A stretch of DNA of 64,000 nucleotides, taken from the NCBI RefSeq assembly GCF_030733265.1, contig NZ_JASHJI010000010.1:1-64000 (forward strand), given 5' to 3'. The notes below the pieces were generated by a model, which was not told the origin of the DNA, did not search any database, and saw only the letters and a list, made by a program, of their open reading frames with translations. The stretch is from Roseibium sp. MMSF_3412 (lineage in GTDB: Bacteria; Pseudomonadota; Alphaproteobacteria; Rhizobiales; Stappiaceae). Below are positions 1-64,000 of this stretch, piece by piece; position 1 is the first letter of the stretch; the number at the start of each line of letters is the position of its first letter. The position numbers and the translations under genes are program-made.

Positions 1-162
1 CGACATGCGCTCGCCGTCGGCGACCGCTTCACCGTCCTCAACCGCGGCAAGACACTCGGAACCGCAAAACGCGGCGAGATAACACCCGAACAGCTCCAGG
101 ACCTCATGGCCGGAGGACAGGAAATGGCGCAACTCGAAGGATCCCTCGGAGGTACCGTTTAG
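1..162 (+). CDS. sugar ABC transporter ATP-binding protein, C-terminal end (partial)
   Basis: The first 53 codons are open from the window edge and end in TAG at 160-162. The translated tail starts RHALAVGDRF and ends in MAQLEGSLGGTV. Text such as VGDRFTVLNRGKTLGT followed by LMAGGQEM is typical of the C-terminus of cytoplasmic ATPases of carbohydrate ABC importers of the FrcA/inositol (IatA/IbpC) type. The Walker motifs lie outside the window. It sits 74 bases ahead of iolC on the same strand, which suggests it belongs to the inositol uptake operon; the inositol assignment is an inference from context. Confidence 0.75.
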   Translation, partial: RHALAVGDRFTVLNRGKTLGTAKRGEITPEQLQDLMAGGQEMAQLEGSLGGTV

Positions 163-192
163 GGGACGCCTTCAGTATCCGTTTCGGCACAG

Positions 193-214
193 GGCCGTGG
201 CACCATCCACGGCC
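193..214 (+). other. stem-loop between transporter ATPase and iolC
   Basis: GGCCGTGG (193-200) pairs with CCACGGCC (207-214) around a six-base loop, followed by TTTC. It could be a weak terminator or an mRNA-processing hairpin that separates expression of the transporter from iolC. There is no long U-tract, so full termination is not supported. Confidence 0.45.
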
Positions 215-236
215 TTTCAAAAAGTGGAAGAGTGAC

Positions 237-2183
237 GTGAAAAAGCTCGATGTCATCACCATCGGCCGGTCTTCGGTCGATCTATACGGCGCACAGGTGG
301 GCGGCCGGCTCGAGGACATGTCGTCCTTCAACAAGTATATCGGCGGCTCGCCGACCAACATGGCAACCGGGACCGCGCGTCTCGGATTGAAATCGGCCGT
401 GATTACCCGTGTCGGCGACGAACACATGGGCCGTTTCATCCTGGAGGAGCTTGAGCGCCATGGCGTTGAGACACGCGGCGTTGTCACCGACAGGGAGCGC
501 CTGACCGCGCTTGTTCTGCTGGGCATCCGCGACCAGGAACAGTTTCCGCTCATATTTTACCGCGAGAACTGTGCCGACATGGCGCTCAGCGAAGACGACA
601 TCGATCCGGACTTCATTGCCTCCGCGAAGGCCGTCGTGGCGACCGGAACGCACCTGAGCCATCCGCAGACGGAAGCGGCCGTGATCAAGGCACTGACACT
701 TGCCCGCGCAAACGGTGACCGCACCGCGCTGGACATCGATTACCGCCCGAACCTCTGGGGCCTTTCCGGTCACGGCGACGGTGAAAACCGGTTCATCGCG
801 TCGGCAAAGGTCACGGAAAAACTGCAGTCGACCCTGCACCTGTTCGATCTCATCGTCGGCACGGAAGAGGAATTTCACATTGCCGGTGGCACGACCGACA
901 CCGTCGAAGCGCTCAGGAATGTGCGCAAGGTGTCCGGTGCGACACTGGTCTGCAAGCGCGGACCGATGGGCGCGTCCGCATTCGAAGGCGAGATACCCGA
1001 CAGTCTCGATGAGGGCGTCTCCGGTCCGGGTTTCCCGATCGAGGTCTTCAATGTACTGGGCGCAGGCGACGGGTTCATGTCCGGCCTGCTCAAGGGCTGG
1101 ATCACCGGCGAGGACTGGGTGACCAGTCTCACCTACGCAAACGCCTGCGGTGCCTTTGCCGTCTCCCGGCACGGCTGCACCCCGGCCTATCCGAGCTGGG
1201 AAGAACTCCAGTTCTTCCTGAAGCGCGGCGTCGGGACGAAGGCGCTGCGCAAGGATCCCGAGCTGGAACAGATCCACTGGTCGACAAACCGTCACTACAT
1301 TCACGGCGGCGACTGGTCGACCATGCGCGTGTTTGCGTTCGACCACCGCATCCAGCTTGAGCAGATGGCCGATGAGGCGGGCGTCACGCATGAACACATC
1401 GGCTTCTTCAAGAACCTGTGTCTCGACGCGGCCCAGAAAGTGGCCGGTGGCAAACCCGGCTACGGCATCCTCTGCGACAGCCGCCTTGGCCAGGACGCCC
1501 TGTTCCGGGCCGCCGGAACCGGTCTCTGGATCGGGCATCCGGTTGAATGGCCCGCCTCGCGCCCGCTGACCCTTGAGCCTGAAATCGGCCCTGACTTCGG
1601 CGGCCTCTGCGAATGGCCTGCCGGGCATGTGGTCAAGGTGCTGTGCTTCTGTCACCCCGACGATGACGACCAGATGAGAGCGCAACAGGAAGATGTTCTG
1701 AAACGGCTTTTCGCAGCCTGCCGCCGCAATCGCCTGGAACTTCTGCTCGAAGTCATTCCGTCCAAGGTCGGCCCTGTCGATGACGACACCACAGCCCGGA
1801 TCATCCGGCGCATCTACGAGATCGGCATTTACCCTGACTGGTGGAAGCTGGAACCGATGACCTCGCAGGAAGCCTGGTCGAAAGCCTGTGATGCCATCAC
1901 GCAAAACGACCCTTACACGCGCGGTATCGTGGTGCTTGGTCTTGATGCTCCGGAAGACAAGCTGGCCGAAAGCTTCGCTCAGGCCGCTCGCTTCCCCCTG
2001 GTGAGGGGATTTGCCATCGGGCGCACGATTTTCGGCGACGCGGCGCGCGGCTGGCTGTCCGGAAAGATCAGCAACGAAGCAGCCGTCGAAGACATGTCGA
2101 ACCGTTTTGCGCGCCTGTGCCGGATCTGGGACAAGGCGCGTGACGAAGCGCAGCTCGGCACCCGGCAGGGAGAACCGGCATGA
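237..2183 (+). CDS. iolC: 5-dehydro-2-deoxygluconokinase fused to a DUF2090 domain
   Basis: This is a 648-residue cytoplasmic enzyme of myo-inositol catabolism that phosphorylates 5-dehydro-2-deoxy-D-gluconate. Residues 1 to about 330 are a PfkB/ribokinase domain: the N-terminal signature GGSPTNMATGTARLG is present, and the ATP/anion-hole motif GAGD falls at residues 275-278, with D278 as catalytic base. Residues from about 345 (HYIHGGDWSTMRVFAFDHR) to the end form a DUF2090 aldolase-like domain, the usual fused form in proteobacteria, so the protein is about twice the size of a simple kinase. The start is GTG at 237 with GGAAG at 226-230. The stop overlaps the iolD start (ATGA), implying translational coupling. 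Confidence 0.93.
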   Translation: MKKLDVITIGRSSVDLYGAQVGGRLEDMSSFNKYIGGSPTNMATGTARLGLKSAVITRVGDEHMGRFILEELERHGVETRGVVTDRERLTALVLLGIRDQEQFPLIFYRENCADMALSEDDIDPDFIASAKAVVATGTHLSHPQTEAAVIKALTLARANGDRTALDIDYRPNLWGLSGHGDGENRFIASAKVTEKLQSTLHLFDLIVGTEEEFHIAGGTTDTVEALRNVRKVSGATLVCKRGPMGASAFEGEIPDSLDEGVSGPGFPIEVFNVLGAGDGFMSGLLKGWITGEDWVTSLTYANACGAFAVSRHGCTPAYPSWEELQFFLKRGVGTKALRKDPELEQIHWSTNRHYIHGGDWSTMRVFAFDHRIQLEQMADEAGVTHEHIGFFKNLCLDAAQKVAGGKPGYGILCDSRLGQDALFRAAGTGLWIGHPVEWPASRPLTLEPEIGPDFGGLCEWPAGHVVKVLCFCHPDDDDQMRAQQEDVLKRLFAACRRNRLELLLEVIPSKVGPVDDDTTARIIRRIYEIGIYPDWWKLEPMTSQEAWSKACDAITQNDPYTRGIVVLGLDAPEDKLAESFAQAARFPLVRGFAIGRTIFGDAARGWLSGKISNEAAVEDMSNRFARLCRIWDKARDEAQLGTRQGEPA

Positions 2184-4021
2184 AGACGATCCGCCTCACG
2201 GCCGCCCAGGCGATGGTCCGCTACATTGCGGCCCAGATGAGCGAAGACGGCGAGCGTTTCATCGACGGGATCTGGGCGATCTTCGGCCACGGCAATGTCG
2301 CCGGTCTCGGTGAAGCGCTGGAACAGGCGGGCAATCAGTTGCCGACCTGGCGCGGCCAGAACGAGCAGACCATGGCCCATACGGCCATCGCCTATGCCAA
2401 GGCCAGGAAGCGCCGCCGCGCCATGGCGGTGACATCTTCCATCGGCCCCGGAGCCACCAACATGGTCACGGCCGCAGCGCTTGCCCATGTGAACCGCCTG
2501 CCCGTTCTGCTGATCCCCGGCGATGTCTTTGCCAACCGGGCGCCTGATCCGGTCTTGCAGCAGGTGGAGGATTTTGACGACGGCACCGTGTCGGCCAATG
2601 ATTGCTTCCGTCCGGTGTCCCGCTATTTCGACCGGATCGCGCGGCCGGAGCAGTTGTTGACCGCGCTGCCGCGCGCCTTTCGTGTCCTGACCGATCCGGC
2701 TGCCTGCGGTCCAGTCACCCTGTCCTTCTGCCAGGACACCCAGGCCGAGGCCTTCGACTATCCGGAAAGCTTCTTCGAGCCGAGGATCTGGCGCATCCGC
2801 CGCCCTGAACCGGACAGCCGCGATGTCGCCGATGTCGCGGAACTGATCAGGGCCTCTAAGGCACCCGTGCTCGTGTGCGGCGGCGGCGTCGTCTATTCCG
2901 AAGCGGAGACAACGCTGTCCGACTTCGCCACCCGCCACGGCATCCCGGTGATCGAGACACAGGCGGGCAAGTCCGCACTTGCCCAGGCGCACCCGATGAA
3001 TTTCGGTGCCGCCGGTGTCGACGGTGCGGAAAGCGCGAACAGGCTGGCGGAAGCCGCCGATCTCGTGATCGGCATCGGCACGCGCTTTCAGGATTTCACC
3101 ACCGGGTCATGGGCGCTTTTCAAGAACCCGGGCCGGAAGCTCGTTTCCATCAACGTTCAGGGCTATGACGCGGACAAGCATGGCGCGGTCGGTGTCGTCG
3201 GCGACGCAAAGGTCTGCCTGGAGCGGCTGTCGTCAGCGTTGGGAGACCATCAGGGCAACGCCTTCGACCCGCAGTCCCGCCTCGACTGGCTGGCCAAAGT
3301 CGATGCCCATTGCAGCGCCAGGACAGACGTTCCGGACGGCTACCTGCCGCTCGACGCCGAGGTGATCGGTGCCGTCCAGCGCACTGCGACGGAAAACACA
3401 ATCGCCATTTGCGCAGCCGGCACCATGCCCGGCGCGCTGAAGCTTCTGTGGCAGGCACCGCAGGGCGGCTATCACATGGAATACGGCTACTCCTGCATGG
3501 GATACGAGATTGCCGGTGCCATGGGCATCAAGCTCGCCCAGCCGGACCGGGACGTGGTCTGCTTTGTCGGCGACGGCTCCTACATGATGGCCAATTCCGA
3601 ACTGGCGACGGCGGTCATGCGCCGCGTTCCCTTCACGGTGGTCCTGACCGACAATCGCGGCTTCGGCTGCATCAACCGGCTGCAGATGGGCACCGGCGGA
3701 GCCCAGTTCAACAATCTCTACCGGACGAGCAACGTCGAGGCCCAGCCGGACATCGACTTCGTTGCCCACGCTGCCGCGATGGGTGCGCATGCGGTCAAGG
3801 CAAAGGACATTGCCGGTCTTGAAGCGGAGATCCTGGCGGCACGCGAGCGTGAGATCCCCTCGGTGATCGTGATCGACACCGACCCGATGCACGGTCCCGG
3901 CGAGGCCGGCGGCGGGCACTGGTGGGATGTGGCCGTGCCGGAAGTCTCCACGCGGGAACAGGTGATGAGCGCGCGGGAGGGTTATATCACCGCCCTGAAA
4001 GATCAGCGGGCAGCGGATTGA
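2180..4021 (+). CDS. iolD: 3D-(3,5/4)-trihydroxycyclohexane-1,2-dione acylhydrolase
   Basis: This thiamine-diphosphate enzyme (613 residues, normal length) opens the inositol ring derivative to 5-deoxy-glucuronate. The fold is that of acetolactate-synthase-type enzymes. The cofactor-activating Glu is in GQNEQTMAH (E62), the central domain starts near residue 210, and the ThDP/metal motif GDGSYM begins near residue 464 with the matching Asn in VVLTDNRG about 27 residues later. The ATG overlaps the iolC stop by four bases. It is the second gene of iolCDEB. Confidence 0.94.
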   Translation: MKTIRLTAAQAMVRYIAAQMSEDGERFIDGIWAIFGHGNVAGLGEALEQAGNQLPTWRGQNEQTMAHTAIAYAKARKRRRAMAVTSSIGPGATNMVTAAALAHVNRLPVLLIPGDVFANRAPDPVLQQVEDFDDGTVSANDCFRPVSRYFDRIARPEQLLTALPRAFRVLTDPAACGPVTLSFCQDTQAEAFDYPESFFEPRIWRIRRPEPDSRDVADVAELIRASKAPVLVCGGGVVYSEAETTLSDFATRHGIPVIETQAGKSALAQAHPMNFGAAGVDGAESANRLAEAADLVIGIGTRFQDFTTGSWALFKNPGRKLVSINVQGYDADKHGAVGVVGDAKVCLERLSSALGDHQGNAFDPQSRLDWLAKVDAHCSARTDVPDGYLPLDAEVIGAVQRTATENTIAICAAGTMPGALKLLWQAPQGGYHMEYGYSCMGYEIAGAMGIKLAQPDRDVVCFVGDGSYMMANSELATAVMRRVPFTVVLTDNRGFGCINRLQMGTGGAQFNNLYRTSNVEAQPDIDFVAHAAAMGAHAVKAKDIAGLEAEILAAREREIPSVIVIDTDPMHGPGEAGGGHWWDVAVPEVSTREQVMSAREGYITALKDQRAAD

Positions 4022-4054
4022 TATCTGGAAGCAAAGAAAGACAATCAAACCGAA

Positions 4055-4166
4055 AACCTCATCCTGAGGAGGGCCACAAGGCCCGTCTCGAAGGATAAGT
4101 GATAGACGCCTATGCGGAAGATGCATCCTTCGAGACAGCGCTGTCGCGCTTCCTCAGGATGAGGTT
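4055..4166. repeat. compound inverted repeat (REP/BIME-like) between iolD and iolE
   Basis: Two nested perfect inverted repeats are seen. The outer arms are AACCTCATCCTGAGGA (4055-4070) and TCCTCAGGATGAGGTT (4151-4166). The inner arms are GTCTCGAAGGAT (4085-4096) and ATCCTTCGAGAC (4125-4136). The words CCTCATCCTGAGGA and GTCTCGAAGGAT belong to a repeat family that is very common between genes in Hyphomicrobiales; here two copies face each other. The transcript could fold into a long cruciform between iolD and iolE. No other copy was noticed in the window. Confidence 0.8.
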
Positions 4167-4221
4167 CCCGGTCAAAAGCCAAACCAAAGAACGTTGCAAG
4201 GAACGTTACAGGACAAATGCC

Positions 4222-5118
4222 ATGATCCTATTCGGCGCAAATCCCATAGCCTGGGCCAATGACGACGACCAGACGCTCGGAGCCCATATTCCGACGGAAC
4301 AGATCCTGTCCGAGGCATCGGAAATCGGCTTTGACGGCATCGAGAACGGCCACCGCTGGCCGCACGATCCGGAAGAGTTGAAACAGCTGCTCGGAAGTCA
4401 TGGATTGAAATTCATTTCCGGCTGGTACTCGCTCAACCTGCTGGCACAGACGGTCGAGGACGAGAAGAAGGTGATCCAGCCGCATCTCGACAAGCTGAAG
4501 CACAATGGCTGCAAGGTCTGCATTGCCTGCGAGACGTCCAACACCATCCAGGGATCCGATGTCGACATCTCGACCAGCCCGGTGTTGACCAGCGAGGAGA
4601 TGAGGGCTTTCGGCGCAAAGGTGGAGGAACTCGCCGCCTTCTGTGCGGCCCAGGGCATAGATCTCGTCTACCACCATCATATGGGCACTGTCGTTGAAAC
4701 CCTTGCCGAAATCGACGCCTTCATGGCGGCAACGGGACCGGCGACAAAGCTTCTGTTTGATGCCGGGCACTGTTACTTCGGCACGTGGGGGGAAGACCCG
4801 GCCCCGGTCTTGCAGAAATACATCGACCGGCTCGGCCATTTTCACGCCAAGAACGTGCGGCCGGCCGTCATGAACGATATTCGCGACAAAAAGAAATCCT
4901 TCATGGATGGTGTCAGGGCCGGTGTCTTTACGGTTCCTGGCGACGAGGAGGGCGGCATCGATTTCGCGCCCCTTCTTCAGATCCTGAAAGAGGCGGACTA
5001 CAAGGGTTGGATCGTGATCGAGGCGGAACAGGACCCGGACGTCCACAATCCGTTCAAGTATCAGAGCATGGGGCTGAAAACGCTCAAGGCTATTGCAAGC
5101 GAGTTGGAATTGAGATGA
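4222..5118 (+). CDS. iolE: myo-inosose-2 dehydratase
   Basis: This 298-residue TIM-barrel protein of the AP-endonuclease-2/xylose isomerase family dehydrates 2-keto-myo-inositol (scyllo-inosose) to the substrate of IolD. The N-terminus MILFGANPIAWANDDD is typical of IolE, and metal-binding segments such as YHHHMGT, LFDAGHC and GHFHAKNVR are visible. An in-frame GTG further upstream at 4099 lies inside the inverted repeat, so the ATG at 4222 is preferred; it also gives the family's usual length. The stop overlaps the iolB start (ATGA at 5115-5118). Confidence 0.93.
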   Translation: MILFGANPIAWANDDDQTLGAHIPTEQILSEASEIGFDGIENGHRWPHDPEELKQLLGSHGLKFISGWYSLNLLAQTVEDEKKVIQPHLDKLKHNGCKVCIACETSNTIQGSDVDISTSPVLTSEEMRAFGAKVEELAAFCAAQGIDLVYHHHMGTVVETLAEIDAFMAATGPATKLLFDAGHCYFGTWGEDPAPVLQKYIDRLGHFHAKNVRPAVMNDIRDKKKSFMDGVRAGVFTVPGDEEGGIDFAPLLQILKEADYKGWIVIEAEQDPDVHNPFKYQSMGLKTLKAIASELELR

Positions 5119-5933
5119 GCGATCTTCTGCGCAAACCGTCGGGCTCCTCCGGCAAGGTTCACGACATCACCATCGAGAGCGCCAAAGGGCCTAAGTCCCA
5201 AGGCTGGGGATATGTCGGCTTCGGTCTTTACCGGCTGCGCGCCGGAGAAAGCGTATCGGAGAAGACCGTCAGCCTGGAAGTCATCCTGGTGATGGTCGAG
5301 GGCAAGGCGTCGATCTCCGCCGGCGGAAAGGACTTCGGTGAGCAGGGCGAACGCATGAACGTGTTCGAGCAACTGCCGCCGCACAGCGTCTATGTGCCGA
5401 ATGGCACGGACTGGACCGCAACGGCGACGACTGACTGCACCATCGGTGTCTGTACCGCCCCCGGCAAGGGTGGACACGAGGCGCGCGTGTTGCCGGTTCC
5501 GGAAAAGGTCACCCGTGGCAAGGGCGCCAACACCCGTTACATCTTCCCGATCGCCATGGAAGAGAGCGACGTTGCCGACAGCCTCCTGGTGACGGAAGTG
5601 TTCACGCCCCAGGGGAACTGGTCATCCTATCCGCCACACCGGCATGACGAGGACAATTTTCCGGACATGACCTATCTGGAAGAGACCTACTATCACCGTC
5701 TCAATCCGGATCAGGGCTACGGTCACCAGCGCGTCTTCACCGAGGACGGGGCCCTCGACGAGACCATCTCCATGAACAGCCACGACGTGGTTCTTGTTCC
5801 GAAAGGGCACCACCCCTGCGGCGCGCCGTATGGCTACGAAATGTACTATCTCAATGTCATGGCCGGTCCCATGCGCAAATGGCGCTTCAAGAATCACCCG
5901 GACCATGACTGGATCGCGCAGCGCGACGCGTGA
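5115..5933 (+). CDS. iolB: 5-deoxy-glucuronate isomerase
   Basis: This 272-residue bicupin enzyme converts 5-deoxy-D-glucuronate to 5-dehydro-2-deoxygluconate, the substrate of IolC. Histidine/glutamate metal-site segments are visible in YPPHRHDEDNFPDMTYLEETYYHRL and further on in VPKGHHPCGAPYGY, quoted here in pieces as PPHRHDED and GHHPCGAP. Length is normal. It is translationally coupled to iolE through a four-base overlap. It closes the visible iol operon: iolA and iolG are not in this window. Confidence 0.94.
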   Translation: MSDLLRKPSGSSGKVHDITIESAKGPKSQGWGYVGFGLYRLRAGESVSEKTVSLEVILVMVEGKASISAGGKDFGEQGERMNVFEQLPPHSVYVPNGTDWTATATTDCTIGVCTAPGKGGHEARVLPVPEKVTRGKGANTRYIFPIAMEESDVADSLLVTEVFTPQGNWSSYPPHRHDEDNFPDMTYLEETYYHRLNPDQGYGHQRVFTEDGALDETISMNSHDVVLVPKGHHPCGAPYGYEMYYLNVMAGPMRKWRFKNHPDHDWIAQRDA

Positions 5934-5971
5934 ACGATTATGCAATTGCGGTCCTTTGGCCGGAACGAAGA

Positions 5972-6044
5972 CGGGCCGGCCCGAAGATCGGGCCGGCCCG
6001 GTGCCTTGTCGGCTGGCAAGCCGCTCAGGCAAGGCCTGAGCGGC
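5972..6044. terminator. two hairpins between convergent iolB and agcS
   Basis: The first hairpin has two identical self-complementary arms CGGGCCGGCCCG at 5972-5983 and 5989-6000. The second pairs GCCGCTCAGGC (6020-6030) with GCCTGAGCGGC (6034-6044) across a three-base loop. They lie between the stops of two convergent genes, so they may terminate both operons. Neither has a clear U-tract. Confidence 0.6.
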
Positions 6045-6053
6045 GCTGTGAAA

Positions 6054-7595
6054 TCAGGTGAACTTCTTGATTTCGTTGCTCTTCAGCCGCGTCAGGTAGC
6101 TATTCAGCTCCCGCTTGACGATCGGCATCAAGGCATAAAGCGCCACGATGTTGACGACCGCCATGGCGAAGATCGCCGCATCGGAGAAGTCGATGACCGG
6201 GCCGAGGCTCGCAGCCGCGCCGATGACGACGAAGATGCAGAAGATGACCTTGAAGACCAGTTCCTTGGTCTTGCCCTCGCCGAACAGGAAGGTCCAGGCC
6301 TTCAACCCGTAATAGGACCAGCTGATCATGGTGGAGAAGGCGAACAGCACCACGGCAACGGCCAGCACGTACTGGAACCATCCGAACGCCGACGAGAAGG
6401 CGGCAGACGTCAGAGCGACACCCGAATTTCCGTCAACGGTCTGGATTGCGGAACCTGCTTCGTTGAGCACGTAGAGACCGGTTTCCGGATCGGAGACCAG
6501 CTGCCCCGTGATGATGATGACCAGCGCGGTCATGGTGCAGATCACGACGGTATCGATGAACGGCTCCAGAAGCGACACGAACCCTTCCGTGATCGGTTCC
6601 TTTGTCCGAACCGCCGAGTGCGCGATCGCGGCTGAGCCGACACCTGCCTCGTTGGAAAATGCCGCCCGCTTGAAGCCCTGGATGAGTGCACCGACAAAGC
6701 CGCCCGCAACACCGAGACCGGTGAAGGCACCTTCAAAGATCTGCCCGAAAGCCCAACCGATCTTGTCCGCATTCATCAGCAGGATGACAAGCGCCGTCAG
6801 AACGTAGAGCACGCCCATGAACGGCACGACCTTTTCCGTGACCGAAGCAATCGACTTGAGGCCGCCGACGATGACCGCAAAGACGATGGCGGCAAAGATG
6901 AGACCGGTGATCCAGCCCGGATAGTCTCCGACAACGTTGGCGATCTGCGCATGCGCCTGGTTGGCCTGGAACATGTTGCCGCCGCCGAATGCACCCAGGA
7001 TACAGAAGATCGCGAACATCACGGCAAGGATCTTGCCCGCCGGCAGCCCGCGCTCCTCGAAACCCTTGGTCATGTAGTACATCGGTCCGCCGGAAACCGT
7101 GCCGTCAGGAAATTCGTTCCGGTACTTCACGCCGAGGGTACACTCGGTGAACTTGGAGGCCATGCCCATGAGCCCGGCAAGGATCATCCAGAAGGTCGCG
7201 CCCGGACCGCCGATGCCCACGGCAACCGCCACACCGGCAATGTTGCCGAGACCGACTGTGCCTGAAAGGGCCGTCGCCAGCGCCTGGAAATGGCTGACCT
7301 CACCAGCGTCTTCCGGGTCCGAATAGTCCCCGCGCACCAGCGCGATCGAATGTGGAAACGCACGGAACTGGATAAATCCGAAGTAGATCGTGAAGACGGT
7401 TGCCGCGATCACCAGCCAGCCGACGATCCATGGGAACGACGTTCCGGGAAACGGGCTGAAGATGAAGCTGACGAACCAGCCGGTTGAATTGGCGAACAGC
7501 GTGTTGACCTGTTCGTCGATTGATTGCGCCATCGCCGGCAGTGTGCAGGCAAGGACAATGGATGCGGCAAGAGCCGCCGCGAAGGATTTTTTCAT
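6054..7595 (-). CDS. sodium:alanine/glycine symporter (AGCS family)
   Basis: This 513-residue inner-membrane carrier takes up alanine or glycine with sodium or protons. Family marks are the many hydrophobic helices, the run ALSGTVGLGNIAGVAVA, the segment GGPMYYMTKG, and AAFSNEAGVGSAAIAHSA. An N-terminal signal-like stretch ending in PAMAQ plus a short periplasmic segment precedes the carrier core, making it longer than AlsT of Bacillus; this is common in proteobacterial members. It lies 21 bases after the universal stress gene on the same strand, so the two are probably co-transcribed, and an Lrp-type regulator is divergent. Confidence 0.9.
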   Translation of the reverse strand: MKKSFAAALAASIVLACTLPAMAQSIDEQVNTLFANSTGWFVSFIFSPFPGTSFPWIVGWLVIAATVFTIYFGFIQFRAFPHSIALVRGDYSDPEDAGEVSHFQALATALSGTVGLGNIAGVAVAVGIGGPGATFWMILAGLMGMASKFTECTLGVKYRNEFPDGTVSGGPMYYMTKGFEERGLPAGKILAVMFAIFCILGAFGGGNMFQANQAHAQIANVVGDYPGWITGLIFAAIVFAVIVGGLKSIASVTEKVVPFMGVLYVLTALVILLMNADKIGWAFGQIFEGAFTGLGVAGGFVGALIQGFKRAAFSNEAGVGSAAIAHSAVRTKEPITEGFVSLLEPFIDTVVICTMTALVIIITGQLVSDPETGLYVLNEAGSAIQTVDGNSGVALTSAAFSSAFGWFQYVLAVAVVLFAFSTMISWSYYGLKAWTFLFGEGKTKELVFKVIFCIFVVIGAAASLGPVIDFSDAAIFAMAVVNIVALYALMPIVKRELNSYLTRLKSNEIKKFT

Positions 7596-7616
7596 TTTTC
7601 TGAGCCCCTGGAAGTC

Positions 7617-8051
7617 TTATGGAACGATGGTCACCGGCACGGGTGCCGCTTGCGCCAGGCTGCCCGCGACGGATCCGAAGACCCGGGTGGAAAGCTGCGA
7701 ATGCCCCGTCCGGCCGATCACGATCTGCTCGACACCGTCCGCGTCGGCAATCTTGATCAGCGTTTCGGCAATGTGCCCGTAACGAAGTTCGGATGTCGCT
7801 TCCACGCCGTCCTTTGAGAGCTTCTGCATCACGGGATCGAGCACGGCCTTGTGCGCACGTTCCAGTTCCTCGGTCCTGCGCGCGTGCCGTTCTTCAATTT
7901 CGTTGGGCGTCAGGAATGTGTAGGGCGACCATTCAAGTATATGTGCAATCACAAGCCCCGCTTGACTGGCCTTTGCCAAGTTAACAGCGAAATCGACCGC
8001 GTTGTCCGATGCGCTGCTGCCGTCGTAGCCGACGACTATTTTCTTGTTCAT
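7617..8051 (-). CDS. universal stress protein, UspA family
   Basis: This 144-residue single-domain protein begins KKIVVGYDGSSASDNAV and ends in a segment GRTGHSQLSTRVFGSVAGSL, which resembles the ATP-binding motif G-2x-G-9x-G-S/T of the nucleotide-binding subgroup. The domain is cytoplasmic. It is the first gene of a probable two-gene unit with the downstream amino-acid symporter, an arrangement often seen where a Usp accompanies a transporter. The specific stress or ligand cannot be read from sequence. Confidence 0.88.
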   Translation of the reverse strand: MNKKIVVGYDGSSASDNAVDFAVNLAKASQAGLVIAHILEWSPYTFLTPNEIEERHARRTEELERAHKAVLDPVMQKLSKDGVEATSELRYGHIAETLIKIADADGVEQIVIGRTGHSQLSTRVFGSVAGSLAQAAPVPVTIVP

Positions 8052-8133
8052 TTAGGTTCCCCTTTTCAACGGCCCCATGCCGTAGAGGAAACGATATCCC
8101 ACGTTGCAAAGGAAAGGTTCTCATTTTTCAATT

Positions 8134-8187
8134 GAATTCAGAAATTTTCTCAATAATTATCGAAATATCGCAAATTTTTCGGAATTC
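8134..8187. promoter_or_regulatory. AT-rich inverted repeat, possible Lrp operator
   Basis: The arms GAATTCAGAAA (8134-8144) and TTTCGGAATTC (8177-8187) are complementary except for one base, across a 32-base AT-rich spacer. The repeat ends five bases before the start of the Lrp-type gene and lies in the divergent promoter region shared with the usp gene. This fits autoregulation plus control of usp-agcS. The assignment to Lrp is inferred from position. Confidence 0.5.
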
Positions 8188-8192
8188 TTACG

Positions 8193-8684
8193 ATGGATCG
8201 GCTTGATCAGAAAATACTTTCGATTTTGCAGAAAAACAGCCGCATTTCGATGGCGCGATTGTCCGAGCAGGTTGGACTGTCCCTGTCGGCATGCCACCGG
8301 CGGGTCAAACTTCTGGAATCGAGCGGGATTATCGAGGCCTATACGGTCCGGCTGGACCGGGCGTCGCTGAACCTGGAAATGCAGGTCTTCATCGAGGTGA
8401 AACTGACCAGTCCGCGCAGGGAGGACGCGCTGGCATTCGAGGACGAAATCGCGCGCATGCCGGAAGTCCTGGAATGCCACCTGATTTCGGGCGAATTCGA
8501 CTATCTGATCAGGCTGATGACAAAGAACACGGCGGCGTACGAGAAACTCTACAGAGGCAGACTTTCACAGATCCCGTCCGTGGCACAAATGAAGACCCTG
8601 CTCAGCCTCAGCACGGTCAAGGAATTCGAGGGTCTCAATCTGGATGAGTCCACGGTGACCGCGCCGGACGCCCACACGGTTTGA
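8193..8684 (+). CDS. Lrp/AsnC family transcriptional regulator
   Basis: This 163-residue DNA-binding protein has a winged helix-turn-helix at residues 1-60 (MDRLDQKILSILQKNSRIS, then LSEQVGLSLSACHRRVKLLE) and a C-terminal RAM/ligand domain with the usual H-L-I-S-G-E-F-D-Y segment. Lrp proteins sense amino acids. The gene is divergent from usp-agcS, so its likely target is that amino-acid uptake unit. The exact effector is unknown. Confidence 0.9.
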   Translation: MDRLDQKILSILQKNSRISMARLSEQVGLSLSACHRRVKLLESSGIIEAYTVRLDRASLNLEMQVFIEVKLTSPRREDALAFEDEIARMPEVLECHLISGEFDYLIRLMTKNTAAYEKLYRGRLSQIPSVAQMKTLLSLSTVKEFEGLNLDESTVTAPDAHTV

Positions 8685-8691
8685 TCTCCGC

Positions 8692-9600
8692 TCAGGCGGG
8701 CTCGAAGCAGTCCACCAGGGCGCCACGGTGCTGGATCACCGTTCCGGCAAGCCGTGCGCCTGCATCAACGCTGGCTGCGATCTTGCCGCTGACCAGGAAC
8801 TCGGCAAGGAATGCCGCGTTGAAACTGTCTCCGGCAGCGGTTGTATCGACAATGTTCGCGACGGGCTTGGGCTGGAAGGCCTCCCGGCTTTCACCGGACG
8901 CACAGATGACTTCTTCCGGCCCGTTCTTCACCACGACCATGTTTGCTCCCGCGGCCAGGTAGCGGTCGGCACTCACTTCTGCCGTCGGATCTCCGAAATG
9001 CGCCAGTTCGTCTTCAAAGGACGGCATGACGAGGTCGCACAGACCGGCCGCCTCCGTGACACAGGCGCGCATGATGTCTTCCGATTCCCACAGGCGCGGA
9101 CGCAAATTCGGGTCAAATGCCGTTTTCGCTCCCCGCGCGCGGGCCGCTTTCAACGCGCTGAAAAAGGTGTCCCGGTCCCGCTCCGGCAGGATTGCCAGCG
9201 TGATGCCACTGAAATAGATCAGGGCGGCCTCGGCAACGGCTTTTTGCAGATGGTCGATGTCCGCAGCAAGCTGGCGCGCGGCGGCCTGGGAGCGCCAATA
9301 GGCGAAGCTGCGCTCACCATCCTTGAGTTGGATCATGTAAAGTCCGACGGTCCTGTCGTCGAGCCGCCGAACCGTATCGACGGCAATGCCGGACTGTTTG
9401 AGGAAATCCAGCATCTGGTCCGAAACCTGGTCGCGGCCAACCGCTGTGCAGTAGCCGACCTTCCAGTCTGAAGGCAGGCACTTGCGGGCGTACCAGGCCG
9501 TATTCAGCGTGTCGCCGGCAAATCCCATGGCAAACGTGCCTTGAGCGGTCGGAGCCATCTCGACCATGCACTCGCCAACGGCCAGAAAAGTTTTGGACAC
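8692..9600 (-). CDS. kdgK: sugar kinase, PfkB family, 2-dehydro-3-deoxygluconokinase type
   Basis: This 302-residue cytoplasmic kinase likely phosphorylates 2-keto-3-deoxygluconate to KDPG for the Entner-Doudoroff route. The N-terminus SKTFLAVGECMVEM with GFAGDTLNTAWYARKCLP and the C-terminal TTAAGDSFNAAF (catalytic Asp in AAGD) match KdgK. The GTG start at 9600 is chosen because GGGAGGAAACCT directly precedes it at ideal spacing; an upstream ATG at 9660 lacks this. It is downstream of the Ugp-like operon on the same strand but separated by 222 bases with its own palindromic site, so it may have its own promoter. Confidence 0.8.
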   Translation of the reverse strand: MSKTFLAVGECMVEMAPTAQGTFAMGFAGDTLNTAWYARKCLPSDWKVGYCTAVGRDQVSDQMLDFLKQSGIAVDTVRRLDDRTVGLYMIQLKDGERSFAYWRSQAAARQLAADIDHLQKAVAEAALIYFSGITLAILPERDRDTFFSALKAARARGAKTAFDPNLRPRLWESEDIMRACVTEAAGLCDLVMPSFEDELAHFGDPTAEVSADRYLAAGANMVVVKNGPEEVICASGESREAFQPKPVANIVDTTAAGDSFNAAFLAEFLVSGKIAASVDAGARLAGTVIQHRGALVDCFEPA

Positions 9601-9658
9601 AGGTTTCCTCCCGGGGGAATCGCAGCAGACAACTTTGCAAAAAGCCGCTGATTTCTGC

Positions 9659-9678
9659 AATTTAAATCCATTTAAATT
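9659..9678. promoter_or_regulatory. perfect palindrome upstream of the kdgK-type gene
   Basis: AATTTAAAT (9659-9667) and ATTTAAATT (9670-9678) flank CC, giving a perfect 9-2-9 inverted repeat in an AT-rich stretch about 60 bases before the GTG start of the kinase. It is the sort of site a GntR, IclR or LacI-type sugar-acid regulator would occupy. The cognate regulator is not identified; the rest of the interval 9601-9822 shows nothing else. Confidence 0.55.
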
Positions 9679-9822
9679 CGCATTAAGTTAATAGCATGAA
9701 TGTCGCGCCCGTCAATCATCCTATCGACTGAGACCGGCAGCGGGCAGATGATACCTACCGCTTTCAAAACCCGCTTCCGCGCGAAAATTTCCGAAGATCC
9801 GGCCGATTGCCGCCAGGAATTT

Positions 9823-10644
9823 TTATTTGATGCCGGCGCGCATGAAGCTCTGGACAAACTGCCGCTGGAACAGAAGAAACGCGATCAGAAGCGGACCCGA
9901 GGTCATCAGGGTCGCCGCGTTGATCACGGACCATTCGATGCCGCTGTCAATGGCCGAAAAGATGCTCAGGCCAACCGTGACCGGCCGCGTCTCCACCGAA
10001 TTGGTCACGATCAGCGGCCACAGGAAATTGTTCCAGTGGTGGCTGACCGACACCAGGCCATAGGCGAGATAGGTCGGTTTGGCGAGCGGGATATAGACCT
10101 TCCAAAGAACACCGAGAACGGAAGCCCCTTCGATGCGAGCCGCCTCGTCCAGCTCTTTCGGGATGGTCATGAAAGTCTGGCGCAGCAGGAAGATGCCGAA
10201 ACCCGAGGCGATATAGGGCAAGGCAATGGCCGGAATCGTGTCGACGAGATCGAGGAGCCGCATGGTCTTGTAGTTCTCAACCATCAGAATATCCGGCATC
10301 ACCAGCAGTTGAAGCAGCACCAGTGCGAACAGGATGTTGCGCCCGGGAAACTCGAACCGGGCAAAGGCAAAGGCCGCCAGGGTGCAAAGGAAGAACTGCC
10401 CCGCCAGGATCATCGTCACCAGAATGAACGTGTTCAGAAAATAGCGGGCAAAGGGAGCCGCATCCCAGGCCTTTGCAAAATTTTCCAGCGTCAGCGGCGC
10501 GAAGAGCTCAAACCTCGCCTCGTAGGCGGCCGGGTGAAACGCGGTCCAGACCGCATAGGCAAGCGGCAGGACCCAGAGCAGCGCCAGAGCCCAGGCGGCA
10601 ATGGTGTTGAGCGAGCGGTCGAACAGGTCGGAAGAGCCGGTCAT
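9823..10644 (-). CDS. sugar/glycerol-phosphate ABC transporter permease (UgpE/MalG type)
   Basis: This 273-residue inner-membrane subunit has about six membrane helices and the MalG-type EAA loop EAARIEGASVLGVLWKVYIPLAKPT that docks to the ATPase (quoted in part: DEAARIEGAS). The family is CUT1 carbohydrate importers. Its start overlaps the stop of the other permease by four bases. Together with the binding protein and ATPase it forms a complete importer in the order regulator-ATPase-binding protein-permease-permease. The similarity of the binding protein to UgpB suggests glycerol-3-phosphate or a related polyol phosphate, but this is not proven. Confidence 0.85.
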   Translation of the reverse strand: MTGSSDLFDRSLNTIAAWALALLWVLPLAYAVWTAFHPAAYEARFELFAPLTLENFAKAWDAAPFARYFLNTFILVTMILAGQFFLCTLAAFAFARFEFPGRNILFALVLLQLLVMPDILMVENYKTMRLLDLVDTIPAIALPYIASGFGIFLLRQTFMTIPKELDEAARIEGASVLGVLWKVYIPLAKPTYLAYGLVSVSHHWNNFLWPLIVTNSVETRPVTVGLSIFSAIDSGIEWSVINAATLMTSGPLLIAFLLFQRQFVQSFMRAGIK

Positions 10645-11528
10645 TTGTAATGCACCTTCCGGTCGAAGAAGAAGAACTGTCCGATCGCAAGCAGGGACAG
10701 CAGGGCAAGCAGGGCGACCGTCAGCGTCGCGCCATAGGCCGTTTCCCAGAACCGGAAAGCGACTTCGTAGATGTAAAAGAGCAGAAGCGCGGAGGCGTTG
10801 TCAGGGCCCCCGTCCGTCAGGATGAAGATATGATCCACCAGGCGGAAGGAATTGATCACCGCATTGACGCAGACAAACAGGGTTGTCGGCATCAGCAGCG
10901 GAAAGGTGATGCGCCAGAAGATCGTCCAGCGCCCTGCCCCTTCAATCTGCGCCGCCTCCTTCAGCGAGACGGGAATTGCCTGCAGGGCCGCGAGGTAGAA
11001 GATCATGAAGAACCCGGCTTCCTTCCAGACGGTCACCACGATGATCGCGTTGAGCGCGGTTTCGGGATTGCCGAGATAGTTGCTGGCTGGCCATCCGAAC
11101 AGGAACCCCGTGATCTGGTCGAACAGTCCGAACCCGGGCGTATAGAAAAACAGCCAGATATTGGCGACGGCGATCAGCGGCAGGACGGTGGGGGTGAAAT
11201 AGGCCATGCGCACGAAACTGCGTCCGGCCAGTTTGTCATTGACCCATAGCGCCATGACAATCGCCAGCGCGACGGAAGCCGGGATCGTGCCAAGGGCGAA
11301 CCAGAGATTGTTCCACAGCACTTTCCAGAACACCGGGTCGTTGATCATGCGGTCGTAGTTGTCGAGGCCGATGAATTTCGCCGACCTGCGGCCGCGCGGA
11401 GTTGAAAAGAAACTGTTGATCAGGGTCGTGACGGCGGGAATGTGGGTGAAGGCAAACAGAAACACCAGCGCCGGCAGCAGCAGCAGCCATCCGTGGATCC
11501 AGTCCCGCTTCAGTTTCAAGTCCCGCAT
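10641..11528 (-). CDS. sugar/glycerol-phosphate ABC transporter permease (UgpA/MalF type)
   Basis: This 295-residue membrane subunit has six predicted helices and the EAA motif LKEAAQIEGAGRWTIFWRITFP (in part KEAAQIEGAG). The ATG at 11528 (MRDLKLKRDW) is chosen; an in-frame TTG 33 bases upstream has no better ribosome-binding site. The gene is separated from the binding-protein gene by a stem-loop and overlaps the next permease by four bases. Confidence 0.85.
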   Translation of the reverse strand: MRDLKLKRDWIHGWLLLLPALVFLFAFTHIPAVTTLINSFFSTPRGRRSAKFIGLDNYDRMINDPVFWKVLWNNLWFALGTIPASVALAIVMALWVNDKLAGRSFVRMAYFTPTVLPLIAVANIWLFFYTPGFGLFDQITGFLFGWPASNYLGNPETALNAIIVVTVWKEAGFFMIFYLAALQAIPVSLKEAAQIEGAGRWTIFWRITFPLLMPTTLFVCVNAVINSFRLVDHIFILTDGGPDNASALLLFYIYEVAFRFWETAYGATLTVALLALLSLLAIGQFFFFDRKVHYK

Positions 11529-11567
11529 CGTCGTCTCATTCCGAACGTTGAATTCAGTCAACGAAAT

Positions 11568-11597
11568 GCGGAGCGCCTACGTGGGGTGGCGCTCCGC
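11568..11597 (-). other. stem-loop after the Ugp-like binding-protein gene
   Basis: GCGGAGCGCC (11568-11577) and GGCGCTCCGC (11588-11597) form a perfect 10-bp stem with a 10-base loop, 12 bases after the binding-protein stop and ahead of the permease start. Such hairpins protect the upstream mRNA or reduce read-through, giving more binding protein than permease. Confidence 0.75.
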
Positions 11598-11609
11598 CTT
11601 GACATGTTC

Positions 11610-12893
11610 CTAGCGATACTCGGCCAGGATCTTGTCAGCCTGTTCCTGCGCTTCCTTCAGCGCGGTGGCAGGGTCTTTCTGTCCGGTGATCGCGGACGCC
11701 AGGGCGTCGTTGAAGAGGCCGGTGATGCGCTGGTTCTGGAAGGTGGACAGTTCCGCCTTCGCAAACTCCAGCTGGTCGCGGGCGACCAGGGCCGGAGCGA
11801 AGTCGGCCGTGTAGGCCTTCATCGTTTCCGTGTCCCAGGTCTCTGCACGCGGAGCGACATAGCCGGTTGCGATGGTCCACTTCGCGGCCTGTTCCGGAGC
11901 GGTGATCCACTTCACGAATTCGACCGCCGCCTTGGACTGCTCATCGGAAGCACCCTTGAACAGGTAGAAGTTGCCGCCGCCGGTCGGGGCCCCGCGGGTT
12001 TCCTTGGCCGGAAGCATGGCAACACCGAAATCGAACGGTGCGTTGTTGCGCACGTTTGTCAGGTTGCCGGTGGAGGTCCACATCATGGCCGTCTGACCCT
12101 CGAAGAACGCTTTCGGTGTCGCGCCCCATTCGATGATGCCGGGGGCCATGACCTCGTCCTTGGTGCTCAGGTCGACCAGATACTGCAGCGCTTCGACAAC
12201 TTTCGGGTCGTCGAAATTGGTCTTGTTGCCGTCGGCATTGGCAAGGATCGCACCATTCTGGATGGCCAGACCCTGGAACAGCCAGTACGGAAAACCGGAT
12301 GAGGGAATGCGCACGCCCCACTGGGTGACATTGCCGCTGGCGTCCTTCTTGGTCAGCTTCTTGCCGAAGTCGACCATTTCGTCCCAGGTTTCAGGCGCGA
12401 CATCCGGATCGAGACCGGCTTCCTTGAAAGCTTCCTTGTTCCAGTAAAGCACCGGCGTGGAGCGCTGGAACGGAATGCCGTAGGTCTTGCCGCCGGTCTG
12501 GCTGTTTTCCATGAATGCCGGGTAGAAGCCCTCGATCCATTTCTTGTCTTCATCGCCCGAAAGATAGTCGTCGAACGGTACGATCAGGTCTTCGTCGATC
12601 AGCGTGAACATGTCGACGGACAGGATCACCGAGAGCTGGGGCGGGTTGCCGCCGCGCGATGCGGTAATGGCCTTGGCCACCGTGTCCTGGTAGGAACCGG
12701 CGTAGACAGCATCGATGTTCACATCCGGGTTCTGAGCGACATATTCATTCGTCAGCTCCTGGATGGTTTCAGCGGCCGTGCCACCGACGGCGACCGGGAA
12801 ATAAAATTGCAGGTCAACGGCCTGAGCGGACGCCCAGGTGCTGAACGTAAGAGCCGTTGCCGCAACGGCTTTCAGGAAAGTGGACTTCAACAT
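11610..12893 (-). CDS. extracellular solute-binding protein, UgpB-like
   Basis: This 427-residue periplasmic protein has a signal peptide at its N-terminus (MLKSTFLKAVAATALTFS, cleavage after ASAQA). It is a family-1 solute-binding protein. Features shared with UgpB include LYWNKEAFKEAGLDPD, the segment SSTGNLTNVRNNAPFDFGVA-like run (here TSTGNLTNVRN) and a C-terminal ITGQKDPATALKEA. It captures substrate for the two permeases encoded downstream. The glycerol-3-phosphate assignment rests on remembered UgpB similarity and on the GlpR-like regulator at the head of the operon; other polyols or sugars remain possible. Confidence 0.82.
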   Translation of the reverse strand: MLKSTFLKAVAATALTFSTWASAQAVDLQFYFPVAVGGTAAETIQELTNEYVAQNPDVNIDAVYAGSYQDTVAKAITASRGGNPPQLSVILSVDMFTLIDEDLIVPFDDYLSGDEDKKWIEGFYPAFMENSQTGGKTYGIPFQRSTPVLYWNKEAFKEAGLDPDVAPETWDEMVDFGKKLTKKDASGNVTQWGVRIPSSGFPYWLFQGLAIQNGAILANADGNKTNFDDPKVVEALQYLVDLSTKDEVMAPGIIEWGATPKAFFEGQTAMMWTSTGNLTNVRNNAPFDFGVAMLPAKETRGAPTGGGNFYLFKGASDEQSKAAVEFVKWITAPEQAAKWTIATGYVAPRAETWDTETMKAYTADFAPALVARDQLEFAKAELSTFQNQRITGLFNDALASAITGQKDPATALKEAQEQADKILAEYR

Positions 12894-12960
12894 CTCAATA
12901 CTTCCTAAGGTTTGAACATCCGCAACATTGCGGCTGATCTACGCAGGCGCGCGCAGTCGG

Positions 12961-14031
12961 TCAGGAACGCAACAGCGTTCCGAATTCGGTCACAAGGTCG
13001 TCCCGTCGCCGGCCCGTATCGGCGTCGAAAACGTGAAGGGCATCGGGTTCGAATCCCAGCTGGATCGATTGCCCCGGAGCTACGGCGCGGTTTGTCGGCA
13101 ACCGGACCTGAAAGGAGGTCTCCGCAACGACGCAATCGGCCAGAATGTCCGCACCCAGATACTCGACGGCCCGGATGTCCGCCGTTACGGGCCCGTCTTC
13201 GGCGAGATGCATCGCTTCGGGCCTAATGCCGAGCTGGAAATCCGGTGCAGTCGACAGTTTCTTGAACGCATTGGCCGGAAAAAGGTTCATCGGCGGTGTT
13301 CCGATGAATTTCGCGGCGAAGGGGCTGGCCGGTTTCTCGTAGAGCTCGCGCGGCTCCGCTGCCTGTTCCAGCTGCCCCTCGTTCAGGAGCACGACCTGGT
13401 CGGCCATGGTGATCGCTTCCACCTGGTCGTGCGTGACATACACCATGGTAAAGCCGAGCTGCTGCTGCAGGGACCGGATCTCCAGGCGCATCTCGTGCCT
13501 GAGCTTGGCGTCGAGGTTGGACAGCGGCTCATCCATGAGGCAGATCGGTTTCTCGCCGATGATCGCGCGGCCCAGCGCAACACGCTGCTGCTGTCCGCCC
13601 GAAAGCTGACCCGGCTTGCGCTCGAGCAGCAGCGACAGACCCAGAAGATCGGCAACCCGCTTCAGGCGTTCATCGCGCTCTGCGCGGCTCACGCGCCGAA
13701 CCTTCAGTCCGAAGATGATGTTTTCGGCAACGCTCAGATGGGGAAACAGCGCGTAGGACTGAAACACCATGGAAAGATCGCGCTTGGACGACGGCTTCCC
13801 GGTGACGTCGTCACCGCCGATCAGGATGCGGCCCGCACTGACGCTTTCCAGCCCCGCGATCATGCGCAGCGTGGTTGACTTGCCGCATCCGGAGGGGCCA
13901 AGCAACGCTGTGAACGATCCGGCCGGCACCTCGATGGACAGATTGTCGACGGCCACCGTCTCTCCCCAGGACCGCGACACACTTTCAAGCGTGATCGGCT
14001 TGCCGGAAATCTCAAGCGCAGGTTTCGCCAT
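12961..14031 (-). CDS. ABC transporter ATPase (UgpC/MalK type)
   Basis: This 356-residue cytoplasmic ATPase has Walker A GPSGCGKST, signature LSGGQQQRVALGRA, Walker B CLMDEPLSNLD, and a C-terminal MalK-type regulatory/TOBE domain. It energises the Ugp-like permeases. The ATG at 14031 overlaps the TGA of the regulator gene by one base; a GTG three bases earlier (14034) is an alternative. Gap to the binding-protein gene is 67 bases. Confidence 0.9.
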   Translation of the reverse strand: MAKPALEISGKPITLESVSRSWGETVAVDNLSIEVPAGSFTALLGPSGCGKSTTLRMIAGLESVSAGRILIGGDDVTGKPSSKRDLSMVFQSYALFPHLSVAENIIFGLKVRRVSRAERDERLKRVADLLGLSLLLERKPGQLSGGQQQRVALGRAIIGEKPICLMDEPLSNLDAKLRHEMRLEIRSLQQQLGFTMVYVTHDQVEAITMADQVVLLNEGQLEQAAEPRELYEKPASPFAAKFIGTPPMNLFPANAFKKLSTAPDFQLGIRPEAMHLAEDGPVTADIRAVEYLGADILADCVVAETSFQVRLPTNRAVAPGQSIQLGFEPDALHVFDADTGRRRDDLVTEFGTLLRS

Positions 14032-14825
14032 CACGCCGCGCCCTCCTGGTCCGCTACGAAAACGTCCGTGTTGGTGCCCTTGAGGCTTTCAAGGAATACA
14101 GCGGGAATCGGGCGGTCGCAGAAAACGGCGTCGACATCCTTGAGATGCCCGCCCCGGACATGCGCAGTGCGCCCGAACTTGCTGTGATCCAGGACCAGAC
14201 AGGACTGGCGGCAGTTCTTCAAGATGGATTGCCGTGCCGCGACTTCGTCTTCATGAAAGTCGAGCAGGGTCCCGTCCTCGTCGACGCCGGCAACACCGAA
14301 GACACCGATATCCACCTTGTAGTTTGAAAAGAAGTCCTGCGCCGCAGAGCCCAGAATATCGCGGTCGCCATGCCTGAGCCGGCCACCTGCGATCGTCACC
14401 TGGAACGATGGGTTGCTGGACGCGGTAAAGGCGACATTCAGATTGTTTGTGAAGATCGCCAGTTTCTCGTGACCCGCCAATGCCTGCATCACGATCTCCG
14501 GTGTCGTCCCGATGGAAAAGGCCAGCGACTGATGGTTCTTGATCCGGTCCGCTACCAGTCTCGCGATCTGCTGTTTTTCGCGCAGGTTGAGGATCTGACG
14601 GGTCGAGTAGTGAATGTTGGAGGCAGGCGCCGGAGGTTCGACGCCCCCATGGGTCCGGCGCAGCATGCCAAGTTCACACAGCCCGTTGACGTCCCGCCGT
14701 ATGGTCTGCGTCGTCACGTCAAAACGCTCGGCAAGGTCCTCGACGGACGCGAACCCGGTCTTCTGCACGAGATCGGTGATCTCGGCCTGGCGTTTGGAAA
14801 TTTCTATTTGGCCCAAGGTGCGCAT
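14031..14825 (-). CDS. DeoR family regulator, GlpR-like
   Basis: This 264-residue repressor has an N-terminal DeoR helix-turn-helix (FASVEDLAERFDVTTQTIRRD, in part DVTTQTIRRDVNGL) and a C-terminal sugar-phosphate sensor domain. The motifs IGTTPEIVMQAL, IFTNNLNVAF and VDEDGTLLDFHEDEV closely parallel E. coli GlpR as remembered (IGTTPE, TNNLNVA, DSDGSLLEF), so glycerol-3-phosphate is the likely effector. It heads the transporter operon (one-base overlap with the ATPase gene) and has a large palindrome at its promoter. The glpD-glpK genes some 43 kb away are plausible further targets. Confidence 0.85.
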   Translation of the reverse strand: MRTLGQIEISKRQAEITDLVQKTGFASVEDLAERFDVTTQTIRRDVNGLCELGMLRRTHGGVEPPAPASNIHYSTRQILNLREKQQIARLVADRIKNHQSLAFSIGTTPEIVMQALAGHEKLAIFTNNLNVAFTASSNPSFQVTIAGGRLRHGDRDILGSAAQDFFSNYKVDIGVFGVAGVDEDGTLLDFHEDEVAARQSILKNCRQSCLVLDHSKFGRTAHVRGGHLKDVDAVFCDRPIPAVFLESLKGTNTDVFVADQEGAA

Positions 14826-14928
14826 CTGTGTCTGTGCCCATTGCCCAAACCAGCCGGAACCGGCGTGGTTTTGTTAGATGTCACTTGAACGGCAGCGAGG
14901 CAAACCGCTCTTGAAACACCATACACCA

Positions 14929-14964
14929 TTTTCATATGAACATAGTTCGACGTTCATATGAAAA
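14929..14964. promoter_or_regulatory. large palindromic operator upstream of the GlpR-like gene
   Basis: TTTTCATATGAAC (14929-14941) and GTTCATATGAAAA (14952-14964) are a perfect 13-bp inverted repeat around a 10-base spacer. Each arm contains the self-palindrome TTCATATGAA, and the two copies are centred 22 bp apart, two helical turns, suiting a tetrameric or paired-dimer DeoR regulator. It lies about 105 bases before the regulator start, so autorepression of the operon is likely. The rest of the 417-base interval to the aglK stop (14965-15242) shows only a weak GCACCGG/CCGGTGC pair near its end. Confidence 0.7.
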
Positions 14965-15242
14965 TGATATGACAAAAACGATCAGATGTGAAAATCGCGC
15001 AAGACTGGCGGAAAACGGCGCTTGCTGACAGGACAGGCAAGCAACGCTGGGCGTCAGTCCCGCGTCATCAGACCAAGGTTTGGTAACAATAGGCCGCCTG
15101 AAGGCTGCTCTGGCAACCTGCGGATCATTGAAAGACGGATGCGAGGGCAGACGGGGCAGCTCTCCCCAACCCCTATCCCGTTTTTCAGGTGCGGACACAA
15201 TGCGCGTGGCACCGGAAATAGGCGGCAGCCGGTGCGCCCGGA

Positions 15243-16334
15243 TTACCGGTAAAGGAACGATCTGCCTTCGCTGTCGAACAGATGCAGCTTTTCCGGAACC
15301 GCCGTGAGGCGGATCGTCGTGCCCTTGTCGATCTTGTGAATGCCCGGCAGCTTGGCAATGAGCGCTTCGCCGCCGTTCTGCGACTTGAAGTAAAGCACCG
15401 TCGTTTCTCCGAGCGCTTCCACGATCTCGACTTCAGCCGACACGAGATAGTCGTCGCTGTCGGTGACCGTGAGATCCTCGGGACGCACGCCGAGCTTGAC
15501 GGCATCGGCGATATCGCCGTCGCGCGAGGCAATCGGCACATCGGCGTGCCCGCCATCGGCCATTTTCACCGAGGTCACGTTACCCGTTGCCGTCACTTCC
15601 GCCGTGATCAGGTTCATGGCGGGTGACCCGATGAACTGCGCAACGAAGGTGTTGGCGGGACGTTCATAAAGGTCCAGGGGAGCCCCGAACTGTTCGACAT
15701 TGCCGCCGTGCAGCACCACGATCCGGCTTGCCAGCGTCATCGCTTCCACCTGGTCGTGGGTGACGTAGATCATCGTGCTTTCCGGCATGCTCTCCTTGAG
15801 CTGCGCAATCTCGATCCGTGTGGCCACCCTGAGCGCTGCATCCAGGTTGGAAAGCGGTTCATCGAACAGGAACACCTTGGGATCACGCACGATGGACCGG
15901 CCGATGGCGACGCGCTGGCGCTGCCCGCCTGAAAGCGCTTTCGGCAGACGGTCGAGATACTGCGTCAGCTGAAGCGTTTCGGCTGCGCTCTTGACGGCCG
16001 TGTCGATCTCTTCCTTCGACTTGTGCGCCAGTCTGAGGGCGAAGGCCATGTTGTCGTAGACCGTCATATGCGGATAGAGCGCATAGGACTGGAACACCAT
16101 CGCAATGCCGCGCTGCGCGGGCGGCACATCATTGACCACGACATCATCGATCTCGAGCGTTCCACCCGTGATCTTTTCCAGCCCGGCGATCATGCGCAGC
16201 AGCGTGGATTTCCCGCAGCCGGACGGACCAACGAAGACGATCAGTTCGCCCTGCTCGATTTCGAGGTCGATGTTCCGCAGCACCTCGACTTCGCCATATG
16301 ATTTGCTGACATCTTTCAAGGACAAGGAGGTCAT
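15243..16334 (-). CDS. aglK: alpha-glucoside ABC transporter ATPase
   Basis: This 363-residue MalK-type ATPase has Walker A GPSGCGKST, signature LSGGQRQRVAIGRS, Walker B VFLFDEPLSNLD and H-loop YVTHDQVEAMT, followed by an OB/TOBE regulatory domain. It is the last gene of an aglE-F-G-K operon, 33 bases after aglG. In Sinorhizobium the alpha-glucosidase aglA lies between aglG and aglK; there is no such gene here. Confidence 0.85.
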   Translation of the reverse strand: MTSLSLKDVSKSYGEVEVLRNIDLEIEQGELIVFVGPSGCGKSTLLRMIAGLEKITGGTLEIDDVVVNDVPPAQRGIAMVFQSYALYPHMTVYDNMAFALRLAHKSKEEIDTAVKSAAETLQLTQYLDRLPKALSGGQRQRVAIGRSIVRDPKVFLFDEPLSNLDAALRVATRIEIAQLKESMPESTMIYVTHDQVEAMTLASRIVVLHGGNVEQFGAPLDLYERPANTFVAQFIGSPAMNLITAEVTATGNVTSVKMADGGHADVPIASRDGDIADAVKLGVRPEDLTVTDSDDYLVSAEVEIVEALGETTVLYFKSQNGGEALIAKLPGIHKIDKGTTIRLTAVPEKLHLFDSEGRSFLYR

Positions 16335-16367
16335 GCCGGCTGCTCCCCAATGTGTTTCTTGTTCATG

Positions 16368-17516
16368 TTACTTGACCGATCCTGCAAGGAGACCTCGCAC
16401 CAGATACCGCTGCATCGCAAAGAAAACGGCGAGTGGCACCGCGATCGAGACGAAGGCTGCCGTGGCCAGGATTTCCCAGTTGCCGCCGCGGGTACCAAGC
16501 AGTTCCACGATCTGGTTGGTCATGACCGTTGTCGAACCCGTCGCATCGATCAGGAACACCTTTGCGACCAGAAGGTCGTTCCAGGTCCACAGGAACTGGA
16601 AGATGGCAAAGGATGCGAGGGCGGGAAAACTGAGTGGAAGGATGATCCGGGTAAAGATCTGGAAGTCGGTCGCCCCATCGACCTTGGCGTTCTCGATGAT
16701 ATCCCTTGGGAGCCCGACCATGTAGTTTCGCAGCAGGTAGACGGCGAGCGGCATGCCGAAGGCCGTGTGTGCGAGCCAGACACCGAGATAGCCCTTGCCG
16801 ATCCCGATGCCCAGATGCAGCCGCAGCAGCGGTATGAGCGCCAGCTGCAAGGGAACCACGAGCAAACCGACAACGGCCGCGATCAGCAATGCACGGCCCG
16901 GAAACTCCATCCAGGCAAGCGCATAGGCGGCAAAGGCGGCCACCACGATCGGGATGATCGTTGCCGGGATCGTGACGGTCAGCGTGTTGAAGAACGCCTT
17001 GGCCATGTTGTCCTGGCCCGAGCCCGAAAACAGGATCGTTCGGTAGTTGTCGAAAGTGAATTCGGGCGGAACCGTTGCGGTTATGAAGATACGCTGTCCG
17101 CGCCCGGAGAGTTGCTTGTCGTTGCCGCGCCAGACGTAGTTGCCGTCAGCGTCGAGCGTGACGTTTTCGCCATCCTTCATCTCCGCGGTTTCACCGGGCT
17201 GAAATGCCGAGACGTTCCTGGACGAAATGCCCCAGGCCCGGATCTCGCGCGGCTCACCTTCGAAGATATTGCCGGTCACGACGAACATGTCGCCGTCGGC
17301 CACACGGTTGTCGTCCGGATCAGCGGCGCGATAGACCTCGTTCTGTTCGGATTCGAACAGCGCAGCCCACCAGCCGGAACTGGAAATCTGGTCGGCGGTC
17401 CGGAACGACGACACGAACAGGCCGATCGTCGGAAACAGCCAGAGGAGAACGAGGAAGACGACGGAAATGTGGACTGCCCAAACCAGCCCGGATTTTTTGC
17501 CGGCGATCGTGGCCAT
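16368..17516 (-). CDS. aglG: alpha-glucoside ABC transporter permease AglG
   Basis: This 382-residue MalG-type permease has one N-terminal helix, then a long periplasmic insert (about residues 45-150) and five more helices, matching the AglG subfamily, whose members are about 380 residues. The ATPase-docking loop is around PRDIIENAKVDGATDFQIF (in part IIENAKVDGA). The start overlaps the aglF stop by one base. Confidence 0.85.
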   Translation of the reverse strand: MATIAGKKSGLVWAVHISVVFLVLLWLFPTIGLFVSSFRTADQISSSGWWAALFESEQNEVYRAADPDDNRVADGDMFVVTGNIFEGEPREIRAWGISSRNVSAFQPGETAEMKDGENVTLDADGNYVWRGNDKQLSGRGQRIFITATVPPEFTFDNYRTILFSGSGQDNMAKAFFNTLTVTIPATIIPIVVAAFAAYALAWMEFPGRALLIAAVVGLLVVPLQLALIPLLRLHLGIGIGKGYLGVWLAHTAFGMPLAVYLLRNYMVGLPRDIIENAKVDGATDFQIFTRIILPLSFPALASFAIFQFLWTWNDLLVAKVFLIDATGSTTVMTNQIVELLGTRGGNWEILATAAFVSIAVPLAVFFAMQRYLVRGLLAGSVK

Positions 17517-18757
17517 TATCTCATCTCCTTGCGCGCGTTGTAGACGTTCCAGACGAGGATCGGTGTTACCAGCAGCATGATGACGATCGCGCTTGCGGAA
17601 CCGACGCCCCAGTCATTGGCGCGAAACAGCTTGTCGTACATGTAATTGGCCAGGACCTGCGTCTCCCACTGGCCGTTGGTCATCGCGAAGACGATGTCGA
17701 AGACCTTCAAGACGGTGAGTGTGATCGTGGTCCAGACGACCACGATCGTGCCCATGATCTGGGGGACCTTGATCTTGAAGAAAATCTGGAACGGATTGGC
17801 TCCGTCGATAATGGCAGCCTCGACGGTTTCCTCCGGAATGCCGCGCAGGGCGGCGCTGAGGATCACCATCGCAAACCCGGTCTGGATCCAGATCAGCACG
17901 ACCATCAGGAAGAAGTTGTTCCACATCGGCACGGTCAGCCAGGTCTGGGCTTCTCCATAGGGCAGTTCGCCGATCCAAAGCCCGATAAGCGAGCCGACGG
18001 AAACCCAGATCAGCCAGAGCGCGCCCCCGGCAACGAGGAGGCGGAGCGGCAGCAGCCAGACCGACTTGTCTTCGCCCTTGGCAATGATGCCGCGTGCGAA
18101 AGACCAGGCGACGGAAGCAACGATGACGATGAAACCGATGAGCAGCATCGAGGGCAGCACCTGCAGCATCAGGACCGACCCGATACCGCCGTCGAATTTC
18201 AGCCAGACGGCGTTCAGGATACCGATCTGGTTCTGGTCTTCCGGCCGGGTGTCATAGATCAGCTTGAAGATGACCGACGCACCGACGAAGGAAATCGCCA
18301 TCGGCATGAAAATGAGGGATTTCGCAAGATTGCCCCATCTGATCCGGTCGGTCAGCTGCGCGACGAGCAGGCCGAATGCAGTTGAGACGGCCGGAACCAC
18401 AATCAGCCAGAGCATGTTGTTGCGCACGGCTTCCCAGAATTTTGGCTCCGCCATCATCTGGCTGTAGTTGGCAAATCCGACAAAAGCGCCGCCCTGATCC
18501 CGGTCCGTCAGCGACAGGCGCAGGGTTTCGAACACGGGGTAGGCGAGATAGAGCAGCAGCGCGAAAAGGGCTGGAAACAGAAACAGCCACGGCCGCACCA
18601 TATTGGCCCGGTTGATGTTCCGGCCCGCATTCGGTCCGGATGCCGGAAAGATAATCTTGTCCAGAACTACGTTCGAAAAGAAGAAGTAACCAAGGCAGGC
18701 ACCGACGCCGATAACGATGGTCGCCAACCCGAGGAGTGCCGGGTTATCCGCAAACAT
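17516..18757 (-). CDS. aglF: alpha-glucoside ABC transporter permease AglF
   Basis: This 413-residue MalF-type permease ends with an EAA loop near TVEAAIIDGANPFQIFFKIKVPQ (in part VEAAIIDGAN). It is longer than the roughly 335-residue Sinorhizobium AglF: an extra N-terminal membrane segment (LLGLATIVIGVGACLGYFFF) precedes the usual core. It is separated from aglE by 143 bases containing a strong stem-loop, and overlaps aglG by one base. Confidence 0.83.
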   Translation of the reverse strand: MFADNPALLGLATIVIGVGACLGYFFFSNVVLDKIIFPASGPNAGRNINRANMVRPWLFLFPALFALLLYLAYPVFETLRLSLTDRDQGGAFVGFANYSQMMAEPKFWEAVRNNMLWLIVVPAVSTAFGLLVAQLTDRIRWGNLAKSLIFMPMAISFVGASVIFKLIYDTRPEDQNQIGILNAVWLKFDGGIGSVLMLQVLPSMLLIGFIVIVASVAWSFARGIIAKGEDKSVWLLPLRLLVAGGALWLIWVSVGSLIGLWIGELPYGEAQTWLTVPMWNNFFLMVVLIWIQTGFAMVILSAALRGIPEETVEAAIIDGANPFQIFFKIKVPQIMGTIVVVWTTITLTVLKVFDIVFAMTNGQWETQVLANYMYDKLFRANDWGVGSASAIVIMLLVTPILVWNVYNARKEMR

Positions 18758-18862
18758 GGCCGTTCCATCCCAGATGTCATTATGGAGCTTTTCCGGTCGA
18801 GCCGGACAACACTTGTCTGTTCAGGCCAACGCGCGAAGCTGGCGACGTCTTGCCTGAAGCAT

Positions 18863-18893
18863 CCGGCCGTCTGCCACTCGGACAGACGGCCGG
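18863..18893 (-). other. stem-loop after aglE
   Basis: CCGGCCGTCTG (18863-18873) and CAGACGGCCGG (18883-18893) form a perfect 11-bp stem with a 9-base loop, starting seven bases beyond the aglE stop. It probably stabilises the aglE message or attenuates read-through into aglF. Confidence 0.78.
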
Positions 18894-18900
18894 CAAAGCA

Positions 18901-20265
18901 TTACTTGAGAGCGTCCCAGCTTTCCTGGATCTCTTTGGTGACGTCGGCAGCATCCTTGCCGCCGGTGTAGTCAACCATACCCGTCCAGAATGTGCCGGCA
19001 CCGACACCGCCCGGCATCAGGTCGGACCCGTCAAAGCGGAAAGTCGTCGCATTGATCAGGATTTCACCCTGGCCCCGAAGCGTGTCGTTCAGATACGCAT
19101 CGAGATTGACGCCCTTGTGCGGCGTCAGGAAGCCGGTCTGAGCCATCATGATTTCATGTGACAGCGGAAGCTGGAAGAACTTCATCAGTTCCGTGGTCGC
19201 ATCGGACGGCTTGGTGATGGCCATGAGCGTACCGCCGCCCAGGACCGGATTGCCGAGATCTTTTTCCGCGTAGGCAGGGAAATAGAAGAAGTCCACATCC
19301 GCGCCGAACTCGACCCCGTCCGGGAAGAAGGCCGGCACGAAGGAGGCCTGACGGTGCAGGTAGCACTGCGGCGGCGAGGAGAACAGGCCTTTCGGGCTGT
19401 CACGGAAGTCGGTCGAAGCGACGGCATCGGCGCCACCGGCAACCTTGTCGTCATCGCGGGCAAACCAGCCGAATTCCTCGATGGCCGCAACAACGCGCTC
19501 ATCGTTGAACGGAATTTCATTCGATACCCACTGGTCGTAGACATCTGCCGGCTGGGTGCGGAGCATCATGTCTTCCACCCAGTCGGTCGCCGGCCATCCG
19601 GTCGCAGCGCCGGATCCGAGACCGATGCACCAAGGCGTTTCGCCGTCGGCAACGATCTGCTCGGTCAGCGCTTTCAGGTCCTCCATGGACTCCGGCACTT
19701 CATACCCAGCATCCTCGAAGTTTTCCGGCACATACCAGACGAGGCTCTTGACGTTGACGTTGTAGAAGAAACCGAAAAGCTCGTCGTTGCCGTCGGCATC
19801 CTTGTAGGTGCCCAGGTTCACCCAGCTTTCGCCCGCGCCGTAATTGTCGCCAACCCAGCTTGCCATGCCCTCGGGGAGCGGCTGAAGAAGACCGCGCGAT
19901 GCCATGTCCGACGCCAGACCGGGCTGCGGGAAGACGGCGATATTCGGTGCAGCGCCCGCTTCCGCATCAATCACGATCTGCTGCTCGAAGGAGTCGGAAC
20001 CGGTATAGATGACCTCTGCTCCGGTCGCCTCGGTGAAATAGGCCAGCACGCTCCGGAAGTAGCCGTCCTCCGGCTGCAGCCACGGGCCTGCGATCGTCAC
20101 GGTCTGACCCGAAAGATCAGGCGCGCTTTCCGCCCAGGCATTGTAGCTGTCCCAGTTGAAAGGGCCTTCGCCCGGAGGGAATTTCAGTTCCGCCGAGGCA
20201 CTTCCCAGTCCCAGCGAAACGCTCAGCGCCAAACCGGCCGCGCAGGCCATCAAACGTGATTTCAT
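18901..20265 (-). CDS. aglE: alpha-glucoside ABC transporter substrate-binding protein
   Basis: This 454-residue periplasmic binding protein has a clear signal peptide (MKSRLMACAAGLALSVSLGL, cleavage after ASA). The mature part starts ELKFPPGEGPFNW and contains TVTIAGPWLQPEDGYF, as in AglE of rhizobia. The ATG at 20265 is chosen because GGGAGGACTGAA precedes it and it places the signal peptide at the N-terminus; longer in-frame readings upstream would bury it. It is the first gene of aglEFGK and is divergent from a LacI regulator with palindromic operators between them. Confidence 0.87.
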   Translation of the reverse strand: MKSRLMACAAGLALSVSLGLGSASAELKFPPGEGPFNWDSYNAWAESAPDLSGQTVTIAGPWLQPEDGYFRSVLAYFTEATGAEVIYTGSDSFEQQIVIDAEAGAAPNIAVFPQPGLASDMASRGLLQPLPEGMASWVGDNYGAGESWVNLGTYKDADGNDELFGFFYNVNVKSLVWYVPENFEDAGYEVPESMEDLKALTEQIVADGETPWCIGLGSGAATGWPATDWVEDMMLRTQPADVYDQWVSNEIPFNDERVVAAIEEFGWFARDDDKVAGGADAVASTDFRDSPKGLFSSPPQCYLHRQASFVPAFFPDGVEFGADVDFFYFPAYAEKDLGNPVLGGGTLMAITKPSDATTELMKFFQLPLSHEIMMAQTGFLTPHKGVNLDAYLNDTLRGQGEILINATTFRFDGSDLMPGGVGAGTFWTGMVDYTGGKDAADVTKEIQESWDALK

Positions 20266-20381
20266 TTCAGTCCTCCCAGATTGTCCCCTTGATGGGACAT
20301 TCCATTTAAAGTGGCACACCTTACCCGCCGGCAGCAATACCGAGGCTCCTCCCTCATGCAGCAAACCAACCGGAACCCGGC

Positions 20382-20508
20382 ATCCAAACCGCTTTGGATT
20401 TGCCTTAAACATGTCGTTCCGCTTCGGACTTGTCAAGCGAACAACTCACGAATTAATGTTGCGTTTCAATAACAGCCTGATGGGAGGGCGCTTTCAAAGC
20501 GTTTTGGG
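20382..20508. promoter_or_regulatory. two LacI-type operators between aglE and its regulator
   Basis: Site 1 (20382-20399) is a perfect 7-4-7 palindrome, ATCCAAA-CCGC-TTTGGAT. Site 2 (20494-20508) is TCAAAGCGTTTTGGG, with the same core. Both fit the LacI-family core AANCGNTT. Site 1 lies upstream of aglE; site 2 ends five bases before the LacI start, overlapping its ribosome-binding region, as expected for autorepression. Confidence 0.7.
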
Positions 20509-20513
20509 CAAGA

Positions 20514-21551
20514 ATGAGCAAGGGTGTAAATCTGAAGGAATTGTCCAATCGGCTGCAACTTTCGCAGACGACCGTCAGCCGTGCCTTGAACGGCTACCCG
20601 GAGGTCAGCGCCGAAACACGGCGCAGGGTTGCCGAGATGGCGGAAAAACTCGGCTACGCGCCGAACAGTCAGGCCAGGCGTCTTGCGACCGGCCGCTCAA
20701 TGGCAATAGGTCATGTGATCCCGCGCTCGATCCACGAGATGATGAACCCGATCTTTCTGGAGTTCATTGCCGGTGCGGGTGAAACCTACTCCAAGCACGG
20801 CTATGACATGATCATCTCCGTGGTTGAAGACGATCATGAGGAAGACGCATACCGTCAGATCGCTTCCCGCAAGAAGGCCGATGGCGTCATCATTCATGGC
20901 CCGGCGGCGGATGAAAGCCGGCACCGGCTGCTCCGGGAAATCAACCTTCCCTTTGTGGTGCACGGCCGCATCCCCGGGGCCGAGAACGAAACTTCCTGGG
21001 TCGACATGAACAATCGCCGCGCCTTCGAACGCGCAACGAACCTGCTTCTGGATCTCGGCCACAAGCGGATCGCCCTCCTGAACGGTCTTGAGCACATGGA
21101 TTTCGCACGCCGGCGGCGCGTGGGCTTTGAAGACGCACTGGCTGCCAGGGGACTTGCGCCCGACACCGGGATCATGCGCAGTTCCGACATGACGGAACCC
21201 TATGGCTGCGACAATGCAATGGAAATGCTCAGGTCCGCCAACCCGCCGACCGCGTTTCTCGTGTCGTCAATGATTTCAGCCATTGGCGTTGCCCGCGCCA
21301 TCGGCCAGTGCGGACTGGAGACCGGCAAGGACGTGTCGATCATAACGCATGACGATGCCCTGTCGTTCTTGCCGAACAGCGGCGAAGTCCCGATCTTCAC
21401 CTGTACGCGTTCTTCTGTGCGCTATGCCGGCCAAAGGGCCGCGGAACTGCTTCTGGACCATATCGCCGACCCGGAACGCGAGCCGTCATCGCTCCATCTC
21501 GATGCGGAGCTTATCGTCGGCCAATCGACCGGCCCGGCACCCGATCGTTGA
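20514..21551 (+). CDS. aglR: LacI family regulator, probable AglR
   Basis: This 345-residue repressor has the LacI helix-turn-helix at residues 5-50 (LKELSNRLQLSQTTVSRALN) and the hinge NSQARRLATGRS, followed by a periplasmic-binding-protein-like sugar sensor. It is divergent from aglEFGK with matching operators in the gap, so control of alpha-glucoside uptake is the natural inference. The symbol is given by analogy with the Sinorhizobium agl locus. Confidence 0.85.
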   Translation: MSKGVNLKELSNRLQLSQTTVSRALNGYPEVSAETRRRVAEMAEKLGYAPNSQARRLATGRSMAIGHVIPRSIHEMMNPIFLEFIAGAGETYSKHGYDMIISVVEDDHEEDAYRQIASRKKADGVIIHGPAADESRHRLLREINLPFVVHGRIPGAENETSWVDMNNRRAFERATNLLLDLGHKRIALLNGLEHMDFARRRRVGFEDALAARGLAPDTGIMRSSDMTEPYGCDNAMEMLRSANPPTAFLVSSMISAIGVARAIGQCGLETGKDVSIITHDDALSFLPNSGEVPIFTCTRSSVRYAGQRAAELLLDHIADPEREPSSLHLDAELIVGQSTGPAPDR

Positions 21552-21575
21552 AGGAAAACGGTTCGAACGTCAGCC

Positions 21576-22247
21576 TCAGACCTGCGACAGACCACTGTTG
21601 GCCAGAAGAACATTCATCGTTTTCAAGCCGCTCAGACGATGTGCTTTTGCAAGCTCGGCAGCCTGCTGCGCCTCACCGGCGGCTATCGCCTCCACGATCT
21701 TGCAATGCGTCGTGTCACGCGCGGCCGGTGCCTTGTTCAGCCGCAGCAACACTGCATTCGCCCTGAACACCTGATCCAGAAGGCCACAGATCTCGGCGTT
21801 CAATCTGTCGTTTCCCGACAGGCCCGCAATGAGGCGGTGAAAGGTGTCGTCAAGGTGCGCCCAGGCCGCTATGTCATTGGCACGAAGCGCCGTTTCCCCG
21901 TCTTCCATGACGCGATGAATGTCCTGCAACGGATCGCTCAAGCTGTCGAGACGCGCTGCCGCGTCTGCTGCAAGGCTTTCAAGCACGGCCAGGATCTCGA
22001 AAATTTCCCGGAAATCCTTTTGCGATATCGCGACAACGCGCGCACCCCGTCTCGGAATCAGGTCAACAAGCCGCTCAGCCTCGAGCCGGATCAAGGCTTC
22101 CCGGACAGGCGTCCTGCTCATGCCGAGCCGCTGGGCTATGTCGGGCTCCGGTGCCTGATATCCGGGCGGCAGGATGCCGCGCAGGATCTCGTCCTTAAGA
22201 CGGTCATAGGCACTTTCGACCCGCGTCGACTTGACTTTCGCTAACAT
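21576..22247 (-). CDS. GntR family regulator (FadR/FCD subfamily)
   Basis: This 223-residue protein has an N-terminal winged helix (AYDRLKDEILRGILPPGYQ, APEPDIAQRLGMSRTPVREAL) and a helical FCD effector domain with metal-ligand candidates D and H in LDDTFHRLIAG and near HCKIVEAIAAG. It is convergent with the LacI gene (24-base gap) and faces the long non-coding stretch at 22248-23009. The ligand and target are not evident; FCD-type regulators usually sense organic or sugar acids. Confidence 0.85.
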   Translation of the reverse strand: MLAKVKSTRVESAYDRLKDEILRGILPPGYQAPEPDIAQRLGMSRTPVREALIRLEAERLVDLIPRRGARVVAISQKDFREIFEILAVLESLAADAAARLDSLSDPLQDIHRVMEDGETALRANDIAAWAHLDDTFHRLIAGLSGNDRLNAEICGLLDQVFRANAVLLRLNKAPAARDTTHCKIVEAIAAGEAQQAAELAKAHRLSGLKTMNVLLANSGLSQV

Positions 22248-23009
22248 TGCGGAGGCTTTCAGAACACGATTTCAGTTTTGACGGCTTGCCCGGACCGCCA
22301 TGCTGGAGTGGCCTGGCCGGACACTCATGTTCTTGCAAACAACTCCATTCAGCATTGATAATAATACCAATAAAATTTTAGTCAAAGGAGACGGAGTCTG
22401 GAAAAGATACGCCGAATCCGGGAGTCATTTTCGCCCAACACATTGATTACGCTACAGAAAAGAAAAATGACTTCAAAAATGCATCGTAAAAAATACTGAA
22501 ACAATTCAGTGTAATCGCGAATTTGGACTGCGGATTTGGACGATTCCACCCGCCAGGGTCTTAACGGTTTATGCATATTGCGCGTACGGCACCGATGCGC
22601 ATGACGGATCGCGAATTTTCGCAAGAGGGCGATTGGGCGAAACACGTGCACGAGCATCGGAAAAAGTGCTCTTGAACGCGTTGATGCGCGCATCCAAGGA
22701 TGCGTCAGAGCTACAAAACGACCAAACAAAAACAACTTAACACGTAGTCTAGCCTCGAAAAATTCTCACAGAATTCAACTTCCTAAAATATTACCGAGCG
22801 TAATATTCGAAAAACCGGACGCCACGTCTTTCTTGATTTAGATCATATTGTCATATTTGATGAGAGAAAGAGCGAAATTAGCGGATAAATGGATCAATAT
22901 TTAATGTTTCTAGATTTTTACATTGTTTTTTAAGTAAATTAACTTTGCTGGTTACCATTGCTTAACGATGTAAATTTACCTTTTTCGCCAATACAAAGAT
23001 GGCGTTGAA
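22248..23009. other. 762-base AT-rich non-coding interval
   Basis: No convincing gene is seen. The right half is clearly AT-rich compared with its surroundings. A sequence TTGATTTAGATCAT at 22833-22846 matches the Fnr/Anr consensus TTGAT-N4-ATCAA at all but the last base and lies about 160 bases before the TolC-type gene. A small GCATCC-AA-GGATGC hairpin lies near 22690. The interval presumably holds the promoters of the GntR gene (left) and the TolC gene (right). Confidence 0.5.
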
Positions 23010-24623
23010 ATGACATTTGCATTCCATACTCAATCGCTCCCGGGAGAGGGCAGAGGCAATTTTGCGACCATGACCGGGCTGACTCTGATCGGGTTGGTGC
23101 TCGCCGTTTCCCCGGGACTTGCAGGTTCTCTCGAAGATGCAATGTCCGCGGCATACGCGGTCAATCCGCGGCTGAAGGCCGAGCGTTCCCGATATCGCGC
23201 AACAAACCAGGGGGTCTGGACAGCGCGATCCGAATTCCTGCCAAACCTGTCTGGGTCCTATCTCGCCGAAAACAACGCCTACAACTACAAAAACAGCAAC
23301 AGTCAGGGCAGCGAGTTCTCCCACGAATTGACGCTCACCCTGTCGCAGACGCTCTTTCAGGGCCTGGCGGGCGTGAGCCGCCTGAACCAGGCTCACGAAG
23401 AGGCGGCGTCCGGCCGCAACCAGCTCATTGGCGTGGAGCAAACCCTCATGCTCGACACGGCCGATGCCTATCTGAGGGTTGTCCGGGACCGTGAGATCGT
23501 CAGCCGCCTGAAGGCGTACACGGCCGTCGTCCAGAGGGAAATCACTGCGACGCGAACCCGCTTCGAGTCGGGAGATGCAACAAGGACCGATACGGAACAG
23601 GCCCAGGCACGGCTTGCGGAAGCACAAGGCAACACGGATCAGGCCATCGGCGACCTTCACGCGTCCGAAGCACTTTACGAACGGTTGACCGGACAAAAAC
23701 CGCATAAACTCGGCTGGCCGGCGGTTCCGGCGTCCCTGCTGCCGAAGAATCAGGACGAGGCGATCTCAATCGCCCTGCAAAACAATCCGTCCGTCCGTGC
23801 GGCGACAGCGGATGCGCGCGCAGCCCGATATGCGGCCAGAGCGTCCGTTGGCGACATGCTGCCGCGCGTTGCGCTCGAAAGCGCGTGGGAAAACGGATTT
23901 CAGAACAACTTCGATGATCGGGACACCGAAGAATTCAGGCTCGGCCTGCGCGTGACAGCCCCCCTGTTTGCCGGTGGACGCAACATCGCGGCTGTTCGCC
24001 GGGCGAAGTACACCGCAGAAGCGGAAGAGTATCTGCTTGACGACACGCAGCAGATTATTCGCGAGGACGTTATCCGTGCCATGCAACAACGTGCTGCCGC
24101 GCGGCGTCGGGCAGATGCAGGCAAAAAGGCAATTGCCGCAAACAGGAGGGCGGTCAAAGGTCTGCAGGTGGAACTTGCAAGCGGTCAACGGGCGCTGCTT
24201 GATGTCCTGGACGGCGAGCGGGAACTGCTTCTCAGCCAGGTGGACTATGTCCGAGCCCGTTTCGACGCCCGGATCGCCGACTTTTTTCTGCTCGCAAACA
24301 TCGGCCGTCTTGCGCCGGGGCATTTCTCGGTCATCGAACATCGCCCTGACGCGGTCCCCCGTCTCGTGCCTGCCTTCAATACCTGGGATCTGCGTCTGGC
24401 ATCTTCGGAAAATGACGCGATCCCGATCGAGGTGACCGGGTCGATCGCCGCCGCAACCGCTCCGGGAAATGCGACGCGGCAGACCTGGCCGCTCACATGG
24501 GATAAAGGGCCGTCTCGTGATGCCATGGGCGAGGAACCTGAAACATCTGCGCGCCGGAGCCCGAAGAAAGTGCTTTGGTCTTCGCTTGTAAATCTGGGGT
24601 TGCGCGGTTCCGGATCGCGCTGA
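23010..24623 (+). CDS. TolC family outer membrane efflux protein
   Basis: This 537-residue protein forms outer-membrane/periplasmic channels for type I secretion or drug efflux. A hydrophobic export signal (TGLTLIGLVLAVSPGLAGS) is followed by two OEP repeats: LEDAMSAAYAVNPRLKAERS at the start of the first and DEAISIALQNNPSVRAATAD at the start of the second. The C-terminal 80 residues beyond the fold (after about 450) are polar and look disordered. ATG 23070 is an alternative start giving a shorter signal. No inner-membrane exporter or adaptor is adjacent, so its partner is unlinked. Confidence 0.87.
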   Translation: MTFAFHTQSLPGEGRGNFATMTGLTLIGLVLAVSPGLAGSLEDAMSAAYAVNPRLKAERSRYRATNQGVWTARSEFLPNLSGSYLAENNAYNYKNSNSQGSEFSHELTLTLSQTLFQGLAGVSRLNQAHEEAASGRNQLIGVEQTLMLDTADAYLRVVRDREIVSRLKAYTAVVQREITATRTRFESGDATRTDTEQAQARLAEAQGNTDQAIGDLHASEALYERLTGQKPHKLGWPAVPASLLPKNQDEAISIALQNNPSVRAATADARAARYAARASVGDMLPRVALESAWENGFQNNFDDRDTEEFRLGLRVTAPLFAGGRNIAAVRRAKYTAEAEEYLLDDTQQIIREDVIRAMQQRAAARRRADAGKKAIAANRRAVKGLQVELASGQRALLDVLDGERELLLSQVDYVRARFDARIADFFLLANIGRLAPGHFSVIEHRPDAVPRLVPAFNTWDLRLASSENDAIPIEVTGSIAAATAPGNATRQTWPLTWDKGPSRDAMGEEPETSARRSPKKVLWSSLVNLGLRGSGSR

Positions 24624-24656
24624 CTTCCTCTTGTGCCGGGCGCGGTAGCTGCTCTA

Positions 24657-24920
24657 GGGTACGGACCCATAAATGAAGCCGATTTGGCGGCAGAAATGGC
24701 AAAGTCTCGCGAGGAAGCGTGTGCAGAGCGGGCTTTATGCCCGGTCAAGCGCGGTGACGCTGCGAGGTGAGGCCATTTTGCCGTCCTCCGGATTTGGCCG
24801 TTTTGGCCATCTGCCACGTCGCGAAAGGCTTGAAAATGAACCACATTTCCTGCGCTTTCGCTCCTTGCAGTTGGTCAAAACGATCCAAACCAAATTGACT
24901 TCATTTATGAGTCCGCACCC
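24657..24920. mobile_element. MITE-like element with 30-bp-plus terminal inverted repeats
   Basis: The left end (24654-24687: CTAGGGTACGGACCCATA then AATGAAGCCGATTTGG) and the reverse complement of the right end (24890-24923: CTAGGGTGCGGACTCATA then AATGAAGTCAATTTGG) match at 30 of 34 positions. If the ends are GGGT...ACCC, the 264-bp element is flanked by TA on both sides, as expected for a TA target duplication. No transposase is encoded. Just beyond the right end (24923-24936) a second partial copy of the left terminus, GGTACGGACCCAT, appears. The family is not identified with certainty; an IS5-like parent is possible. Confidence 0.75.
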
Positions 24921-25004
24921 TAGGGTACGGACCCATTTTCAGATTTTTCATCTTGCGCACGGGGTCCGGATAGCGGATCGCAGTGTTCTCCGGAGCCGCC
25001 CTCA

Positions 25005-25952
25005 ATGAAGCCAGTCGTTCCCTTCATACCTGAAGCCCAATCGCACGAGCGGAACGTCTGGCAGCGGGAATTGTCCAGATCGCTGAGCGATCTCGCCGAA
25101 CTCAAGCCGTTCGAAACGCTGACCGAAGAAGAGCGCCTTGCCGCGAGGGTTGCCATCGTTGCAAATCCGGACCCGGCCCACGTCGCGGCCCTGCCGAACC
25201 TTGTCTGGGTGCAGAGCCTTTGGGCAGGGGTCGAGCGGCTGATGTCCGAGTTGCCGGAAGGCGGCCCGCTCATAGTCAGGCTGGCAGACCCGCAAATGGC
25301 GGAAACCATGTCCGAAGCGGTTCTGGCCTGGACCCTCTATCTGCATCGCGATATGCCCCGTTACATGCTGCAACAGCGCCAGGGCATCTGGCAGGAGCAT
25401 TTCCTGAAGACACCCGCTGAACGAACAGTCGGCGTGCTGGGCCTGGGAAATCTCGGAAACGCGTCGGCGCAGCGCCTCAAGGCCAACGGCTTCACCGTGA
25501 CGGGCTGGAGCCGGTCTGAAAAAACACTCGACGGCGTACGCTGTTTTCACGGACCGGACGGTCTGAAGCAGTTGCTCGGCGAGGCCGACATTGTCGTCGT
25601 TCTGGTTCCGCTGACAGATGAGACGCGCGGTTTGCTGGGCGAAGACGAATTCAAGGTGTGCAAGCAGGACGCCGCGATCATCAATTTCGCCCGCGGCCCG
25701 GTGATTGAGACGGGCGCGCTTGTCGGCGCGCTCGATGCAGGACACCTGTCCCACGCTGTCCTCGACGTTTTCGACCAGGAGCCTCTGCCATCGGACAACC
25801 CGCTGTGGCACCACGAGAAAGTGACGGTACTGCCGCATATTTCCGCGCCGACAATCATCAGCACGGCCTCCAGGCTTGTCGCGCGGAACCTCAAGGCGTT
25901 TCTGGAATCAGATACCATCCCGGATCACGTCGACCGCAAGCGTGGATACTGA
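25005..25952 (+). CDS. D-2-hydroxyacid dehydrogenase, glyoxylate/hydroxypyruvate reductase type
   Basis: This 315-residue cytoplasmic NAD(P)-dependent reductase has the Rossmann motif GVLGLGNLGNASAQRL in the middle, catalytic Arg in NFARGPVIE, Glu in VFDQEPLP and His in LPHISAPT. The overall shape is that of GhrA (about 312 residues). It precedes a TIM-barrel sugar-phosphate isomerase/epimerase gene by 81 bases on the same strand, so the two may act on one carbon source; the substrate is not evident. Confidence 0.88.
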   Translation: MKPVVPFIPEAQSHERNVWQRELSRSLSDLAELKPFETLTEEERLAARVAIVANPDPAHVAALPNLVWVQSLWAGVERLMSELPEGGPLIVRLADPQMAETMSEAVLAWTLYLHRDMPRYMLQQRQGIWQEHFLKTPAERTVGVLGLGNLGNASAQRLKANGFTVTGWSRSEKTLDGVRCFHGPDGLKQLLGEADIVVVLVPLTDETRGLLGEDEFKVCKQDAAIINFARGPVIETGALVGALDAGHLSHAVLDVFDQEPLPSDNPLWHHEKVTVLPHISAPTIISTASRLVARNLKAFLESDTIPDHVDRKRGY

Positions 25953-26033
25953 TCTTTCGCGGCCGATATGTCGCAATAGTGTCAAGGATCGCGCAGTATC
26001 AGGCAGCAAGTTCACACCCGATAAAGGTACACC

Positions 26034-26852
26034 ATGCCGACCCTCCCGATCCTGGGCGCAGCGCTCAATGTCAACAGCCTGGAAACCCACCGCAAGCTCA
26101 TGCTCGAGAAACCGAGGGACCTTGAACTCCAGGACTTTTTTCCCGGCGAGGTCCTCAATGGTGACTGGACGCCGCTGGTGGAACGCGCAAAGTCACTTCT
26201 CGATGGGCACGAAGGCCGCGTGGGCATCCACGGTCCATTCTGGGGTTTCACCGTCGATACAGTCGATGTGGACGTGCGCGACGTGGTCAAGAAGCGTCTC
26301 CTGCAGGGTCTTGAGGTCTGCGAAGCGCTCGGAGCGACGCACATGGTCGTGCACAGCCCCTATTCCAATTGGGACCACAACAACCTCGACAATTACGAAA
26401 ACGCCCGTGAGCGCAAGATCGACCTTTGCCACCTGACCATGAAAGACGCGGTAAAGCGCGCCGAGGATATCGGCTGCGAACTTGTCATTGAAAACATCGA
26501 GGACAGGGACCCGCATCTGAGGAGGATACTGGCCGACAGTTTCGGTTCCCGGATGGTGAAAGTCTCAATCGACACCGGCCATGCCCATTACGCGCATGGT
26601 ACATCGGGAGCACCCCCGGTCGACACTTATGTGAAAGCGGCCGGCAATGCGCTGCGTCATGTCCATTTACAGGACGCTGACGGCTATGCTGACCGGCATT
26701 GGGCACTCGGCGAAGGAACCATCAACTGGCACGCCGTCTTCAAGGCGCTGTCGACACTCGAAAGCGATCCGCGCCTGATCATCGAGGTGCGCGACCACGC
26801 CGATGTGCCGGTTTCAATCGCGAATATGGCCGCGCTCGGACTGGCGCAATAA
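26034..26852 (+). CDS. sugar phosphate isomerase/epimerase (AP endonuclease 2 fold)
   Basis: This 272-residue TIM-barrel protein carries likely metal ligands in HGPFWGFTVD, MVVHSPYSNWDHNN, VIENIEDRDP, SIDTGHAHYAHG, VHLQDADGYAD and IIEVRDH. The fold is shared by inosose dehydratases, tagatose epimerases and endonuclease IV. It appears to be co-transcribed with the hydroxyacid dehydrogenase upstream. No specific substrate can be assigned. Confidence 0.8.
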   Translation: MPTLPILGAALNVNSLETHRKLMLEKPRDLELQDFFPGEVLNGDWTPLVERAKSLLDGHEGRVGIHGPFWGFTVDTVDVDVRDVVKKRLLQGLEVCEALGATHMVVHSPYSNWDHNNLDNYENARERKIDLCHLTMKDAVKRAEDIGCELVIENIEDRDPHLRRILADSFGSRMVKVSIDTGHAHYAHGTSGAPPVDTYVKAAGNALRHVHLQDADGYADRHWALGEGTINWHAVFKALSTLESDPRLIIEVRDHADVPVSIANMAALGLAQ

Positions 26853-27004
26853 AGCCGTTTTCTGCGCCGCGCACCCGACCCCACAAATTTGTGAAGAGGC
26901 GTTAGCGGACAGTCAGTCAGCCTTTGCCTACTTAAGGTCGGAAACGAGGTGTGTTCCGGCATTCCTCGACCGGAACGGGCTCTTGCAAAGGTGCACTGAC
27001 AAAT

Positions 27005-27721
27005 ATGCTTGAACTGCCGCTTGCGTATCTTGCCGGTCTTCTGACCCTGATAAATCCATGCGTATTGCCGGTGCTGCCGATCGTGCTTGCATCCGCACTC
27101 AATGCCGACAGGCGCGCGCCCATCGCACTGGCCGCCGGGATGAGCGTTTCGTTCGTCGCCTTCGGCATGCTGGTCTCCACCCTCGGCTATGCCATAGGCC
27201 TGACGGAAGATGTCATGGCAAGGATCGGTGCGTCCTTGATGATCGCCTTTGGCCTTGTGCTGCTTGTCCCCGCCTTCAGCCAGCGGTTTGAGCTTGCTGC
27301 CGCCGGTCTGTCCGGTTCGGCCGGACAAAGGTTGCACAGCACCGACACCAGTGGTCTGCGCGGCCAGTTTCTCGGCGGCGCGCTTCTCGGTGCGGTCTGG
27401 TCGCCATGTATCGGCCCGACGCTTGGCGGTGCGATCGCCCTTGCCTCGCAGGGCCAGAGCCTGCTCTGGGCCGCCGCCATCATGTCGTTTTTCGCATTCG
27501 GGGTTTCGACGTTTATCGTCGGTCTGGGGCTCGGTGCGGGAGAAACCATCCGCCGCAGGGCCGACAGATTGCGCGGCCTGGCGGAGAAATCCAAACCCCT
27601 GATGGGGGTCGTATTCATTGCAGTCGGCGTGCTGCTGCTGCTCAACGTCCACAAGATGTTCGATGCGTGGGCTCTGAGCGTGATGCCGATCTGGCTGCAG
27701 GATCTTTCAGTCCGGTTTTGA
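27005..27721 (+). CDS. CcdA/DsbD-type transmembrane thiol-disulfide transporter
   Basis: This 238-residue inner-membrane protein has six predicted helices and the two conserved cysteines of CcdA, C19 in LINPCVLPVLP and C135 in VWSPCIGPTLGG. It moves reducing equivalents from cytoplasmic thioredoxin to periplasmic partners. The next gene, 22 bases on, encodes an exported thioredoxin-fold protein, its presumed electron acceptor. The ATG at 27005 is preferred over an ATG at 26951, because it starts at the first membrane helix. Confidence 0.87.
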   Translation: MLELPLAYLAGLLTLINPCVLPVLPIVLASALNADRRAPIALAAGMSVSFVAFGMLVSTLGYAIGLTEDVMARIGASLMIAFGLVLLVPAFSQRFELAAAGLSGSAGQRLHSTDTSGLRGQFLGGALLGAVWSPCIGPTLGGAIALASQGQSLLWAAAIMSFFAFGVSTFIVGLGLGAGETIRRRADRLRGLAEKSKPLMGVVFIAVGVLLLLNVHKMFDAWALSVMPIWLQDLSVRF

Positions 27722-27743
27722 TCTTAAAGGGAAAGGAACGAAC

Positions 27744-28166
27744 ATGAATCGCCGTCGCTTTCTTGTGACAACTGCAGGTGCCGCACTTACCGCAAGCCTG
27801 CTTCCCGCTACCGCGTTTGCAAACGGAATGGTCGACTACGCGCCCGGGCTCATCCAGAAGCATCTTGCCGCCGGCAAGACGGTCTTCGTTGACTATGCTG
27901 CCTCGTGGTGCAGCACCTGTGCACGCCAGGAACGGGTCATCAACGCCCTGCGCCAGGCCAACCCGGCCTATGACGATGCAATCGTTTTTGTGCGGGTTGA
28001 CTGGGACGCCTATGGCAGGCACGAAGTCACCACATCGCGCAAGATCCCGCGCCGCTCCACACTGCTCGTTCTTAAGGGCGACCAGGAACTCGGACGCATC
28101 GTCGCCGGAACCAGCGAGCAGCAGATCAAGGCGCTGCTGGATACCGGGCTGCAGGCCGGCAGCTGA
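27744..28166 (+). CDS. exported thioredoxin-fold protein
   Basis: This 140-residue protein has an N-terminus NRRRFLVTTAGAALTASLL resembling a Tat signal (two or more arginines, FLV), cleaved near AFA. The active site CSTC is at C56 and C59 within DYAASWCSTCARQ, and the cis-Pro region is IPRRSTLLVL. It is probably reduced by the CcdA-like protein encoded just upstream; a role in cytochrome c maturation or periplasmic repair is inferred, not shown. A strong terminator follows. Confidence 0.88.
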   Translation: MNRRRFLVTTAGAALTASLLPATAFANGMVDYAPGLIQKHLAAGKTVFVDYAASWCSTCARQERVINALRQANPAYDDAIVFVRVDWDAYGRHEVTTSRKIPRRSTLLVLKGDQELGRIVAGTSEQQIKALLDTGLQAGS

Positions 28167-28193
28167 CGCCCTGACGGTCTCAAGATGAACGAG

Positions 28194-28225
28194 AAAGCCT
28201 GCGCGAAAAACCGCGCAGGCTTTTT
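28194..28225 (+). terminator. rho-independent terminator after the thioredoxin gene
   Basis: AAAGCCTGCGCG (28194-28205) pairs with CGCGCAGGCTTT (28212-28223), followed by TTCGTTTTTG. It terminates the ccdA-trx unit and, read from the other strand, lies 12 bases after the gnd stop, so it may serve both convergent units. Confidence 0.88.
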
Positions 28226-28236
28226 CGTTTTTGCAA

Positions 28237-29664
28237 TCAGCCCATGGCCCACGGGCCGTGATAGCCGCTGCCATCCTTGTCGGTGCGTTCGAAACCGTGC
28301 GCTCCGAAAAAGTCCCGCTGGCCCTGCAGCATGTTCGCCGTCGAGCGCGCCGTGCGCATGATATCGAAATAGGACAGAGCAGCGGACAGGGCCGGAACCG
28401 GCAGACCGTGCAGGGCTGCCTGCGCAACAACCTGCCTCAGCTGGGCCTCGGTTTCCTTCAGCTTGGCCGAGAAGAACGGTGCCAGCATCAGGTTGCGCTC
28501 GGCGTCTTCGGCAAGGGCGGCCGACATGTCGTTCAGCATGGCGGAGCGGATGATGCAGCCGTTTCGCCAGATCTTCGCGATCTTCGGCAAAGGCATCGCC
28601 CAGCCATATTGGCGGGCCGCCTCCAGGATAAGCCCGAAGCCCTGCGCGTAGCAGACGATCTTGCCGGCCACGAGCGCGGCTTCCAGCGCGTCGATGGCGA
28701 TCAGATCCTGGCCGAGGCTGACCGGTGCAGCGCCGAACTCCGCCTCTCCCGCCTTGCGTTCCTCAAGTCGTGACGACATGTTGCGCACGGCAACCGCCGC
28801 CTCGATCGTGCTGGCTGGCGTTCCAAGCATCAGGGCCTCGATCGCCGTCCAGCGGCCGGTTCCCTTTTGCCCCGCCCGGTCGAGGATGATGTCGAGCATC
28901 GGCCGGCCCGTGTCCGGGTCCGATGTGGCGGCAACCTTTCCCGAGATCTCGATCAGGTAGGACTGCAGAACACCCTGGTTCCACTTCTCGAAGACGGCGC
29001 CAATCTCGCCGGCAGGCATGCCGAAGCCGTCGCGCATGACGCCGTAGACCTCGGCGATCATCTGCATGTCGGCATATTCGATGCCGTTGTGAACCGTTTT
29101 GACCAGATGGCCAGCACCGGCTTCGCCGAGATGAGCCGCGCAGGGTTCACCTTCGTGCTTTGCCGATATGGCTTCCAGAATATGGCCGACCTGGTCCCAG
29201 GCATCGTTTGCGCCGCCGCCCATGATCGACGGCCCGAAGCGCGCGCCTTCTTCACCGCCGGAAACGCCGATGCCCATGAAACGGGGTCCTCGCTCGGAGG
29301 AGGCCGCTGCCCGGCGATTGGTGTCGTGGTAATTGGCGTTGCCCGCATCGATGATCAGATCCTGAGCATCCAGCAGCGGGCGCAGGGCCTCGATCTGCGC
29401 ATCCACGGCATCGCCGGCCGGGACCATCAGGATGACGGCGCGCGGCGGTTTGATCGACGCAACGAATTCCTCAAGCGTTTTGCTGGGCACAAGTTTTCCG
29501 GCAAGATCGCCGGCCTTTGCAATGAACTGGTCTGTCTTTTCCGTGGTCCTGTTATAGACCGCGATCTGAAACCCGTTTTCGGCAATGTTGAGAGCAAGGT
29601 TTCCGCCCATCGTGCCAAGGCCGATCAGGCCGATTTCCGCAACAGCGCCGTTTGAACTCATCAA
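28237..29664 (-). CDS. gnd: 6-phosphogluconate dehydrogenase, decarboxylating
   Basis: This 475-residue cytoplasmic enzyme oxidatively decarboxylates 6-phosphogluconate to ribulose 5-phosphate with NADP. The nucleotide-binding motif IGLIGLGTMGGNLALN is at residues 11-26, and the catalytic Lys and substrate residues lie in GHLVKTVHNGIEYADMQ. Length is normal for the long (dimeric) form. A second ATG follows the first directly, so the start may be three bases later. Neighbouring pentose-phosphate genes are absent. It is divergent from an ABC binding-protein gene across 257 bases with no obvious sites. Confidence 0.93.
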   Translation of the reverse strand: MMSSNGAVAEIGLIGLGTMGGNLALNIAENGFQIAVYNRTTEKTDQFIAKAGDLAGKLVPSKTLEEFVASIKPPRAVILMVPAGDAVDAQIEALRPLLDAQDLIIDAGNANYHDTNRRAAASSERGPRFMGIGVSGGEEGARFGPSIMGGGANDAWDQVGHILEAISAKHEGEPCAAHLGEAGAGHLVKTVHNGIEYADMQMIAEVYGVMRDGFGMPAGEIGAVFEKWNQGVLQSYLIEISGKVAATSDPDTGRPMLDIILDRAGQKGTGRWTAIEALMLGTPASTIEAAVAVRNMSSRLEERKAGEAEFGAAPVSLGQDLIAIDALEAALVAGKIVCYAQGFGLILEAARQYGWAMPLPKIAKIWRNGCIIRSAMLNDMSAALAEDAERNLMLAPFFSAKLKETEAQLRQVVAQAALHGLPVPALSAALSYFDIMRTARSTANMLQGQRDFFGAHGFERTDKDGSGYHGPWAMG

Positions 29665-29921
29665 GGAAGCCTTTCTCAGATCGATTTAAATTGTCGTTAC
29701 GAGGTGATAACCGACCCGCCTCCTTCCGGCAATGGCTGGAACGTGGGTTCGAGCCGGAGACAATGGGTATCTCATGCCGGATCACGCAAACCTGAAGCAA
29801 AATTTCAGTAAATGGACTGACCCCGCGATTCTCAAGGCCACTCGAAAACAACTGTCACACAAGCCTGCTAACCACCTTTGCACCCGCATCCTCCCGCGGC
29901 CTTGCTAAAGGGATAAGTCAG

Positions 29922-30902
29922 ATGAAGAAATTAGTGATCGCAGCCGGTCTTCTGGCCATGGCTTCTGCGCCTGCAGTCGCGGAAGATGTTTCCGGAAAGC
30001 TGGTGCTCTACACATCGCAACCGAATGCCGACGCGCAGGCGACCGTTGATGCATTCACGGCGAAGCATCCGGACGTTGAGGTCGAATGGGTCCGCGACGG
30101 CACCACCAAGATGATGGCAAAGCTGCGCGCCGAGTTCGAGGCAGGCGCGCCGAAACCGGACGTGCTGCTGATTGCCGACATGGTCACCATGGAGGGACTC
30201 AAGAAGGAAGGCCGCCTGTTGGCGCACGAAGGTGCCGATATCTCCGCATACGATCCCGCCATCATGGATGACGACAAGACCTATTTCTCCACCAAGCTGA
30301 TCACCAGCGGCATCGTCTACAACACCAACGCGCCGATGAAGCCGACATCCTACAAGGATCTCCTCAAGGCAGAGGCCAGGGACAAGCTTGCAATGCCGTC
30401 CCCGCTCACTTCTGGCGCGGCAACGATCCACATGGCGGCCCTGACCTCGAACCCGGATCTCGGCTGGGCCTACTATGAGGGTCTCGCCGATCAGGGCGCC
30501 AACCCGAAGGGCGGCAACGGCGGCACCTACAAGGCGATCGCCGGCGGCGAAAAACTCTACGGCTTCGTCGTCGACTTCCTGCCGATCCGCGAAAAACTCA
30601 AAGGCGCACCGGTCGAATTCGTCTTCCCGGAAGAAGGCGTTTCCGCAGTTACCGAACCGGTTGCGATCCTGTCCACGGCTCAGAACCCGGATGCTGCAAA
30701 GGCTTTCGTCGATTTCCTGATTTCCGAGGACGGTCAGAAGCTTGCCTCTTCGCAAGGCTACCTGCCGGCGCACCCGGCTGTCGCACCCCCGGAAGGTTTC
30801 CCGGCACGCGATGAAATCAAGCTGATGGACTTCGATCCGGCCGAGGCACTGGAACAGGACCAGGCCAACAAGATCAAGTTCACCGAGATCTTCGGCGGTT
30901 AA
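29922..30902 (+). CDS. ABC transporter substrate-binding protein, AfuA/FbpA-like
   Basis: This 326-residue periplasmic binding protein has a signal peptide (MKKLVIAAGLLAMASAPAVA). The mature domain LVLYTSQPNADAQATVDAF is typical of the family that includes iron(III), hexose-phosphate and 2-aminoethylphosphonate binding proteins. The twin Tyr iron ligands near the C-terminus of true FbpA (a YY pair) are not seen, so an organic substrate is more likely than iron. RBS AAGGGATAAG precedes the ATG. A permease gene follows after a stem-loop. Confidence 0.82.
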   Translation: MKKLVIAAGLLAMASAPAVAEDVSGKLVLYTSQPNADAQATVDAFTAKHPDVEVEWVRDGTTKMMAKLRAEFEAGAPKPDVLLIADMVTMEGLKKEGRLLAHEGADISAYDPAIMDDDKTYFSTKLITSGIVYNTNAPMKPTSYKDLLKAEARDKLAMPSPLTSGAATIHMAALTSNPDLGWAYYEGLADQGANPKGGNGGTYKAIAGGEKLYGFVVDFLPIREKLKGAPVEFVFPEEGVSAVTEPVAILSTAQNPDAAKAFVDFLISEDGQKLASSQGYLPAHPAVAPPEGFPARDEIKLMDFDPAEALEQDQANKIKFTEIFGG

Positions 30903-30941
30903 TTTCCGCACGCTTAATGGGGTCAGGACCCTAACTCAACC

Positions 30942-30967
30942 GTCAGCGCGGCCGGGACCGCGCTGAC
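30942..30967 (+). other. stem-loop between binding-protein and permease genes
   Basis: GTCAGCGCGG (30942-30951) and CCGCGCTGAC (30958-30967) form a perfect 10-bp stem with a 6-base loop, 39 bases after the binding-protein stop. It has the same position and likely role as the stem-loops in the Ugp-like and agl operons. Confidence 0.75.
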
Positions 30968-31003
30968 GTCTCTTCAGAAGCCACGCAATCTTGCCGGTTC
31001 TCA

Positions 31004-32704
31004 TTGCAAACGTCTTTACCGTCTGAAAAAGCAACTCTGGTCGCGCTCGTCGCGGGCGCGACGGCGGTCTGCGGCCTGCCGCTTCTCCTGCTATTCAGGA
31101 CCGGCCTGACCGGAGAAACAGGACTGGACCTCGCACCATTGCTCGAAGCGATGCAGAACCGCTCCGTGCAACGTGCCCTCTGGAACTCCATTGAAAGCAG
31201 TTTCCTCTCGGCGCTCGTGGCGACTGTTCTCGGGACCTTGCTCGCGCTTCTCGTCGGCCTGACCGACCTCCGGGCGAAGGGACTTCTGGTTTTTCTCTTG
31301 CTCTTGCCGATGATGATTCCGCCGCACGTGACGGCGATTGCATGGATCCAGGCGCTCGGACCGGCAAGCCCGGTCCTGCGCTGGCTTGGCATGGCCCCGG
31401 AACTCGGGTCCACGCATCCGCTTTATTCGCGCGAGGGTCTCGTGCTGCTGCTTTCGCTCCAGCACAGCCCGCTCGTTTTCCTGCTGGTCCGGGCGGCGCT
31501 CAGATCGTTTCCGCGCGAGTTGTCGGACGCGGCCCGCATCTCCGGTGCCGGGACCTGGACCCTTTTGCGCCGGATCACGCTGCCTCTCCTTGGCCCTTCC
31601 CTGCTTGCTGGCTTTGCCCTCGCCTTTGTCTCCGCGCTCGGCAACTTCGGCATCAACGCGCTCATCGGCATTCCGGCACGCTATACGACGCTGCCCGTGC
31701 TGGTCTGGCGCCGCCTTGCAAGTTTCGGCCCGGACATCCTGCCGAATGTCGCGGTCATTTCCGTCATCCTCGCACTCGTGGCCCTGGTGGCGATCATGAT
31801 CCAGAGCCTTCTGCAAAAGCGCATGCGCGCCAGCCTGATCGGACTGCCGCAGGACCCGCTTGCAATTTCTCTCGGGCGGAAAAGACCTTTCGTGGAAGCG
31901 CTTCTGTGGAGTTTCGTTGCCCTTGTGCTGCTGCTGCCGGCAGCATCCCTGATCGCGACGTCCCTGGTCAGGACCTATGGACTGCCGCTCGGGCTGGACA
32001 CGTTGACACTGGAGAATTTCGTGGAAGTCATCTGGCGTCAGTCGGTCACGTTGAGGGCCTTTGCGAACTCCACGCTGATTGCCAGCACTGCGGCCGTTAT
32101 CATCGCGGTGGCAAGCCTGTTGCTCGGCTATTTTCTGACACACAGGAACGGAGGTCATCGCCGATGGGCAGAACTTGCGCTGACCCAGTCCGAAATCGCG
32201 TTTGCAGTGCCGGGGCTGGTGATGTCGATCGCTTTCATCCTGGCGTTCATTCGCCCGCTTCCGATCCTCGATGTCTCGCTCTACGGCACCTTGTGGATCA
32301 TTCTGATCGCCTATGTCTCCGTTTTTCTGGCCGTTGGCCTGAAGCCGGTTCTGGCCGCCTTCCTGCAGATGGACGGGTCCCTGGAAGATGCTGCGCGGGT
32401 GTCCGGAGCCGGGTTCTTCACTCGGATCAGGCGCATTTTCAGCCCGTTGGCAGCCCCTTCCGCCGCTTCCGGTGCCATTCTGGTTTTTTTGACGGCCTAC
32501 AACGAAGTCACGGTCTCCGCCCTCCTGTGGTCGACAGGCAACGAAACCATCGGAACGACCATCTTCAACTACGAAGACGGCGGCTACACGACGCTGGCTG
32601 CCGCCATGTCGGTGGTCGTCGTTGTGGCCACTCTGGCGATCATGCTGACAATGAACGCGCTCTCAAAGCGGGTTCCGGCGGGAACCATCCCCTGGAAGGA
32701 CTGA
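31004..32704 (+). CDS. ABC transporter permease, fused double module (AfuB/FbpB type)
   Basis: This 566-residue inner-membrane protein holds two permease modules in one chain. The first docking loop is around ELSDAARISGAGTWTLL (in part SDAARISGAG) near residue 175. The second is around SLEDAARVSGAGFF near residue 460. The start is TTG at 31004 because no ATG or GTG precedes the first helix in frame after the upstream stop; no good ribosome-binding site is visible. The matching ATPase gene is convergent, 11 bases beyond the stop. Confidence 0.85.
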   Translation: MQTSLPSEKATLVALVAGATAVCGLPLLLLFRTGLTGETGLDLAPLLEAMQNRSVQRALWNSIESSFLSALVATVLGTLLALLVGLTDLRAKGLLVFLLLLPMMIPPHVTAIAWIQALGPASPVLRWLGMAPELGSTHPLYSREGLVLLLSLQHSPLVFLLVRAALRSFPRELSDAARISGAGTWTLLRRITLPLLGPSLLAGFALAFVSALGNFGINALIGIPARYTTLPVLVWRRLASFGPDILPNVAVISVILALVALVAIMIQSLLQKRMRASLIGLPQDPLAISLGRKRPFVEALLWSFVALVLLLPAASLIATSLVRTYGLPLGLDTLTLENFVEVIWRQSVTLRAFANSTLIASTAAVIIAVASLLLGYFLTHRNGGHRRWAELALTQSEIAFAVPGLVMSIAFILAFIRPLPILDVSLYGTLWIILIAYVSVFLAVGLKPVLAAFLQMDGSLEDAARVSGAGFFTRIRRIFSPLAAPSAASGAILVFLTAYNEVTVSALLWSTGNETIGTTIFNYEDGGYTTLAAAMSVVVVVATLAIMLTMNALSKRVPAGTIPWKD

Positions 32705-32715
32705 AACCTGCGACA

Positions 32716-33771
32716 TCATGGGCTCGGCTCCGGAATGACCCAACTCCGCGTAACGGCAAGACGCAGAACGTCGCCCTTGTCCGCCTTTCGATGCAGCGTC
32801 AGAAGCAGCGGGGCTTCGATGCCATCGACATCCACGAACACGTCCCAGGACCCGCCCCGATAGACCGTGCGGACAACCGTTCCTTCCAGATCCGGGTGCT
32901 CGACATCCGGGACAAGATGTTCGGGGCGGATGAGCAAAGTTGCATGTCCGACATTTGTTCCAGCCGCACATTCCGATAAAATTGAGCCGCGGCCCAGCGA
33001 CACCTTTGCCGTATCGCCCATCGCATCATCGAGCCGCACCGGCACCAGGCTGCTGCGTCCGATAAACCCGGCCACACGCCGTGAGTTCGGCCGGCGGTAA
33101 ATCGCGTCAGGCTCGTCAACCTGCAGGATCTCTCCGTCCCACATCACGGCAACCTTGTCGGCAAGCGCCATTGCCTCACGCTGGTCATGGGTGATGAACA
33201 GGGTCGTGGCACCGCTTGCCTTGTGGAAGGCAGCCAGTTCTTCCTCCATGACACCGCGCAAGTGCGGATCGAGATTGGCGAGCGGCTCATCCATCAGAAC
33301 GGTTTCTGCGCCCTGGGCGAGACAGCGGGCGAGCGCCACCCGTTGACGCTGCCCCCCGGAAAGCTCCGCCGGCTTGCGGCCCGCGAAAGCAGTCAGCGAC
33401 ACCGTCTCAAGACAATCCGAAACCCGGGAAGACACGTTGCTGCGGTTTTGCCCTGCCGTTTCAAGCGGAAAGGCGACATTGCCGGCAACACTCATATGCG
33501 GCCAAAGCGCATAGGACTGGAACACAACGCCGACCCGCCGGTGCTCCGGAGCCACGTGGAAACCATCGTAGGCAACGTCACTGCCGCCAAGCGCGATGCG
33601 TCCCGCATCGATCGGTTCAAGTCCGGCTATGGACCGCAACAGGGTCGATTTCCCACACCCCGAAGGCCCCAGAACGACAAAGAAAGTCCCGCTCTCAATG
33701 GACAGGGAAACCTTGTTGAGAGCCCTGTGCGGGCCGAAGGACTTTGAAACAGTGGAAACCGAAATGGACAT
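32716..33771 (-). CDS. ABC transporter ATPase (AfuC/FbpC/PotA type)
   Basis: This 351-residue ATPase has Walker A GPSGCGKST, signature ELSGGQRQRVALARCL, Walker B VLMDEPLANLD and H-loop FITHDQREAMA, followed by a TOBE domain (RPEHLVPDVEHPDLEG). It presumably drives the AfuA/B-like proteins encoded next door, but it lies on the opposite strand, convergent with the permease gene and 57 bases behind a kinase-fold gene. Confidence 0.87.
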   Translation of the reverse strand: MSISVSTVSKSFGPHRALNKVSLSIESGTFFVVLGPSGCGKSTLLRSIAGLEPIDAGRIALGGSDVAYDGFHVAPEHRRVGVVFQSYALWPHMSVAGNVAFPLETAGQNRSNVSSRVSDCLETVSLTAFAGRKPAELSGGQRQRVALARCLAQGAETVLMDEPLANLDPHLRGVMEEELAAFHKASGATTLFITHDQREAMALADKVAVMWDGEILQVDEPDAIYRRPNSRRVAGFIGRSSLVPVRLDDAMGDTAKVSLGRGSILSECAAGTNVGHATLLIRPEHLVPDVEHPDLEGTVVRTVYRGGSWDVFVDVDGIEAPLLLTLHRKADKGDVLRLAVTRSWVIPEPSP

Positions 33772-33828
33772 GCCCTGCGTTAGCCCCTGTCCATGACAGC
33801 GAGATTACACGGCAAACTTTTCGAAACG

Positions 33829-34767
33829 CTATTTGCTTCTGAGCCTGAGCAGCAGATCGACTTCTTCTTCCAGCGCCCGGCCATAGGCGCGGGCCGCCGG
33901 TGCATTGGTCTGGCCGAGCGTTTCATGCCGGAAAAGGCAATAGGCCGCCAGCCGCCAGTGATAGGCGCCCCGCTCTTCCAGGAACCTTTCGGCGGTCTCC
34001 TGATTTGGATAGTGCTTCAGGAACATCTCCTCCGCATAGGCGACCAGGGGATGCAAACCGTAGAGCTTGAGAAGACCCGGTGACACGAACCCGGCAATGT
34101 CCTCGACCGGATCACCGTAGCCGGCGAACTGCCAGTCGATCATGCGGGCGCCGTCCGCGGTCGACTGGATTGTCCCTAGGCAGAAGCTGCGATGCACCAG
34201 GGTGCGCCTGACTTTGCGGCGGGGAACGGCTTCGCCACTCGGCCTCAGCCGTTTGAGGTTCACCGCCTTGCGGCTGTCCGGGATGGCAGCCAGCATCGCG
34301 TCTCCGTTCTCAAGCACCTCGTGGTACCCGGCCGGCACTTCCTGGTGCCCGGGCACCGGCTCCTTGAGTTCGGCAATCCGGCCGATCAGCTCGGCCGCTT
34401 CGCCGACATCGATCTGATCTGTGACCGGCGGGCCATAGCCATAGACCAGTAACGGAGTGCCAGCGGGGCTTTGAGTGTAGGTCTCCAGCGCAGGCGCAAG
34501 GTCATATCTGGCGAGGAAACTCAGCGCTTCGGCTTCCTGGTCAGGCAAGGTCGGATAAAGCGGGTTGATTTCCGCGCCTGGAAAAAACTCCTTCACCACG
34601 AAGATCCGTTCCGGCGTGTCGAGACGCCAGAAACGGCTGGTGTAGTTGACCGGAAGCGGACGCAGCCGCGCGCTGCCCCAGTCCTTGACCGGCAACACGC
34701 CTTTCAGGAAGGCAAGAAGATCTGAATCGGAAAGCCGTTCGTTCACGCCAGTTGGATCCACATTCAA
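33829..34767 (-). CDS. aminoglycoside/choline-kinase-fold protein with degenerate catalytic loop
   Basis: This 312-residue cytoplasmic protein has an APH/choline kinase fold. The nucleotide-binding Lys is in RIFVVKEF (K59), and the metal-binding Asp is in MIDWQFAGYGDP (D211). The catalytic loop normally reads H-G-D-x-x-x-x-N; here it is VHRSFCLGT (H192, S194, T199), so both the catalytic Asp and the Asn are replaced. The protein may be inactive or work differently. The start is TTG at 34767 with AGAGGT eight bases before; GTG at 34761 is an alternative. It is co-directional with the ABC ATPase and divergent from the mttB-like gene. Confidence 0.72.
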   Translation of the reverse strand: MNVDPTGVNERLSDSDLLAFLKGVLPVKDWGSARLRPLPVNYTSRFWRLDTPERIFVVKEFFPGAEINPLYPTLPDQEAEALSFLARYDLAPALETYTQSPAGTPLLVYGYGPPVTDQIDVGEAAELIGRIAELKEPVPGHQEVPAGYHEVLENGDAMLAAIPDSRKAVNLKRLRPSGEAVPRRKVRRTLVHRSFCLGTIQSTADGARMIDWQFAGYGDPVEDIAGFVSPGLLKLYGLHPLVAYAEEMFLKHYPNQETAERFLEERGAYHWRLAAYCLFRHETLGQTNAPAARAYGRALEEEVDLLLRLRSK

Positions 34768-34988
34768 TTTGACTGACCTCTGATCGCTTTGAAGCTACAA
34801 TTCGTCAAGCTGAAGTTTCACAGAAGCCTGTTGATGGGACCATCACCTGCTCCGACATGTCGGAGTTGAGGCAGAGACCGTCGCTCTGAGACTGCCCGGA
34901 AAAACAAGGCTCTCCGCTAAAGTCGGTCCATCCTGCGATTTTGTCGGCCTCGCCCCAAGGCGGCGCGGGACCTGCAAATCGAGAAACA

Positions 34989-36581
34989 ATGGCGGATCGG
35001 ATGACAGAGGACCTTGGCACGCTTGCCGTGAATGAAACAGCCCCCCTTAGGCGCGGTCGCCGTCGCAGAGGTGGCGGTGAAAAGGCGGGACCGGATCTCT
35101 TCCCTCAGAAGCCCTTCAGGCAGCCCCGGCATATTTTCAAACCCATCGAAGCAATCTCCGCTGACGAACTCGAATCGATCCACGATGCCTCCATGCGGGT
35201 TCTGGAGGAAATCGGTATGGACTTCCTCCACGAGGAGGCGAAGGAAATGCTCAAGGCGGCCGGTGCCGACGTGAAGCCGGGCGAGGACCGCGTTCGCATG
35301 GATCGCGCCATGGTCGAGGAACTCGTCGCCAAAGCGCCAGCCGAATTCACCCTGCGTGCCCGCAATCGGAACCACGACCTGCAGATCGGTGGCGATGCCA
35401 TTGTGTTCTCCTGCGTCGCCAGCACGCCCAATGTCGTTGACCGCGACGGCGGCCGCAGGCCCGGCAACCGGGAGGACTTCCAGAAGCTCCTGAAGCTCGG
35501 CCAGTTCTTCAACATCATTCACGCACCGCTCGGCTATCCCGTCGAACCCGTGGATCTTCACGCCTCGATCCGGCATTTGGACTGCATCGCCGACGCAATC
35601 CGCCTGACCGACAAGGCGCTGCATCTTTATTCCCTCGGCAAGGAACGCAATCACGACGGCATCGAACTTGCCCGGATCGCGAACGGTCTCACGCCCGAAC
35701 AACTGATCGACACCCCGTGCACACTGACGGTGATCAACACGTCTTCCCCTTTGCGTCTCGATACACCCATGCTTCAGGGTATCATCGAGATGGCCAGGGC
35801 TGGTCAGGTGTCCGTCGTCACGCCGTTCACGCTCGCCGGCGCGATGGCACCCGTTACCGTTGCGGGGGCACTGACCCTGCAAAATGCGGAAGCACTGGCG
35901 GGCATTGCCTTCGCGCAGCTCGTGCGACCGGGCGCACCCGTTGTTTATGGCGGCTTCACCTCGAATGTCGACATGAAGTCCGGCGCGCCGGCTTTCGGCA
36001 CCCCGGAATACATGAAAGCCGCCCTTGTCAGCGGGCAATTGGCGCGACGTTACAAGCTGCCGTTCCGGTCTTCCGGCGTCTGCGCCGCCAACACGGTCGA
36101 TTATCAGGCCGCTCTTGAAACGACGCTGTCGGAATGGGGTGCGATCAACGGCGGCGGCAATCTGATCAAGCATGCCGCCGGCTGGCTTGAAGGCGGTCTC
36201 AGCGCCGGCTTCGAGAAGTTCATTGCCGATATCGACCTTCTGCAGAAGATCGCAGAGTACCTGACCCCTCTGGATGTCTCCGAAGCATCGCTTGCCGTCG
36301 ATGCGATCAAGGACGTGGGACCGGCAGGGCATTTCTTCGGAACCGAGCACACGCAGGCCCGCTACAAGGACGCGTTCTACCCGCCGATCGTGTCCGACTG
36401 GCGCAATTACGAAACATGGGCAGAGGCGGGCAGCCCGATCGCCTATGACAAGGCCAACATGCTCTACAAGAAAGCCCTTGAAGCTTATGAGCAGCCTGCC
36501 CTCGATCCTGCGATCGACGAGGAAATCACGGCCTTTGTCGACCGGCGAAAGGCCGAAGGCGGCGTTCCCACCGACTTTTAG
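34989..36581 (+). CDS. trimethylamine/betaine methyltransferase family protein (MttB-like, non-pyrrolysine)
   Basis: This 530-residue TIM-barrel protein of the MttB superfamily shows PRHIFKPIEAIS, SMRVLEEIGMDFL and GGNLIKHAAGWLEGGL, all family-like. There is no in-frame amber codon, so it lacks pyrrolysine and resembles the glycine-betaine type (MtgB) and many uncharacterised alphaproteobacterial homologues. Known members pass a methyl group from a quaternary amine to a corrinoid protein, but no corrinoid protein gene is adjacent. An Arg-rich stretch (PLRRGRRRRGGG) follows the start. ATG 34989 is chosen; 35001 is possible. It precedes a dimethylglycine-dehydrogenase-like gene by 53 bases. Confidence 0.85.
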   Translation: MADRMTEDLGTLAVNETAPLRRGRRRRGGGEKAGPDLFPQKPFRQPRHIFKPIEAISADELESIHDASMRVLEEIGMDFLHEEAKEMLKAAGADVKPGEDRVRMDRAMVEELVAKAPAEFTLRARNRNHDLQIGGDAIVFSCVASTPNVVDRDGGRRPGNREDFQKLLKLGQFFNIIHAPLGYPVEPVDLHASIRHLDCIADAIRLTDKALHLYSLGKERNHDGIELARIANGLTPEQLIDTPCTLTVINTSSPLRLDTPMLQGIIEMARAGQVSVVTPFTLAGAMAPVTVAGALTLQNAEALAGIAFAQLVRPGAPVVYGGFTSNVDMKSGAPAFGTPEYMKAALVSGQLARRYKLPFRSSGVCAANTVDYQAALETTLSEWGAINGGGNLIKHAAGWLEGGLSAGFEKFIADIDLLQKIAEYLTPLDVSEASLAVDAIKDVGPAGHFFGTEHTQARYKDAFYPPIVSDWRNYETWAEAGSPIAYDKANMLYKKALEAYEQPALDPAIDEEITAFVDRRKAEGGVPTDF

Positions 36582-36634
36582 ATCATCCCCTTGAAGACCC
36601 TGCCGCATCCTGGCGGTCAGTCCGGAGCAAACGC

Positions 36635-39070
36635 ATGAAAACTCACACTCAGGTCGTTGTCATTGGTGGCGGCGTTGTCGGCTGCAGTGTTCTTTATCAC
36701 CTCACCAAGCTGGGCTGGAAAGACGTGGTGCTGGTCGAGCGCGACGAGCTCACCTCCGGATCTTCCTGGCACGCGGCCGGAGGATTTCACACGCTGAACG
36801 GCGACCCCAACGTTGCGCAGCTGCAAAGCTACACGGTCGATCTCTACAAGGAGCTGGAAGAGATTTCCGGTCAGTCCTGCAGCCTGCATCTGACCGGCGG
36901 CGTGATGCTCGCGGACACGCCCGAGCGCATGGACTTTCTGCGCCTTGCCCAGGCCAAGGGCCGCTATCTGGGCATGGAACTGGAACTGATTTCCGTTCTG
37001 GAAGCCAAGGCCATGTTCCCGATGCTCGACGAAAAACACTTCATCGGCGCGCTCTGGGATCCGATCGAGGGTCATCTGGATCCATCAGGCACGACCCACG
37101 CCTACGCCAAGGCCGCACGCGTGAATGGCGCGACGATCTACCGGCACACCAAGGTGGAAGAACTGGTGCAGACGCCGGACGGCACCTGGGATGTCGTCAC
37201 GGGCAAGGGCACGATCCGGGCGGATCATGTCGTCAATGCCGGCGGCCTGTGGGCCCGCGAATGCGGCCGCATGGTCGGCCTTGAACTGCCGATCCTCGCC
37301 ATGGAACACATGTACCTGCTGACCGACGAAATGCCGGAAGTGGTTGCCCACAACGAAGCAACCGGCAAGGAACTGATCGGCATCCTGGACTTCGGCGGCG
37401 AGATCTATACGCGCCAGGAAGGCAAGGGCATGCTGCTGGGCACCTACGAGCAGAACTGCCGCCCGTGGAGCCCGCGCGAGACCCCGTGGGATTTCGGCCA
37501 CGAACTGCTTGCCCCGGACCTTGACCGCATCGCACCGGAGCTTGAAGTCGGCTTTGAACACTTCCCGGCGCTGCAGACGGCGGGAATCAAGCAGATCATC
37601 AACGGCCCCTTCACCTTCGCACCCGACGGCAATCCGCTTGTCGGGCCGGTCCGGGGCCTTCAGAACTATTGGGTCGCCTGCGGTGTGATGGCCGGGTTCA
37701 GCCAGGGCGGCGGTGTCGGACTGACGCTGGCAAACTGGATGATAAACGGTGATCCGGGATACGACATCTGGGGCATGGATGTCGCGCGCTACGGCGACTG
37801 GGCAACGCTCTCCTATACCAATGCCAAGGTGCAGGAAAACTATCGCCGCCGGTTCCGCATCCGTTTCCCGAACGAGGAACTTCCGGCCGGCCGGCCGCAT
37901 CAGACGACCCCGCTCTTCGATCGCATGCTGGCGCAGGGCGCTGTCATGGGCGACAGCTGGGCGCTCGAAACACCGCTATGGTTCGCACCGGAGGGCGTGG
38001 AGGCTCGAGACATTTTCTCCTTCCACCGGTCGAACGATTTCGAACATGTCGGGGCGGAATGCCGGGCGGTGCGCGAAAGTGTCGGCATCACCGAAATCGC
38101 GAATTTCGCGAAATACGAGATCAGCGGTCCGGGTGCGGAAGACTACCTGTCCTACCTGATGACCAACACCATGCCGAAGGTCGGCCGGATCGTGCTGACG
38201 CCGATGCTCAACGAGAACGGCAAGCTGATTGGCGACTTCACCATCGCGCGCGCCTCCGATGAAACATTCTACATGTTCGGGTCCTCGCAGGCCGAGGTCT
38301 ATCACATGCGCTGGTTCGAGAAACACCTGCCGCAGGATGGCTCGGTGACGCTCAGGGCGATCAATCTTGGCTGGGTGGGCCTTTCCATTGCCGGTCCGAA
38401 CGCACGCAAGGTCCTTGAAAAAGTAACCGGCGAAGACGTCTCGGGCGCAGCCTTCCGCTTCATGGATTTCCGCGAAATGGACGTCGCCAATGCGCCGTGC
38501 AAGGTCAACCGGATTACCTATACCGGCGACCTCGGTTACGAGATCTGGATGACGCCGGAATATGAACGCCAGGTCTATGAGGCCCTGATGGCGGCCGGGG
38601 CCGAATTCGGCATCCGGAACTTCGGCATGCGCGCGCTTCTGTCCCTGCGGCTTGAAAAGAACTTCGGCACCTGGTTCCGCGAGTTCCGCCCGATCTACGG
38701 ACCTTATGAGGCCGATCTCGGGCGTTTCGTGAAACTGTCGAAAAACCGCTTCATCGGTCAGGAAGCCGCCCGCACCGAATTCGAGGAAGGTCCGCAAAAG
38801 CGCCGGGTCAGCTTCGAAGTCGCCGCGTCCGATGCGGATGTCATGGGCGACGAACCGGTCTGGCACAACGGCGAGGTCATCGGCTGGATAACTTCCGGCG
38901 GTTATGCGCACTGGGTCGGGAAATCCCTGGCCCAGGGATACATCCCCGCCGGGCTTGCCGAAAAAACCGGCGAAGGTGCGTTCGAAGTCGAAATCCTGGG
39001 TGAAATGTGCAAGGCAACCATCCTTCCCGATCCTCCGTTCGATCCGAAGGCGGAGCGCATGCGCATGTAA
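36635..39070 (+). CDS. dimethylglycine/sarcosine dehydrogenase-type flavoprotein with GcvT domain
   Basis: This 811-residue enzyme has an N-terminal FAD domain (GGGVVG at residues 11-16) and a C-terminal aminomethyltransferase/GcvT folate-binding domain from about residue 430 (ANFAKYEISGPGAEDYL to the end). H46 in SGSSWHAAGG aligns with the His that carries covalent FAD in rat DMGDH as remembered. Such enzymes remove N-methyl groups oxidatively and pass one-carbon units to tetrahydrofolate. RBS GGAG precedes the ATG. It sits between the MttB-like and DddP-like genes, probably one operon. Confidence 0.88.
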   Translation: MKTHTQVVVIGGGVVGCSVLYHLTKLGWKDVVLVERDELTSGSSWHAAGGFHTLNGDPNVAQLQSYTVDLYKELEEISGQSCSLHLTGGVMLADTPERMDFLRLAQAKGRYLGMELELISVLEAKAMFPMLDEKHFIGALWDPIEGHLDPSGTTHAYAKAARVNGATIYRHTKVEELVQTPDGTWDVVTGKGTIRADHVVNAGGLWARECGRMVGLELPILAMEHMYLLTDEMPEVVAHNEATGKELIGILDFGGEIYTRQEGKGMLLGTYEQNCRPWSPRETPWDFGHELLAPDLDRIAPELEVGFEHFPALQTAGIKQIINGPFTFAPDGNPLVGPVRGLQNYWVACGVMAGFSQGGGVGLTLANWMINGDPGYDIWGMDVARYGDWATLSYTNAKVQENYRRRFRIRFPNEELPAGRPHQTTPLFDRMLAQGAVMGDSWALETPLWFAPEGVEARDIFSFHRSNDFEHVGAECRAVRESVGITEIANFAKYEISGPGAEDYLSYLMTNTMPKVGRIVLTPMLNENGKLIGDFTIARASDETFYMFGSSQAEVYHMRWFEKHLPQDGSVTLRAINLGWVGLSIAGPNARKVLEKVTGEDVSGAAFRFMDFREMDVANAPCKVNRITYTGDLGYEIWMTPEYERQVYEALMAAGAEFGIRNFGMRALLSLRLEKNFGTWFREFRPIYGPYEADLGRFVKLSKNRFIGQEAARTEFEEGPQKRRVSFEVAASDADVMGDEPVWHNGEVIGWITSGGYAHWVGKSLAQGYIPAGLAEKTGEGAFEVEILGEMCKATILPDPPFDPKAERMRM

Positions 39071-39113
39071 CTCACGGCAACGGCCAGCAACACAGGGAGG
39101 AGGTGTCAGCGCC

Positions 39114-40490
39114 ATGAACACGGAACATTTTGGCCGCCACAGGCGGAAGATCATGCCGGCCGAGCTGCCGCTTCACCCTGGTGACGCTGCAGGCTACGAG
39201 GCCCTTGCCGCCTATGCCAACGAGAAGGCAACCGCACTCAACCGGCACGTCCTGGGCTATGGCGACCTCGCGGAGGCCGAATGGGCAACGCTTGGCCTTG
39301 AGGCACCTGACCTTGACGCCATGCGCGCATACCGGCTCGGGCGCATCCGGCAGCAACTGGAAAAATACGATCTCAGCGCCGCAATTCTCTGCGACCCGCT
39401 GAACGTCCGCTACGCGACAGATGCGACCAACATGCAGGTCTGGTCGACACACAACGCCGTCCGCTACACGTTTGTTGCCCTCGACGGACCCGTCGTTGCG
39501 TTCGATTTCCACCACTGCGAACACCTGTCCGGGCACAACCTTTTGGTTGACGAGGTCCGTCACGGTATTCCCTGGTTCTACTTCGAAGCCGGTCCCCGCT
39601 CTGCAGAGCTGGCGCTGAAATGGGCGGACGAACTCGCGGACCTGGTGAAGACCTATGGCGGTGGCAACCATCGCATCGCCCTGGACAAGGCCCGCCGTGA
39701 AGGCGTTGCCGCGTTAGAGGCGCATGGCCTGGAATTCCATGACGGTGAAGAGGTCATGGAACTGGCTCGTTCGATCAAGAGCGGCGACGAAATCAAGGCG
39801 ATGCGCCGTTCGATTGCCTCCTGCGAAGCCGCCATGCGGGAAATGGAAGACGCGCTTGTCCCCGGCATGACGGAATGGGATCTGTGGGCGCTGCTTCACG
39901 CGGGCAATATCAGGAGAGGCGGCGAATGGATCGAAACCCAGCTTCTGGCCTCCGGCCCGCGCACGAACCCCTGGTTCCAGGAAGCATCGTCGCGTGTGAT
40001 TGAGGACGGTGATCTCGTCGCATTCGATACGGATCTCGTTGGGCCCTATGGCATGTGTTGCGATATTTCCAGAACGTGGCTTTGCGGCGACGGGACCCCA
40101 ACCAACGAACAGCGGTGTCTTTACCAGATGGCCTATGACCAGATCGAGGCCAATATCGGCATGCTCGCGCCCGGCCGCACCTTCCGGGAACTTTCTCATG
40201 AAGCCGTAAGCCTCCAGGACGATTGCCTAGCAAACCGGTATTCCGTGCTCTTTCACGGTGTCGGCCTGTGCGATGAATACCCGGCGGTGCCCTACCCGTC
40301 AGACTGGGAGAGCGGAGGCTATGACGGCAGCCTTGAGCCCGGAATGGTAGTCTGTGTTGAGAGTTATGTCGGCCGGCACGGCGGCCATGAGGGCGTGAAG
40401 CTCGAAGAACAGCTCCTGATCACCGACACGGGATACGAGCGTCTCAGCACCTATCCCTATGACGAGCGATTGCTGGGCCGTTCAGCGTAA
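39114..40490 (+). CDS. dddP: M24 (creatinase-fold) protein, DddP-like DMSP lyase candidate
   Basis: This 458-residue protein has a creatinase/Xaa-Pro peptidase fold. It shares long runs with DddP as remembered: DPLNVRYATDATNMQ, RGGEWIETQLLASGPRTNPW, FDTDLVGPYGM and HGVGLCDEYP. Metal ligands D305, D307, D317, H381, E416 and E431, and the residues Y376 and D387, match D295, D297, D307, H371, E406, E421, Y366 and D377 of Roseobacter DddP with a constant offset of ten; W110 corresponds to W95. DddP splits DMSP to DMS and acrylate. Its operon partners act on methylated amines, so a related substrate is possible. GGAGGAGG precedes ATG 39114. Confidence 0.65.
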   Translation: MNTEHFGRHRRKIMPAELPLHPGDAAGYEALAAYANEKATALNRHVLGYGDLAEAEWATLGLEAPDLDAMRAYRLGRIRQQLEKYDLSAAILCDPLNVRYATDATNMQVWSTHNAVRYTFVALDGPVVAFDFHHCEHLSGHNLLVDEVRHGIPWFYFEAGPRSAELALKWADELADLVKTYGGGNHRIALDKARREGVAALEAHGLEFHDGEEVMELARSIKSGDEIKAMRRSIASCEAAMREMEDALVPGMTEWDLWALLHAGNIRRGGEWIETQLLASGPRTNPWFQEASSRVIEDGDLVAFDTDLVGPYGMCCDISRTWLCGDGTPTNEQRCLYQMAYDQIEANIGMLAPGRTFRELSHEAVSLQDDCLANRYSVLFHGVGLCDEYPAVPYPSDWESGGYDGSLEPGMVVCVESYVGRHGGHEGVKLEEQLLITDTGYERLSTYPYDERLLGRSA

Positions 40491-40511
40491 CGGCCCGGCA
40501 ATCAGGTCTTG

Positions 40512-40817
40512 TTACTTCACGCGCAGGATTTTCGAACCAAGCCCGCGGACGTAGTCGTCCTGACTGAAGACGACGACATTCGTCTCGCGAACCTCGGTCA
40601 ACCTGAGATCAAGCGGTGTCTTGCCCTCCGGGTTGACAATCACCTTGCGGGTCGGCGGCAGGCCTCGGAAAACCAGCACACCGGCTTCCTTGGTGACGAT
40701 CGCTCCGTAGGGCTCGTCGTGCACAATCCGGGTCGTGCCGCTTTCGGCAAATGCAGCGGTTGACAGAACCGCAAGCAGACCTGCTGCAGCAACGGCTGAT
40801 CTGAAAATCGTTTTCAT
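40512..40817 (-). CDS. small exported protein of unknown function
   Basis: This 101-residue protein has a clear signal peptide (MKTIFRSAVAAAGLLAVLST, cleavage after AFA). The mature part is about 77 residues with no cysteines, beginning ESGTTRIVHDEPYGAIV. I do not recognise the family. It is convergent with the DddP-like gene and has an AT-rich upstream region (40818-40964) as promoter. A soluble periplasmic location is inferred. Confidence 0.7.
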   Translation of the reverse strand: MKTIFRSAVAAAGLLAVLSTAAFAESGTTRIVHDEPYGAIVTKEAGVLVFRGLPPTRKVIVNPEGKTPLDLRLTEVRETNVVVFSQDDYVRGLGSKILRVK

Positions 40818-40964
40818 GACGCACTCACTGTTAATTATTGAGTTACCGAGAATCGTAACTCTTTGTTAACTTTTGCGCCAGCATTTCAGCCGAATTCACC
40901 AGAAAAGTGTGTCACCAAGAAAGAACATCGTTAACGAATGTCTTAAAATGACACACTTTAATAC

Positions 40965-41441
40965 TCATGCGGCAGCTTTTGGATGTACTTCGACACCTTG
41001 TTCAACAAAGCGGGCATTTGCCGAAAGCAGATCCGAAAGGCCTTTTCTGAATTGCGACTTCATCAACGGGGTCATCAACCATCCGATAGGTCCGAATTTC
41101 GGCGTGAAACTGATGCGCATGGTGACGCGGCTCCGGTCGGATGAGAGCGCCGCGAAGTCCAGTGTCACGATCGCTTTCTTGAGAGGCAGGTTGGCATCGA
41201 AGATATCGACCACGATATGCTCCTCCGGCTGATAGCCGATGATCCTTTCCTTCAGATAGGTCTTCCCGTCAATGTGCCTGCAGACCCGCTCCGCTCCCAT
41301 TCCGGTCGGTGCGCTCCGGGGAAGGAGCGGCGACTGGTTGATGACCGGATTGAACCGGTAGATCTCGTCGAAACTGTCCCAGCTCCGCCAGAGATCGGCC
41401 AGAGGGGCATTCACGTCCTGGCTGACGACCACTTCCGCCAT
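40965..41441 (-). CDS. SRPBCC (polyketide cyclase/START-like) family protein
   Basis: This 158-residue protein starts MAEVVVSQDVNAPLADLWR and has the helix-grip pattern of SRPBCC proteins, including W..FDEIYRFNPVI and ERIIGYQPEEHIVVD. These bind hydrophobic ligands. The ATG at 41441 is chosen since AAGGAGAG lies eight bases before it. It follows the haloalkane dehalogenase gene by 28 bases on the same strand, so the two are likely one operon; a ligand link to a hydrophobic or halogenated compound is speculation. Confidence 0.8.
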   Translation of the reverse strand: MAEVVVSQDVNAPLADLWRSWDSFDEIYRFNPVINQSPLLPRSAPTGMGAERVCRHIDGKTYLKERIIGYQPEEHIVVDIFDANLPLKKAIVTLDFAALSSDRSRVTMRISFTPKFGPIGWLMTPLMKSQFRKGLSDLLSANARFVEQGVEVHPKAAA

Positions 41442-41469
41442 TTTTTGCTCTCCTTGATTTTGAACGAAG

Positions 41470-42507
41470 TCAGATCCGGCGCAGCCAGTCGGCAATGCCC
41501 TGACCGATGACATGCGGATGATCTTCTTGCAGAAAATGCGATCCCGCCCCGACAAAGCGTGCTTCAATGTTCGGCACGTTCGCGCTCAGATAGTCAGCGA
41601 CGGGTTTGGGCATCAGCGCACCCGGCTCTGCATAGAACATCAGTTTGGGGATCCGGCTCGACAACAGCCATTCGCCGTTCAGCCTGACCTCTTCGACGAC
41701 GTCGGCAGGCTTGCCTTCGATGGGCACTTCACGCGGCCACGCCAGAACCGGCTTGCGGCTCTCGGGCGTTGGAAAGGGCCTGCGGTAATGATCCATCTCC
41801 GCCTCTGACATGGTGCGCACGACGCCCATTTGCGGCAGCACGAATTCCACGAAGAAATTCTGGTTGAGAACCATGTCGGCGCCCTTGTCGCTGTGCATCA
41901 GCCGGAAGAAATCCGCAAGCGGCCCGGGCATGTCGTCGAACGATGCGACCGGCAGCACCGGCGGCACGATCGCTTCCAGGAACACCAACCCGGATATTTG
42001 TTCAGGATTCAGCCTCGCATAGCGCATGCCGAGCGCAGAGCCCCAGTCATGGACCACCAGGATCGCATCACTCAGATCAAGTTGATCCAGAAACGTGTCC
42101 AGATACCGCGCGTGATCTGCGAACCTGTAGTCGCTGTCCGGCTTGCCGCTGTCACCCATCCCGATCAGATCGGGTGCGATGGCCCGGTATCCTTCCGGAA
42201 CGTGCGGAATGATGTTGCGCCACAGATACGACGACGTCGGATTGCCGTGGAGAAACACCACGGGGCGGCCCTCACCCTCATCGACATAAGCGATGCTCGA
42301 ATCAAGAACCGGCATGTCTTTCTTTTCGAAAGGAAAAGCGGTGCCGATCGGCACGCCGTAAGGCGCTGCGGGATCGGAGCCGAGCGTTTTTTCAGCCTGC
42401 TGCGCGGCAACCGGAAGGGCGGGCAACAGCGCCAGGGCGGCTCCTCCTGTTGCTGCACCCTTTAACAGCGCCCGCCGTCCAAGGCCGGTTTTTGGTTCAT
42501 CAGTCAT
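41470..42507 (-). CDS. Tat-exported haloalkane dehalogenase (HLD-II type) alpha/beta hydrolase
   Basis: This 345-residue enzyme has a twin-arginine signal (GRRALLKGAATGGAALALLP, cleaved near VAAQ) and so is periplasmic. The dehalogenase pentad is visible: nucleophile D154 and halide-binding W155 in VVHDWGS, halide-binding N89 in HGNPTSSYLW, acid E178 in FLEAIVPP, base H324 in GAGSHFLQEDHP. The N and the position of the acid match subfamily II (LinB/DhaA). Related hydrolases can share the pattern, so activity on haloalkanes is likely rather than certain. It is divergent from a LysR regulator. ATG 42507 is chosen for the signal peptide. Confidence 0.82.
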   Translation of the reverse strand: MTDEPKTGLGRRALLKGAATGGAALALLPALPVAAQQAEKTLGSDPAAPYGVPIGTAFPFEKKDMPVLDSSIAYVDEGEGRPVVFLHGNPTSSYLWRNIIPHVPEGYRAIAPDLIGMGDSGKPDSDYRFADHARYLDTFLDQLDLSDAILVVHDWGSALGMRYARLNPEQISGLVFLEAIVPPVLPVASFDDMPGPLADFFRLMHSDKGADMVLNQNFFVEFVLPQMGVVRTMSEAEMDHYRRPFPTPESRKPVLAWPREVPIEGKPADVVEEVRLNGEWLLSSRIPKLMFYAEPGALMPKPVADYLSANVPNIEARFVGAGSHFLQEDHPHVIGQGIADWLRRI

Positions 42508-42610
42508 TCTCGATCCACCTTTGTCAGTTGCCCGAAAGCGCGCTCGCAGCGCGTCTGGGATTGAATGTGGCGGATTGATTTTTGAATGGAATACACCCAA
42601 ATACACCAGA

Positions 42611-42630
42611 GCGGATCAAAAACGATCCGC
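42611..42630. promoter_or_regulatory. inverted repeat in the dehalogenase/lysR divergent region
   Basis: GCGGATC (42611-42617) and GATCCGC (42624-42630) flank AAAAAC, a perfect 7-6-7 repeat 23 bases before the lysR start. It may be an operator or a hairpin in the lysR leader. Confidence 0.4.
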
Positions 42631-42653
42631 AATGCCGCAACAGGGGACGCTGA

Positions 42654-43535
42654 ATGAAACGCGAGCTTGACTGGGACCACGTACGTACATTTCTCGTGGC
42701 AGTACGCACAGGCAGTTTCCGGCAAGCGGCCGAGAAACTCGGCGTCAATCACGGCACCGTGCACAGGGCCATTTCCGCACTCGAAAACAGTCTGGGAACG
42801 CGCGTGTTCGACCGGACGACGAGCGGCCTGCAATTGACGCAGTCGGGCGAGGCGCTGATCGAACCTGCGGAGGAAATGGAAACCCAGGCCAACACGATCA
42901 CCCGGAAACTGTCAGGCCTCGATCTGGAGCCGGCGGGAACCGTTCGCCTCAGCCTGCCCCCTGCCCTGTCGCACGGATTGCTGGCGGACATGCTGTGCGG
43001 GTTTTCCGAACGCTTTCCCGAAATTTCGGTGCGCACGATCTCAACCAACCGCGTCTCCGACCTGCAGCGCCTTGAGACCGATATCTCCCTGCGGGTCGCG
43101 CGAAACGTCGATGAAGATGTGCTCGGGCGAAAACTTCTGACTTTTGTGCAGGCCGTCTACGCCTCACCCGAATATCTCAGAACCCATAAGGATCTGATTG
43201 CCACGAAAGGAAGGGGCGCACACTGGATTGCCTGGAGTGAGTTTCAGGACTGGATTGCCGACAGCCCGTTCCCGGACGCAACCGTCCGCCATGTTCTTCC
43301 CGAGGTCTCCATGCAGATCGAGGCGGCAGCAAAACACCTGGGACTGATCAAGATCCCGGCCTTCACCGGCGACGCGGATCCGCGCATCGTGCGTGTTCCG
43401 GAGGTGCCGCTACAGCCGGGATACCCCGTCTGGCTGCTGTATCACCGGGATCTGCGCCGCGTGGCGAGGGTGCGCGCTTTCGTCGATTTCGCGATCGACT
43501 ATTTTTCCAGGAATGAGCGGTTGTTTAGCGAATAA
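42654..43535 (+). CDS. LysR family transcriptional regulator
   Basis: This 293-residue regulator has the N-terminal helix-turn-helix WDHVRTFLVAVRTGSFRQAAE and VNHGTVHRAISALENSLGTRVFDR (quoted in part), followed by a LysR substrate-binding domain. It is divergent from the Tat-exported dehalogenase gene and probably controls it. The effector is unknown. Confidence 0.9.
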   Translation: MKRELDWDHVRTFLVAVRTGSFRQAAEKLGVNHGTVHRAISALENSLGTRVFDRTTSGLQLTQSGEALIEPAEEMETQANTITRKLSGLDLEPAGTVRLSLPPALSHGLLADMLCGFSERFPEISVRTISTNRVSDLQRLETDISLRVARNVDEDVLGRKLLTFVQAVYASPEYLRTHKDLIATKGRGAHWIAWSEFQDWIADSPFPDATVRHVLPEVSMQIEAAAKHLGLIKIPAFTGDADPRIVRVPEVPLQPGYPVWLLYHRDLRRVARVRAFVDFAIDYFSRNERLFSE

Positions 43536-43555
43536 GGTGCAGCGCGAAAATCGGA

Positions 43556-44383
43556 TCAGGCCAGCTCGGGATAACCCTGCTCGGCCGCACGTCGTTCCAT
43601 TTCCAGGATCGGCGCATAGTCTGCGTCCGATATGGGCGAATATCCGCAGATCAGGAGGCGTGAGCGATCCTCGGCAAGCGTGACATCCTCGAAGACGGAT
43701 TGCACGGCCCCAGCAATGGTTTCGGCTTCGGCTTCCGAAAAACTGAGCGATGATACAAGCGGGAGTCCGGGCACGGATGCAGTGCGTCCGATCGAACGAA
43801 GTCTATCCGTGAGAGCCGGCAATTCCTGGCAGGCGAGCGACCAGCACACCGCATCGACACTCGCGATATCCGCAACACCTTCCGCCACGGCGCGAAGGGA
43901 GGCCAGATGACCGCCGCTTTCGCGTACGCTTGAAAAGAACGGTGCACCGCTGGCGACCTTGGCAACTTCGAAACGGAAGGCATTCATGCCGGACTGGCTG
44001 TCAGGCCCGTTGTAGACCGCCCGGCGACCGCGCAAATCGGCAAGTTCCCGATGGCTGCTGTCTCTCGCCACGACCAGATGCGAACAATATCGCCCGCCTT
44101 CGCAGCCTTCGGCGGCATAGTGCGGAACACCGACAGGCCGGACCCGACCTTTGAGCGCGTGCGTCAACGGATAGCCGCAGGTCTGGCTCAGGAGCAGGCC
44201 GGGCTGTCGCCAGTTGACTTCCAGACCCCGGTCCTCCGGCCACGGAACGCAGTCCCTGGGTCTAAGTCCAAGCGCGTCTAGGAGAGCATCCTGCAACGCG
44301 TTTTCCAGACGCTCTGTCGCGGCCCGGACCTCGGGCCAGTCATACATGGGCAGCCGGACAGGATGATAGGTCCGGTGGCTCAA
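43556..44383 (-). CDS. PhnD-like phosphonate-binding-fold protein without signal peptide
   Basis: This 275-residue protein has a PBP type-2 fold like PhnD/phosphite-binding proteins: LLLSQTCGYPLTH, LRGRRAVYNGPDSQSGMNAFR, SGGHLASLRAVAEGVADIASVDAVCW. It has no signal peptide or lipobox, so it is predicted to be cytosolic. There is no permease or ATPase next to it. It overlaps the end of the desaturase gene by four bases and is translated with it, so it may be a sensor or carrier linked to lipid work. The ligand is unknown. Confidence 0.8.
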   Translation of the reverse strand: MSHRTYHPVRLPMYDWPEVRAATERLENALQDALLDALGLRPRDCVPWPEDRGLEVNWRQPGLLLSQTCGYPLTHALKGRVRPVGVPHYAAEGCEGGRYCSHLVVARDSSHRELADLRGRRAVYNGPDSQSGMNAFRFEVAKVASGAPFFSSVRESGGHLASLRAVAEGVADIASVDAVCWSLACQELPALTDRLRSIGRTASVPGLPLVSSLSFSEAEAETIAGAVQSVFEDVTLAEDRSRLLICGYSPISDADYAPILEMERRAAEQGYPELA

Positions 44384-45297
44384 ACCCCCGCCTCATCCGA
44401 TTGTCGGCGTCTCAGCGGATGCGCCACCGGTTCCTTGACCTTGAAAAGGAATGTTGCGGCAAGTTGCAGATAGCTCCTGAACACATAACCCTCGTTGCGT
44501 CGCTGCCATGTCAGTTTGTTGGCGCGGTACATCGCCGGCAGATCATACCACGGAGCTCGAGGATGGGCATGATGAACAACATGCAGGTTGTTGTTCAGGA
44601 AGAGAAGAGAGAAGAGCGGGCAGAACTCCACGATGATCGAACGCGCTTCCGCGGTGTCATGGGCGCGGTGTTCGGCATAGGTGCGCAGCATAAGAAGGCT
44701 CATCGCGGGATAGGAGATGCAGCATATATAGAGCCATATCGGCATCTTGCCGACGAGCGTGATGAACAGCACGACCGGAACAGCGCCGATAAAGTGGTGC
44801 AGCCAGGCCCGCAGAACGACCATGTCGCCGGCGCGGATCATGCGCAGCTCGGACCCGAGAAAACCGATGACCGACACAAGCGGACCGATCAGCAAACGGC
44901 CGAGCAGGGTGTTGTTGACTGTCAGAACGGCCTGAATGAGCACGGGCAGCTTCTGCCAGTCCGACCAGGCCATGTAAAAGGTTTCGGGATCATCGTAAGG
45001 ATCGGTGAGCCGGTCATTGTTGTGGTGACGCAAGTGCAACGACTTGAAGCGGCGGTAGGGAATGAAGAGACCGAGCGAACAATAAACCAGCGCCTCGTTC
45101 ACTGCCGGATTGCGTGTCGGATGACCGTGCAGCACTTCATGCTGCAGGGACGACTGCAAGGTAACCACGAAAACTGCAAGGGGGCAGACGATCCATCCGC
45201 CCAGCGCCGGGTAGTTCCCGATCAGAAGCATCCATGCCGCTGCCGCGGCCAGAATCAAGGCCAGGGTCGGCCATTCGCGAAAGCTTGCACGCGTCAC
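44380..45297 (-). CDS. membrane fatty acid desaturase
   Basis: This 305-residue di-iron membrane enzyme has three histidine boxes: H53/H57 in LQHEVLHGHP, H88-H91-H92 in LHLRHHNND and HVVHHAHPRAPW near residue 255. Several membrane helices separate them. It inserts a double bond in an acyl or isoprenoid chain. It is the first gene of a coupled pair with the PhnD-like protein and has a palindrome about 105 bases upstream. Confidence 0.88.
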   Translation of the reverse strand: MTRASFREWPTLALILAAAAAWMLLIGNYPALGGWIVCPLAVFVVTLQSSLQHEVLHGHPTRNPAVNEALVYCSLGLFIPYRRFKSLHLRHHNNDRLTDPYDDPETFYMAWSDWQKLPVLIQAVLTVNNTLLGRLLIGPLVSVIGFLGSELRMIRAGDMVVLRAWLHHFIGAVPVVLFITLVGKMPIWLYICCISYPAMSLLMLRTYAEHRAHDTAEARSIIVEFCPLFSLLFLNNNLHVVHHAHPRAPWYDLPAMYRANKLTWQRRNEGYVFRSYLQLAATFLFKVKEPVAHPLRRRQSDEAGV

Positions 45298-45400
45298 ACA
45301 TCACTCCAAACTGTTGAAAGAACCGGCGAATCCGGAGCCCGTCATCACCATGCCCAAAGACGAACGCGGCTTCAATTTGAGACTTTAGAACAAAATCCGC

Positions 45401-45418
45401 ATGATTTCGCAAAATCAT
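45401..45418. promoter_or_regulatory. palindrome upstream of the desaturase gene
   Basis: ATGATTT (45401-45407) and AAATCAT (45412-45418) flank CGCA, a perfect 7-4-7 repeat in the 381-base gap between the desaturase and the divergent flavoprotein gene. The rest of the gap is AT-rich around 45381-45480 with no other clear site. Confidence 0.5.
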
Positions 45419-45678
45419 CATTCTGATGAATAAATTTAACTATGGTATTTTAAATCTACATTTCGTGCACTTTTTCATCTCGTATGCCTGTTTCGGAACA
45501 CTGAATGGCGGTTTTCATTCTGGACAAACCACGCGCCTTCGCCTGACCTGAAAGCGAAATCCACACCCGGCGTGCCGATTTGACCAGCCAGGGGCGAAAC
45601 AGCGGAGATGCCGTCCCTGCAAAAAGACGCACACTGCCCGGCCCGCCAGACTTGCGCAGACCAATGGAAACAGAACGT

Positions 45679-47010
45679 ATGACTTCTGCCCCGACAGATC
45701 CGAACCAGACGCCGCAGACCTATGACGCGATCATAATCGGCGCAGGTGTCATAGGCTGCGCCATTGCCTACAACATGGCACGGGAAGGCCTGAAGACATT
45801 GAACGTCGATACACTGCCCGCGGCGGGCTACGGTTCGACATCCAGCTCCGCGGCCGTGATCCGCACCTACTATTCCACGCTCGATGGGACGGCGATGGCC
45901 TATGACGGCTATCACGACTGGAAGCATTGGCCGGAAACCCTCGGCGCGACGTCTGACGACGGCCTGGCACGGTTCGTTCAGACCGGAACACTGATCATGA
46001 AGACCGCCTCCAACAGCCTGGACGGCGTCCTCAAACACGCCGACACGCTTGGGATCACCTATGAGCTGTGGTCGTCGGACCAGATCCTGGACAGCATGCC
46101 AGGCTATAATCTGGAGTGCTTTTCCCCGGTCAAGACGATGGATGACGATGCCTTCGGAGCGCCGACGGGCGGACAGATCGAGGGCGGTGTCTTTTTTCAC
46201 GCGGGTGGCTATGTCGACGATCCGCAGATCGCCGCAAGGAACCTGAAGGACGCCGCCGCAAAGCTCGGTGCAGAGTTTCTTTTCAATACCCGTGTCGACC
46301 GGATCCCGATGGAGAACAATCGCGTGACTGGTGTGATCTGCGCGGATGGAGGTTTCTTCAGTGCCCCCGTCGTGATCAACGCGGGCGGACCCCATTCGGG
46401 CAAGGTCAACGGCCTGCTTGACGGGGATCCTGGCGTCAGGATCGGTCACAGACCGCTGCGCCAGGAGGTTGTGCAGGTAAAACCGCCCGAAACGCTCGGC
46501 TACACGCGCGAAGGCATGCTGATTGCCGACAACGACATCGGCGTCTACATCAAGCCAGGCAGCGGTGGTCAGTTGATGATCGGCAGCCTGAACCCGCCCT
46601 GCGACACACATATCGTGGAAGACCCGGATGACTTTCGCCGGGATCTGACGGACCGCGCGCTGACCTACGCCTACCGGTTTTCACAGCGTCTTCCGGCGCT
46701 TGGCGTCTCGCAGCATCCCCTGGGTGTCGCGGATCTTTACGATGCCACCGACGACTGGCTCCCGGTCTATGACCGGAGCGATGTCGACGGCTATTATCTT
46801 GCCATCGGCACAAGCGGCAACCAGTTCAAGAACGCGATCGTCGCCGGACGCCTCATGACAAGGTTGGTGGCCTATTGCGAAGACGGCAACGATCACGACC
46901 GCGACCCGCTGCAATTCCGCCTGAAGCACATCGATCACACGCTCAACGCGGCGACATTCTCGCGCAGGCGCGAGCTGACGAAGGAAAGTTCGTTCTCCGT
47001 TCTGGGTTAG
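45679..47010 (+). CDS. FAD-dependent oxidoreductase (DAO/sarcosine oxidase beta-like)
   Basis: This 443-residue flavoprotein has the dinucleotide motif DAIIIGAGVIGCAIAYNMA near the N-terminus and a DAO-type C-terminal part (GYYLAIGTSGNQFKNAIVAG). Members oxidise N-methyl or other secondary amines. ATG 45679 is chosen; ATG 45664 in frame is equally possible as neither has a strong ribosome-binding site. It stands alone on its strand before the helicase gene. A role in methylamine-type catabolism like that of the 36.6-kb dehydrogenase is only an inference. Confidence 0.82.
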   Translation: MTSAPTDPNQTPQTYDAIIIGAGVIGCAIAYNMAREGLKTLNVDTLPAAGYGSTSSSAAVIRTYYSTLDGTAMAYDGYHDWKHWPETLGATSDDGLARFVQTGTLIMKTASNSLDGVLKHADTLGITYELWSSDQILDSMPGYNLECFSPVKTMDDDAFGAPTGGQIEGGVFFHAGGYVDDPQIAARNLKDAAAKLGAEFLFNTRVDRIPMENNRVTGVICADGGFFSAPVVINAGGPHSGKVNGLLDGDPGVRIGHRPLRQEVVQVKPPETLGYTREGMLIADNDIGVYIKPGSGGQLMIGSLNPPCDTHIVEDPDDFRRDLTDRALTYAYRFSQRLPALGVSQHPLGVADLYDATDDWLPVYDRSDVDGYYLAIGTSGNQFKNAIVAGRLMTRLVAYCEDGNDHDRDPLQFRLKHIDHTLNAATFSRRRELTKESSFSVLG

Positions 47011-47111
47011 GATCGCAAACCCGCATGCCGCGTGCTCAACTGATTTCGCGCTTGGAGGAATCGGACAAATCAGGTTAAGCAACCGGGTCCGCAATTCTCG
47101 GGAGCACATCT

Positions 47112-48233
47112 GTGGCCTGGTCTCCGCAACAAGACGACGCACTCAACGAAGCCGCGGCTTGGCTCAAGCGCGGTGACCGGCAGGTTTTCCGGCTGTTCGG
47201 TTACGCCGGGACGGGCAAGACAACCCTGGCGCGGCATCTTGCCGAGGACATCGACGGGGATGTCTGCTTCGGCGCGTTCACCGGAAAGGCCGCCCACGTT
47301 CTTCGGCAGAAAGGCTGCGAGGATGCCGGCACGATCCATTCCCTGATCTATCGTCCGCGTTCGGCCAAGGAAGAAGAAGACCTGGACGACGACGACGAAG
47401 ACAGCGGCCCGCAATTCGCCATCAAGAGGGACAGCGCTGCCGCAACCGCCAAGCTGATCGTGATCGATGAATGCTCGATGGTCGACGAGGAACTTGGCAA
47501 GGATCTGCTGTCATTCGGCACGCCTGTTCTCGTGCTCGGCGATCCGGCCCAGTTGCCGCCGGTCAAAGGCGGCGGTTTCTTCACCGAGGCCGAGCCGGAT
47601 GTTATGTTGACCGAGGTTCACCGGCAGGCTCAGGACAATCCGATCGTGCGCATGTCGATGACAATCCGGGACGGCGGCAAGCTGGACTACGGCACCTATG
47701 GCGAAAGCAAGGTCATCCACCGGACCGAGATCGACAAGGACCAGATCCTGTCGTCCGATCAGGTTCTGGTCGGCACCAACAAGACACGGCGGCTCTACAA
47801 TGGCCGCATTCGCGAACTCAAGGACTTCACCACGCCCATGCCTGCCGTCGGCGACAAGCTGGTGTGCCTGCGCAACGACAAGACCAAGGGCCTGTTGAAC
47901 GGCGGCCTTTGGGCAGTCAAGCGGTTGCGCCAGCCGCGCGGAAACACGCTTCGTTTCGACGTCGTATCCGAAGAGGACATCGCCAGAACAACGGTAAAAG
48001 TGAAGGTGCTGCCCGCCATGTTCGAGGACGGCGCGGAAAGCATTCCCTATGCGATACGGCGCAAGGCTGATGAATTCGATTACGGCTATGCCCTCACCGT
48101 GCACAAGGCGCAGGGATCACAATGGGACGATGTGATCCTGTTCGACGAGAGCTGGGCGTTTCGTGAACACAAGAGCCGCTGGCTCTACACCGCTGTCACG
48201 CGTGCGGCTGAAAGAATCACTGTCGTAAAGTAG
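47112..48233 (+). CDS. RecD-like ATP-dependent DNA helicase
   Basis: This 373-residue superfamily-1 helicase has Walker A GYAGTGKTT (K36), Walker B IVIDECSMVDEE, and the C-terminal UvrD_C2 motif GYALTVHKAQGSQWDDV with the arginine-bearing WLYTAVTRAAER. It lacks the N-terminal region of RecD2 and is similar in size to phage Dda-like helicases, a standalone form common in alphaproteobacteria. The start is GTG at 47112 with GGGAG upstream. Its end overlaps the convergent tetR gene by 17 bases. Confidence 0.87.
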   Translation: MAWSPQQDDALNEAAAWLKRGDRQVFRLFGYAGTGKTTLARHLAEDIDGDVCFGAFTGKAAHVLRQKGCEDAGTIHSLIYRPRSAKEEEDLDDDDEDSGPQFAIKRDSAAATAKLIVIDECSMVDEELGKDLLSFGTPVLVLGDPAQLPPVKGGGFFTEAEPDVMLTEVHRQAQDNPIVRMSMTIRDGGKLDYGTYGESKVIHRTEIDKDQILSSDQVLVGTNKTRRLYNGRIRELKDFTTPMPAVGDKLVCLRNDKTKGLLNGGLWAVKRLRQPRGNTLRFDVVSEEDIARTTVKVKVLPAMFEDGAESIPYAIRRKADEFDYGYALTVHKAQGSQWDDVILFDESWAFREHKSRWLYTAVTRAAERITVVK

Positions 48234-48867
48234 GCAGACTGAACCCGTCGCCGTCGAAGACCGTATCCGGGTCCCGGACCGGCAGCGCGCGCAATCCCGT
48301 TTCAACGAAGGTTTTCAGATCCGGCTCGCTGATCCCGCTTCGACCGAGCATCGCAATGGCGGAGAATTGGCCGTCGAGAAATGTCGCCGCACTGTCGATG
48401 TCGGCGTCAGGCGCTATTTCACCGGCCGCAGCGGCTTTTAGCAGCCGCTCCCGGATCGCGGTAAACCGGGATTCACGCAAACCATTGACGACTTCACGGT
48501 GACGCTCGGTTCCGTAGGTGCAATCGACGATGGCGTTCACCAGAAAGCAGCCGGAGGGTGTGTTCTTGTCGAGTGTCAGGTCCGCAACCGCCCCCAGGAA
48601 GTCCCGGAAGTCGTCAACGACATGTTTCCTGGCTTCCTGAAGCCGAGCGAACACCGGACCGCCATAGGTTTCAAAATAGTGGAGCAGCGCCTTTTCAAAC
48701 AGCGCTTCCTTGTCGCCGAAGGCGGCATAAAGCCCCGGCTTTGCCATACCGGACGCATCGGCCAGGTCGTTCATGGAAGTGCCGGAGTACCCGTTTTGCC
48801 AGAATGCAACCATCACGGACTGCAAAGCGTCCTTGGCCTGTATCTTTCGCGGGCGTCCACGTGCCAT
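48217..48867 (-). CDS. TetR family transcriptional regulator
   Basis: This 216-residue repressor has an N-terminal helix-turn-helix (TSMNDLADASGMAKPGLYAAFGDKEALFEKAL, in part GMAKPGLYAAFGDKE) and a C-terminal ligand domain. ATG 48867 (MARGRPRK) is chosen as AGGGGAAG precedes it. It is convergent with the helicase gene and divergent from tex. Its target is not apparent. Confidence 0.87.
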   Translation of the reverse strand: MARGRPRKIQAKDALQSVMVAFWQNGYSGTSMNDLADASGMAKPGLYAAFGDKEALFEKALLHYFETYGGPVFARLQEARKHVVDDFRDFLGAVADLTLDKNTPSGCFLVNAIVDCTYGTERHREVVNGLRESRFTAIRERLLKAAAAGEIAPDADIDSAATFLDGQFSAIAMLGRSGISEPDLKTFVETGLRALPVRDPDTVFDGDGFSLPTLRQ

Positions 48868-49015
48868 CTTTCGCTTCCCCTGTTGCCAGCCAGCCTGGTG
48901 ATCAAAACGACGGATCAACCGCTATGCTGCACACGCCCCCCGATACGCCTTTAACGCGTACAACACCAAAGTCGATCAAGGCATTTATGCCAAAGAATAA
49001 CGCCAAACGGGTACT

Positions 49016-49033
49016 ACAAAATACGCATTTTGT
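49016..49033. promoter_or_regulatory. palindrome between tetR and tex
   Basis: ACAAAAT (49016-49022) and ATTTTGT (49027-49033) flank ACGC, a perfect 7-4-7 repeat in the 403-base tetR-tex gap. It lies about 150 bases before tetR and could be its operator. The gap is AT-rich on the tex side (49021-49120) and otherwise featureless. Confidence 0.45.
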
Positions 49034-49270
49034 TACATTTCGTTCGGCAAACTCCGAAAAACAATCAGCAAGTGTGCTCGGATTGCATAAATCTTCTAGA
49101 TTTAAATTAACCTGGAAAAGTATTCGCCAAGATCTCCGCAGCGCGCGGCGATGGCCGTGTTCACAACCCGAAATTTGCCGGTGGACGGTGGAAGCGGATC
49201 TCTTTTCGGCCGGATCAGGGCAGCCTATCTTGCATCGTTCGAATTCGACCACGCACGAGACGCCGCAGAC

Positions 49271-51739
49271 ATGACCAGTATTTCTTCCAAGAGCACCGAA
49301 CAGGCGAACAACGCCCGGGCCGCATCTGCAGACGTTGCCCTGCGCATCGCCCACCGTATTGCCGACGAGATCGGATGCAAGGCAGGTCAGGTGAACGCCA
49401 CTGTTCAGATGCTGGATGAGGGGTCAACCGTCCCCTTCATTGCGCGTTACCGAAAGGAAGCCACGGGCGGGCTGGATGACAGCCAGCTGCGCAAGCTGGA
49501 GGAACGGCTGATCTACCTGCGCGAGCTGGAAGACCGGCGCGTTGCGATCACACGCTCGATCGAGGAACAGGGCAAGCTCACTGAGGAACTGAGCGCCGGC
49601 ATACAGGCAGCCGAAACAAAGTCCCAGCTGGAAGACATCTACCTGCCCTACAAGAAGAAACGGCGCACCAAAGCCCAGATCGCGCGCGAGGCCGGGCTGG
49701 AACCGCTCGCCGATCTGCTGCTTGGTGATCCTTCCAGAACGCCGGAAACCGAGGCATCCGCCTTTGTCGATGACGCGAAAGGCATCGCCGATACCAAGGC
49801 AGCGCTCGACGGCGCCCGCCAGATCCTGATGGAACGTTTTGCCGAGAACGCCGAACTGGTCGGCCGCCTGCGCCGCCATGTGGAAGACCGGGGTGTTGTG
49901 CAATCGAAACTGGTTGACGGCATGGCGGAAAAGGGCGCCAAGTTTGCCGACTATTTCGACTATTTCGAAAGATGGTCGAAGATCCCGAGTCACCGCGCGC
50001 TCGCCCTGTTCAGGGGCCGCAACGAAGGCATTCTTTCCGTTGATCTGACCGTCGACGCCGACGACGTCTCGCCGGTGCTTCCGGCGGTTAAAATGGTCGC
50101 GGACACCTATGCGATCGCAGACAGGGGCCGACCGGCGGACAAGTGGCTGATGGATGTCGCCCGGTTCGCCTGGAAGGTGAAACTGGCACTCCATCTTGAA
50201 CTCGACCTGATGGGCGTCCTGCGTGACAAGGCCGAAGAGGAGGCGATCCAGGTCTTCGCAAAGAACCTGAAGGACCTGCTTCTGGCAGCGCCTGCGGGTG
50301 CAAAATCGACGCTCGGCCTCGACCCGGGCATTCGCACCGGGGTGAAGGTCGCGGTCGTGGACGACACGGGAAAGCTGGTCGACACGGCAACAATCTATCC
50401 GTTCCAGCCGCGCAACGATATCTCCGGGTCGCGCGCCGCCCTGCTGGCGCTGATCGCGAAACACAAGGTCGGCCTGATCGCCATCGGCAACGGCACGGCA
50501 AGCCGCGAGACCGACAAGCTCACCGGTGATGTGCTCACCGACATTCCGGCTGCGCAGCGTCCCGTGAAAGTGATCGTCAACGAGGCCGGCGCTTCCGTCT
50601 ATTCGGCCTCCGAACTGGCGGCAAACGAGATGCCGGATATCGATGTCTCGCTGCGCGGTGCTGCTTCCATTGCCCGCCGCCTGCAGGACCCGCTCGCCGA
50701 ACTCGTGAAGATTGAACCGAAATCGATCGGCGTCGGCCAGTACCAGCATGACGTCAACCAGACGCGGCTCGCCCGCGCGCTGGACGCCGTAGTCGAAGAT
50801 GCGGTCAACGCGGTCGGCGTCGACCTCAACACCGCCTCGCCCGCCCTGCTTTCCAGGATCTCGGGCCTTTCGGACAACCTTGCCAGGGCCGTTGTCGACC
50901 ACCGCGATACAATCGGGCGGTTTGAAAAGCGCTCACAGTTGAAAGAGGTCCCGCGCCTTGGTGCCAAGGCCTATGAACTGTGCGCAGGTTTCCTGCGCAT
51001 TACCGGCGGCAAGGAACCGCTCGATGCCTCCTCGGTACACCCGGAGGCTTACCCTCTTGCCAAGCGCATCGTGAAGGCCTGTGGCCGGGATGTGCGCCAG
51101 CTGATGGGGGACGCGTCCGTCTTGAAGGCACTCGACCCGTCGGACTTCACCGACGAAAAATTCGGCCTGCCCACCGTACGGGACATTCTCTCCGAACTTG
51201 AGAAACCGGGCCGCGACCCGCGCCCCGAATTCAAGACGGCGGCACTTCAGGATGGTGTTGAGGAAATCTCCGACCTGAAACCGGGCATGAAGCTGGAAGG
51301 CACGGTTACCAACGTCACCAATTTCGGCGCCTTCGTCGATGTCGGGGTGCATCAGGACGGCCTCGTTCATGTCTCCCAGCTGGCCGACCGCTTCGTCGAC
51401 GATCCGCACCAGGTGGTCAAGGCCGGCGATATCGTCAAGGTGACGATCCTCGACGTCGACGTTCCGCGCAAGCGGATCTCCATGACCATGAAATCCCAGG
51501 CCGACTATCAGGGTCAGCGCGACCGGTCGGACAGGGACCGGTCCGCGCGCGGCAACAGCAATCAGGGCAACCGCAATCAGAACCATCGCGGTCCGGGCGG
51601 ACGGGGCCCTGGAGGCGGCGGCCCGCGCGGCGGTGGCGGCGGCAAAGGCGGCGCGCCCAAAGGCTCAAGCGATGGCGGTGGTGGCAACAATGCCATGGCG
51701 GCAGCGCTCGCGGCGGCGATGAACAAGAAGCGGAAATAA
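49271..51739 (+). CDS. tex: transcription accessory protein Tex with Gly/Arg-rich tail
   Basis: This 822-residue nucleic-acid-binding protein has, in order, the Tex N-terminal helical region ([20 protein letters not shown]), a YqgF RNase-H-like domain from about residue 344 ([16 protein letters not shown]), helix-hairpin-helix repeats near 510-580 and an S1 domain at about 669-740 ([20 protein letters not shown]). From 745 the tail is disordered, rich in Gly, Arg, Asn and Gln ([16 protein letters not shown]), ending [12 protein letters not shown] 49271 is chosen since Tex normally starts close to this point; an upstream in-frame ATG (49151) adds unrelated residues. Confidence 0.93.
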
Positions 51740-51742
51740 TCA

Positions 51743-51823
51743 TCAGGCGAAGATGTCCGCTTCCGCAACGGGGGTCTCACCCTGTTCTTCAAGATCCTTC
51801 AGGTAGGCCTTCTTGACAACGTC
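51743..51823 (-). pseudogene. C-terminal remnant of a paralogue of the adjacent membrane protein
   Basis: Reading the minus strand, the codons before a TGA at 51743-51745 give KKAYLKDLEEQGETPVAEAD then IFA. The intact gene at 51886-52653 ends RAYLKDLRELGDTSQFDVEVFA. The shared AYLKDL, Q/L-G-E/D-T and final FA show common origin. An in-frame TGA lies just upstream (51830-51832), so only about 25 codons survive. It sits four bases after the tex stop. Confidence 0.75.
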
Positions 51824-51885
51824 TGAACATCAATTCAATGCAGATGCCGTTCCGTACTGCCCGATAGTCGGGACACAGGATGGCC

Positions 51886-52653
51886 TCAAGCAAACACTTC
51901 CACATCGAATTGGGAGGTATCTCCGAGCTCCCGGAGGTCCTTCAGATAAGCGCGTGCAATCGTCACCATGAGCATCGCTTCGCCTGCAATCGAGATAAGG
52001 GTCGATATCACCATCAAAAGAAAGCTGAATGCGTGAACTTCGCCGGTTGAGGTGACGGGTTGCAGCTCCGGCCCGCCCGCCTGCAAAGCCAAATACAAAA
52101 TGGCGCTCACAAGCGAGAAGGGAACGTAAATTCCACCATACCTTGGAAGTAGATATCCAGCCTGCCGCAGTGCTCTTTTCAGCGCGGCCCGAATGCTGTC
52201 CGATTTCTGCAGGAGCTTGGCCGGCAAAATAGTCCCAAGCAAGTAAGCCGGTACGAACAGACACACCAGCGTGAAAAGGACATAACCAGCAACAAATGAG
52301 TCTTGCTCTTTTGTTGCGTCCGACGCTGTTTCGAAAAGGTAAGTAACGAGTTCCGCGCCTCCGAGAGCGAGCACGAAAAACACCAGAAGGTACCAGATTG
52401 AGAAAGTGATAAACTGCTTCAGATTGCGTTGTGGCTTCTGCGCCTTCAAGATCCTGCAAAGCATGAAAAAGCAGAAGATGGCGCCAAATGGTGCATAGAG
52501 ATATACAAAGTACCAAGTGTCTTCGAGCCACGTGTCGACGACTGTCAGTATGCAGTTGACGATCACATGTGCCAGCACCAGCCAACGCAGCGCATAAAGA
52601 GAGCTAAAAGACTCCGCGAACAGGTTTCTTTCTTGATGCACTTGAAGTCTCAC
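51886..52653 (-). CDS. multi-pass membrane protein of unknown function
   Basis: This 255-residue protein has about six hydrophobic segments, for example LVLAHVIVNCILTVV, FGAIFCFFMLC, FSIWYLLVFFVLALGG and FVAGYVLFTLVCLFVPAYLL. It ends in a cytosolic tail RAYLKDLRELGDTSQFD. I do not recognise the family. Base composition is clearly lower in GC than its neighbours, suggesting transfer. The start is GTG at 52653, overlapping the stop of a minus-strand reading frame by GTGA; no ribosome-binding site is evident, consistent with coupling to a lost upstream gene. Confidence 0.7.
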   Translation of the reverse strand: MRLQVHQERNLFAESFSSLYALRWLVLAHVIVNCILTVVDTWLEDTWYFVYLYAPFGAIFCFFMLCRILKAQKPQRNLKQFITFSIWYLLVFFVLALGGAELVTYLFETASDATKEQDSFVAGYVLFTLVCLFVPAYLLGTILPAKLLQKSDSIRAALKRALRQAGYLLPRYGGIYVPFSLVSAILYLALQAGGPELQPVTSTGEVHAFSFLLMVISTLISIAGEAMLMVTIARAYLKDLRELGDTSQFDVEVFA

Positions 52654-52872
52654 GCACTGATGTTTTTGCCAATCATCGATAGTTTACCCAGAATTGCAAC
52701 CTCAAACTGACACCACTCCATATCAAGCAGGTAGACGATGGAAAAGGTAGTGCCTTCCAACACTTCGAAGACGCGCAGAACCGTGAATTTAAGGAGGTGA
52801 TCCACATAGTCTCGACCCGCAAAAACTTTAGGTCTAAGCTTTCGGTTCAAAGCGTGACACGAGGGTAACGGC

Positions 52873-53568
52873 ATGTCGGGGGAGCCGAAGGAAAATGCCG
52901 GGGAGGACTGGCCGAAGCAGGACATTGAGTCCGGCACCATCGGCGCGCTTGCCCATCTATACCGGGCCGAGGTTTTCCGCAGCACCCACTGGCGCACGCG
53001 CCTCGACAACACAACCAACTGGGCCGTAGTCACGACGGGGATCGCCCTTTCCGCAACCTTCGCCAATCGCGAGGCCTCTCCCCTGCCGATGGTGCTTGTC
53101 GGCCTGCTGGTCACCGTCTTTTTGATCTTCGAGGCGCGGCGCTACCGCTACTACAACATGTTCCGTGCCCGCGCCCGGCTGATGGAGTCCGATTTCTACG
53201 CGCCGATCCTTTATGGCAAAAAGGTTCCCTGGAACGGCGACTGGGCGAAGCTCCTCGCTGACGACTATGAGACGCCGCACTACCACATCAGCCTCGTCAG
53301 GGCGGCCGGGCGGCGCCTGCGCAGCAATTATTCCTGGATCCTCGCCATCCAGGCGGTTGCCTATTTCGGCAAGCTTGCCATTCATCCCGTGCCCCTGACC
53401 GAGCTCTCCGAAGCCTTCGAACGCGCCGCCATCGGTCCCCTGCCGGGCTATCTCGTGTTTCTCGCCGGTGTGATCTTTCACACAAGCTGGATCGTCTTTG
53501 CCATCGTCACGCTGCGCCTTGACAAGCGCTACCGCAAGAAACGCAAATCGCCCATGCAGGCGATCTGA
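52873..53568 (+). CDS. DUF2270 membrane protein
   Basis: This 231-residue protein fits the DUF2270 pattern: GALAHLYRAEVFRSTHWRTRLDNTTNWAVV near the N-terminus, two helices around residues 50-85, EARRYRYYNMFRARARLMESDFYAP, and two further helices near 155-215. Function is unknown. GAGGGT precedes the ATG. It precedes a GNAT acetyltransferase gene by 99 bases on the same strand. Confidence 0.85.
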   Translation: MSGEPKENAGEDWPKQDIESGTIGALAHLYRAEVFRSTHWRTRLDNTTNWAVVTTGIALSATFANREASPLPMVLVGLLVTVFLIFEARRYRYYNMFRARARLMESDFYAPILYGKKVPWNGDWAKLLADDYETPHYHISLVRAAGRRLRSNYSWILAIQAVAYFGKLAIHPVPLTELSEAFERAAIGPLPGYLVFLAGVIFHTSWIVFAIVTLRLDKRYRKKRKSPMQAI

Positions 53569-53667
53569 GGCAACGCGGCGACCCGCCCCAACGGCGCCAA
53601 AGAGTTGACGCCGGTCAGGAGACCGGTTGAAACTGAAACCCACAGGCCGGTTAAGTGGCGGACAGAC

Positions 53668-54105
53668 ATGAGTTACGTCGAGATCTCGTTTGCAGATGAA
53701 AAGGACAAGGCTGCGACTGCCGCAGCCATCGAGGACCACCTGTTGCAGGCCCTTGCGCAGGAAAACGAGCAATCGGACAACGAGGCCTTCGTGCTCAAGG
53801 CAACCGACGAAACGGGCAGGCTTCTCGGCGGGCTCAGCGCCAGCACGTCATACCACTGGCTTCTGATCAAGACGCTCTGGGTGGACGACAGCGTGCGCGG
53901 AGCCGGTCTCGGCGCACGCCTTGTGGAACTGGCCGAACACGAGGCCCGACGGCTTGGCTGCCATGCCGCCTGGCTGGATACCTCAAACGAAGCCGCGCAC
54001 CGGCTCTACCTCAAGCTCGGCTACGAGGATTTCGGTTTGATCGGCAACCTGCGCGGCCAGGCGCTGCCGGATCACCGTCGCTGGTTCATGAAAAAAGACC
54101 TTTGA
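53668..54105 (+). CDS. GNAT family N-acetyltransferase
   Basis: This 145-residue protein has the acetyl-CoA-binding motif VRGAGLGARLVELAEHEARR with the preceding strand IKTLWVDDS, and the C-terminal AAHRLYLKLGYEDFG. Substrate unknown. ATG 53668 is chosen as the shorter form starts at the GNAT fold. It is convergent with the aqpS gene (12-base gap). Confidence 0.88.
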   Translation: MSYVEISFADEKDKAATAAAIEDHLLQALAQENEQSDNEAFVLKATDETGRLLGGLSASTSYHWLLIKTLWVDDSVRGAGLGARLVELAEHEARRLGCHAAWLDTSNEAAHRLYLKLGYEDFGLIGNLRGQALPDHRRWFMKKDL

Positions 54106-54117
54106 ACCTGCCCGGCT

Positions 54118-54810
54118 TCACGAACTGACGGCTTTCTCACCGGCCGTCTTTTCCGGGGTCAGCAACCAGGAAAACAGGGCAAGCGCCAGGGCGGCTCCGA
54201 TAAATTCGGCGACGATGAACCCCGGCAGATCGACGGGCCGAATCCCGGCGAATGTGTCTGTGAAGGCGCGGGAAATCGCGACCGCCGGATTGGCGAAGGA
54301 CGTCGACGCCGTGAACCAGTAGGCGGCCGTGATATAGAGCCCGACGAGCCAGGGCACGGCCGCTTCCCGGAAGCGGATACCGGCCAGGATACTGGCCAGC
54401 AGGCCGAACGTCGCGACGATTTCAGCCACCCATTGTGCGGGTCCGGTCCGGGCCGTGGTCGAGGCTTGAAGCACCGCTTCCTCGAACATGACATGGGCGA
54501 TCAGCGTGCCGCATATCCCACCGGCGATCTGGGCGGCGATGTAGCTGAGGCCGGCGGTCAGGCTCAGGTTGCGTTTCAGCCAGAAGACGAAGGTCACCGC
54601 CGGATTGAAATGCGCACCGGAAATCGGACCCAGGATCGTGATCAGGACAACAAGGATCGCGCCCGTGGGGATGGTATTGCCCAGAAGAGATACGGCGACA
54701 TCGTCTGAAAGCCTGTCGGCCATGATCCCCGACCCGACCACCGTTCCGACAAGCATTGCGGTGCCAAGCGCCTCGGCGGTCAGGCGCTGCTTCAAACTGA
54801 ATTCTGACAT
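54118..54810 (-). CDS. aqpS: aquaglyceroporin of the ars operon
   Basis: This 230-residue MIP channel has six helices and both half-helix motifs, HFNPAVT and FANPAVAIS. It is the last gene of arsR-arsC-aqpS, 14 bases after arsC. In Sinorhizobium meliloti AqpS takes the place of an ArsB/Acr3 pump: arsenite made by ArsC leaves the cell by diffusion through the channel. No ArsB, Acr3 or ArsH gene is present here. Confidence 0.87.
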
Positions 54811-54824
54811 GAAGGAAACCCCAG

Positions 54825-55313
54825 TTAGTCGGAGATGGCGCCTATGGCCGCCAGTCTGTTTTTGCCGTCATCGGCGGTAAAGACATCGTCACCGAGGGCA
54901 AGCATGTCGTTGATCCGCCGTTCAAGCCTCTGATAGGCCAGATCGAAGGCCGCCCCGCGTGCTTCATCGTCACCTTCCACCGAGGCGGGATCGGGAATGC
55001 CCCAATGCACGACCATCGGATGGCCGGGCCAGACCGGACAGGCCTCGCCCGCCGCGTTGTCGCAAACGGTGATGATCAGATCCATCTTCGGCGCATCTGC
55101 GCCCGCGAACTCTTCCCAGCTCTTGGAGCGGAACCCTTCGGAAGACAGGCCATGCCGTTCCAGACAGGTCAGCGCATCGGGATTGACCGTACCGCGTGGT
55201 GTCGAGCCGGCCGAGAAGGTCGTGTATTTTCCCTGCCCGAGATGACGCAATAGCGCCTCACCCAGAACAGAGCGGGCGGAGTTCGCCGTACATAAAACGA
55301 GAGCATTGCGCAT
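54825..55313 (-). CDS. arsC: arsenate reductase, low-molecular-weight phosphatase type
   Basis: This 162-residue cytoplasmic enzyme has the P-loop C-x5-R as CTANSAR (C8, R14), the relay cysteines C84 and C92 in [17 protein letters not shown], and an Asp in IPDPA (D108), matching the thioredoxin-coupled ArsC of Bacillus (C10, C82, C89). It reduces arsenate to arsenite. ATG 55313 is chosen since it places the P-loop at the usual position; AGGCGG lies upstream. Confidence 0.88.
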
Positions 55314-55341
55314 TGTGGGAGTGTCCGCCTGGATATTGGCC

Positions 55342-55695
55342 TCAGAGACCCTTTGTGTCTGAGCACGAAACGGTGGTGAACAGATTGGCGATCGGCGCGC
55401 ACAGATCCGGGTTTCCGCCACAGCAATCCCGCAGAAGAAAGGTCACCAGAGACTGCATGGTCGCCAGGTCCGCAATGTAGTGAATGGAACGCCCGTCGCG
55501 TTCAGCCCGCACGAGTGCGCAACGCGACAGAGCGCCGAGGTGGGTCGACAGGGTATTCGGTCGAACGTTGAGTGCGTCTGAAACGGCACCGGCGGTCATG
55601 CCTTCTTTTCCGGCTTTCACCAGCAGGCGAAATACGTCAAGGCGTGTTTCCTGACCAAGGGCGGCCAACGCATTCAGGGCGTCTTCTTTTTCCAT
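55342..55695 (-). CDS. arsR: ArsR family arsenic-responsive repressor
   Basis: This 117-residue winged-helix repressor has recognition helix RPNTLSTHLGALSRC. It lacks the classic helix-3 CVCDL motif; instead cysteines C91, C92 and C99 (RDCCGGNPDLC) and one in SCSDT lie at the C-terminus, reminiscent of the Acidithiobacillus-type site (C95, C96, C102). It heads arsR-arsC-aqpS and has a palindrome just before its start codon. Confidence 0.88.
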   Translation of the reverse strand: MEKEDALNALAALGQETRLDVFRLLVKAGKEGMTAGAVSDALNVRPNTLSTHLGALSRCALVRAERDGRSIHYIADLATMQSLVTFLLRDCCGGNPDLCAPIANLFTTVSCSDTKGL

Positions 55696-55697
55696 AA

Positions 55698-55713
55698 TTC
55701 GAGAATACTCGAA
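55698..55713. promoter_or_regulatory. ArsR operator candidate
   Basis: TTCGAG (55698-55703) and CTCGAA (55708-55713) flank AATA, a perfect 6-4-6 repeat ending two bases before the arsR start codon on the minus strand. It would cover the ribosome-binding/promoter region of the operon. Confidence 0.6.
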
Positions 55714-55767
55714 ATAACGAACAATTCAACAGCGTTTTCGAAGCTGACCGAAGAACGGACTTGGGCA

Positions 55768-57108
55768 TCAGACCTTCCGGTAGGCAACAAGCGCGTAGAC
55801 GAAGGCCAGCGCGACAAGCACCGCGGCGAGACCCAGAACGGCCTCGTAGCCGCCGAGGGCAAACGCGGCACTTGAAGCGGAGAGCCCCACCGTGCCGCCG
55901 ATCATCTGTGCCGCCATCGCGATCCCGCCGCCCTGTCCGTGCTTGTATTCCGGAAGCGAGCCCATGATGGCGGCCCGGCTTGGCAAAAAGAGAAACGGAA
56001 AGGCAACGCCTGCAACGAGCAGACCGGGCGCAAACAGCAACGTGTCGTTCAGCGGTGCAGTAAAGTACAGCCAGAGCAGCGAGGCCAGCAGCAGAAGGTG
56101 CCCGATAAAGGCAAGCTTGCGCGGATGCGTCTTGCCGACGAGCCGGCCGCAATAGGCGGCAACGAATGGCTGCGGGATCGGCGTCAGCATCACCAGCAAA
56201 CCGGCGGTGAGCGCGCTGAGCTTCAACTCCGTTTGCGCATAAAGGGCGACGAAGACAAAGATCGGCATCTTGGCGTATTGCGCCATGAACAGGTTCACAT
56301 TGCTCGCCGAAAACACAGGGTTGGTGAAAAGGTCCACCTCGATGAGTGGAGCGTCCTGGCGCAGTTCGAACCGGCAGAACGCAGCGATCATGGCAAGACC
56401 ACACACAAGCAGCAACCAGATAACCGGACTTCCCCAGCCCCAGTCGTCAGCCTCCATGAGCGCAAACACGATGCAGAACATCCCGCTTGCGATCAGCACC
56501 AGTCCGGTCCAGTCGATGCGCCGACCGGGCGGCCGCTCAACGTCGCGCCAGGTCAGCGAAACGACAACAGCAATAACGATCACAAGAAAAGGATTGATCC
56601 AGAAGATCCAGCGCCAGCTCAGAAACTCGGTGAACGCACCGCCCACAAGCGGACCGAGCGACAGGAAAATGGTTCCGACAGAACCCGTGACGGCCAGAGC
56701 CATCCCGTGCTGTTCCTTGGGGAACGTCATGGTCACCATGGCCATGAACAGCGGAAACATGACCGCCGATCCAAGGCCCTGAAAAGCGCGCGCGATAATC
56801 AGGACTTCCCCGGACGGTGCAAAACCGCAGACGACGGAGAAGATACCGAACGTGGCAAGTCCCAGAAGGAACATGCGCAGGATACCGAACAGGTCCCCGA
56901 GTTTGCCGCCAACGGCGACGAAACACGCAAGGGTCAGCAGGTAGGCATTGACGATCCAGTGCGCGGTATTGCTGGAAAGCGAAAAGGTTTCCTGGATGGA
57001 AGGCAGCGCGATCCCGACGACAGTCTCGTCCAGCAGCACCAGTCCGAGTACGCAACTAACGGCTCCGAGCAGCCACCACTTCCGATTTGCCTCGCCGATC
57101 AACTGCAT
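55768..57108 (-). CDS. MFS transporter, DHA2 (EmrB/QacA-like) drug exporter
   Basis: This 446-residue inner-membrane carrier has motif LDETVVGIALPSIQ in helix 1, and ARAFQGLGSAVMFPL and GPLVGGAFTEFLSWRWIFWIN, typical of drug:proton antiporters. It lies 72 bases upstream of arsR on the same strand. It is not an ArsB/Acr3/ArsJ family protein, and its link to arsenic is only positional. Confidence 0.87.
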   Translation of the reverse strand: MQLIGEANRKWWLLGAVSCVLGLVLLDETVVGIALPSIQETFSLSSNTAHWIVNAYLLTLACFVAVGGKLGDLFGILRMFLLGLATFGIFSVVCGFAPSGEVLIIARAFQGLGSAVMFPLFMAMVTMTFPKEQHGMALAVTGSVGTIFLSLGPLVGGAFTEFLSWRWIFWINPFLVIVIAVVVSLTWRDVERPPGRRIDWTGLVLIASGMFCIVFALMEADDWGWGSPVIWLLLVCGLAMIAAFCRFELRQDAPLIEVDLFTNPVFSASNVNLFMAQYAKMPIFVFVALYAQTELKLSALTAGLLVMLTPIPQPFVAAYCGRLVGKTHPRKLAFIGHLLLLASLLWLYFTAPLNDTLLFAPGLLVAGVAFPFLFLPSRAAIMGSLPEYKHGQGGGIAMAAQMIGGTVGLSASSAAFALGGYEAVLGLAAVLVALAFVYALVAYRKV

Positions 57109-57235
57109 GGCGCCCCCACACCAACACGTTCACACGGGGGGCGTCCCCGTGAACACGGTCGAAGGGTGAATGAAAAGCTCTGAGGAAACAAGGCGTAGCT
57201 TTGCTGACAACAGAAAAGCTTTCGCCCAAAAGAAA

Positions 57236-57264
57236 AAAGGCTCCCGCCTTGACGGGAGCCTTTT
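57236..57264 (-). terminator. terminator of glpD-glpK
   Basis: On the minus strand GGCTCCCG and CGGGAGCC (57239-57260) form a stem with a six-base loop, preceded by AAAA and followed by TTTTTTCTTTT. This is a strong rho-independent terminator directly after the glpK stop. Confidence 0.92.
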
Positions 57265-57268
57265 CGGA

Positions 57269-58762
57269 TCAGTCCACCCCAGTCCGGGTGCGCGTGACCG
57301 CGTCTTTCCACCCGGCGAGAAGCCGGGACCGGTCCGCCTCGGACAGTTTGGGCTCGAAACGTCTTTCCAGCTGCCACTGCGCCGAAAACACGTCCTCGCC
57401 CGGCCAGATCCCGGCCTTCGAGCCTGCCAGCCAGGCGGACCCGAGAGCCGTTGTTTCCGCAACGGTCGGGCGGTCGACGGGCGCGCCCAGAATGTCGGCC
57501 AGAAACTGCATGGTCCAGTCGGATGCCGTCATGCCGCCATCCACACGCAGAACCGGTTTTTCCGCATCCGACCAGTCGGCGCGCATGGCATCGACCAGAT
57601 CGCTGGTCTGGTATCCGACGCTTTGCAGAACGGCACGCGCGATTTCCTTCGGCCCCGTGTTTCGCGTCAGACCGAACATCGCACCGCGGGCATCCGCGTC
57701 CCAATAGGGTGCGCCAAGCCCGACGAATGCCGGCACCAGGTAGACGTCGTGGTTCGGGTCGGCCTGTTCAGCGAGTGACTGCGTCTGTTCGGCGCTGTCG
57801 ATCAGCCCAAGCCCGTCGCGCAGCCATTGCACCGCCGCACCGGCAACGAAGATCGATCCTTCCAGAGCATAGGTGGTCTTGCCATTCAGCCGGTAGGCGA
57901 TCGTCGTCAGCATCCGGTTGTGCGAGCGAACAGCGGTTTCGCCCGTGTTCATGAGCGCAAAGCAGCCCGTGCCATAAGTCGATTTCACCATGCCCGGCTT
58001 GAAGCAGGCCTGCCCGACCGTCGCGGCCTGTTGGTCGCCGGCAACCCCAAGGATCGGGATAGGTCTGCCGAACAGTTCCGCATCTGTTGCGCCGAACTCG
58101 TCTGCGCTGTCCTTGACCTCCGGCAAAAGGCTCATCGGGATGTTGAGCACCTTGCACAGGTCCACGTCCCAGCGGTTTTCATGAATGTTGTAGATCAGCG
58201 TGCGCGCGGCATTCGTTGCATCGGTTACATGTACGGTGCCGCCGGTAAGCTGCCAGATCAGCCAGGTGTCGACGGTTCCGAAGGCAAGCTCGCCCCGCTC
58301 CGCACGCGCCCGCACCCCATCGACATTGTCGAGCAGCCAGGCGATTTTTGTTCCGGAAAAGTACGGATCCAGCAACAGCCCGGTCTTGGCGGTGAACGTC
58401 TCCTCAAGCCCCTGCTCGCGCAAGCCTGCGCAGAATTCCGAGGTCCGCCGGTCCTGCCACACGATGGCATTATAGACCGGCTCGCCGGTCGACCTGTCCC
58501 AGATCAGCGTTGTTTCGCGCTGATTGGTGATCCCGATCGCCTCGACGCCCGCGCCCTGGTCCGGGGCTTTTTCCATCGCTTCCCGGCAGACCCGCAGCGT
58601 GCTGGTCCAGATATCCGACGGAGAATGCTCCACCCATCCGGACTTCGGAAAATGTTGCGGAAACTCCTGCTGTCCCACGCTGATGGGGCTGAAGCCGTCG
58701 TCGAAGACGATCGCACGGCTTGACGTTGTGCCCTGGTCTATCGCCAAAACACATCCGGCCAT
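57269..58762 (-). CDS. glpK: glycerol kinase
   Basis: This 497-residue FGGY kinase makes glycerol 3-phosphate. The N-terminal phosphate-binding loop is [15 protein letters not shown], substrate residues are in [12 protein letters not shown], and the second FGGY signature is in [19 protein letters not shown] (in part). Length is normal. It follows glpD by 72 bases with a stem-loop between. Confidence 0.95.
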
Positions 58763-58798
58763 GGCGCACCTCCCAATTTTATTGCTTGTTTGTAAAGA

Positions 58799-58819
58799 GC
58801 TGCCGGCGCGCCCGGCAGC
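58799..58819 (-). other. stem-loop between glpD and glpK
   Basis: GCTGCCGG (58799-58806) and CCGGCAGC (58812-58819) form an 8-bp stem with a 5-base loop, 15 bases past the glpD stop. It may set the glpD:glpK ratio; it lacks a U-tract. Confidence 0.6.
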
Positions 58820-58834
58820 CTGATTTGTTTCCGA

Positions 58835-60355
58835 CTATGCAGCAGCCCCGGTCTGGTCTGCAAGATGGCCGGACATGTAGGCATCGAGTGCCTCAGCTTC
58901 CTGCTTGCCGATGCGCAGCCCGAGTTTCGTACGCCGCCACAAAACATCCTCGGCCGTGCGTGCCCATTCGCGGTTCATCAGCCACTTGACTTCCGCTTCA
59001 TGGAGATTGGAGCCGAACGCCTTGCCGAGATCATCCAGGGAAGCCGCCTCACCCAGTATCCGCCTGGCATCCGTCCCGTAAAGACGGGTCAGCCGTGTCG
59101 CAAAACCGGTGTCGAGGAATGGATAATCGCGTTCCAGGGCGGCAACTTCAGCATCAAACGCATCGACCTGGAAATCGCCGCCGGGCAGCGGCTTCTTGTC
59201 GGTCCAGAGGCCGCTCTTGAAGGGCACGAAAACCTCAAGTTTCGCGAGCACCTGTTCGGCGAGTTTCCGGTAGGTCGTGATCTTGCCGCCGAAGACGGAC
59301 AGGACAACCGGCCGCTCATGGTCACCGTCAACCTCAAGAACGTAGTCGCGTGTTGCCGCTTTCGCGTCCTTCGCCCCATCATCATAAAGCGGCCGGACAC
59401 CTGAATAGGTGTGCACCACGTCTTCCGGCGTGATCTTCCTGTCCAGGTATTCGCTCGCGGCAGCACACAGGTAGGAGACCTCGTCCTCAGAGATACGCAC
59501 GTCGCTGAGATCGTCCTGATAGTCGACATCCGTCGTCCCGATCAGGGTGAAATCCTGTTCATAGGGAATGGCGAAGACGATCCGGCCGTCCCCGTTCTGG
59601 AAGATGAAGCAGCGGTCGTGATCGAACTGGCGCGGCACGATGATGTGGCTGCCCTTGACGAGACGAATGCCGGACGTGTCGTTCTCGCCGACAACGCCAT
59701 GAAGAAAATCGGCAACCCACGGTCCGGCCGCATTGACAAGCGTGCCGGCGGTTACCGTTCTCTCGTCTCCGGTTGCTAGATCCTTCAGCGTGACCGACCA
59801 CTTGTCACCGTCGCGTCGCGCGCTCACGCATTTGGTCCGTGTCAGGATTTCCGCACCCCGGTCGGCAGCATCACGCGCGTTGAGCACGACGAGACGCGCA
59901 TCGTCGACCCAGCAATCGGAATATTCAAACCCCTTGTGGAACAGCTTTTTCAGGCCTTGCGAAAAGGGCGCCTGATCCAGCCGCACCGTCTTGGTCGCGG
60001 GCAGGCGCTTGCGTCCGCCCAGATGGTCATACATGAAAAGTCCCAGGCGCAGCAGCCAGGCCGGACGAAGATCCTTGTGATGCGGCAGGATGAAACGCAG
60101 CGGCCACGCGATATGCGGCGCGATCCCCCACAGAACCTCGCGTTCCTTCAGCGCTTTGCGGACCAGATCGAACTCGTAATATTCAAGATAGCGCAGTCCG
60201 CCGTGGATCAGCTTGGTGGATGCGGAAGACGTCGCTCCGGCGAGATCTCCCATTTCGGCGAGAAGGACGGACGCACCCCGTCCGACCGCATCCCGGGCGA
60301 TCCCGGTTCCGTTAATGCCACCCCCGATAACCAACAGGTCGTAGTCAGCCGCCAT
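58835..60355 (-). CDS. glpD: aerobic glycerol-3-phosphate dehydrogenase
   Basis: This 506-residue membrane-associated flavoprotein oxidises glycerol 3-phosphate to dihydroxyacetone phosphate and feeds the quinone pool. The FAD motif is DLLVIGGGINGTGIARDAVG at the N-terminus, followed by SASTKLIHGGLRYLE. ATG 60355 (MAADYDLL) is chosen as GGAGACGAGG precedes it. With glpK it forms the glycerol utilisation operon; the GlpR-like gene at 14 kb is a candidate regulator. Confidence 0.94.
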   Translation of the reverse strand: MAADYDLLVIGGGINGTGIARDAVGRGASVLLAEMGDLAGATSSASTKLIHGGLRYLEYYEFDLVRKALKEREVLWGIAPHIAWPLRFILPHHKDLRPAWLLRLGLFMYDHLGGRKRLPATKTVRLDQAPFSQGLKKLFHKGFEYSDCWVDDARLVVLNARDAADRGAEILTRTKCVSARRDGDKWSVTLKDLATGDERTVTAGTLVNAAGPWVADFLHGVVGENDTSGIRLVKGSHIIVPRQFDHDRCFIFQNGDGRIVFAIPYEQDFTLIGTTDVDYQDDLSDVRISEDEVSYLCAAASEYLDRKITPEDVVHTYSGVRPLYDDGAKDAKAATRDYVLEVDGDHERPVVLSVFGGKITTYRKLAEQVLAKLEVFVPFKSGLWTDKKPLPGGDFQVDAFDAEVAALERDYPFLDTGFATRLTRLYGTDARRILGEAASLDDLGKAFGSNLHEAEVKWLMNREWARTAEDVLWRRTKLGLRIGKQEAEALDAYMSGHLADQTGAAA

Positions 60356-60620
60356 TGCCTCGTCTCCGGCTCGAATTGATATGCGCAATCATCCTAAAAC
60401 GAAAATAAAGCGAAACTTTGCGAAATTCAATCAATGATTCTCGTCGAACCGCTTCCCGTGCTTTTCCTGCCTCTGGAAAGGTTGGGAAAACACGTCCGAA
60501 AGCCGCACGACTTGAAATCCAATACTGGTATGAATTTCCGGAAACAGGTCACCGCCACCAGCCCATGCAGCCTTAAAAATGGCTGACTTGCATCGAAGAA
60601 CAGTGCTTGCTCACACGCCA

Positions 60621-60679
60621 AAATGTAAAATACCCTTTACATTTCGTCAAAATGCGATATGGAAAGGAAGCTTTACATT
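60621..60679. promoter_or_regulatory. operator with three TGTAAA half-sites before the four-TM/XRE pair
   Basis: AAATGTAAA (60621-60629) and TTTACATTT (60636-60644) flank six bases, a perfect 9-6-9 palindrome. A third half-site TTTACATT lies at 60672-60679, just before the ribosome-binding site GGAGG. The site is well placed for autorepression by the XRE protein of the operon. The remainder of the 338-base gap (60356-60693) shows nothing else. Confidence 0.68.
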
Positions 60680-60693
60680 CTGGAGGTTTGAAC

Positions 60694-61092
60694 ATGACAA
60701 CCGAACAGGCGAATTTCCGCTTTTTCAAAGTTTTTGTCCCGGCAATGATCCTCTATGTTGCAACCACCGCCGGAATCGTGTGGCTTTCAGACCGGCACGC
60801 TCTATCACCCCATGTCCTGTATGTTCTGACACTCGTTCCGATTGGCGCAATCTTCGCCGCTTTTTGGGCACAGTGGCGCTTTGCCATGGAGCTTGATGAG
60901 TTCCTCCGGCTGATCCAGATAAAGGGAACTCTGATCGGTGTTGCCTGCATCATGATCATTGCGTCCGGATGGGGTCAGCTCGAAAGACTGGCGGATGTGC
61001 CGAGGCTGCCTGTGTTCTGGCTTCTCCCGGTTTTCTGGACGGTCCAGGGCCTTGCGACCACCGTTATCTCGAAACGCGAAGGCGTCTTTTGA
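60694..61092 (+). CDS. small four-helix membrane protein
   Basis: This 132-residue protein has four hydrophobic segments (VFVPAMILYVATTAGIVWL, VLYVLTLVPIGAIFAAFW, LIGVACIMIIASGW, LPVFWLLPVFWTVQGLATT). Function is unknown. It overlaps the start of a small XRE regulator (TGATG), a pairing common in bacteria and archaea. GGAGG seven bases before ATG 60694 fixes the start. Confidence 0.82.
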   Translation: MTTEQANFRFFKVFVPAMILYVATTAGIVWLSDRHALSPHVLYVLTLVPIGAIFAAFWAQWRFAMELDEFLRLIQIKGTLIGVACIMIIASGWGQLERLADVPRLPVFWLLPVFWTVQGLATTVISKREGVF

Positions 61093-61286
61093 TGAAGAAC
61101 CGCCTCAGGGCGCTGCGGGCGGAGCGCGGCTGGTCCCAGTCCGTTCTCGGGGATCAACTCGATGTTTCCAGGCAGACGATCAATGCCATCGAGGCTGGAC
61201 GATACGACCCGTCCCTGCCCCTGGCATTCAAGATCGCGCGGCTGTTCGGACAATCGATCGAAGACATTTTTGATGACCAGGACTGA
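61092..61286 (+). CDS. small XRE-family regulator
   Basis: This 64-residue protein is a single helix-turn-helix domain: LRALRAERGWSQSVLGDQLD, then SRQTINAIEAGRYDPSLPLAF and IARLFGQSIEDIFDDQD. It is of the YgzD/type found next to small membrane proteins. It is translated directly after the four-TM gene by TGATG overlap and probably represses the pair through the TGTAAA sites. Confidence 0.88.
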   Translation: MKNRLRALRAERGWSQSVLGDQLDVSRQTINAIEAGRYDPSLPLAFKIARLFGQSIEDIFDDQD

Positions 61287-61309
61287 CCGGAAAGGCCTGC
61301 GCCGCACGC

Positions 61310-63622
61310 CTAGCGCCCATCCTCTTCCGGCGGCGCGTCGTCCGTCGGCTCAGGCACGTCCGTCTTCTTTTTCTTTCCGCCTGCCTTTTGAAGCGCATCC
61401 TCCGCCGCGAAGGGCGGCGTCGCGGCATGATAGGTCACCTGCGGGAACGGGATTTCGATGTTCCGCTCGTCAAACACCTGCTTGATGAACTCGTTATAGG
61501 CCCGCCCGACACTCCACTGGTCACCCGGCGTTGTCTTGATCCGCGCGCGGATATCGATCGAACTGGCACCGAACATGGTCACGCCGTGCATCTCCAGATC
61601 GCCGAAGATCTTGGACTTGAAATCGGTCTCCTGCAGGCGCCTGAAGGCTTCGACCATCGCCTCCTTGGCATAGGCAATGTCGGTGTCATAGGAAACGCCG
61701 ATAAGCGCGACGTGATAGGAGAAGCCGCGCATGAAGTTAGACACCATGTCGACGGACGAAAACGGAATGATATGCGTCGTGCCATCGAGATCCCGGATGC
61801 GGACAGAGCGGATTGTGATGCCTTCCACTGTACCCGTGATGCCGGCCACCGTGACGACGTCGCCCTCGTTGATGGCGTTTTCGATCTGGATGAAAGCGCC
61901 GGTGATGATGTCCTTCACCAGCGTCTGTGCACCGAAGGAAATCGCCAGGCCGACCACACCGGCACCGGCGATCAGCGGTCCGATATTCACCCCGATTTCG
62001 GACAGCGCCAGAAGGGCGGCCATCACCATGATGATGATGGTGAAGGCGTTGCGGAACAGCTGGAACAGGGTCCGCTCACGCGCGCTGACAATGTAGCCTG
62101 CCCGCGACTGCAGGCGCAGATCGACCCAGGACATCACCGCGAGCCAGACCAGGAAGGCCACCAGCAGCACCATGATCGCAGCCCCGTAGCTGCTCACCAG
62201 CGCGGACCCGGTTTCGCTGTAGAACCAGTCGATCACCGCCAGAAGACCCCAGATATCCAGGAGCAGCAGGATCGTGCCGAGGAACACCACGAAGCGGATG
62301 ATCTTCAACAGGCGCGGCACGAAGGCGTTGAGCCGGTATTGAAGCGCGGGGAGTTTCTGGTGAATGTCTTCGGGCAGCCTGATGCCGCCCTTGATGGCCC
62401 GGGTCATGACAAGCGACAGCAGCATACCAGCCATGATGGTCACGATCGAAAGGGCGGTTGCACGCAGGATAATCGTCGTCGCATCGAAGGGGCGCGTGAC
62501 CCAGACGAGAAAGACGGCGATGATGTAGCCATAGGCACCGACGTGCCAGAGGTTGCCGAGATTGGCGAGCGCGCGTTGCGCCAATGTGGTGTGCATGGTT
62601 TCGGCATAGGCTTTCGCGCCTTCGCGAACGCTGACCCGGTTCCTCTTGATCAGCACCATGAGATAGATCATCCCGGTGAGCACGATAATGAACCGGAGCG
62701 CGTTGCCGAGCACGAACGAGACGGCCAGGTTTGCCGCGGGCACCGCCAGAAAGACACCGAAATTGTTCCAGTACATGTAGATCCGCAGACGCGAATACCA
62801 GTAATCCGCACCCGCGTCGGAAAACGGCAGCAAACGCAGTTCCGGCCGCTTGGGTGCGAACACGAAACGCAAGGCGACATTCGACATGCCTGTAATGAAG
62901 AAGGCATTGAGCGCCAGGCTTTCCTGGATCGTGACCCCGGTTTCAAGACCGCCGAAACCGGCCAATGCCACCAGGTAACCGACACCGAGCCCTATCGCCA
63001 CGGTGATGGCATCGATCGTGGTCGTGACCATGAGAATGCCGGCGCGCATCAATCCACCGCCATAGCGTGCACGCATGGACATTTTCGGATAGATCAGCCG
63101 CGCCACGAACTGCGCCGCGAGGAACGCGGCATAAGCCACCGCCAAAACGATGGCGACCTGCAGCAGGACCTCCTGCACCCGGTCCCACTTGATCGGAATG
63201 TCTCCCCGCAGGACCAGCAGCAGACCCCTCAGGGAATGGCGTGAGCGATCCAGAATGACGCCGATCTCGTCGGCAAGCGCGCGCGTGTATTCGCCGACCC
63301 GGATGACAAAACTCTGACCCGCGGAAACGGCATCGCCAGAGGACGCTTCCTTGGTATCCGCCGAGTTTCCATCGCCCGCTCCCTCATCAGCTGCCGCCGG
63401 TTCGCCGCCTGCATTCTTCTCCAGAAGTTCGATCAGTTCGTCGCGGCTCTTGGGATCGTTGAGGATCTTGATTAGCGCCTCACTCGCCTGTTTGACGTCG
63501 GGCGTCTCACTGGAGGCGCTCCCTCCGGACGAAGCCGCACTCTCAGTCTGGCCTGCGGCAGGAACCGCCGAGAGCAGAAAGAACCCGAAAAAAACAGCAA
63601 GGCACAGGCGCATGATCTTCAT
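61310..63622 (-). CDS. large MscS-family mechanosensitive channel
   Basis: This 770-residue protein has a signal peptide (MKIMRLCLAVFFGFFLLSAV), a periplasmic acidic region (to about 125), many extra helices and a C-terminal MscS core. The pore helix and following segment, IAGAGVVGLAISFGAQTLVKD, lie near residue 548, and the beta domain follows (EGDVVTVAGITGTVEGITI). The extreme C-terminus is rich in Lys, Glu and Pro. It belongs to the large MscM/MscK-like group that releases solutes on osmotic downshift. Confidence 0.88.
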   Translation of the reverse strand: MKIMRLCLAVFFGFFLLSAVPAAGQTESAASSGGSASSETPDVKQASEALIKILNDPKSRDELIELLEKNAGGEPAAADEGAGDGNSADTKEASSGDAVSAGQSFVIRVGEYTRALADEIGVILDRSRHSLRGLLLVLRGDIPIKWDRVQEVLLQVAIVLAVAYAAFLAAQFVARLIYPKMSMRARYGGGLMRAGILMVTTTIDAITVAIGLGVGYLVALAGFGGLETGVTIQESLALNAFFITGMSNVALRFVFAPKRPELRLLPFSDAGADYWYSRLRIYMYWNNFGVFLAVPAANLAVSFVLGNALRFIIVLTGMIYLMVLIKRNRVSVREGAKAYAETMHTTLAQRALANLGNLWHVGAYGYIIAVFLVWVTRPFDATTIILRATALSIVTIMAGMLLSLVMTRAIKGGIRLPEDIHQKLPALQYRLNAFVPRLLKIIRFVVFLGTILLLLDIWGLLAVIDWFYSETGSALVSSYGAAIMVLLVAFLVWLAVMSWVDLRLQSRAGYIVSARERTLFQLFRNAFTIIIMVMAALLALSEIGVNIGPLIAGAGVVGLAISFGAQTLVKDIITGAFIQIENAINEGDVVTVAGITGTVEGITIRSVRIRDLDGTTHIIPFSSVDMVSNFMRGFSYHVALIGVSYDTDIAYAKEAMVEAFRRLQETDFKSKIFGDLEMHGVTMFGASSIDIRARIKTTPGDQWSVGRAYNEFIKQVFDERNIEIPFPQVTYHAATPPFAAEDALQKAGGKKKKTDVPEPTDDAPPEEDGR

Positions 63623-63911
63623 GTTGTATTCGCTTTGTTGATGCGCGAGGGGCGCACTCTTTCATACCCGAAGAATAGAAAGGAGCACAGCCGGAAGGAA
63701 AGCCGTTTGCCTATACATCCAACGGTTTTCGAAGAACGGGAATTCGAAGACATCTCTTATCGAAAAATTCTTTAATCTGATCAATTAATTGCAGGATTAC
63801 ACCCTCTCCTCGACGTCCCGTTGAAGACTATTCAGCTGAACTACTGCTGGCCCACTTTTCGGTAACGTAAAAATAACAATATTGACTAATTATTCCTCGT
63901 ACGGAGGAAAA

Positions 63912-64000
63912 ATGCCCAGTTCACTCATCAGGCTTGCAAAAGATGAGACTGCGGAAGCGAGGCAAAGACTTTTTGCCGAGGTCAGCAGGCTTGTCGCATC
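63912..64000 (+). CDS. DUF2336 family protein, N-terminal part (cut by window end)
   Basis: The ATG at 63912 follows GGAGG and opens a frame MPSSLIRLAKDETAEARQRL that runs to the window end. This resembles the N-terminus of DUF2336 proteins of alphaproteobacteria, whose function is not established. The 289-base gap before it (63623-63911) is AT-rich near 63880 and shows no other clear feature. Confidence 0.7.
   Translation, partial: MPSSLIRLAKDETAEARQRLFAEVSRLVA

Follow-up and report, generated by a model that had tools for sequence, protein, structure and literature searches.

A DddP-like M24 protein in a betaine-demethylation operon of Roseibium belongs to a subfamily adjacent to the DMSP lyase DddP

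Introduction

The closest described relatives of the protein analyzed here are the DddP DMSP lyases, represented by the solved structures of RlDddP (4rzy, 4s00 and 4s01) and RdDddP (4b28), for which residues of proton abstraction and onium binding have been proposed (PMC5395565, PMC4108388); the functions assigned below to one Trp, one Tyr and one Asp residue follow PMC5395565. An active fungal DddP has been described that is only 32% identical to RdDddP (PMC4108388). In one Tara Oceans analysis dddP accounted for ~65% of total ddd genes (PMC10686828), and surveys have accepted DddP homologues at E below 1e-70 (PMC5395565) or at 40% identity over 70% (PMC6309047). The reported Km values of DddP for DMSP are high (14 and 17 mM; PMC5395565, Table 2), which leaves natural substrates a matter of debate.

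The second point of comparison is the MtgB/MtgC/MtgD system of glycine betaine demethylation in R. pomeroyi, which likewise has a PF06253 protein and a DMGDH-like gene in an operon, and two PF06253 proteins of this organism rise on glycine betaine (PMC12478193). The main text of that paper on MtgB/MtgC/MtgD contains no words beginning with "peptidase" or "desaturase". We analyzed a 64,000-nucleotide stretch of Roseibium sp. MMSF_3412 (contig NZ_JASHJI010000010.1, positions 1 to 64,000; hereafter the window) that carries a gene for a DddP-like M24 protein, designated P0001. Roseibium is a marine genus.

Results

The M24 gene is the third in a row of forward-strand genes, and the two upstream genes bear out the initial annotation, which had placed it downstream of genes of N-methyl metabolism. 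The first gene (34941..36581, +, start codon uncertain) encodes an MttB-superfamily corrinoid methyltransferase of the quaternary-amine type (PF06253, 656.6 bits) that scores below the TIGR02369 trimeth_pyl cut-off (299.3 vs. 525 bits) and has 4yyc, 2qne and the glycine betaine methyltransferase 9yce as PDB relatives. The second (36635..39070, +) encodes a DMGDH-like FAD oxidoreductase with GcvT folate domains (Pfam DAO, FAO_M, GCV_T and GCV_T_C), whose best PDB relatives are the dimethylglycine dehydrogenases 4p9s and 5l46 (E = 4.7e-181 and 4.9e-181). Its stop codon is separated by 43 nt from the ATG of the M24 gene, and within this gap lies GGGAGGAGG (39095..39103, +), a probable ribosome-binding site. 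The M24 ORF (39114..40490, +) is intact and encodes a "pita-bread" protein of 458 aa; the reading frame stays open upstream as far as 38904, and from residue 1 onward P0001 aligns with 11 Roseibium-group loci (L039-L049). As in the MtgB/MtgC/MtgD system there is a corrinoid protein, encoded elsewhere in the source genome: a free corrinoid protein (245-aa frame) adjoins DUF1638 on contig C7, not on the window's contig. The source genome (G000) holds six MttB-superfamily genes.

P0001 is a member of the M24 family (PF00557, 120.4 bits against a cut-off of 23) with the same fold as DddP and identities of 48.1% to RlDddP 4rzy (E = 5.8e-122) and 46.6% to 4b28; at 47%, its identity to RdDddP is above the 32% of the fungal DddP. 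DddP chains were the best fold match of its AlphaFold model (pLDDT 83.9, pTM 0.82), with TM 0.86-0.87 by query length and Z 49.8-50.2, and the next fold family was Xaa-Pro dipeptidase (Z 34.8). Creatinase and the ectoine hydrolase DoeA, which act in osmolyte catabolism, have the M24 fold in common with P0001 at only 16-19% identity, and P0001 scored far below the DoeA cut-offs (NF038259, 42.2 vs. 575 bits; TIGR02993, 26.3 vs. 613 bits).

The numbering of Tyr366 and Asp377 in RlDddP was fixed by the PDB mutants 4s00 (Y366A) and 4s01 (D377N), in which the changed letters are visible in the alignments; for the Trp of the DddP onium pocket we assume the number Trp95. The eight RlDddP residues that had been placed at a constant offset of ten (D295, D297, D307, Y366, H371, D377, E406 and E421 in 4rzy) do align with D305, D307, D317, Y376, H381, D387, E416 and E431 of P0001, and the alignment with 4rzy likewise agrees with W110 as the counterpart of Trp95, so that P0001 keeps the residues proposed in DddP for proton abstraction and onium binding. 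The initial annotation had read this as retention of the full DMSP-lyase residue set, which is accurate as to the presence of all nine residues, not as to what they diagnose. All nine occur in 97 of the 109 rows of the alignment (roughly a dozen Roseibium near-copies are among the rows), and their carriers include Acinetobacter, Burkholderia and many Alphaproteobacteria; the nine residues therefore mark a wide DddP-like family rather than identify a DMSP lyase, and on the evidence of the alignment the set cannot tell DMSP from other onium substrates. Because of this family-wide occurrence we rejected the nine-residue signature as a test for DMSP lyases. The six metal ligands, including Asp297, were present in P0001 and were kept throughout the 105 rows of clades A to G except for one row (Gly at 406), almost every row of clades A to F retained D377, W95 and Y366, and the metal ligand D307 and base D387 of P0001 were kept in 23 of 23 rows of its own clade (clade A, below). 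The set is incomplete in a deeper clade, that of the G377 paralogues: all eight rows lack both D377, which is replaced by Gly, and W95, which is replaced by Phe or Tyr. This clade includes a paralogue from the source genome itself (L113:8740-10047; G000:C9, C9:81736), which is 42% identical and has Gly for Asp377 and Phe for Trp95. It is a guess that the 35% DddP homologue of Labrenzia LZB033 mentioned in PMC6309047 may be of the same kind.

In a bootstrapped tree of 55 of the 109 rows, thinned by hand, the clade with 4rzy and 4b28 comprised 27 rows with support of 100/100 and P0001 fell outside it, close by; a quick tree of 97 rows again had a DddP clade without P0001 (SH-aLRT 100), in a sampling that leaves out the fungal DddP and DddP1/DddP2 of O. 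doudoroffii. The DddP clade holds the solved DddPs, the Oceanisphaera plasmid dddP (626.5 bits) and other proteins over the cut-off of NF043017, the NCBIfam DddP equivalog. Against the same model, for which the cut-off is 600 bits, P0001 scored 498.2 bits and two relatives scored 513.4 and 475.1 bits. These relatives belong to clade A, which unites P0001 with Roseibium and genomes of two other families (99/93 in the 55-row tree); the Acinetobacter proteins grouped with clade A in the 55-row tree (93/89) and on the DddP side in the 97-row tree (SH-aLRT 80). Among 385 genomes of the class, 74 had a match at E <= 1e-90 and 12 had one over the DddP cut-off.

The same division was evident at five positions that mark the DddP clade, as defined in the present alignment rather than in published work. 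Across 38 DddP-clade rows these are Thr35 (37/38), Phe155 (38/38), Gly282 (38/38), His333 (35/38) and Ala, Val or Ile407 (30, 7 and 1 rows), the last directly following the metal ligand Glu406, whereas clade A has Gly, Trp, Ser, Gln and Ser, each in 23 of 23 rows; P0001 (G50, W170, S292, Q343, S417) has the DddP state at none of the five. Clades A, C, D, E, F and G together supply 67 rows, of which 66 have Ser or Thr at position 407, and the DddP letters Gly282, His333 and Phe155 appear in 3, 1 and 10 rows, respectively, the last in clades F and G; four of the 109 rows (L156, both L133 copies and L005) stand outside every clade list and these counts. Position 34 was dropped as a marker because its Pro is also found in clade C (7/7) and clade D (5/7). 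P0001 is thus a member of a subfamily adjacent to DddP and not of the DddP clade itself; it should not be filed as DddP, being a close relative that may work like DddP.

The operon that the initial annotation called unusual is nothing out of the ordinary for this subfamily. MttB, DMGDH and M24 genes, together with opposite-strand PhnD-like and FA-desaturase-type genes, are found repeatedly in Roseibium as well as in families f29 and f24, and a gene for MttB, DMGDH, BHMT, a corrinoid protein or DUF1638 was found within 8.5 kb at 12 of 13 clade-A loci, compared with 5 of 35 loci in the DddP clade (the 35 include L165, on 5 kb). The same count was 5/7 in clade D, 3/10 in clade F, 2/12 in clade E (8/12 with any quaternary-amine gene), 1/8 among the G377 paralogues (3/8 with any quaternary-amine gene) and 0/5 in clade C, where two loci, both from Acinetobacter, have Rieske and BCCT genes; quaternary-amine genes are thus represented among the loci of clades A, C, D, E and F alike. 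One Roseibium-type locus (L041, from R. album) stands for its near-copies in these counts, which are lower bounds where a contig is short or ends close to the gene (L134, L127, L129, L165 and others). Twenty control regions in 20 of the same genomes, chosen by hand at arbitrary coordinates rather than randomly drawn, had no MttB/DMGDH-system genes and one weak SBP5 match. Gene orders vary between clades (MttB-DMGDH-M24, MttB-M24-DMGDH, DMGDH-MttB-M24 and M24-MttB-DMGDH), and the label "MttB or DMGDH nearby", borne by 29 of 92 rows, requires at least 11 changes on the tree (of the 97 rows, L081, L034 and L092 on 4-5 kb contigs and two PDB rows were left out), a number that fits repeated assembly or repeated loss of the neighborhood. 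A neighbor of N-methyl metabolism also occurs with DddP proper: a DddP-clade protein scoring 867 bits against the cut-off of 600 (L116:4236-8044, G596:C46) is preceded by a DMGDH-like gene with a 4-bp overlap.

Within the window, the opposite-strand pair consists of a PhnD-like binding protein (43556..44383, -, PF12974), found within 8.5 kb of the M24 gene in 11 of 13 clade-A loci, and an FA-desaturase-type protein (44380..45297, -, PF00487), also found in 11 of 13. The FA-desaturase-type gene is present at further loci as well, several of them without an M24 gene. The two genes recur together (43556-45297 on the minus strand; L211-L224 and L226-L230), joined by an XRE regulator in many loci outside Roseibium and by BHMT and MttB in some.

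The M24 gene is not a constant partner of the methyltransferase. Among the best 77 places for window-type MttBs in 73 genomes, the window's included, an M24 gene lay within 10 kb of 16 and, among the matches listed, none lay within 10 kb of the other 61; the 11 lowest M24 rows were left out of this count and, by coordinates, none is <= 10 kb from the 77. Two loci of the same genus (L244 and L245) have MttB (81%) and DMGDH (90% and 89%) in place without M24: tblastn of P0001 against both loci gave nothing above 21 bits, and genome-wide there was no P0001 match or only a 41% paralogue. The absence from these loci and the presence at 16 of 77 MttBs indicate that the M24 enzyme is an addition to the pathway rather than one of its core steps. 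An MttB tree, drawn mostly from M24 loci and to that extent biased, placed the window's MttB in a 26-row clade (support 99), apart from four of the five MttBs beside corrinoid genes, in which respect it differs from the MtgB/MtgC/MtgD arrangement; its core substrate may accordingly differ from theirs. Since two PF06253 proteins of R. pomeroyi rise on glycine betaine (PMC12478193), however, MttB clade does not name the substrate. M24 or corrinoid neighbors divide the MttBs only in part, and a clean split was discarded: among the members of the 26-row clade are L212 and one copy from L215, for which no M24 was found, as well as L173, which has M24 and a corrinoid gene, whereas two M24 loci, L050 and L110, have MttBs that fall outside the clade. 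Nor was a strictly shared inheritance of MttB and M24 supported, as the f29 MttBs group with those of clade-D loci L101 and L162 and the f29 M24 proteins group with P0001.

Elsewhere in the source genome we found DmdA (642.6 bits vs. a cut-off of 410) and a match to the cupin DMSP lyases (PF16867, 125.7 vs. 27 bits), the nearest solved relative of which is the DMSP lyase 4b29 (E = 8.4e-7). DMSP use in this genome does not need P0001; as evidence against DMSP cleavage by P0001 this is weak, because one strain can hold two DMSP lyases, as R. nubinhibens does with both DddP and DddQ (PMC6309047).

Discussion

The initial annotation offered two readings, one making P0001 a DMSP lyase within an amine operon and the other making it a relative that uses a different onium substrate. 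The evidence leans to the second, since P0001 lies outside the DddP clade, scores below the DddP cut-off, carries the non-DddP letters G/W/S/Q/S for T35/F155/G282/H333/A407 and has recurrent betaine-demethylation neighbors. We tentatively propose, with confidence just short of even, that P0001, a relative of DddP in a quaternary-amine operon, has retained the lyase chemistry and applies it to an N-onium betaine; a nitrogen betaine, not DMSP, would then be its probable natural substrate. Under this proposal the MttB-DMGDH-M24 operon would serve the catabolism of a quaternary-amine osmolyte, in which the core of MttB, corrinoid protein and DMGDH would strip methyl groups and P0001 would widen the substrate range. 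By analogy with DddP chemistry, the binuclear metal would hold the substrate carboxylate, W110 and Y376 would hold the onium group, D387 would remove the alpha proton and the onium group would leave by beta-elimination; the substrate could be beta-alanine betaine or a related N-onium betaine, with DMSP cleavage as a side activity. A beta-elimination substrate would fit the residues of P0001, and no operon gene names one. In a literature search on cleavage of beta-alanine betaine, that term did not occur among the papers listed. Work on the subfamily of P0001 was likewise absent from the titles and abstract starts listed in the literature searches, in which several lists were cut short and most subscription journals were outside coverage.

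That P0001 is instead a working DMSP (or DMSOP) lyase in an onium-osmolyte operon, one locus serving both glycine-betaine-type and sulfonium osmolytes, we regard as somewhat less likely. The nine residues are kept, clade A is close to DddP, the genus is marine, the DddP-clade protein of L116 (867 bits) also follows a DMGDH-like gene, and the predicted model is matched best by DddP chains (Z 49.8-50.2 vs. 34.8 for the next family); a divergent fungal DddP, moreover, is active at 32% identity to RdDddP (PMC4108388). P0001 nevertheless stands outside the DddP clade without its marker residues and below the curated NF043017 cut-off, in a genome that already has DmdA and a cupin DMSP lyase match. 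A hydrolase like creatinase or ectoine hydrolase, which would supply MttB and DMGDH by releasing a betaine, dimethylglycine or sarcosine from amide or amidine conjugates, is improbable in our judgment. The fold of P0001 is common to osmolyte C-N hydrolases (creatinase 7yto and DoeA 6yo9, both Z 32.9) and SBP5 (Dpp-type) transporter genes lie beside MttB in several relatives, but every one of the 23 clade-A rows keeps the base D387 and D307, the additional metal ligand, and the histidines of prolidase 5cdl align with F288, E290 and D387 of P0001. Two conserved peptidase histidines bind substrate, and two such histidines have been lost from DddP as well, which leaves Val-Pro uncleaved (PMC5395565); the three 5cdl histidines are candidates to include these two, the choice among the three being our own reading. 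With the candidate substrate histidines replaced, Xaa-Pro peptidase was set aside as the main reading. It is very improbable that the M24 gene is a mere passenger that contributes nothing to the MttB-DMGDH pathway: although it is near only 16 of 77 window-type MttBs and absent from L244 and L245, the association with 12 of 13 clade-A loci in several gene orders, against 0 of 20 control regions, and the probable ribosome-binding site in the 43-nt gap behind DMGDH speak against this reading.

A broader and unlikely extension of the N-onium proposal is that the DddP-like family consists at its root of N-onium (betaine) lyases of quaternary-amine operons, with DddP, which is counted as the most common marine DMSP lyase gene, as a sulfonium-specialized branch marked by S407A/V, S282G, Q333H and W155F. 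If so, the homology thresholds in common use would class P0001-like proteins among the DMSP lyases though their natural substrate carries nitrogen; at E = 5.8e-122 and 48% identity to 4rzy, P0001 would probably pass both survey thresholds given above. Should N-betaines be the substrates of the neighboring groups, some of the DMSP-cleavage potential inferred so far would be nitrogen-osmolyte catabolism. The marker residues make the natural-substrate question testable by mutants.

Two further sets of loci bear other neighbors. On plasmid pMPC6-328K of Pseudomonas sp. MPC6 (L177:17360-38534), a DddP-like M24 gene (440.5 bits) lies with genes for a ring-hydroxylating dioxygenase, ALDH, EutQ and BCCT and adjoins a set of CoA-transferase, BCCT, iron ADH and methylmalonate-semialdehyde dehydrogenase genes. 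The latter set presumably resembles a dddD cluster; no NCBIfam match at E <= 1e-60 was found for the CoA transferase, and its identity as DddD is unproven. Near a few loci (L096:2050-4198, L252:10412-12378, L109 and L230) lie genes with DUF3419 and methyltransferase domains that are like BtaA (DUF3419) and BtaB of betaine-lipid synthesis, and betaine-lipid headgroups may be noted as no more than a lead to M24 substrates.
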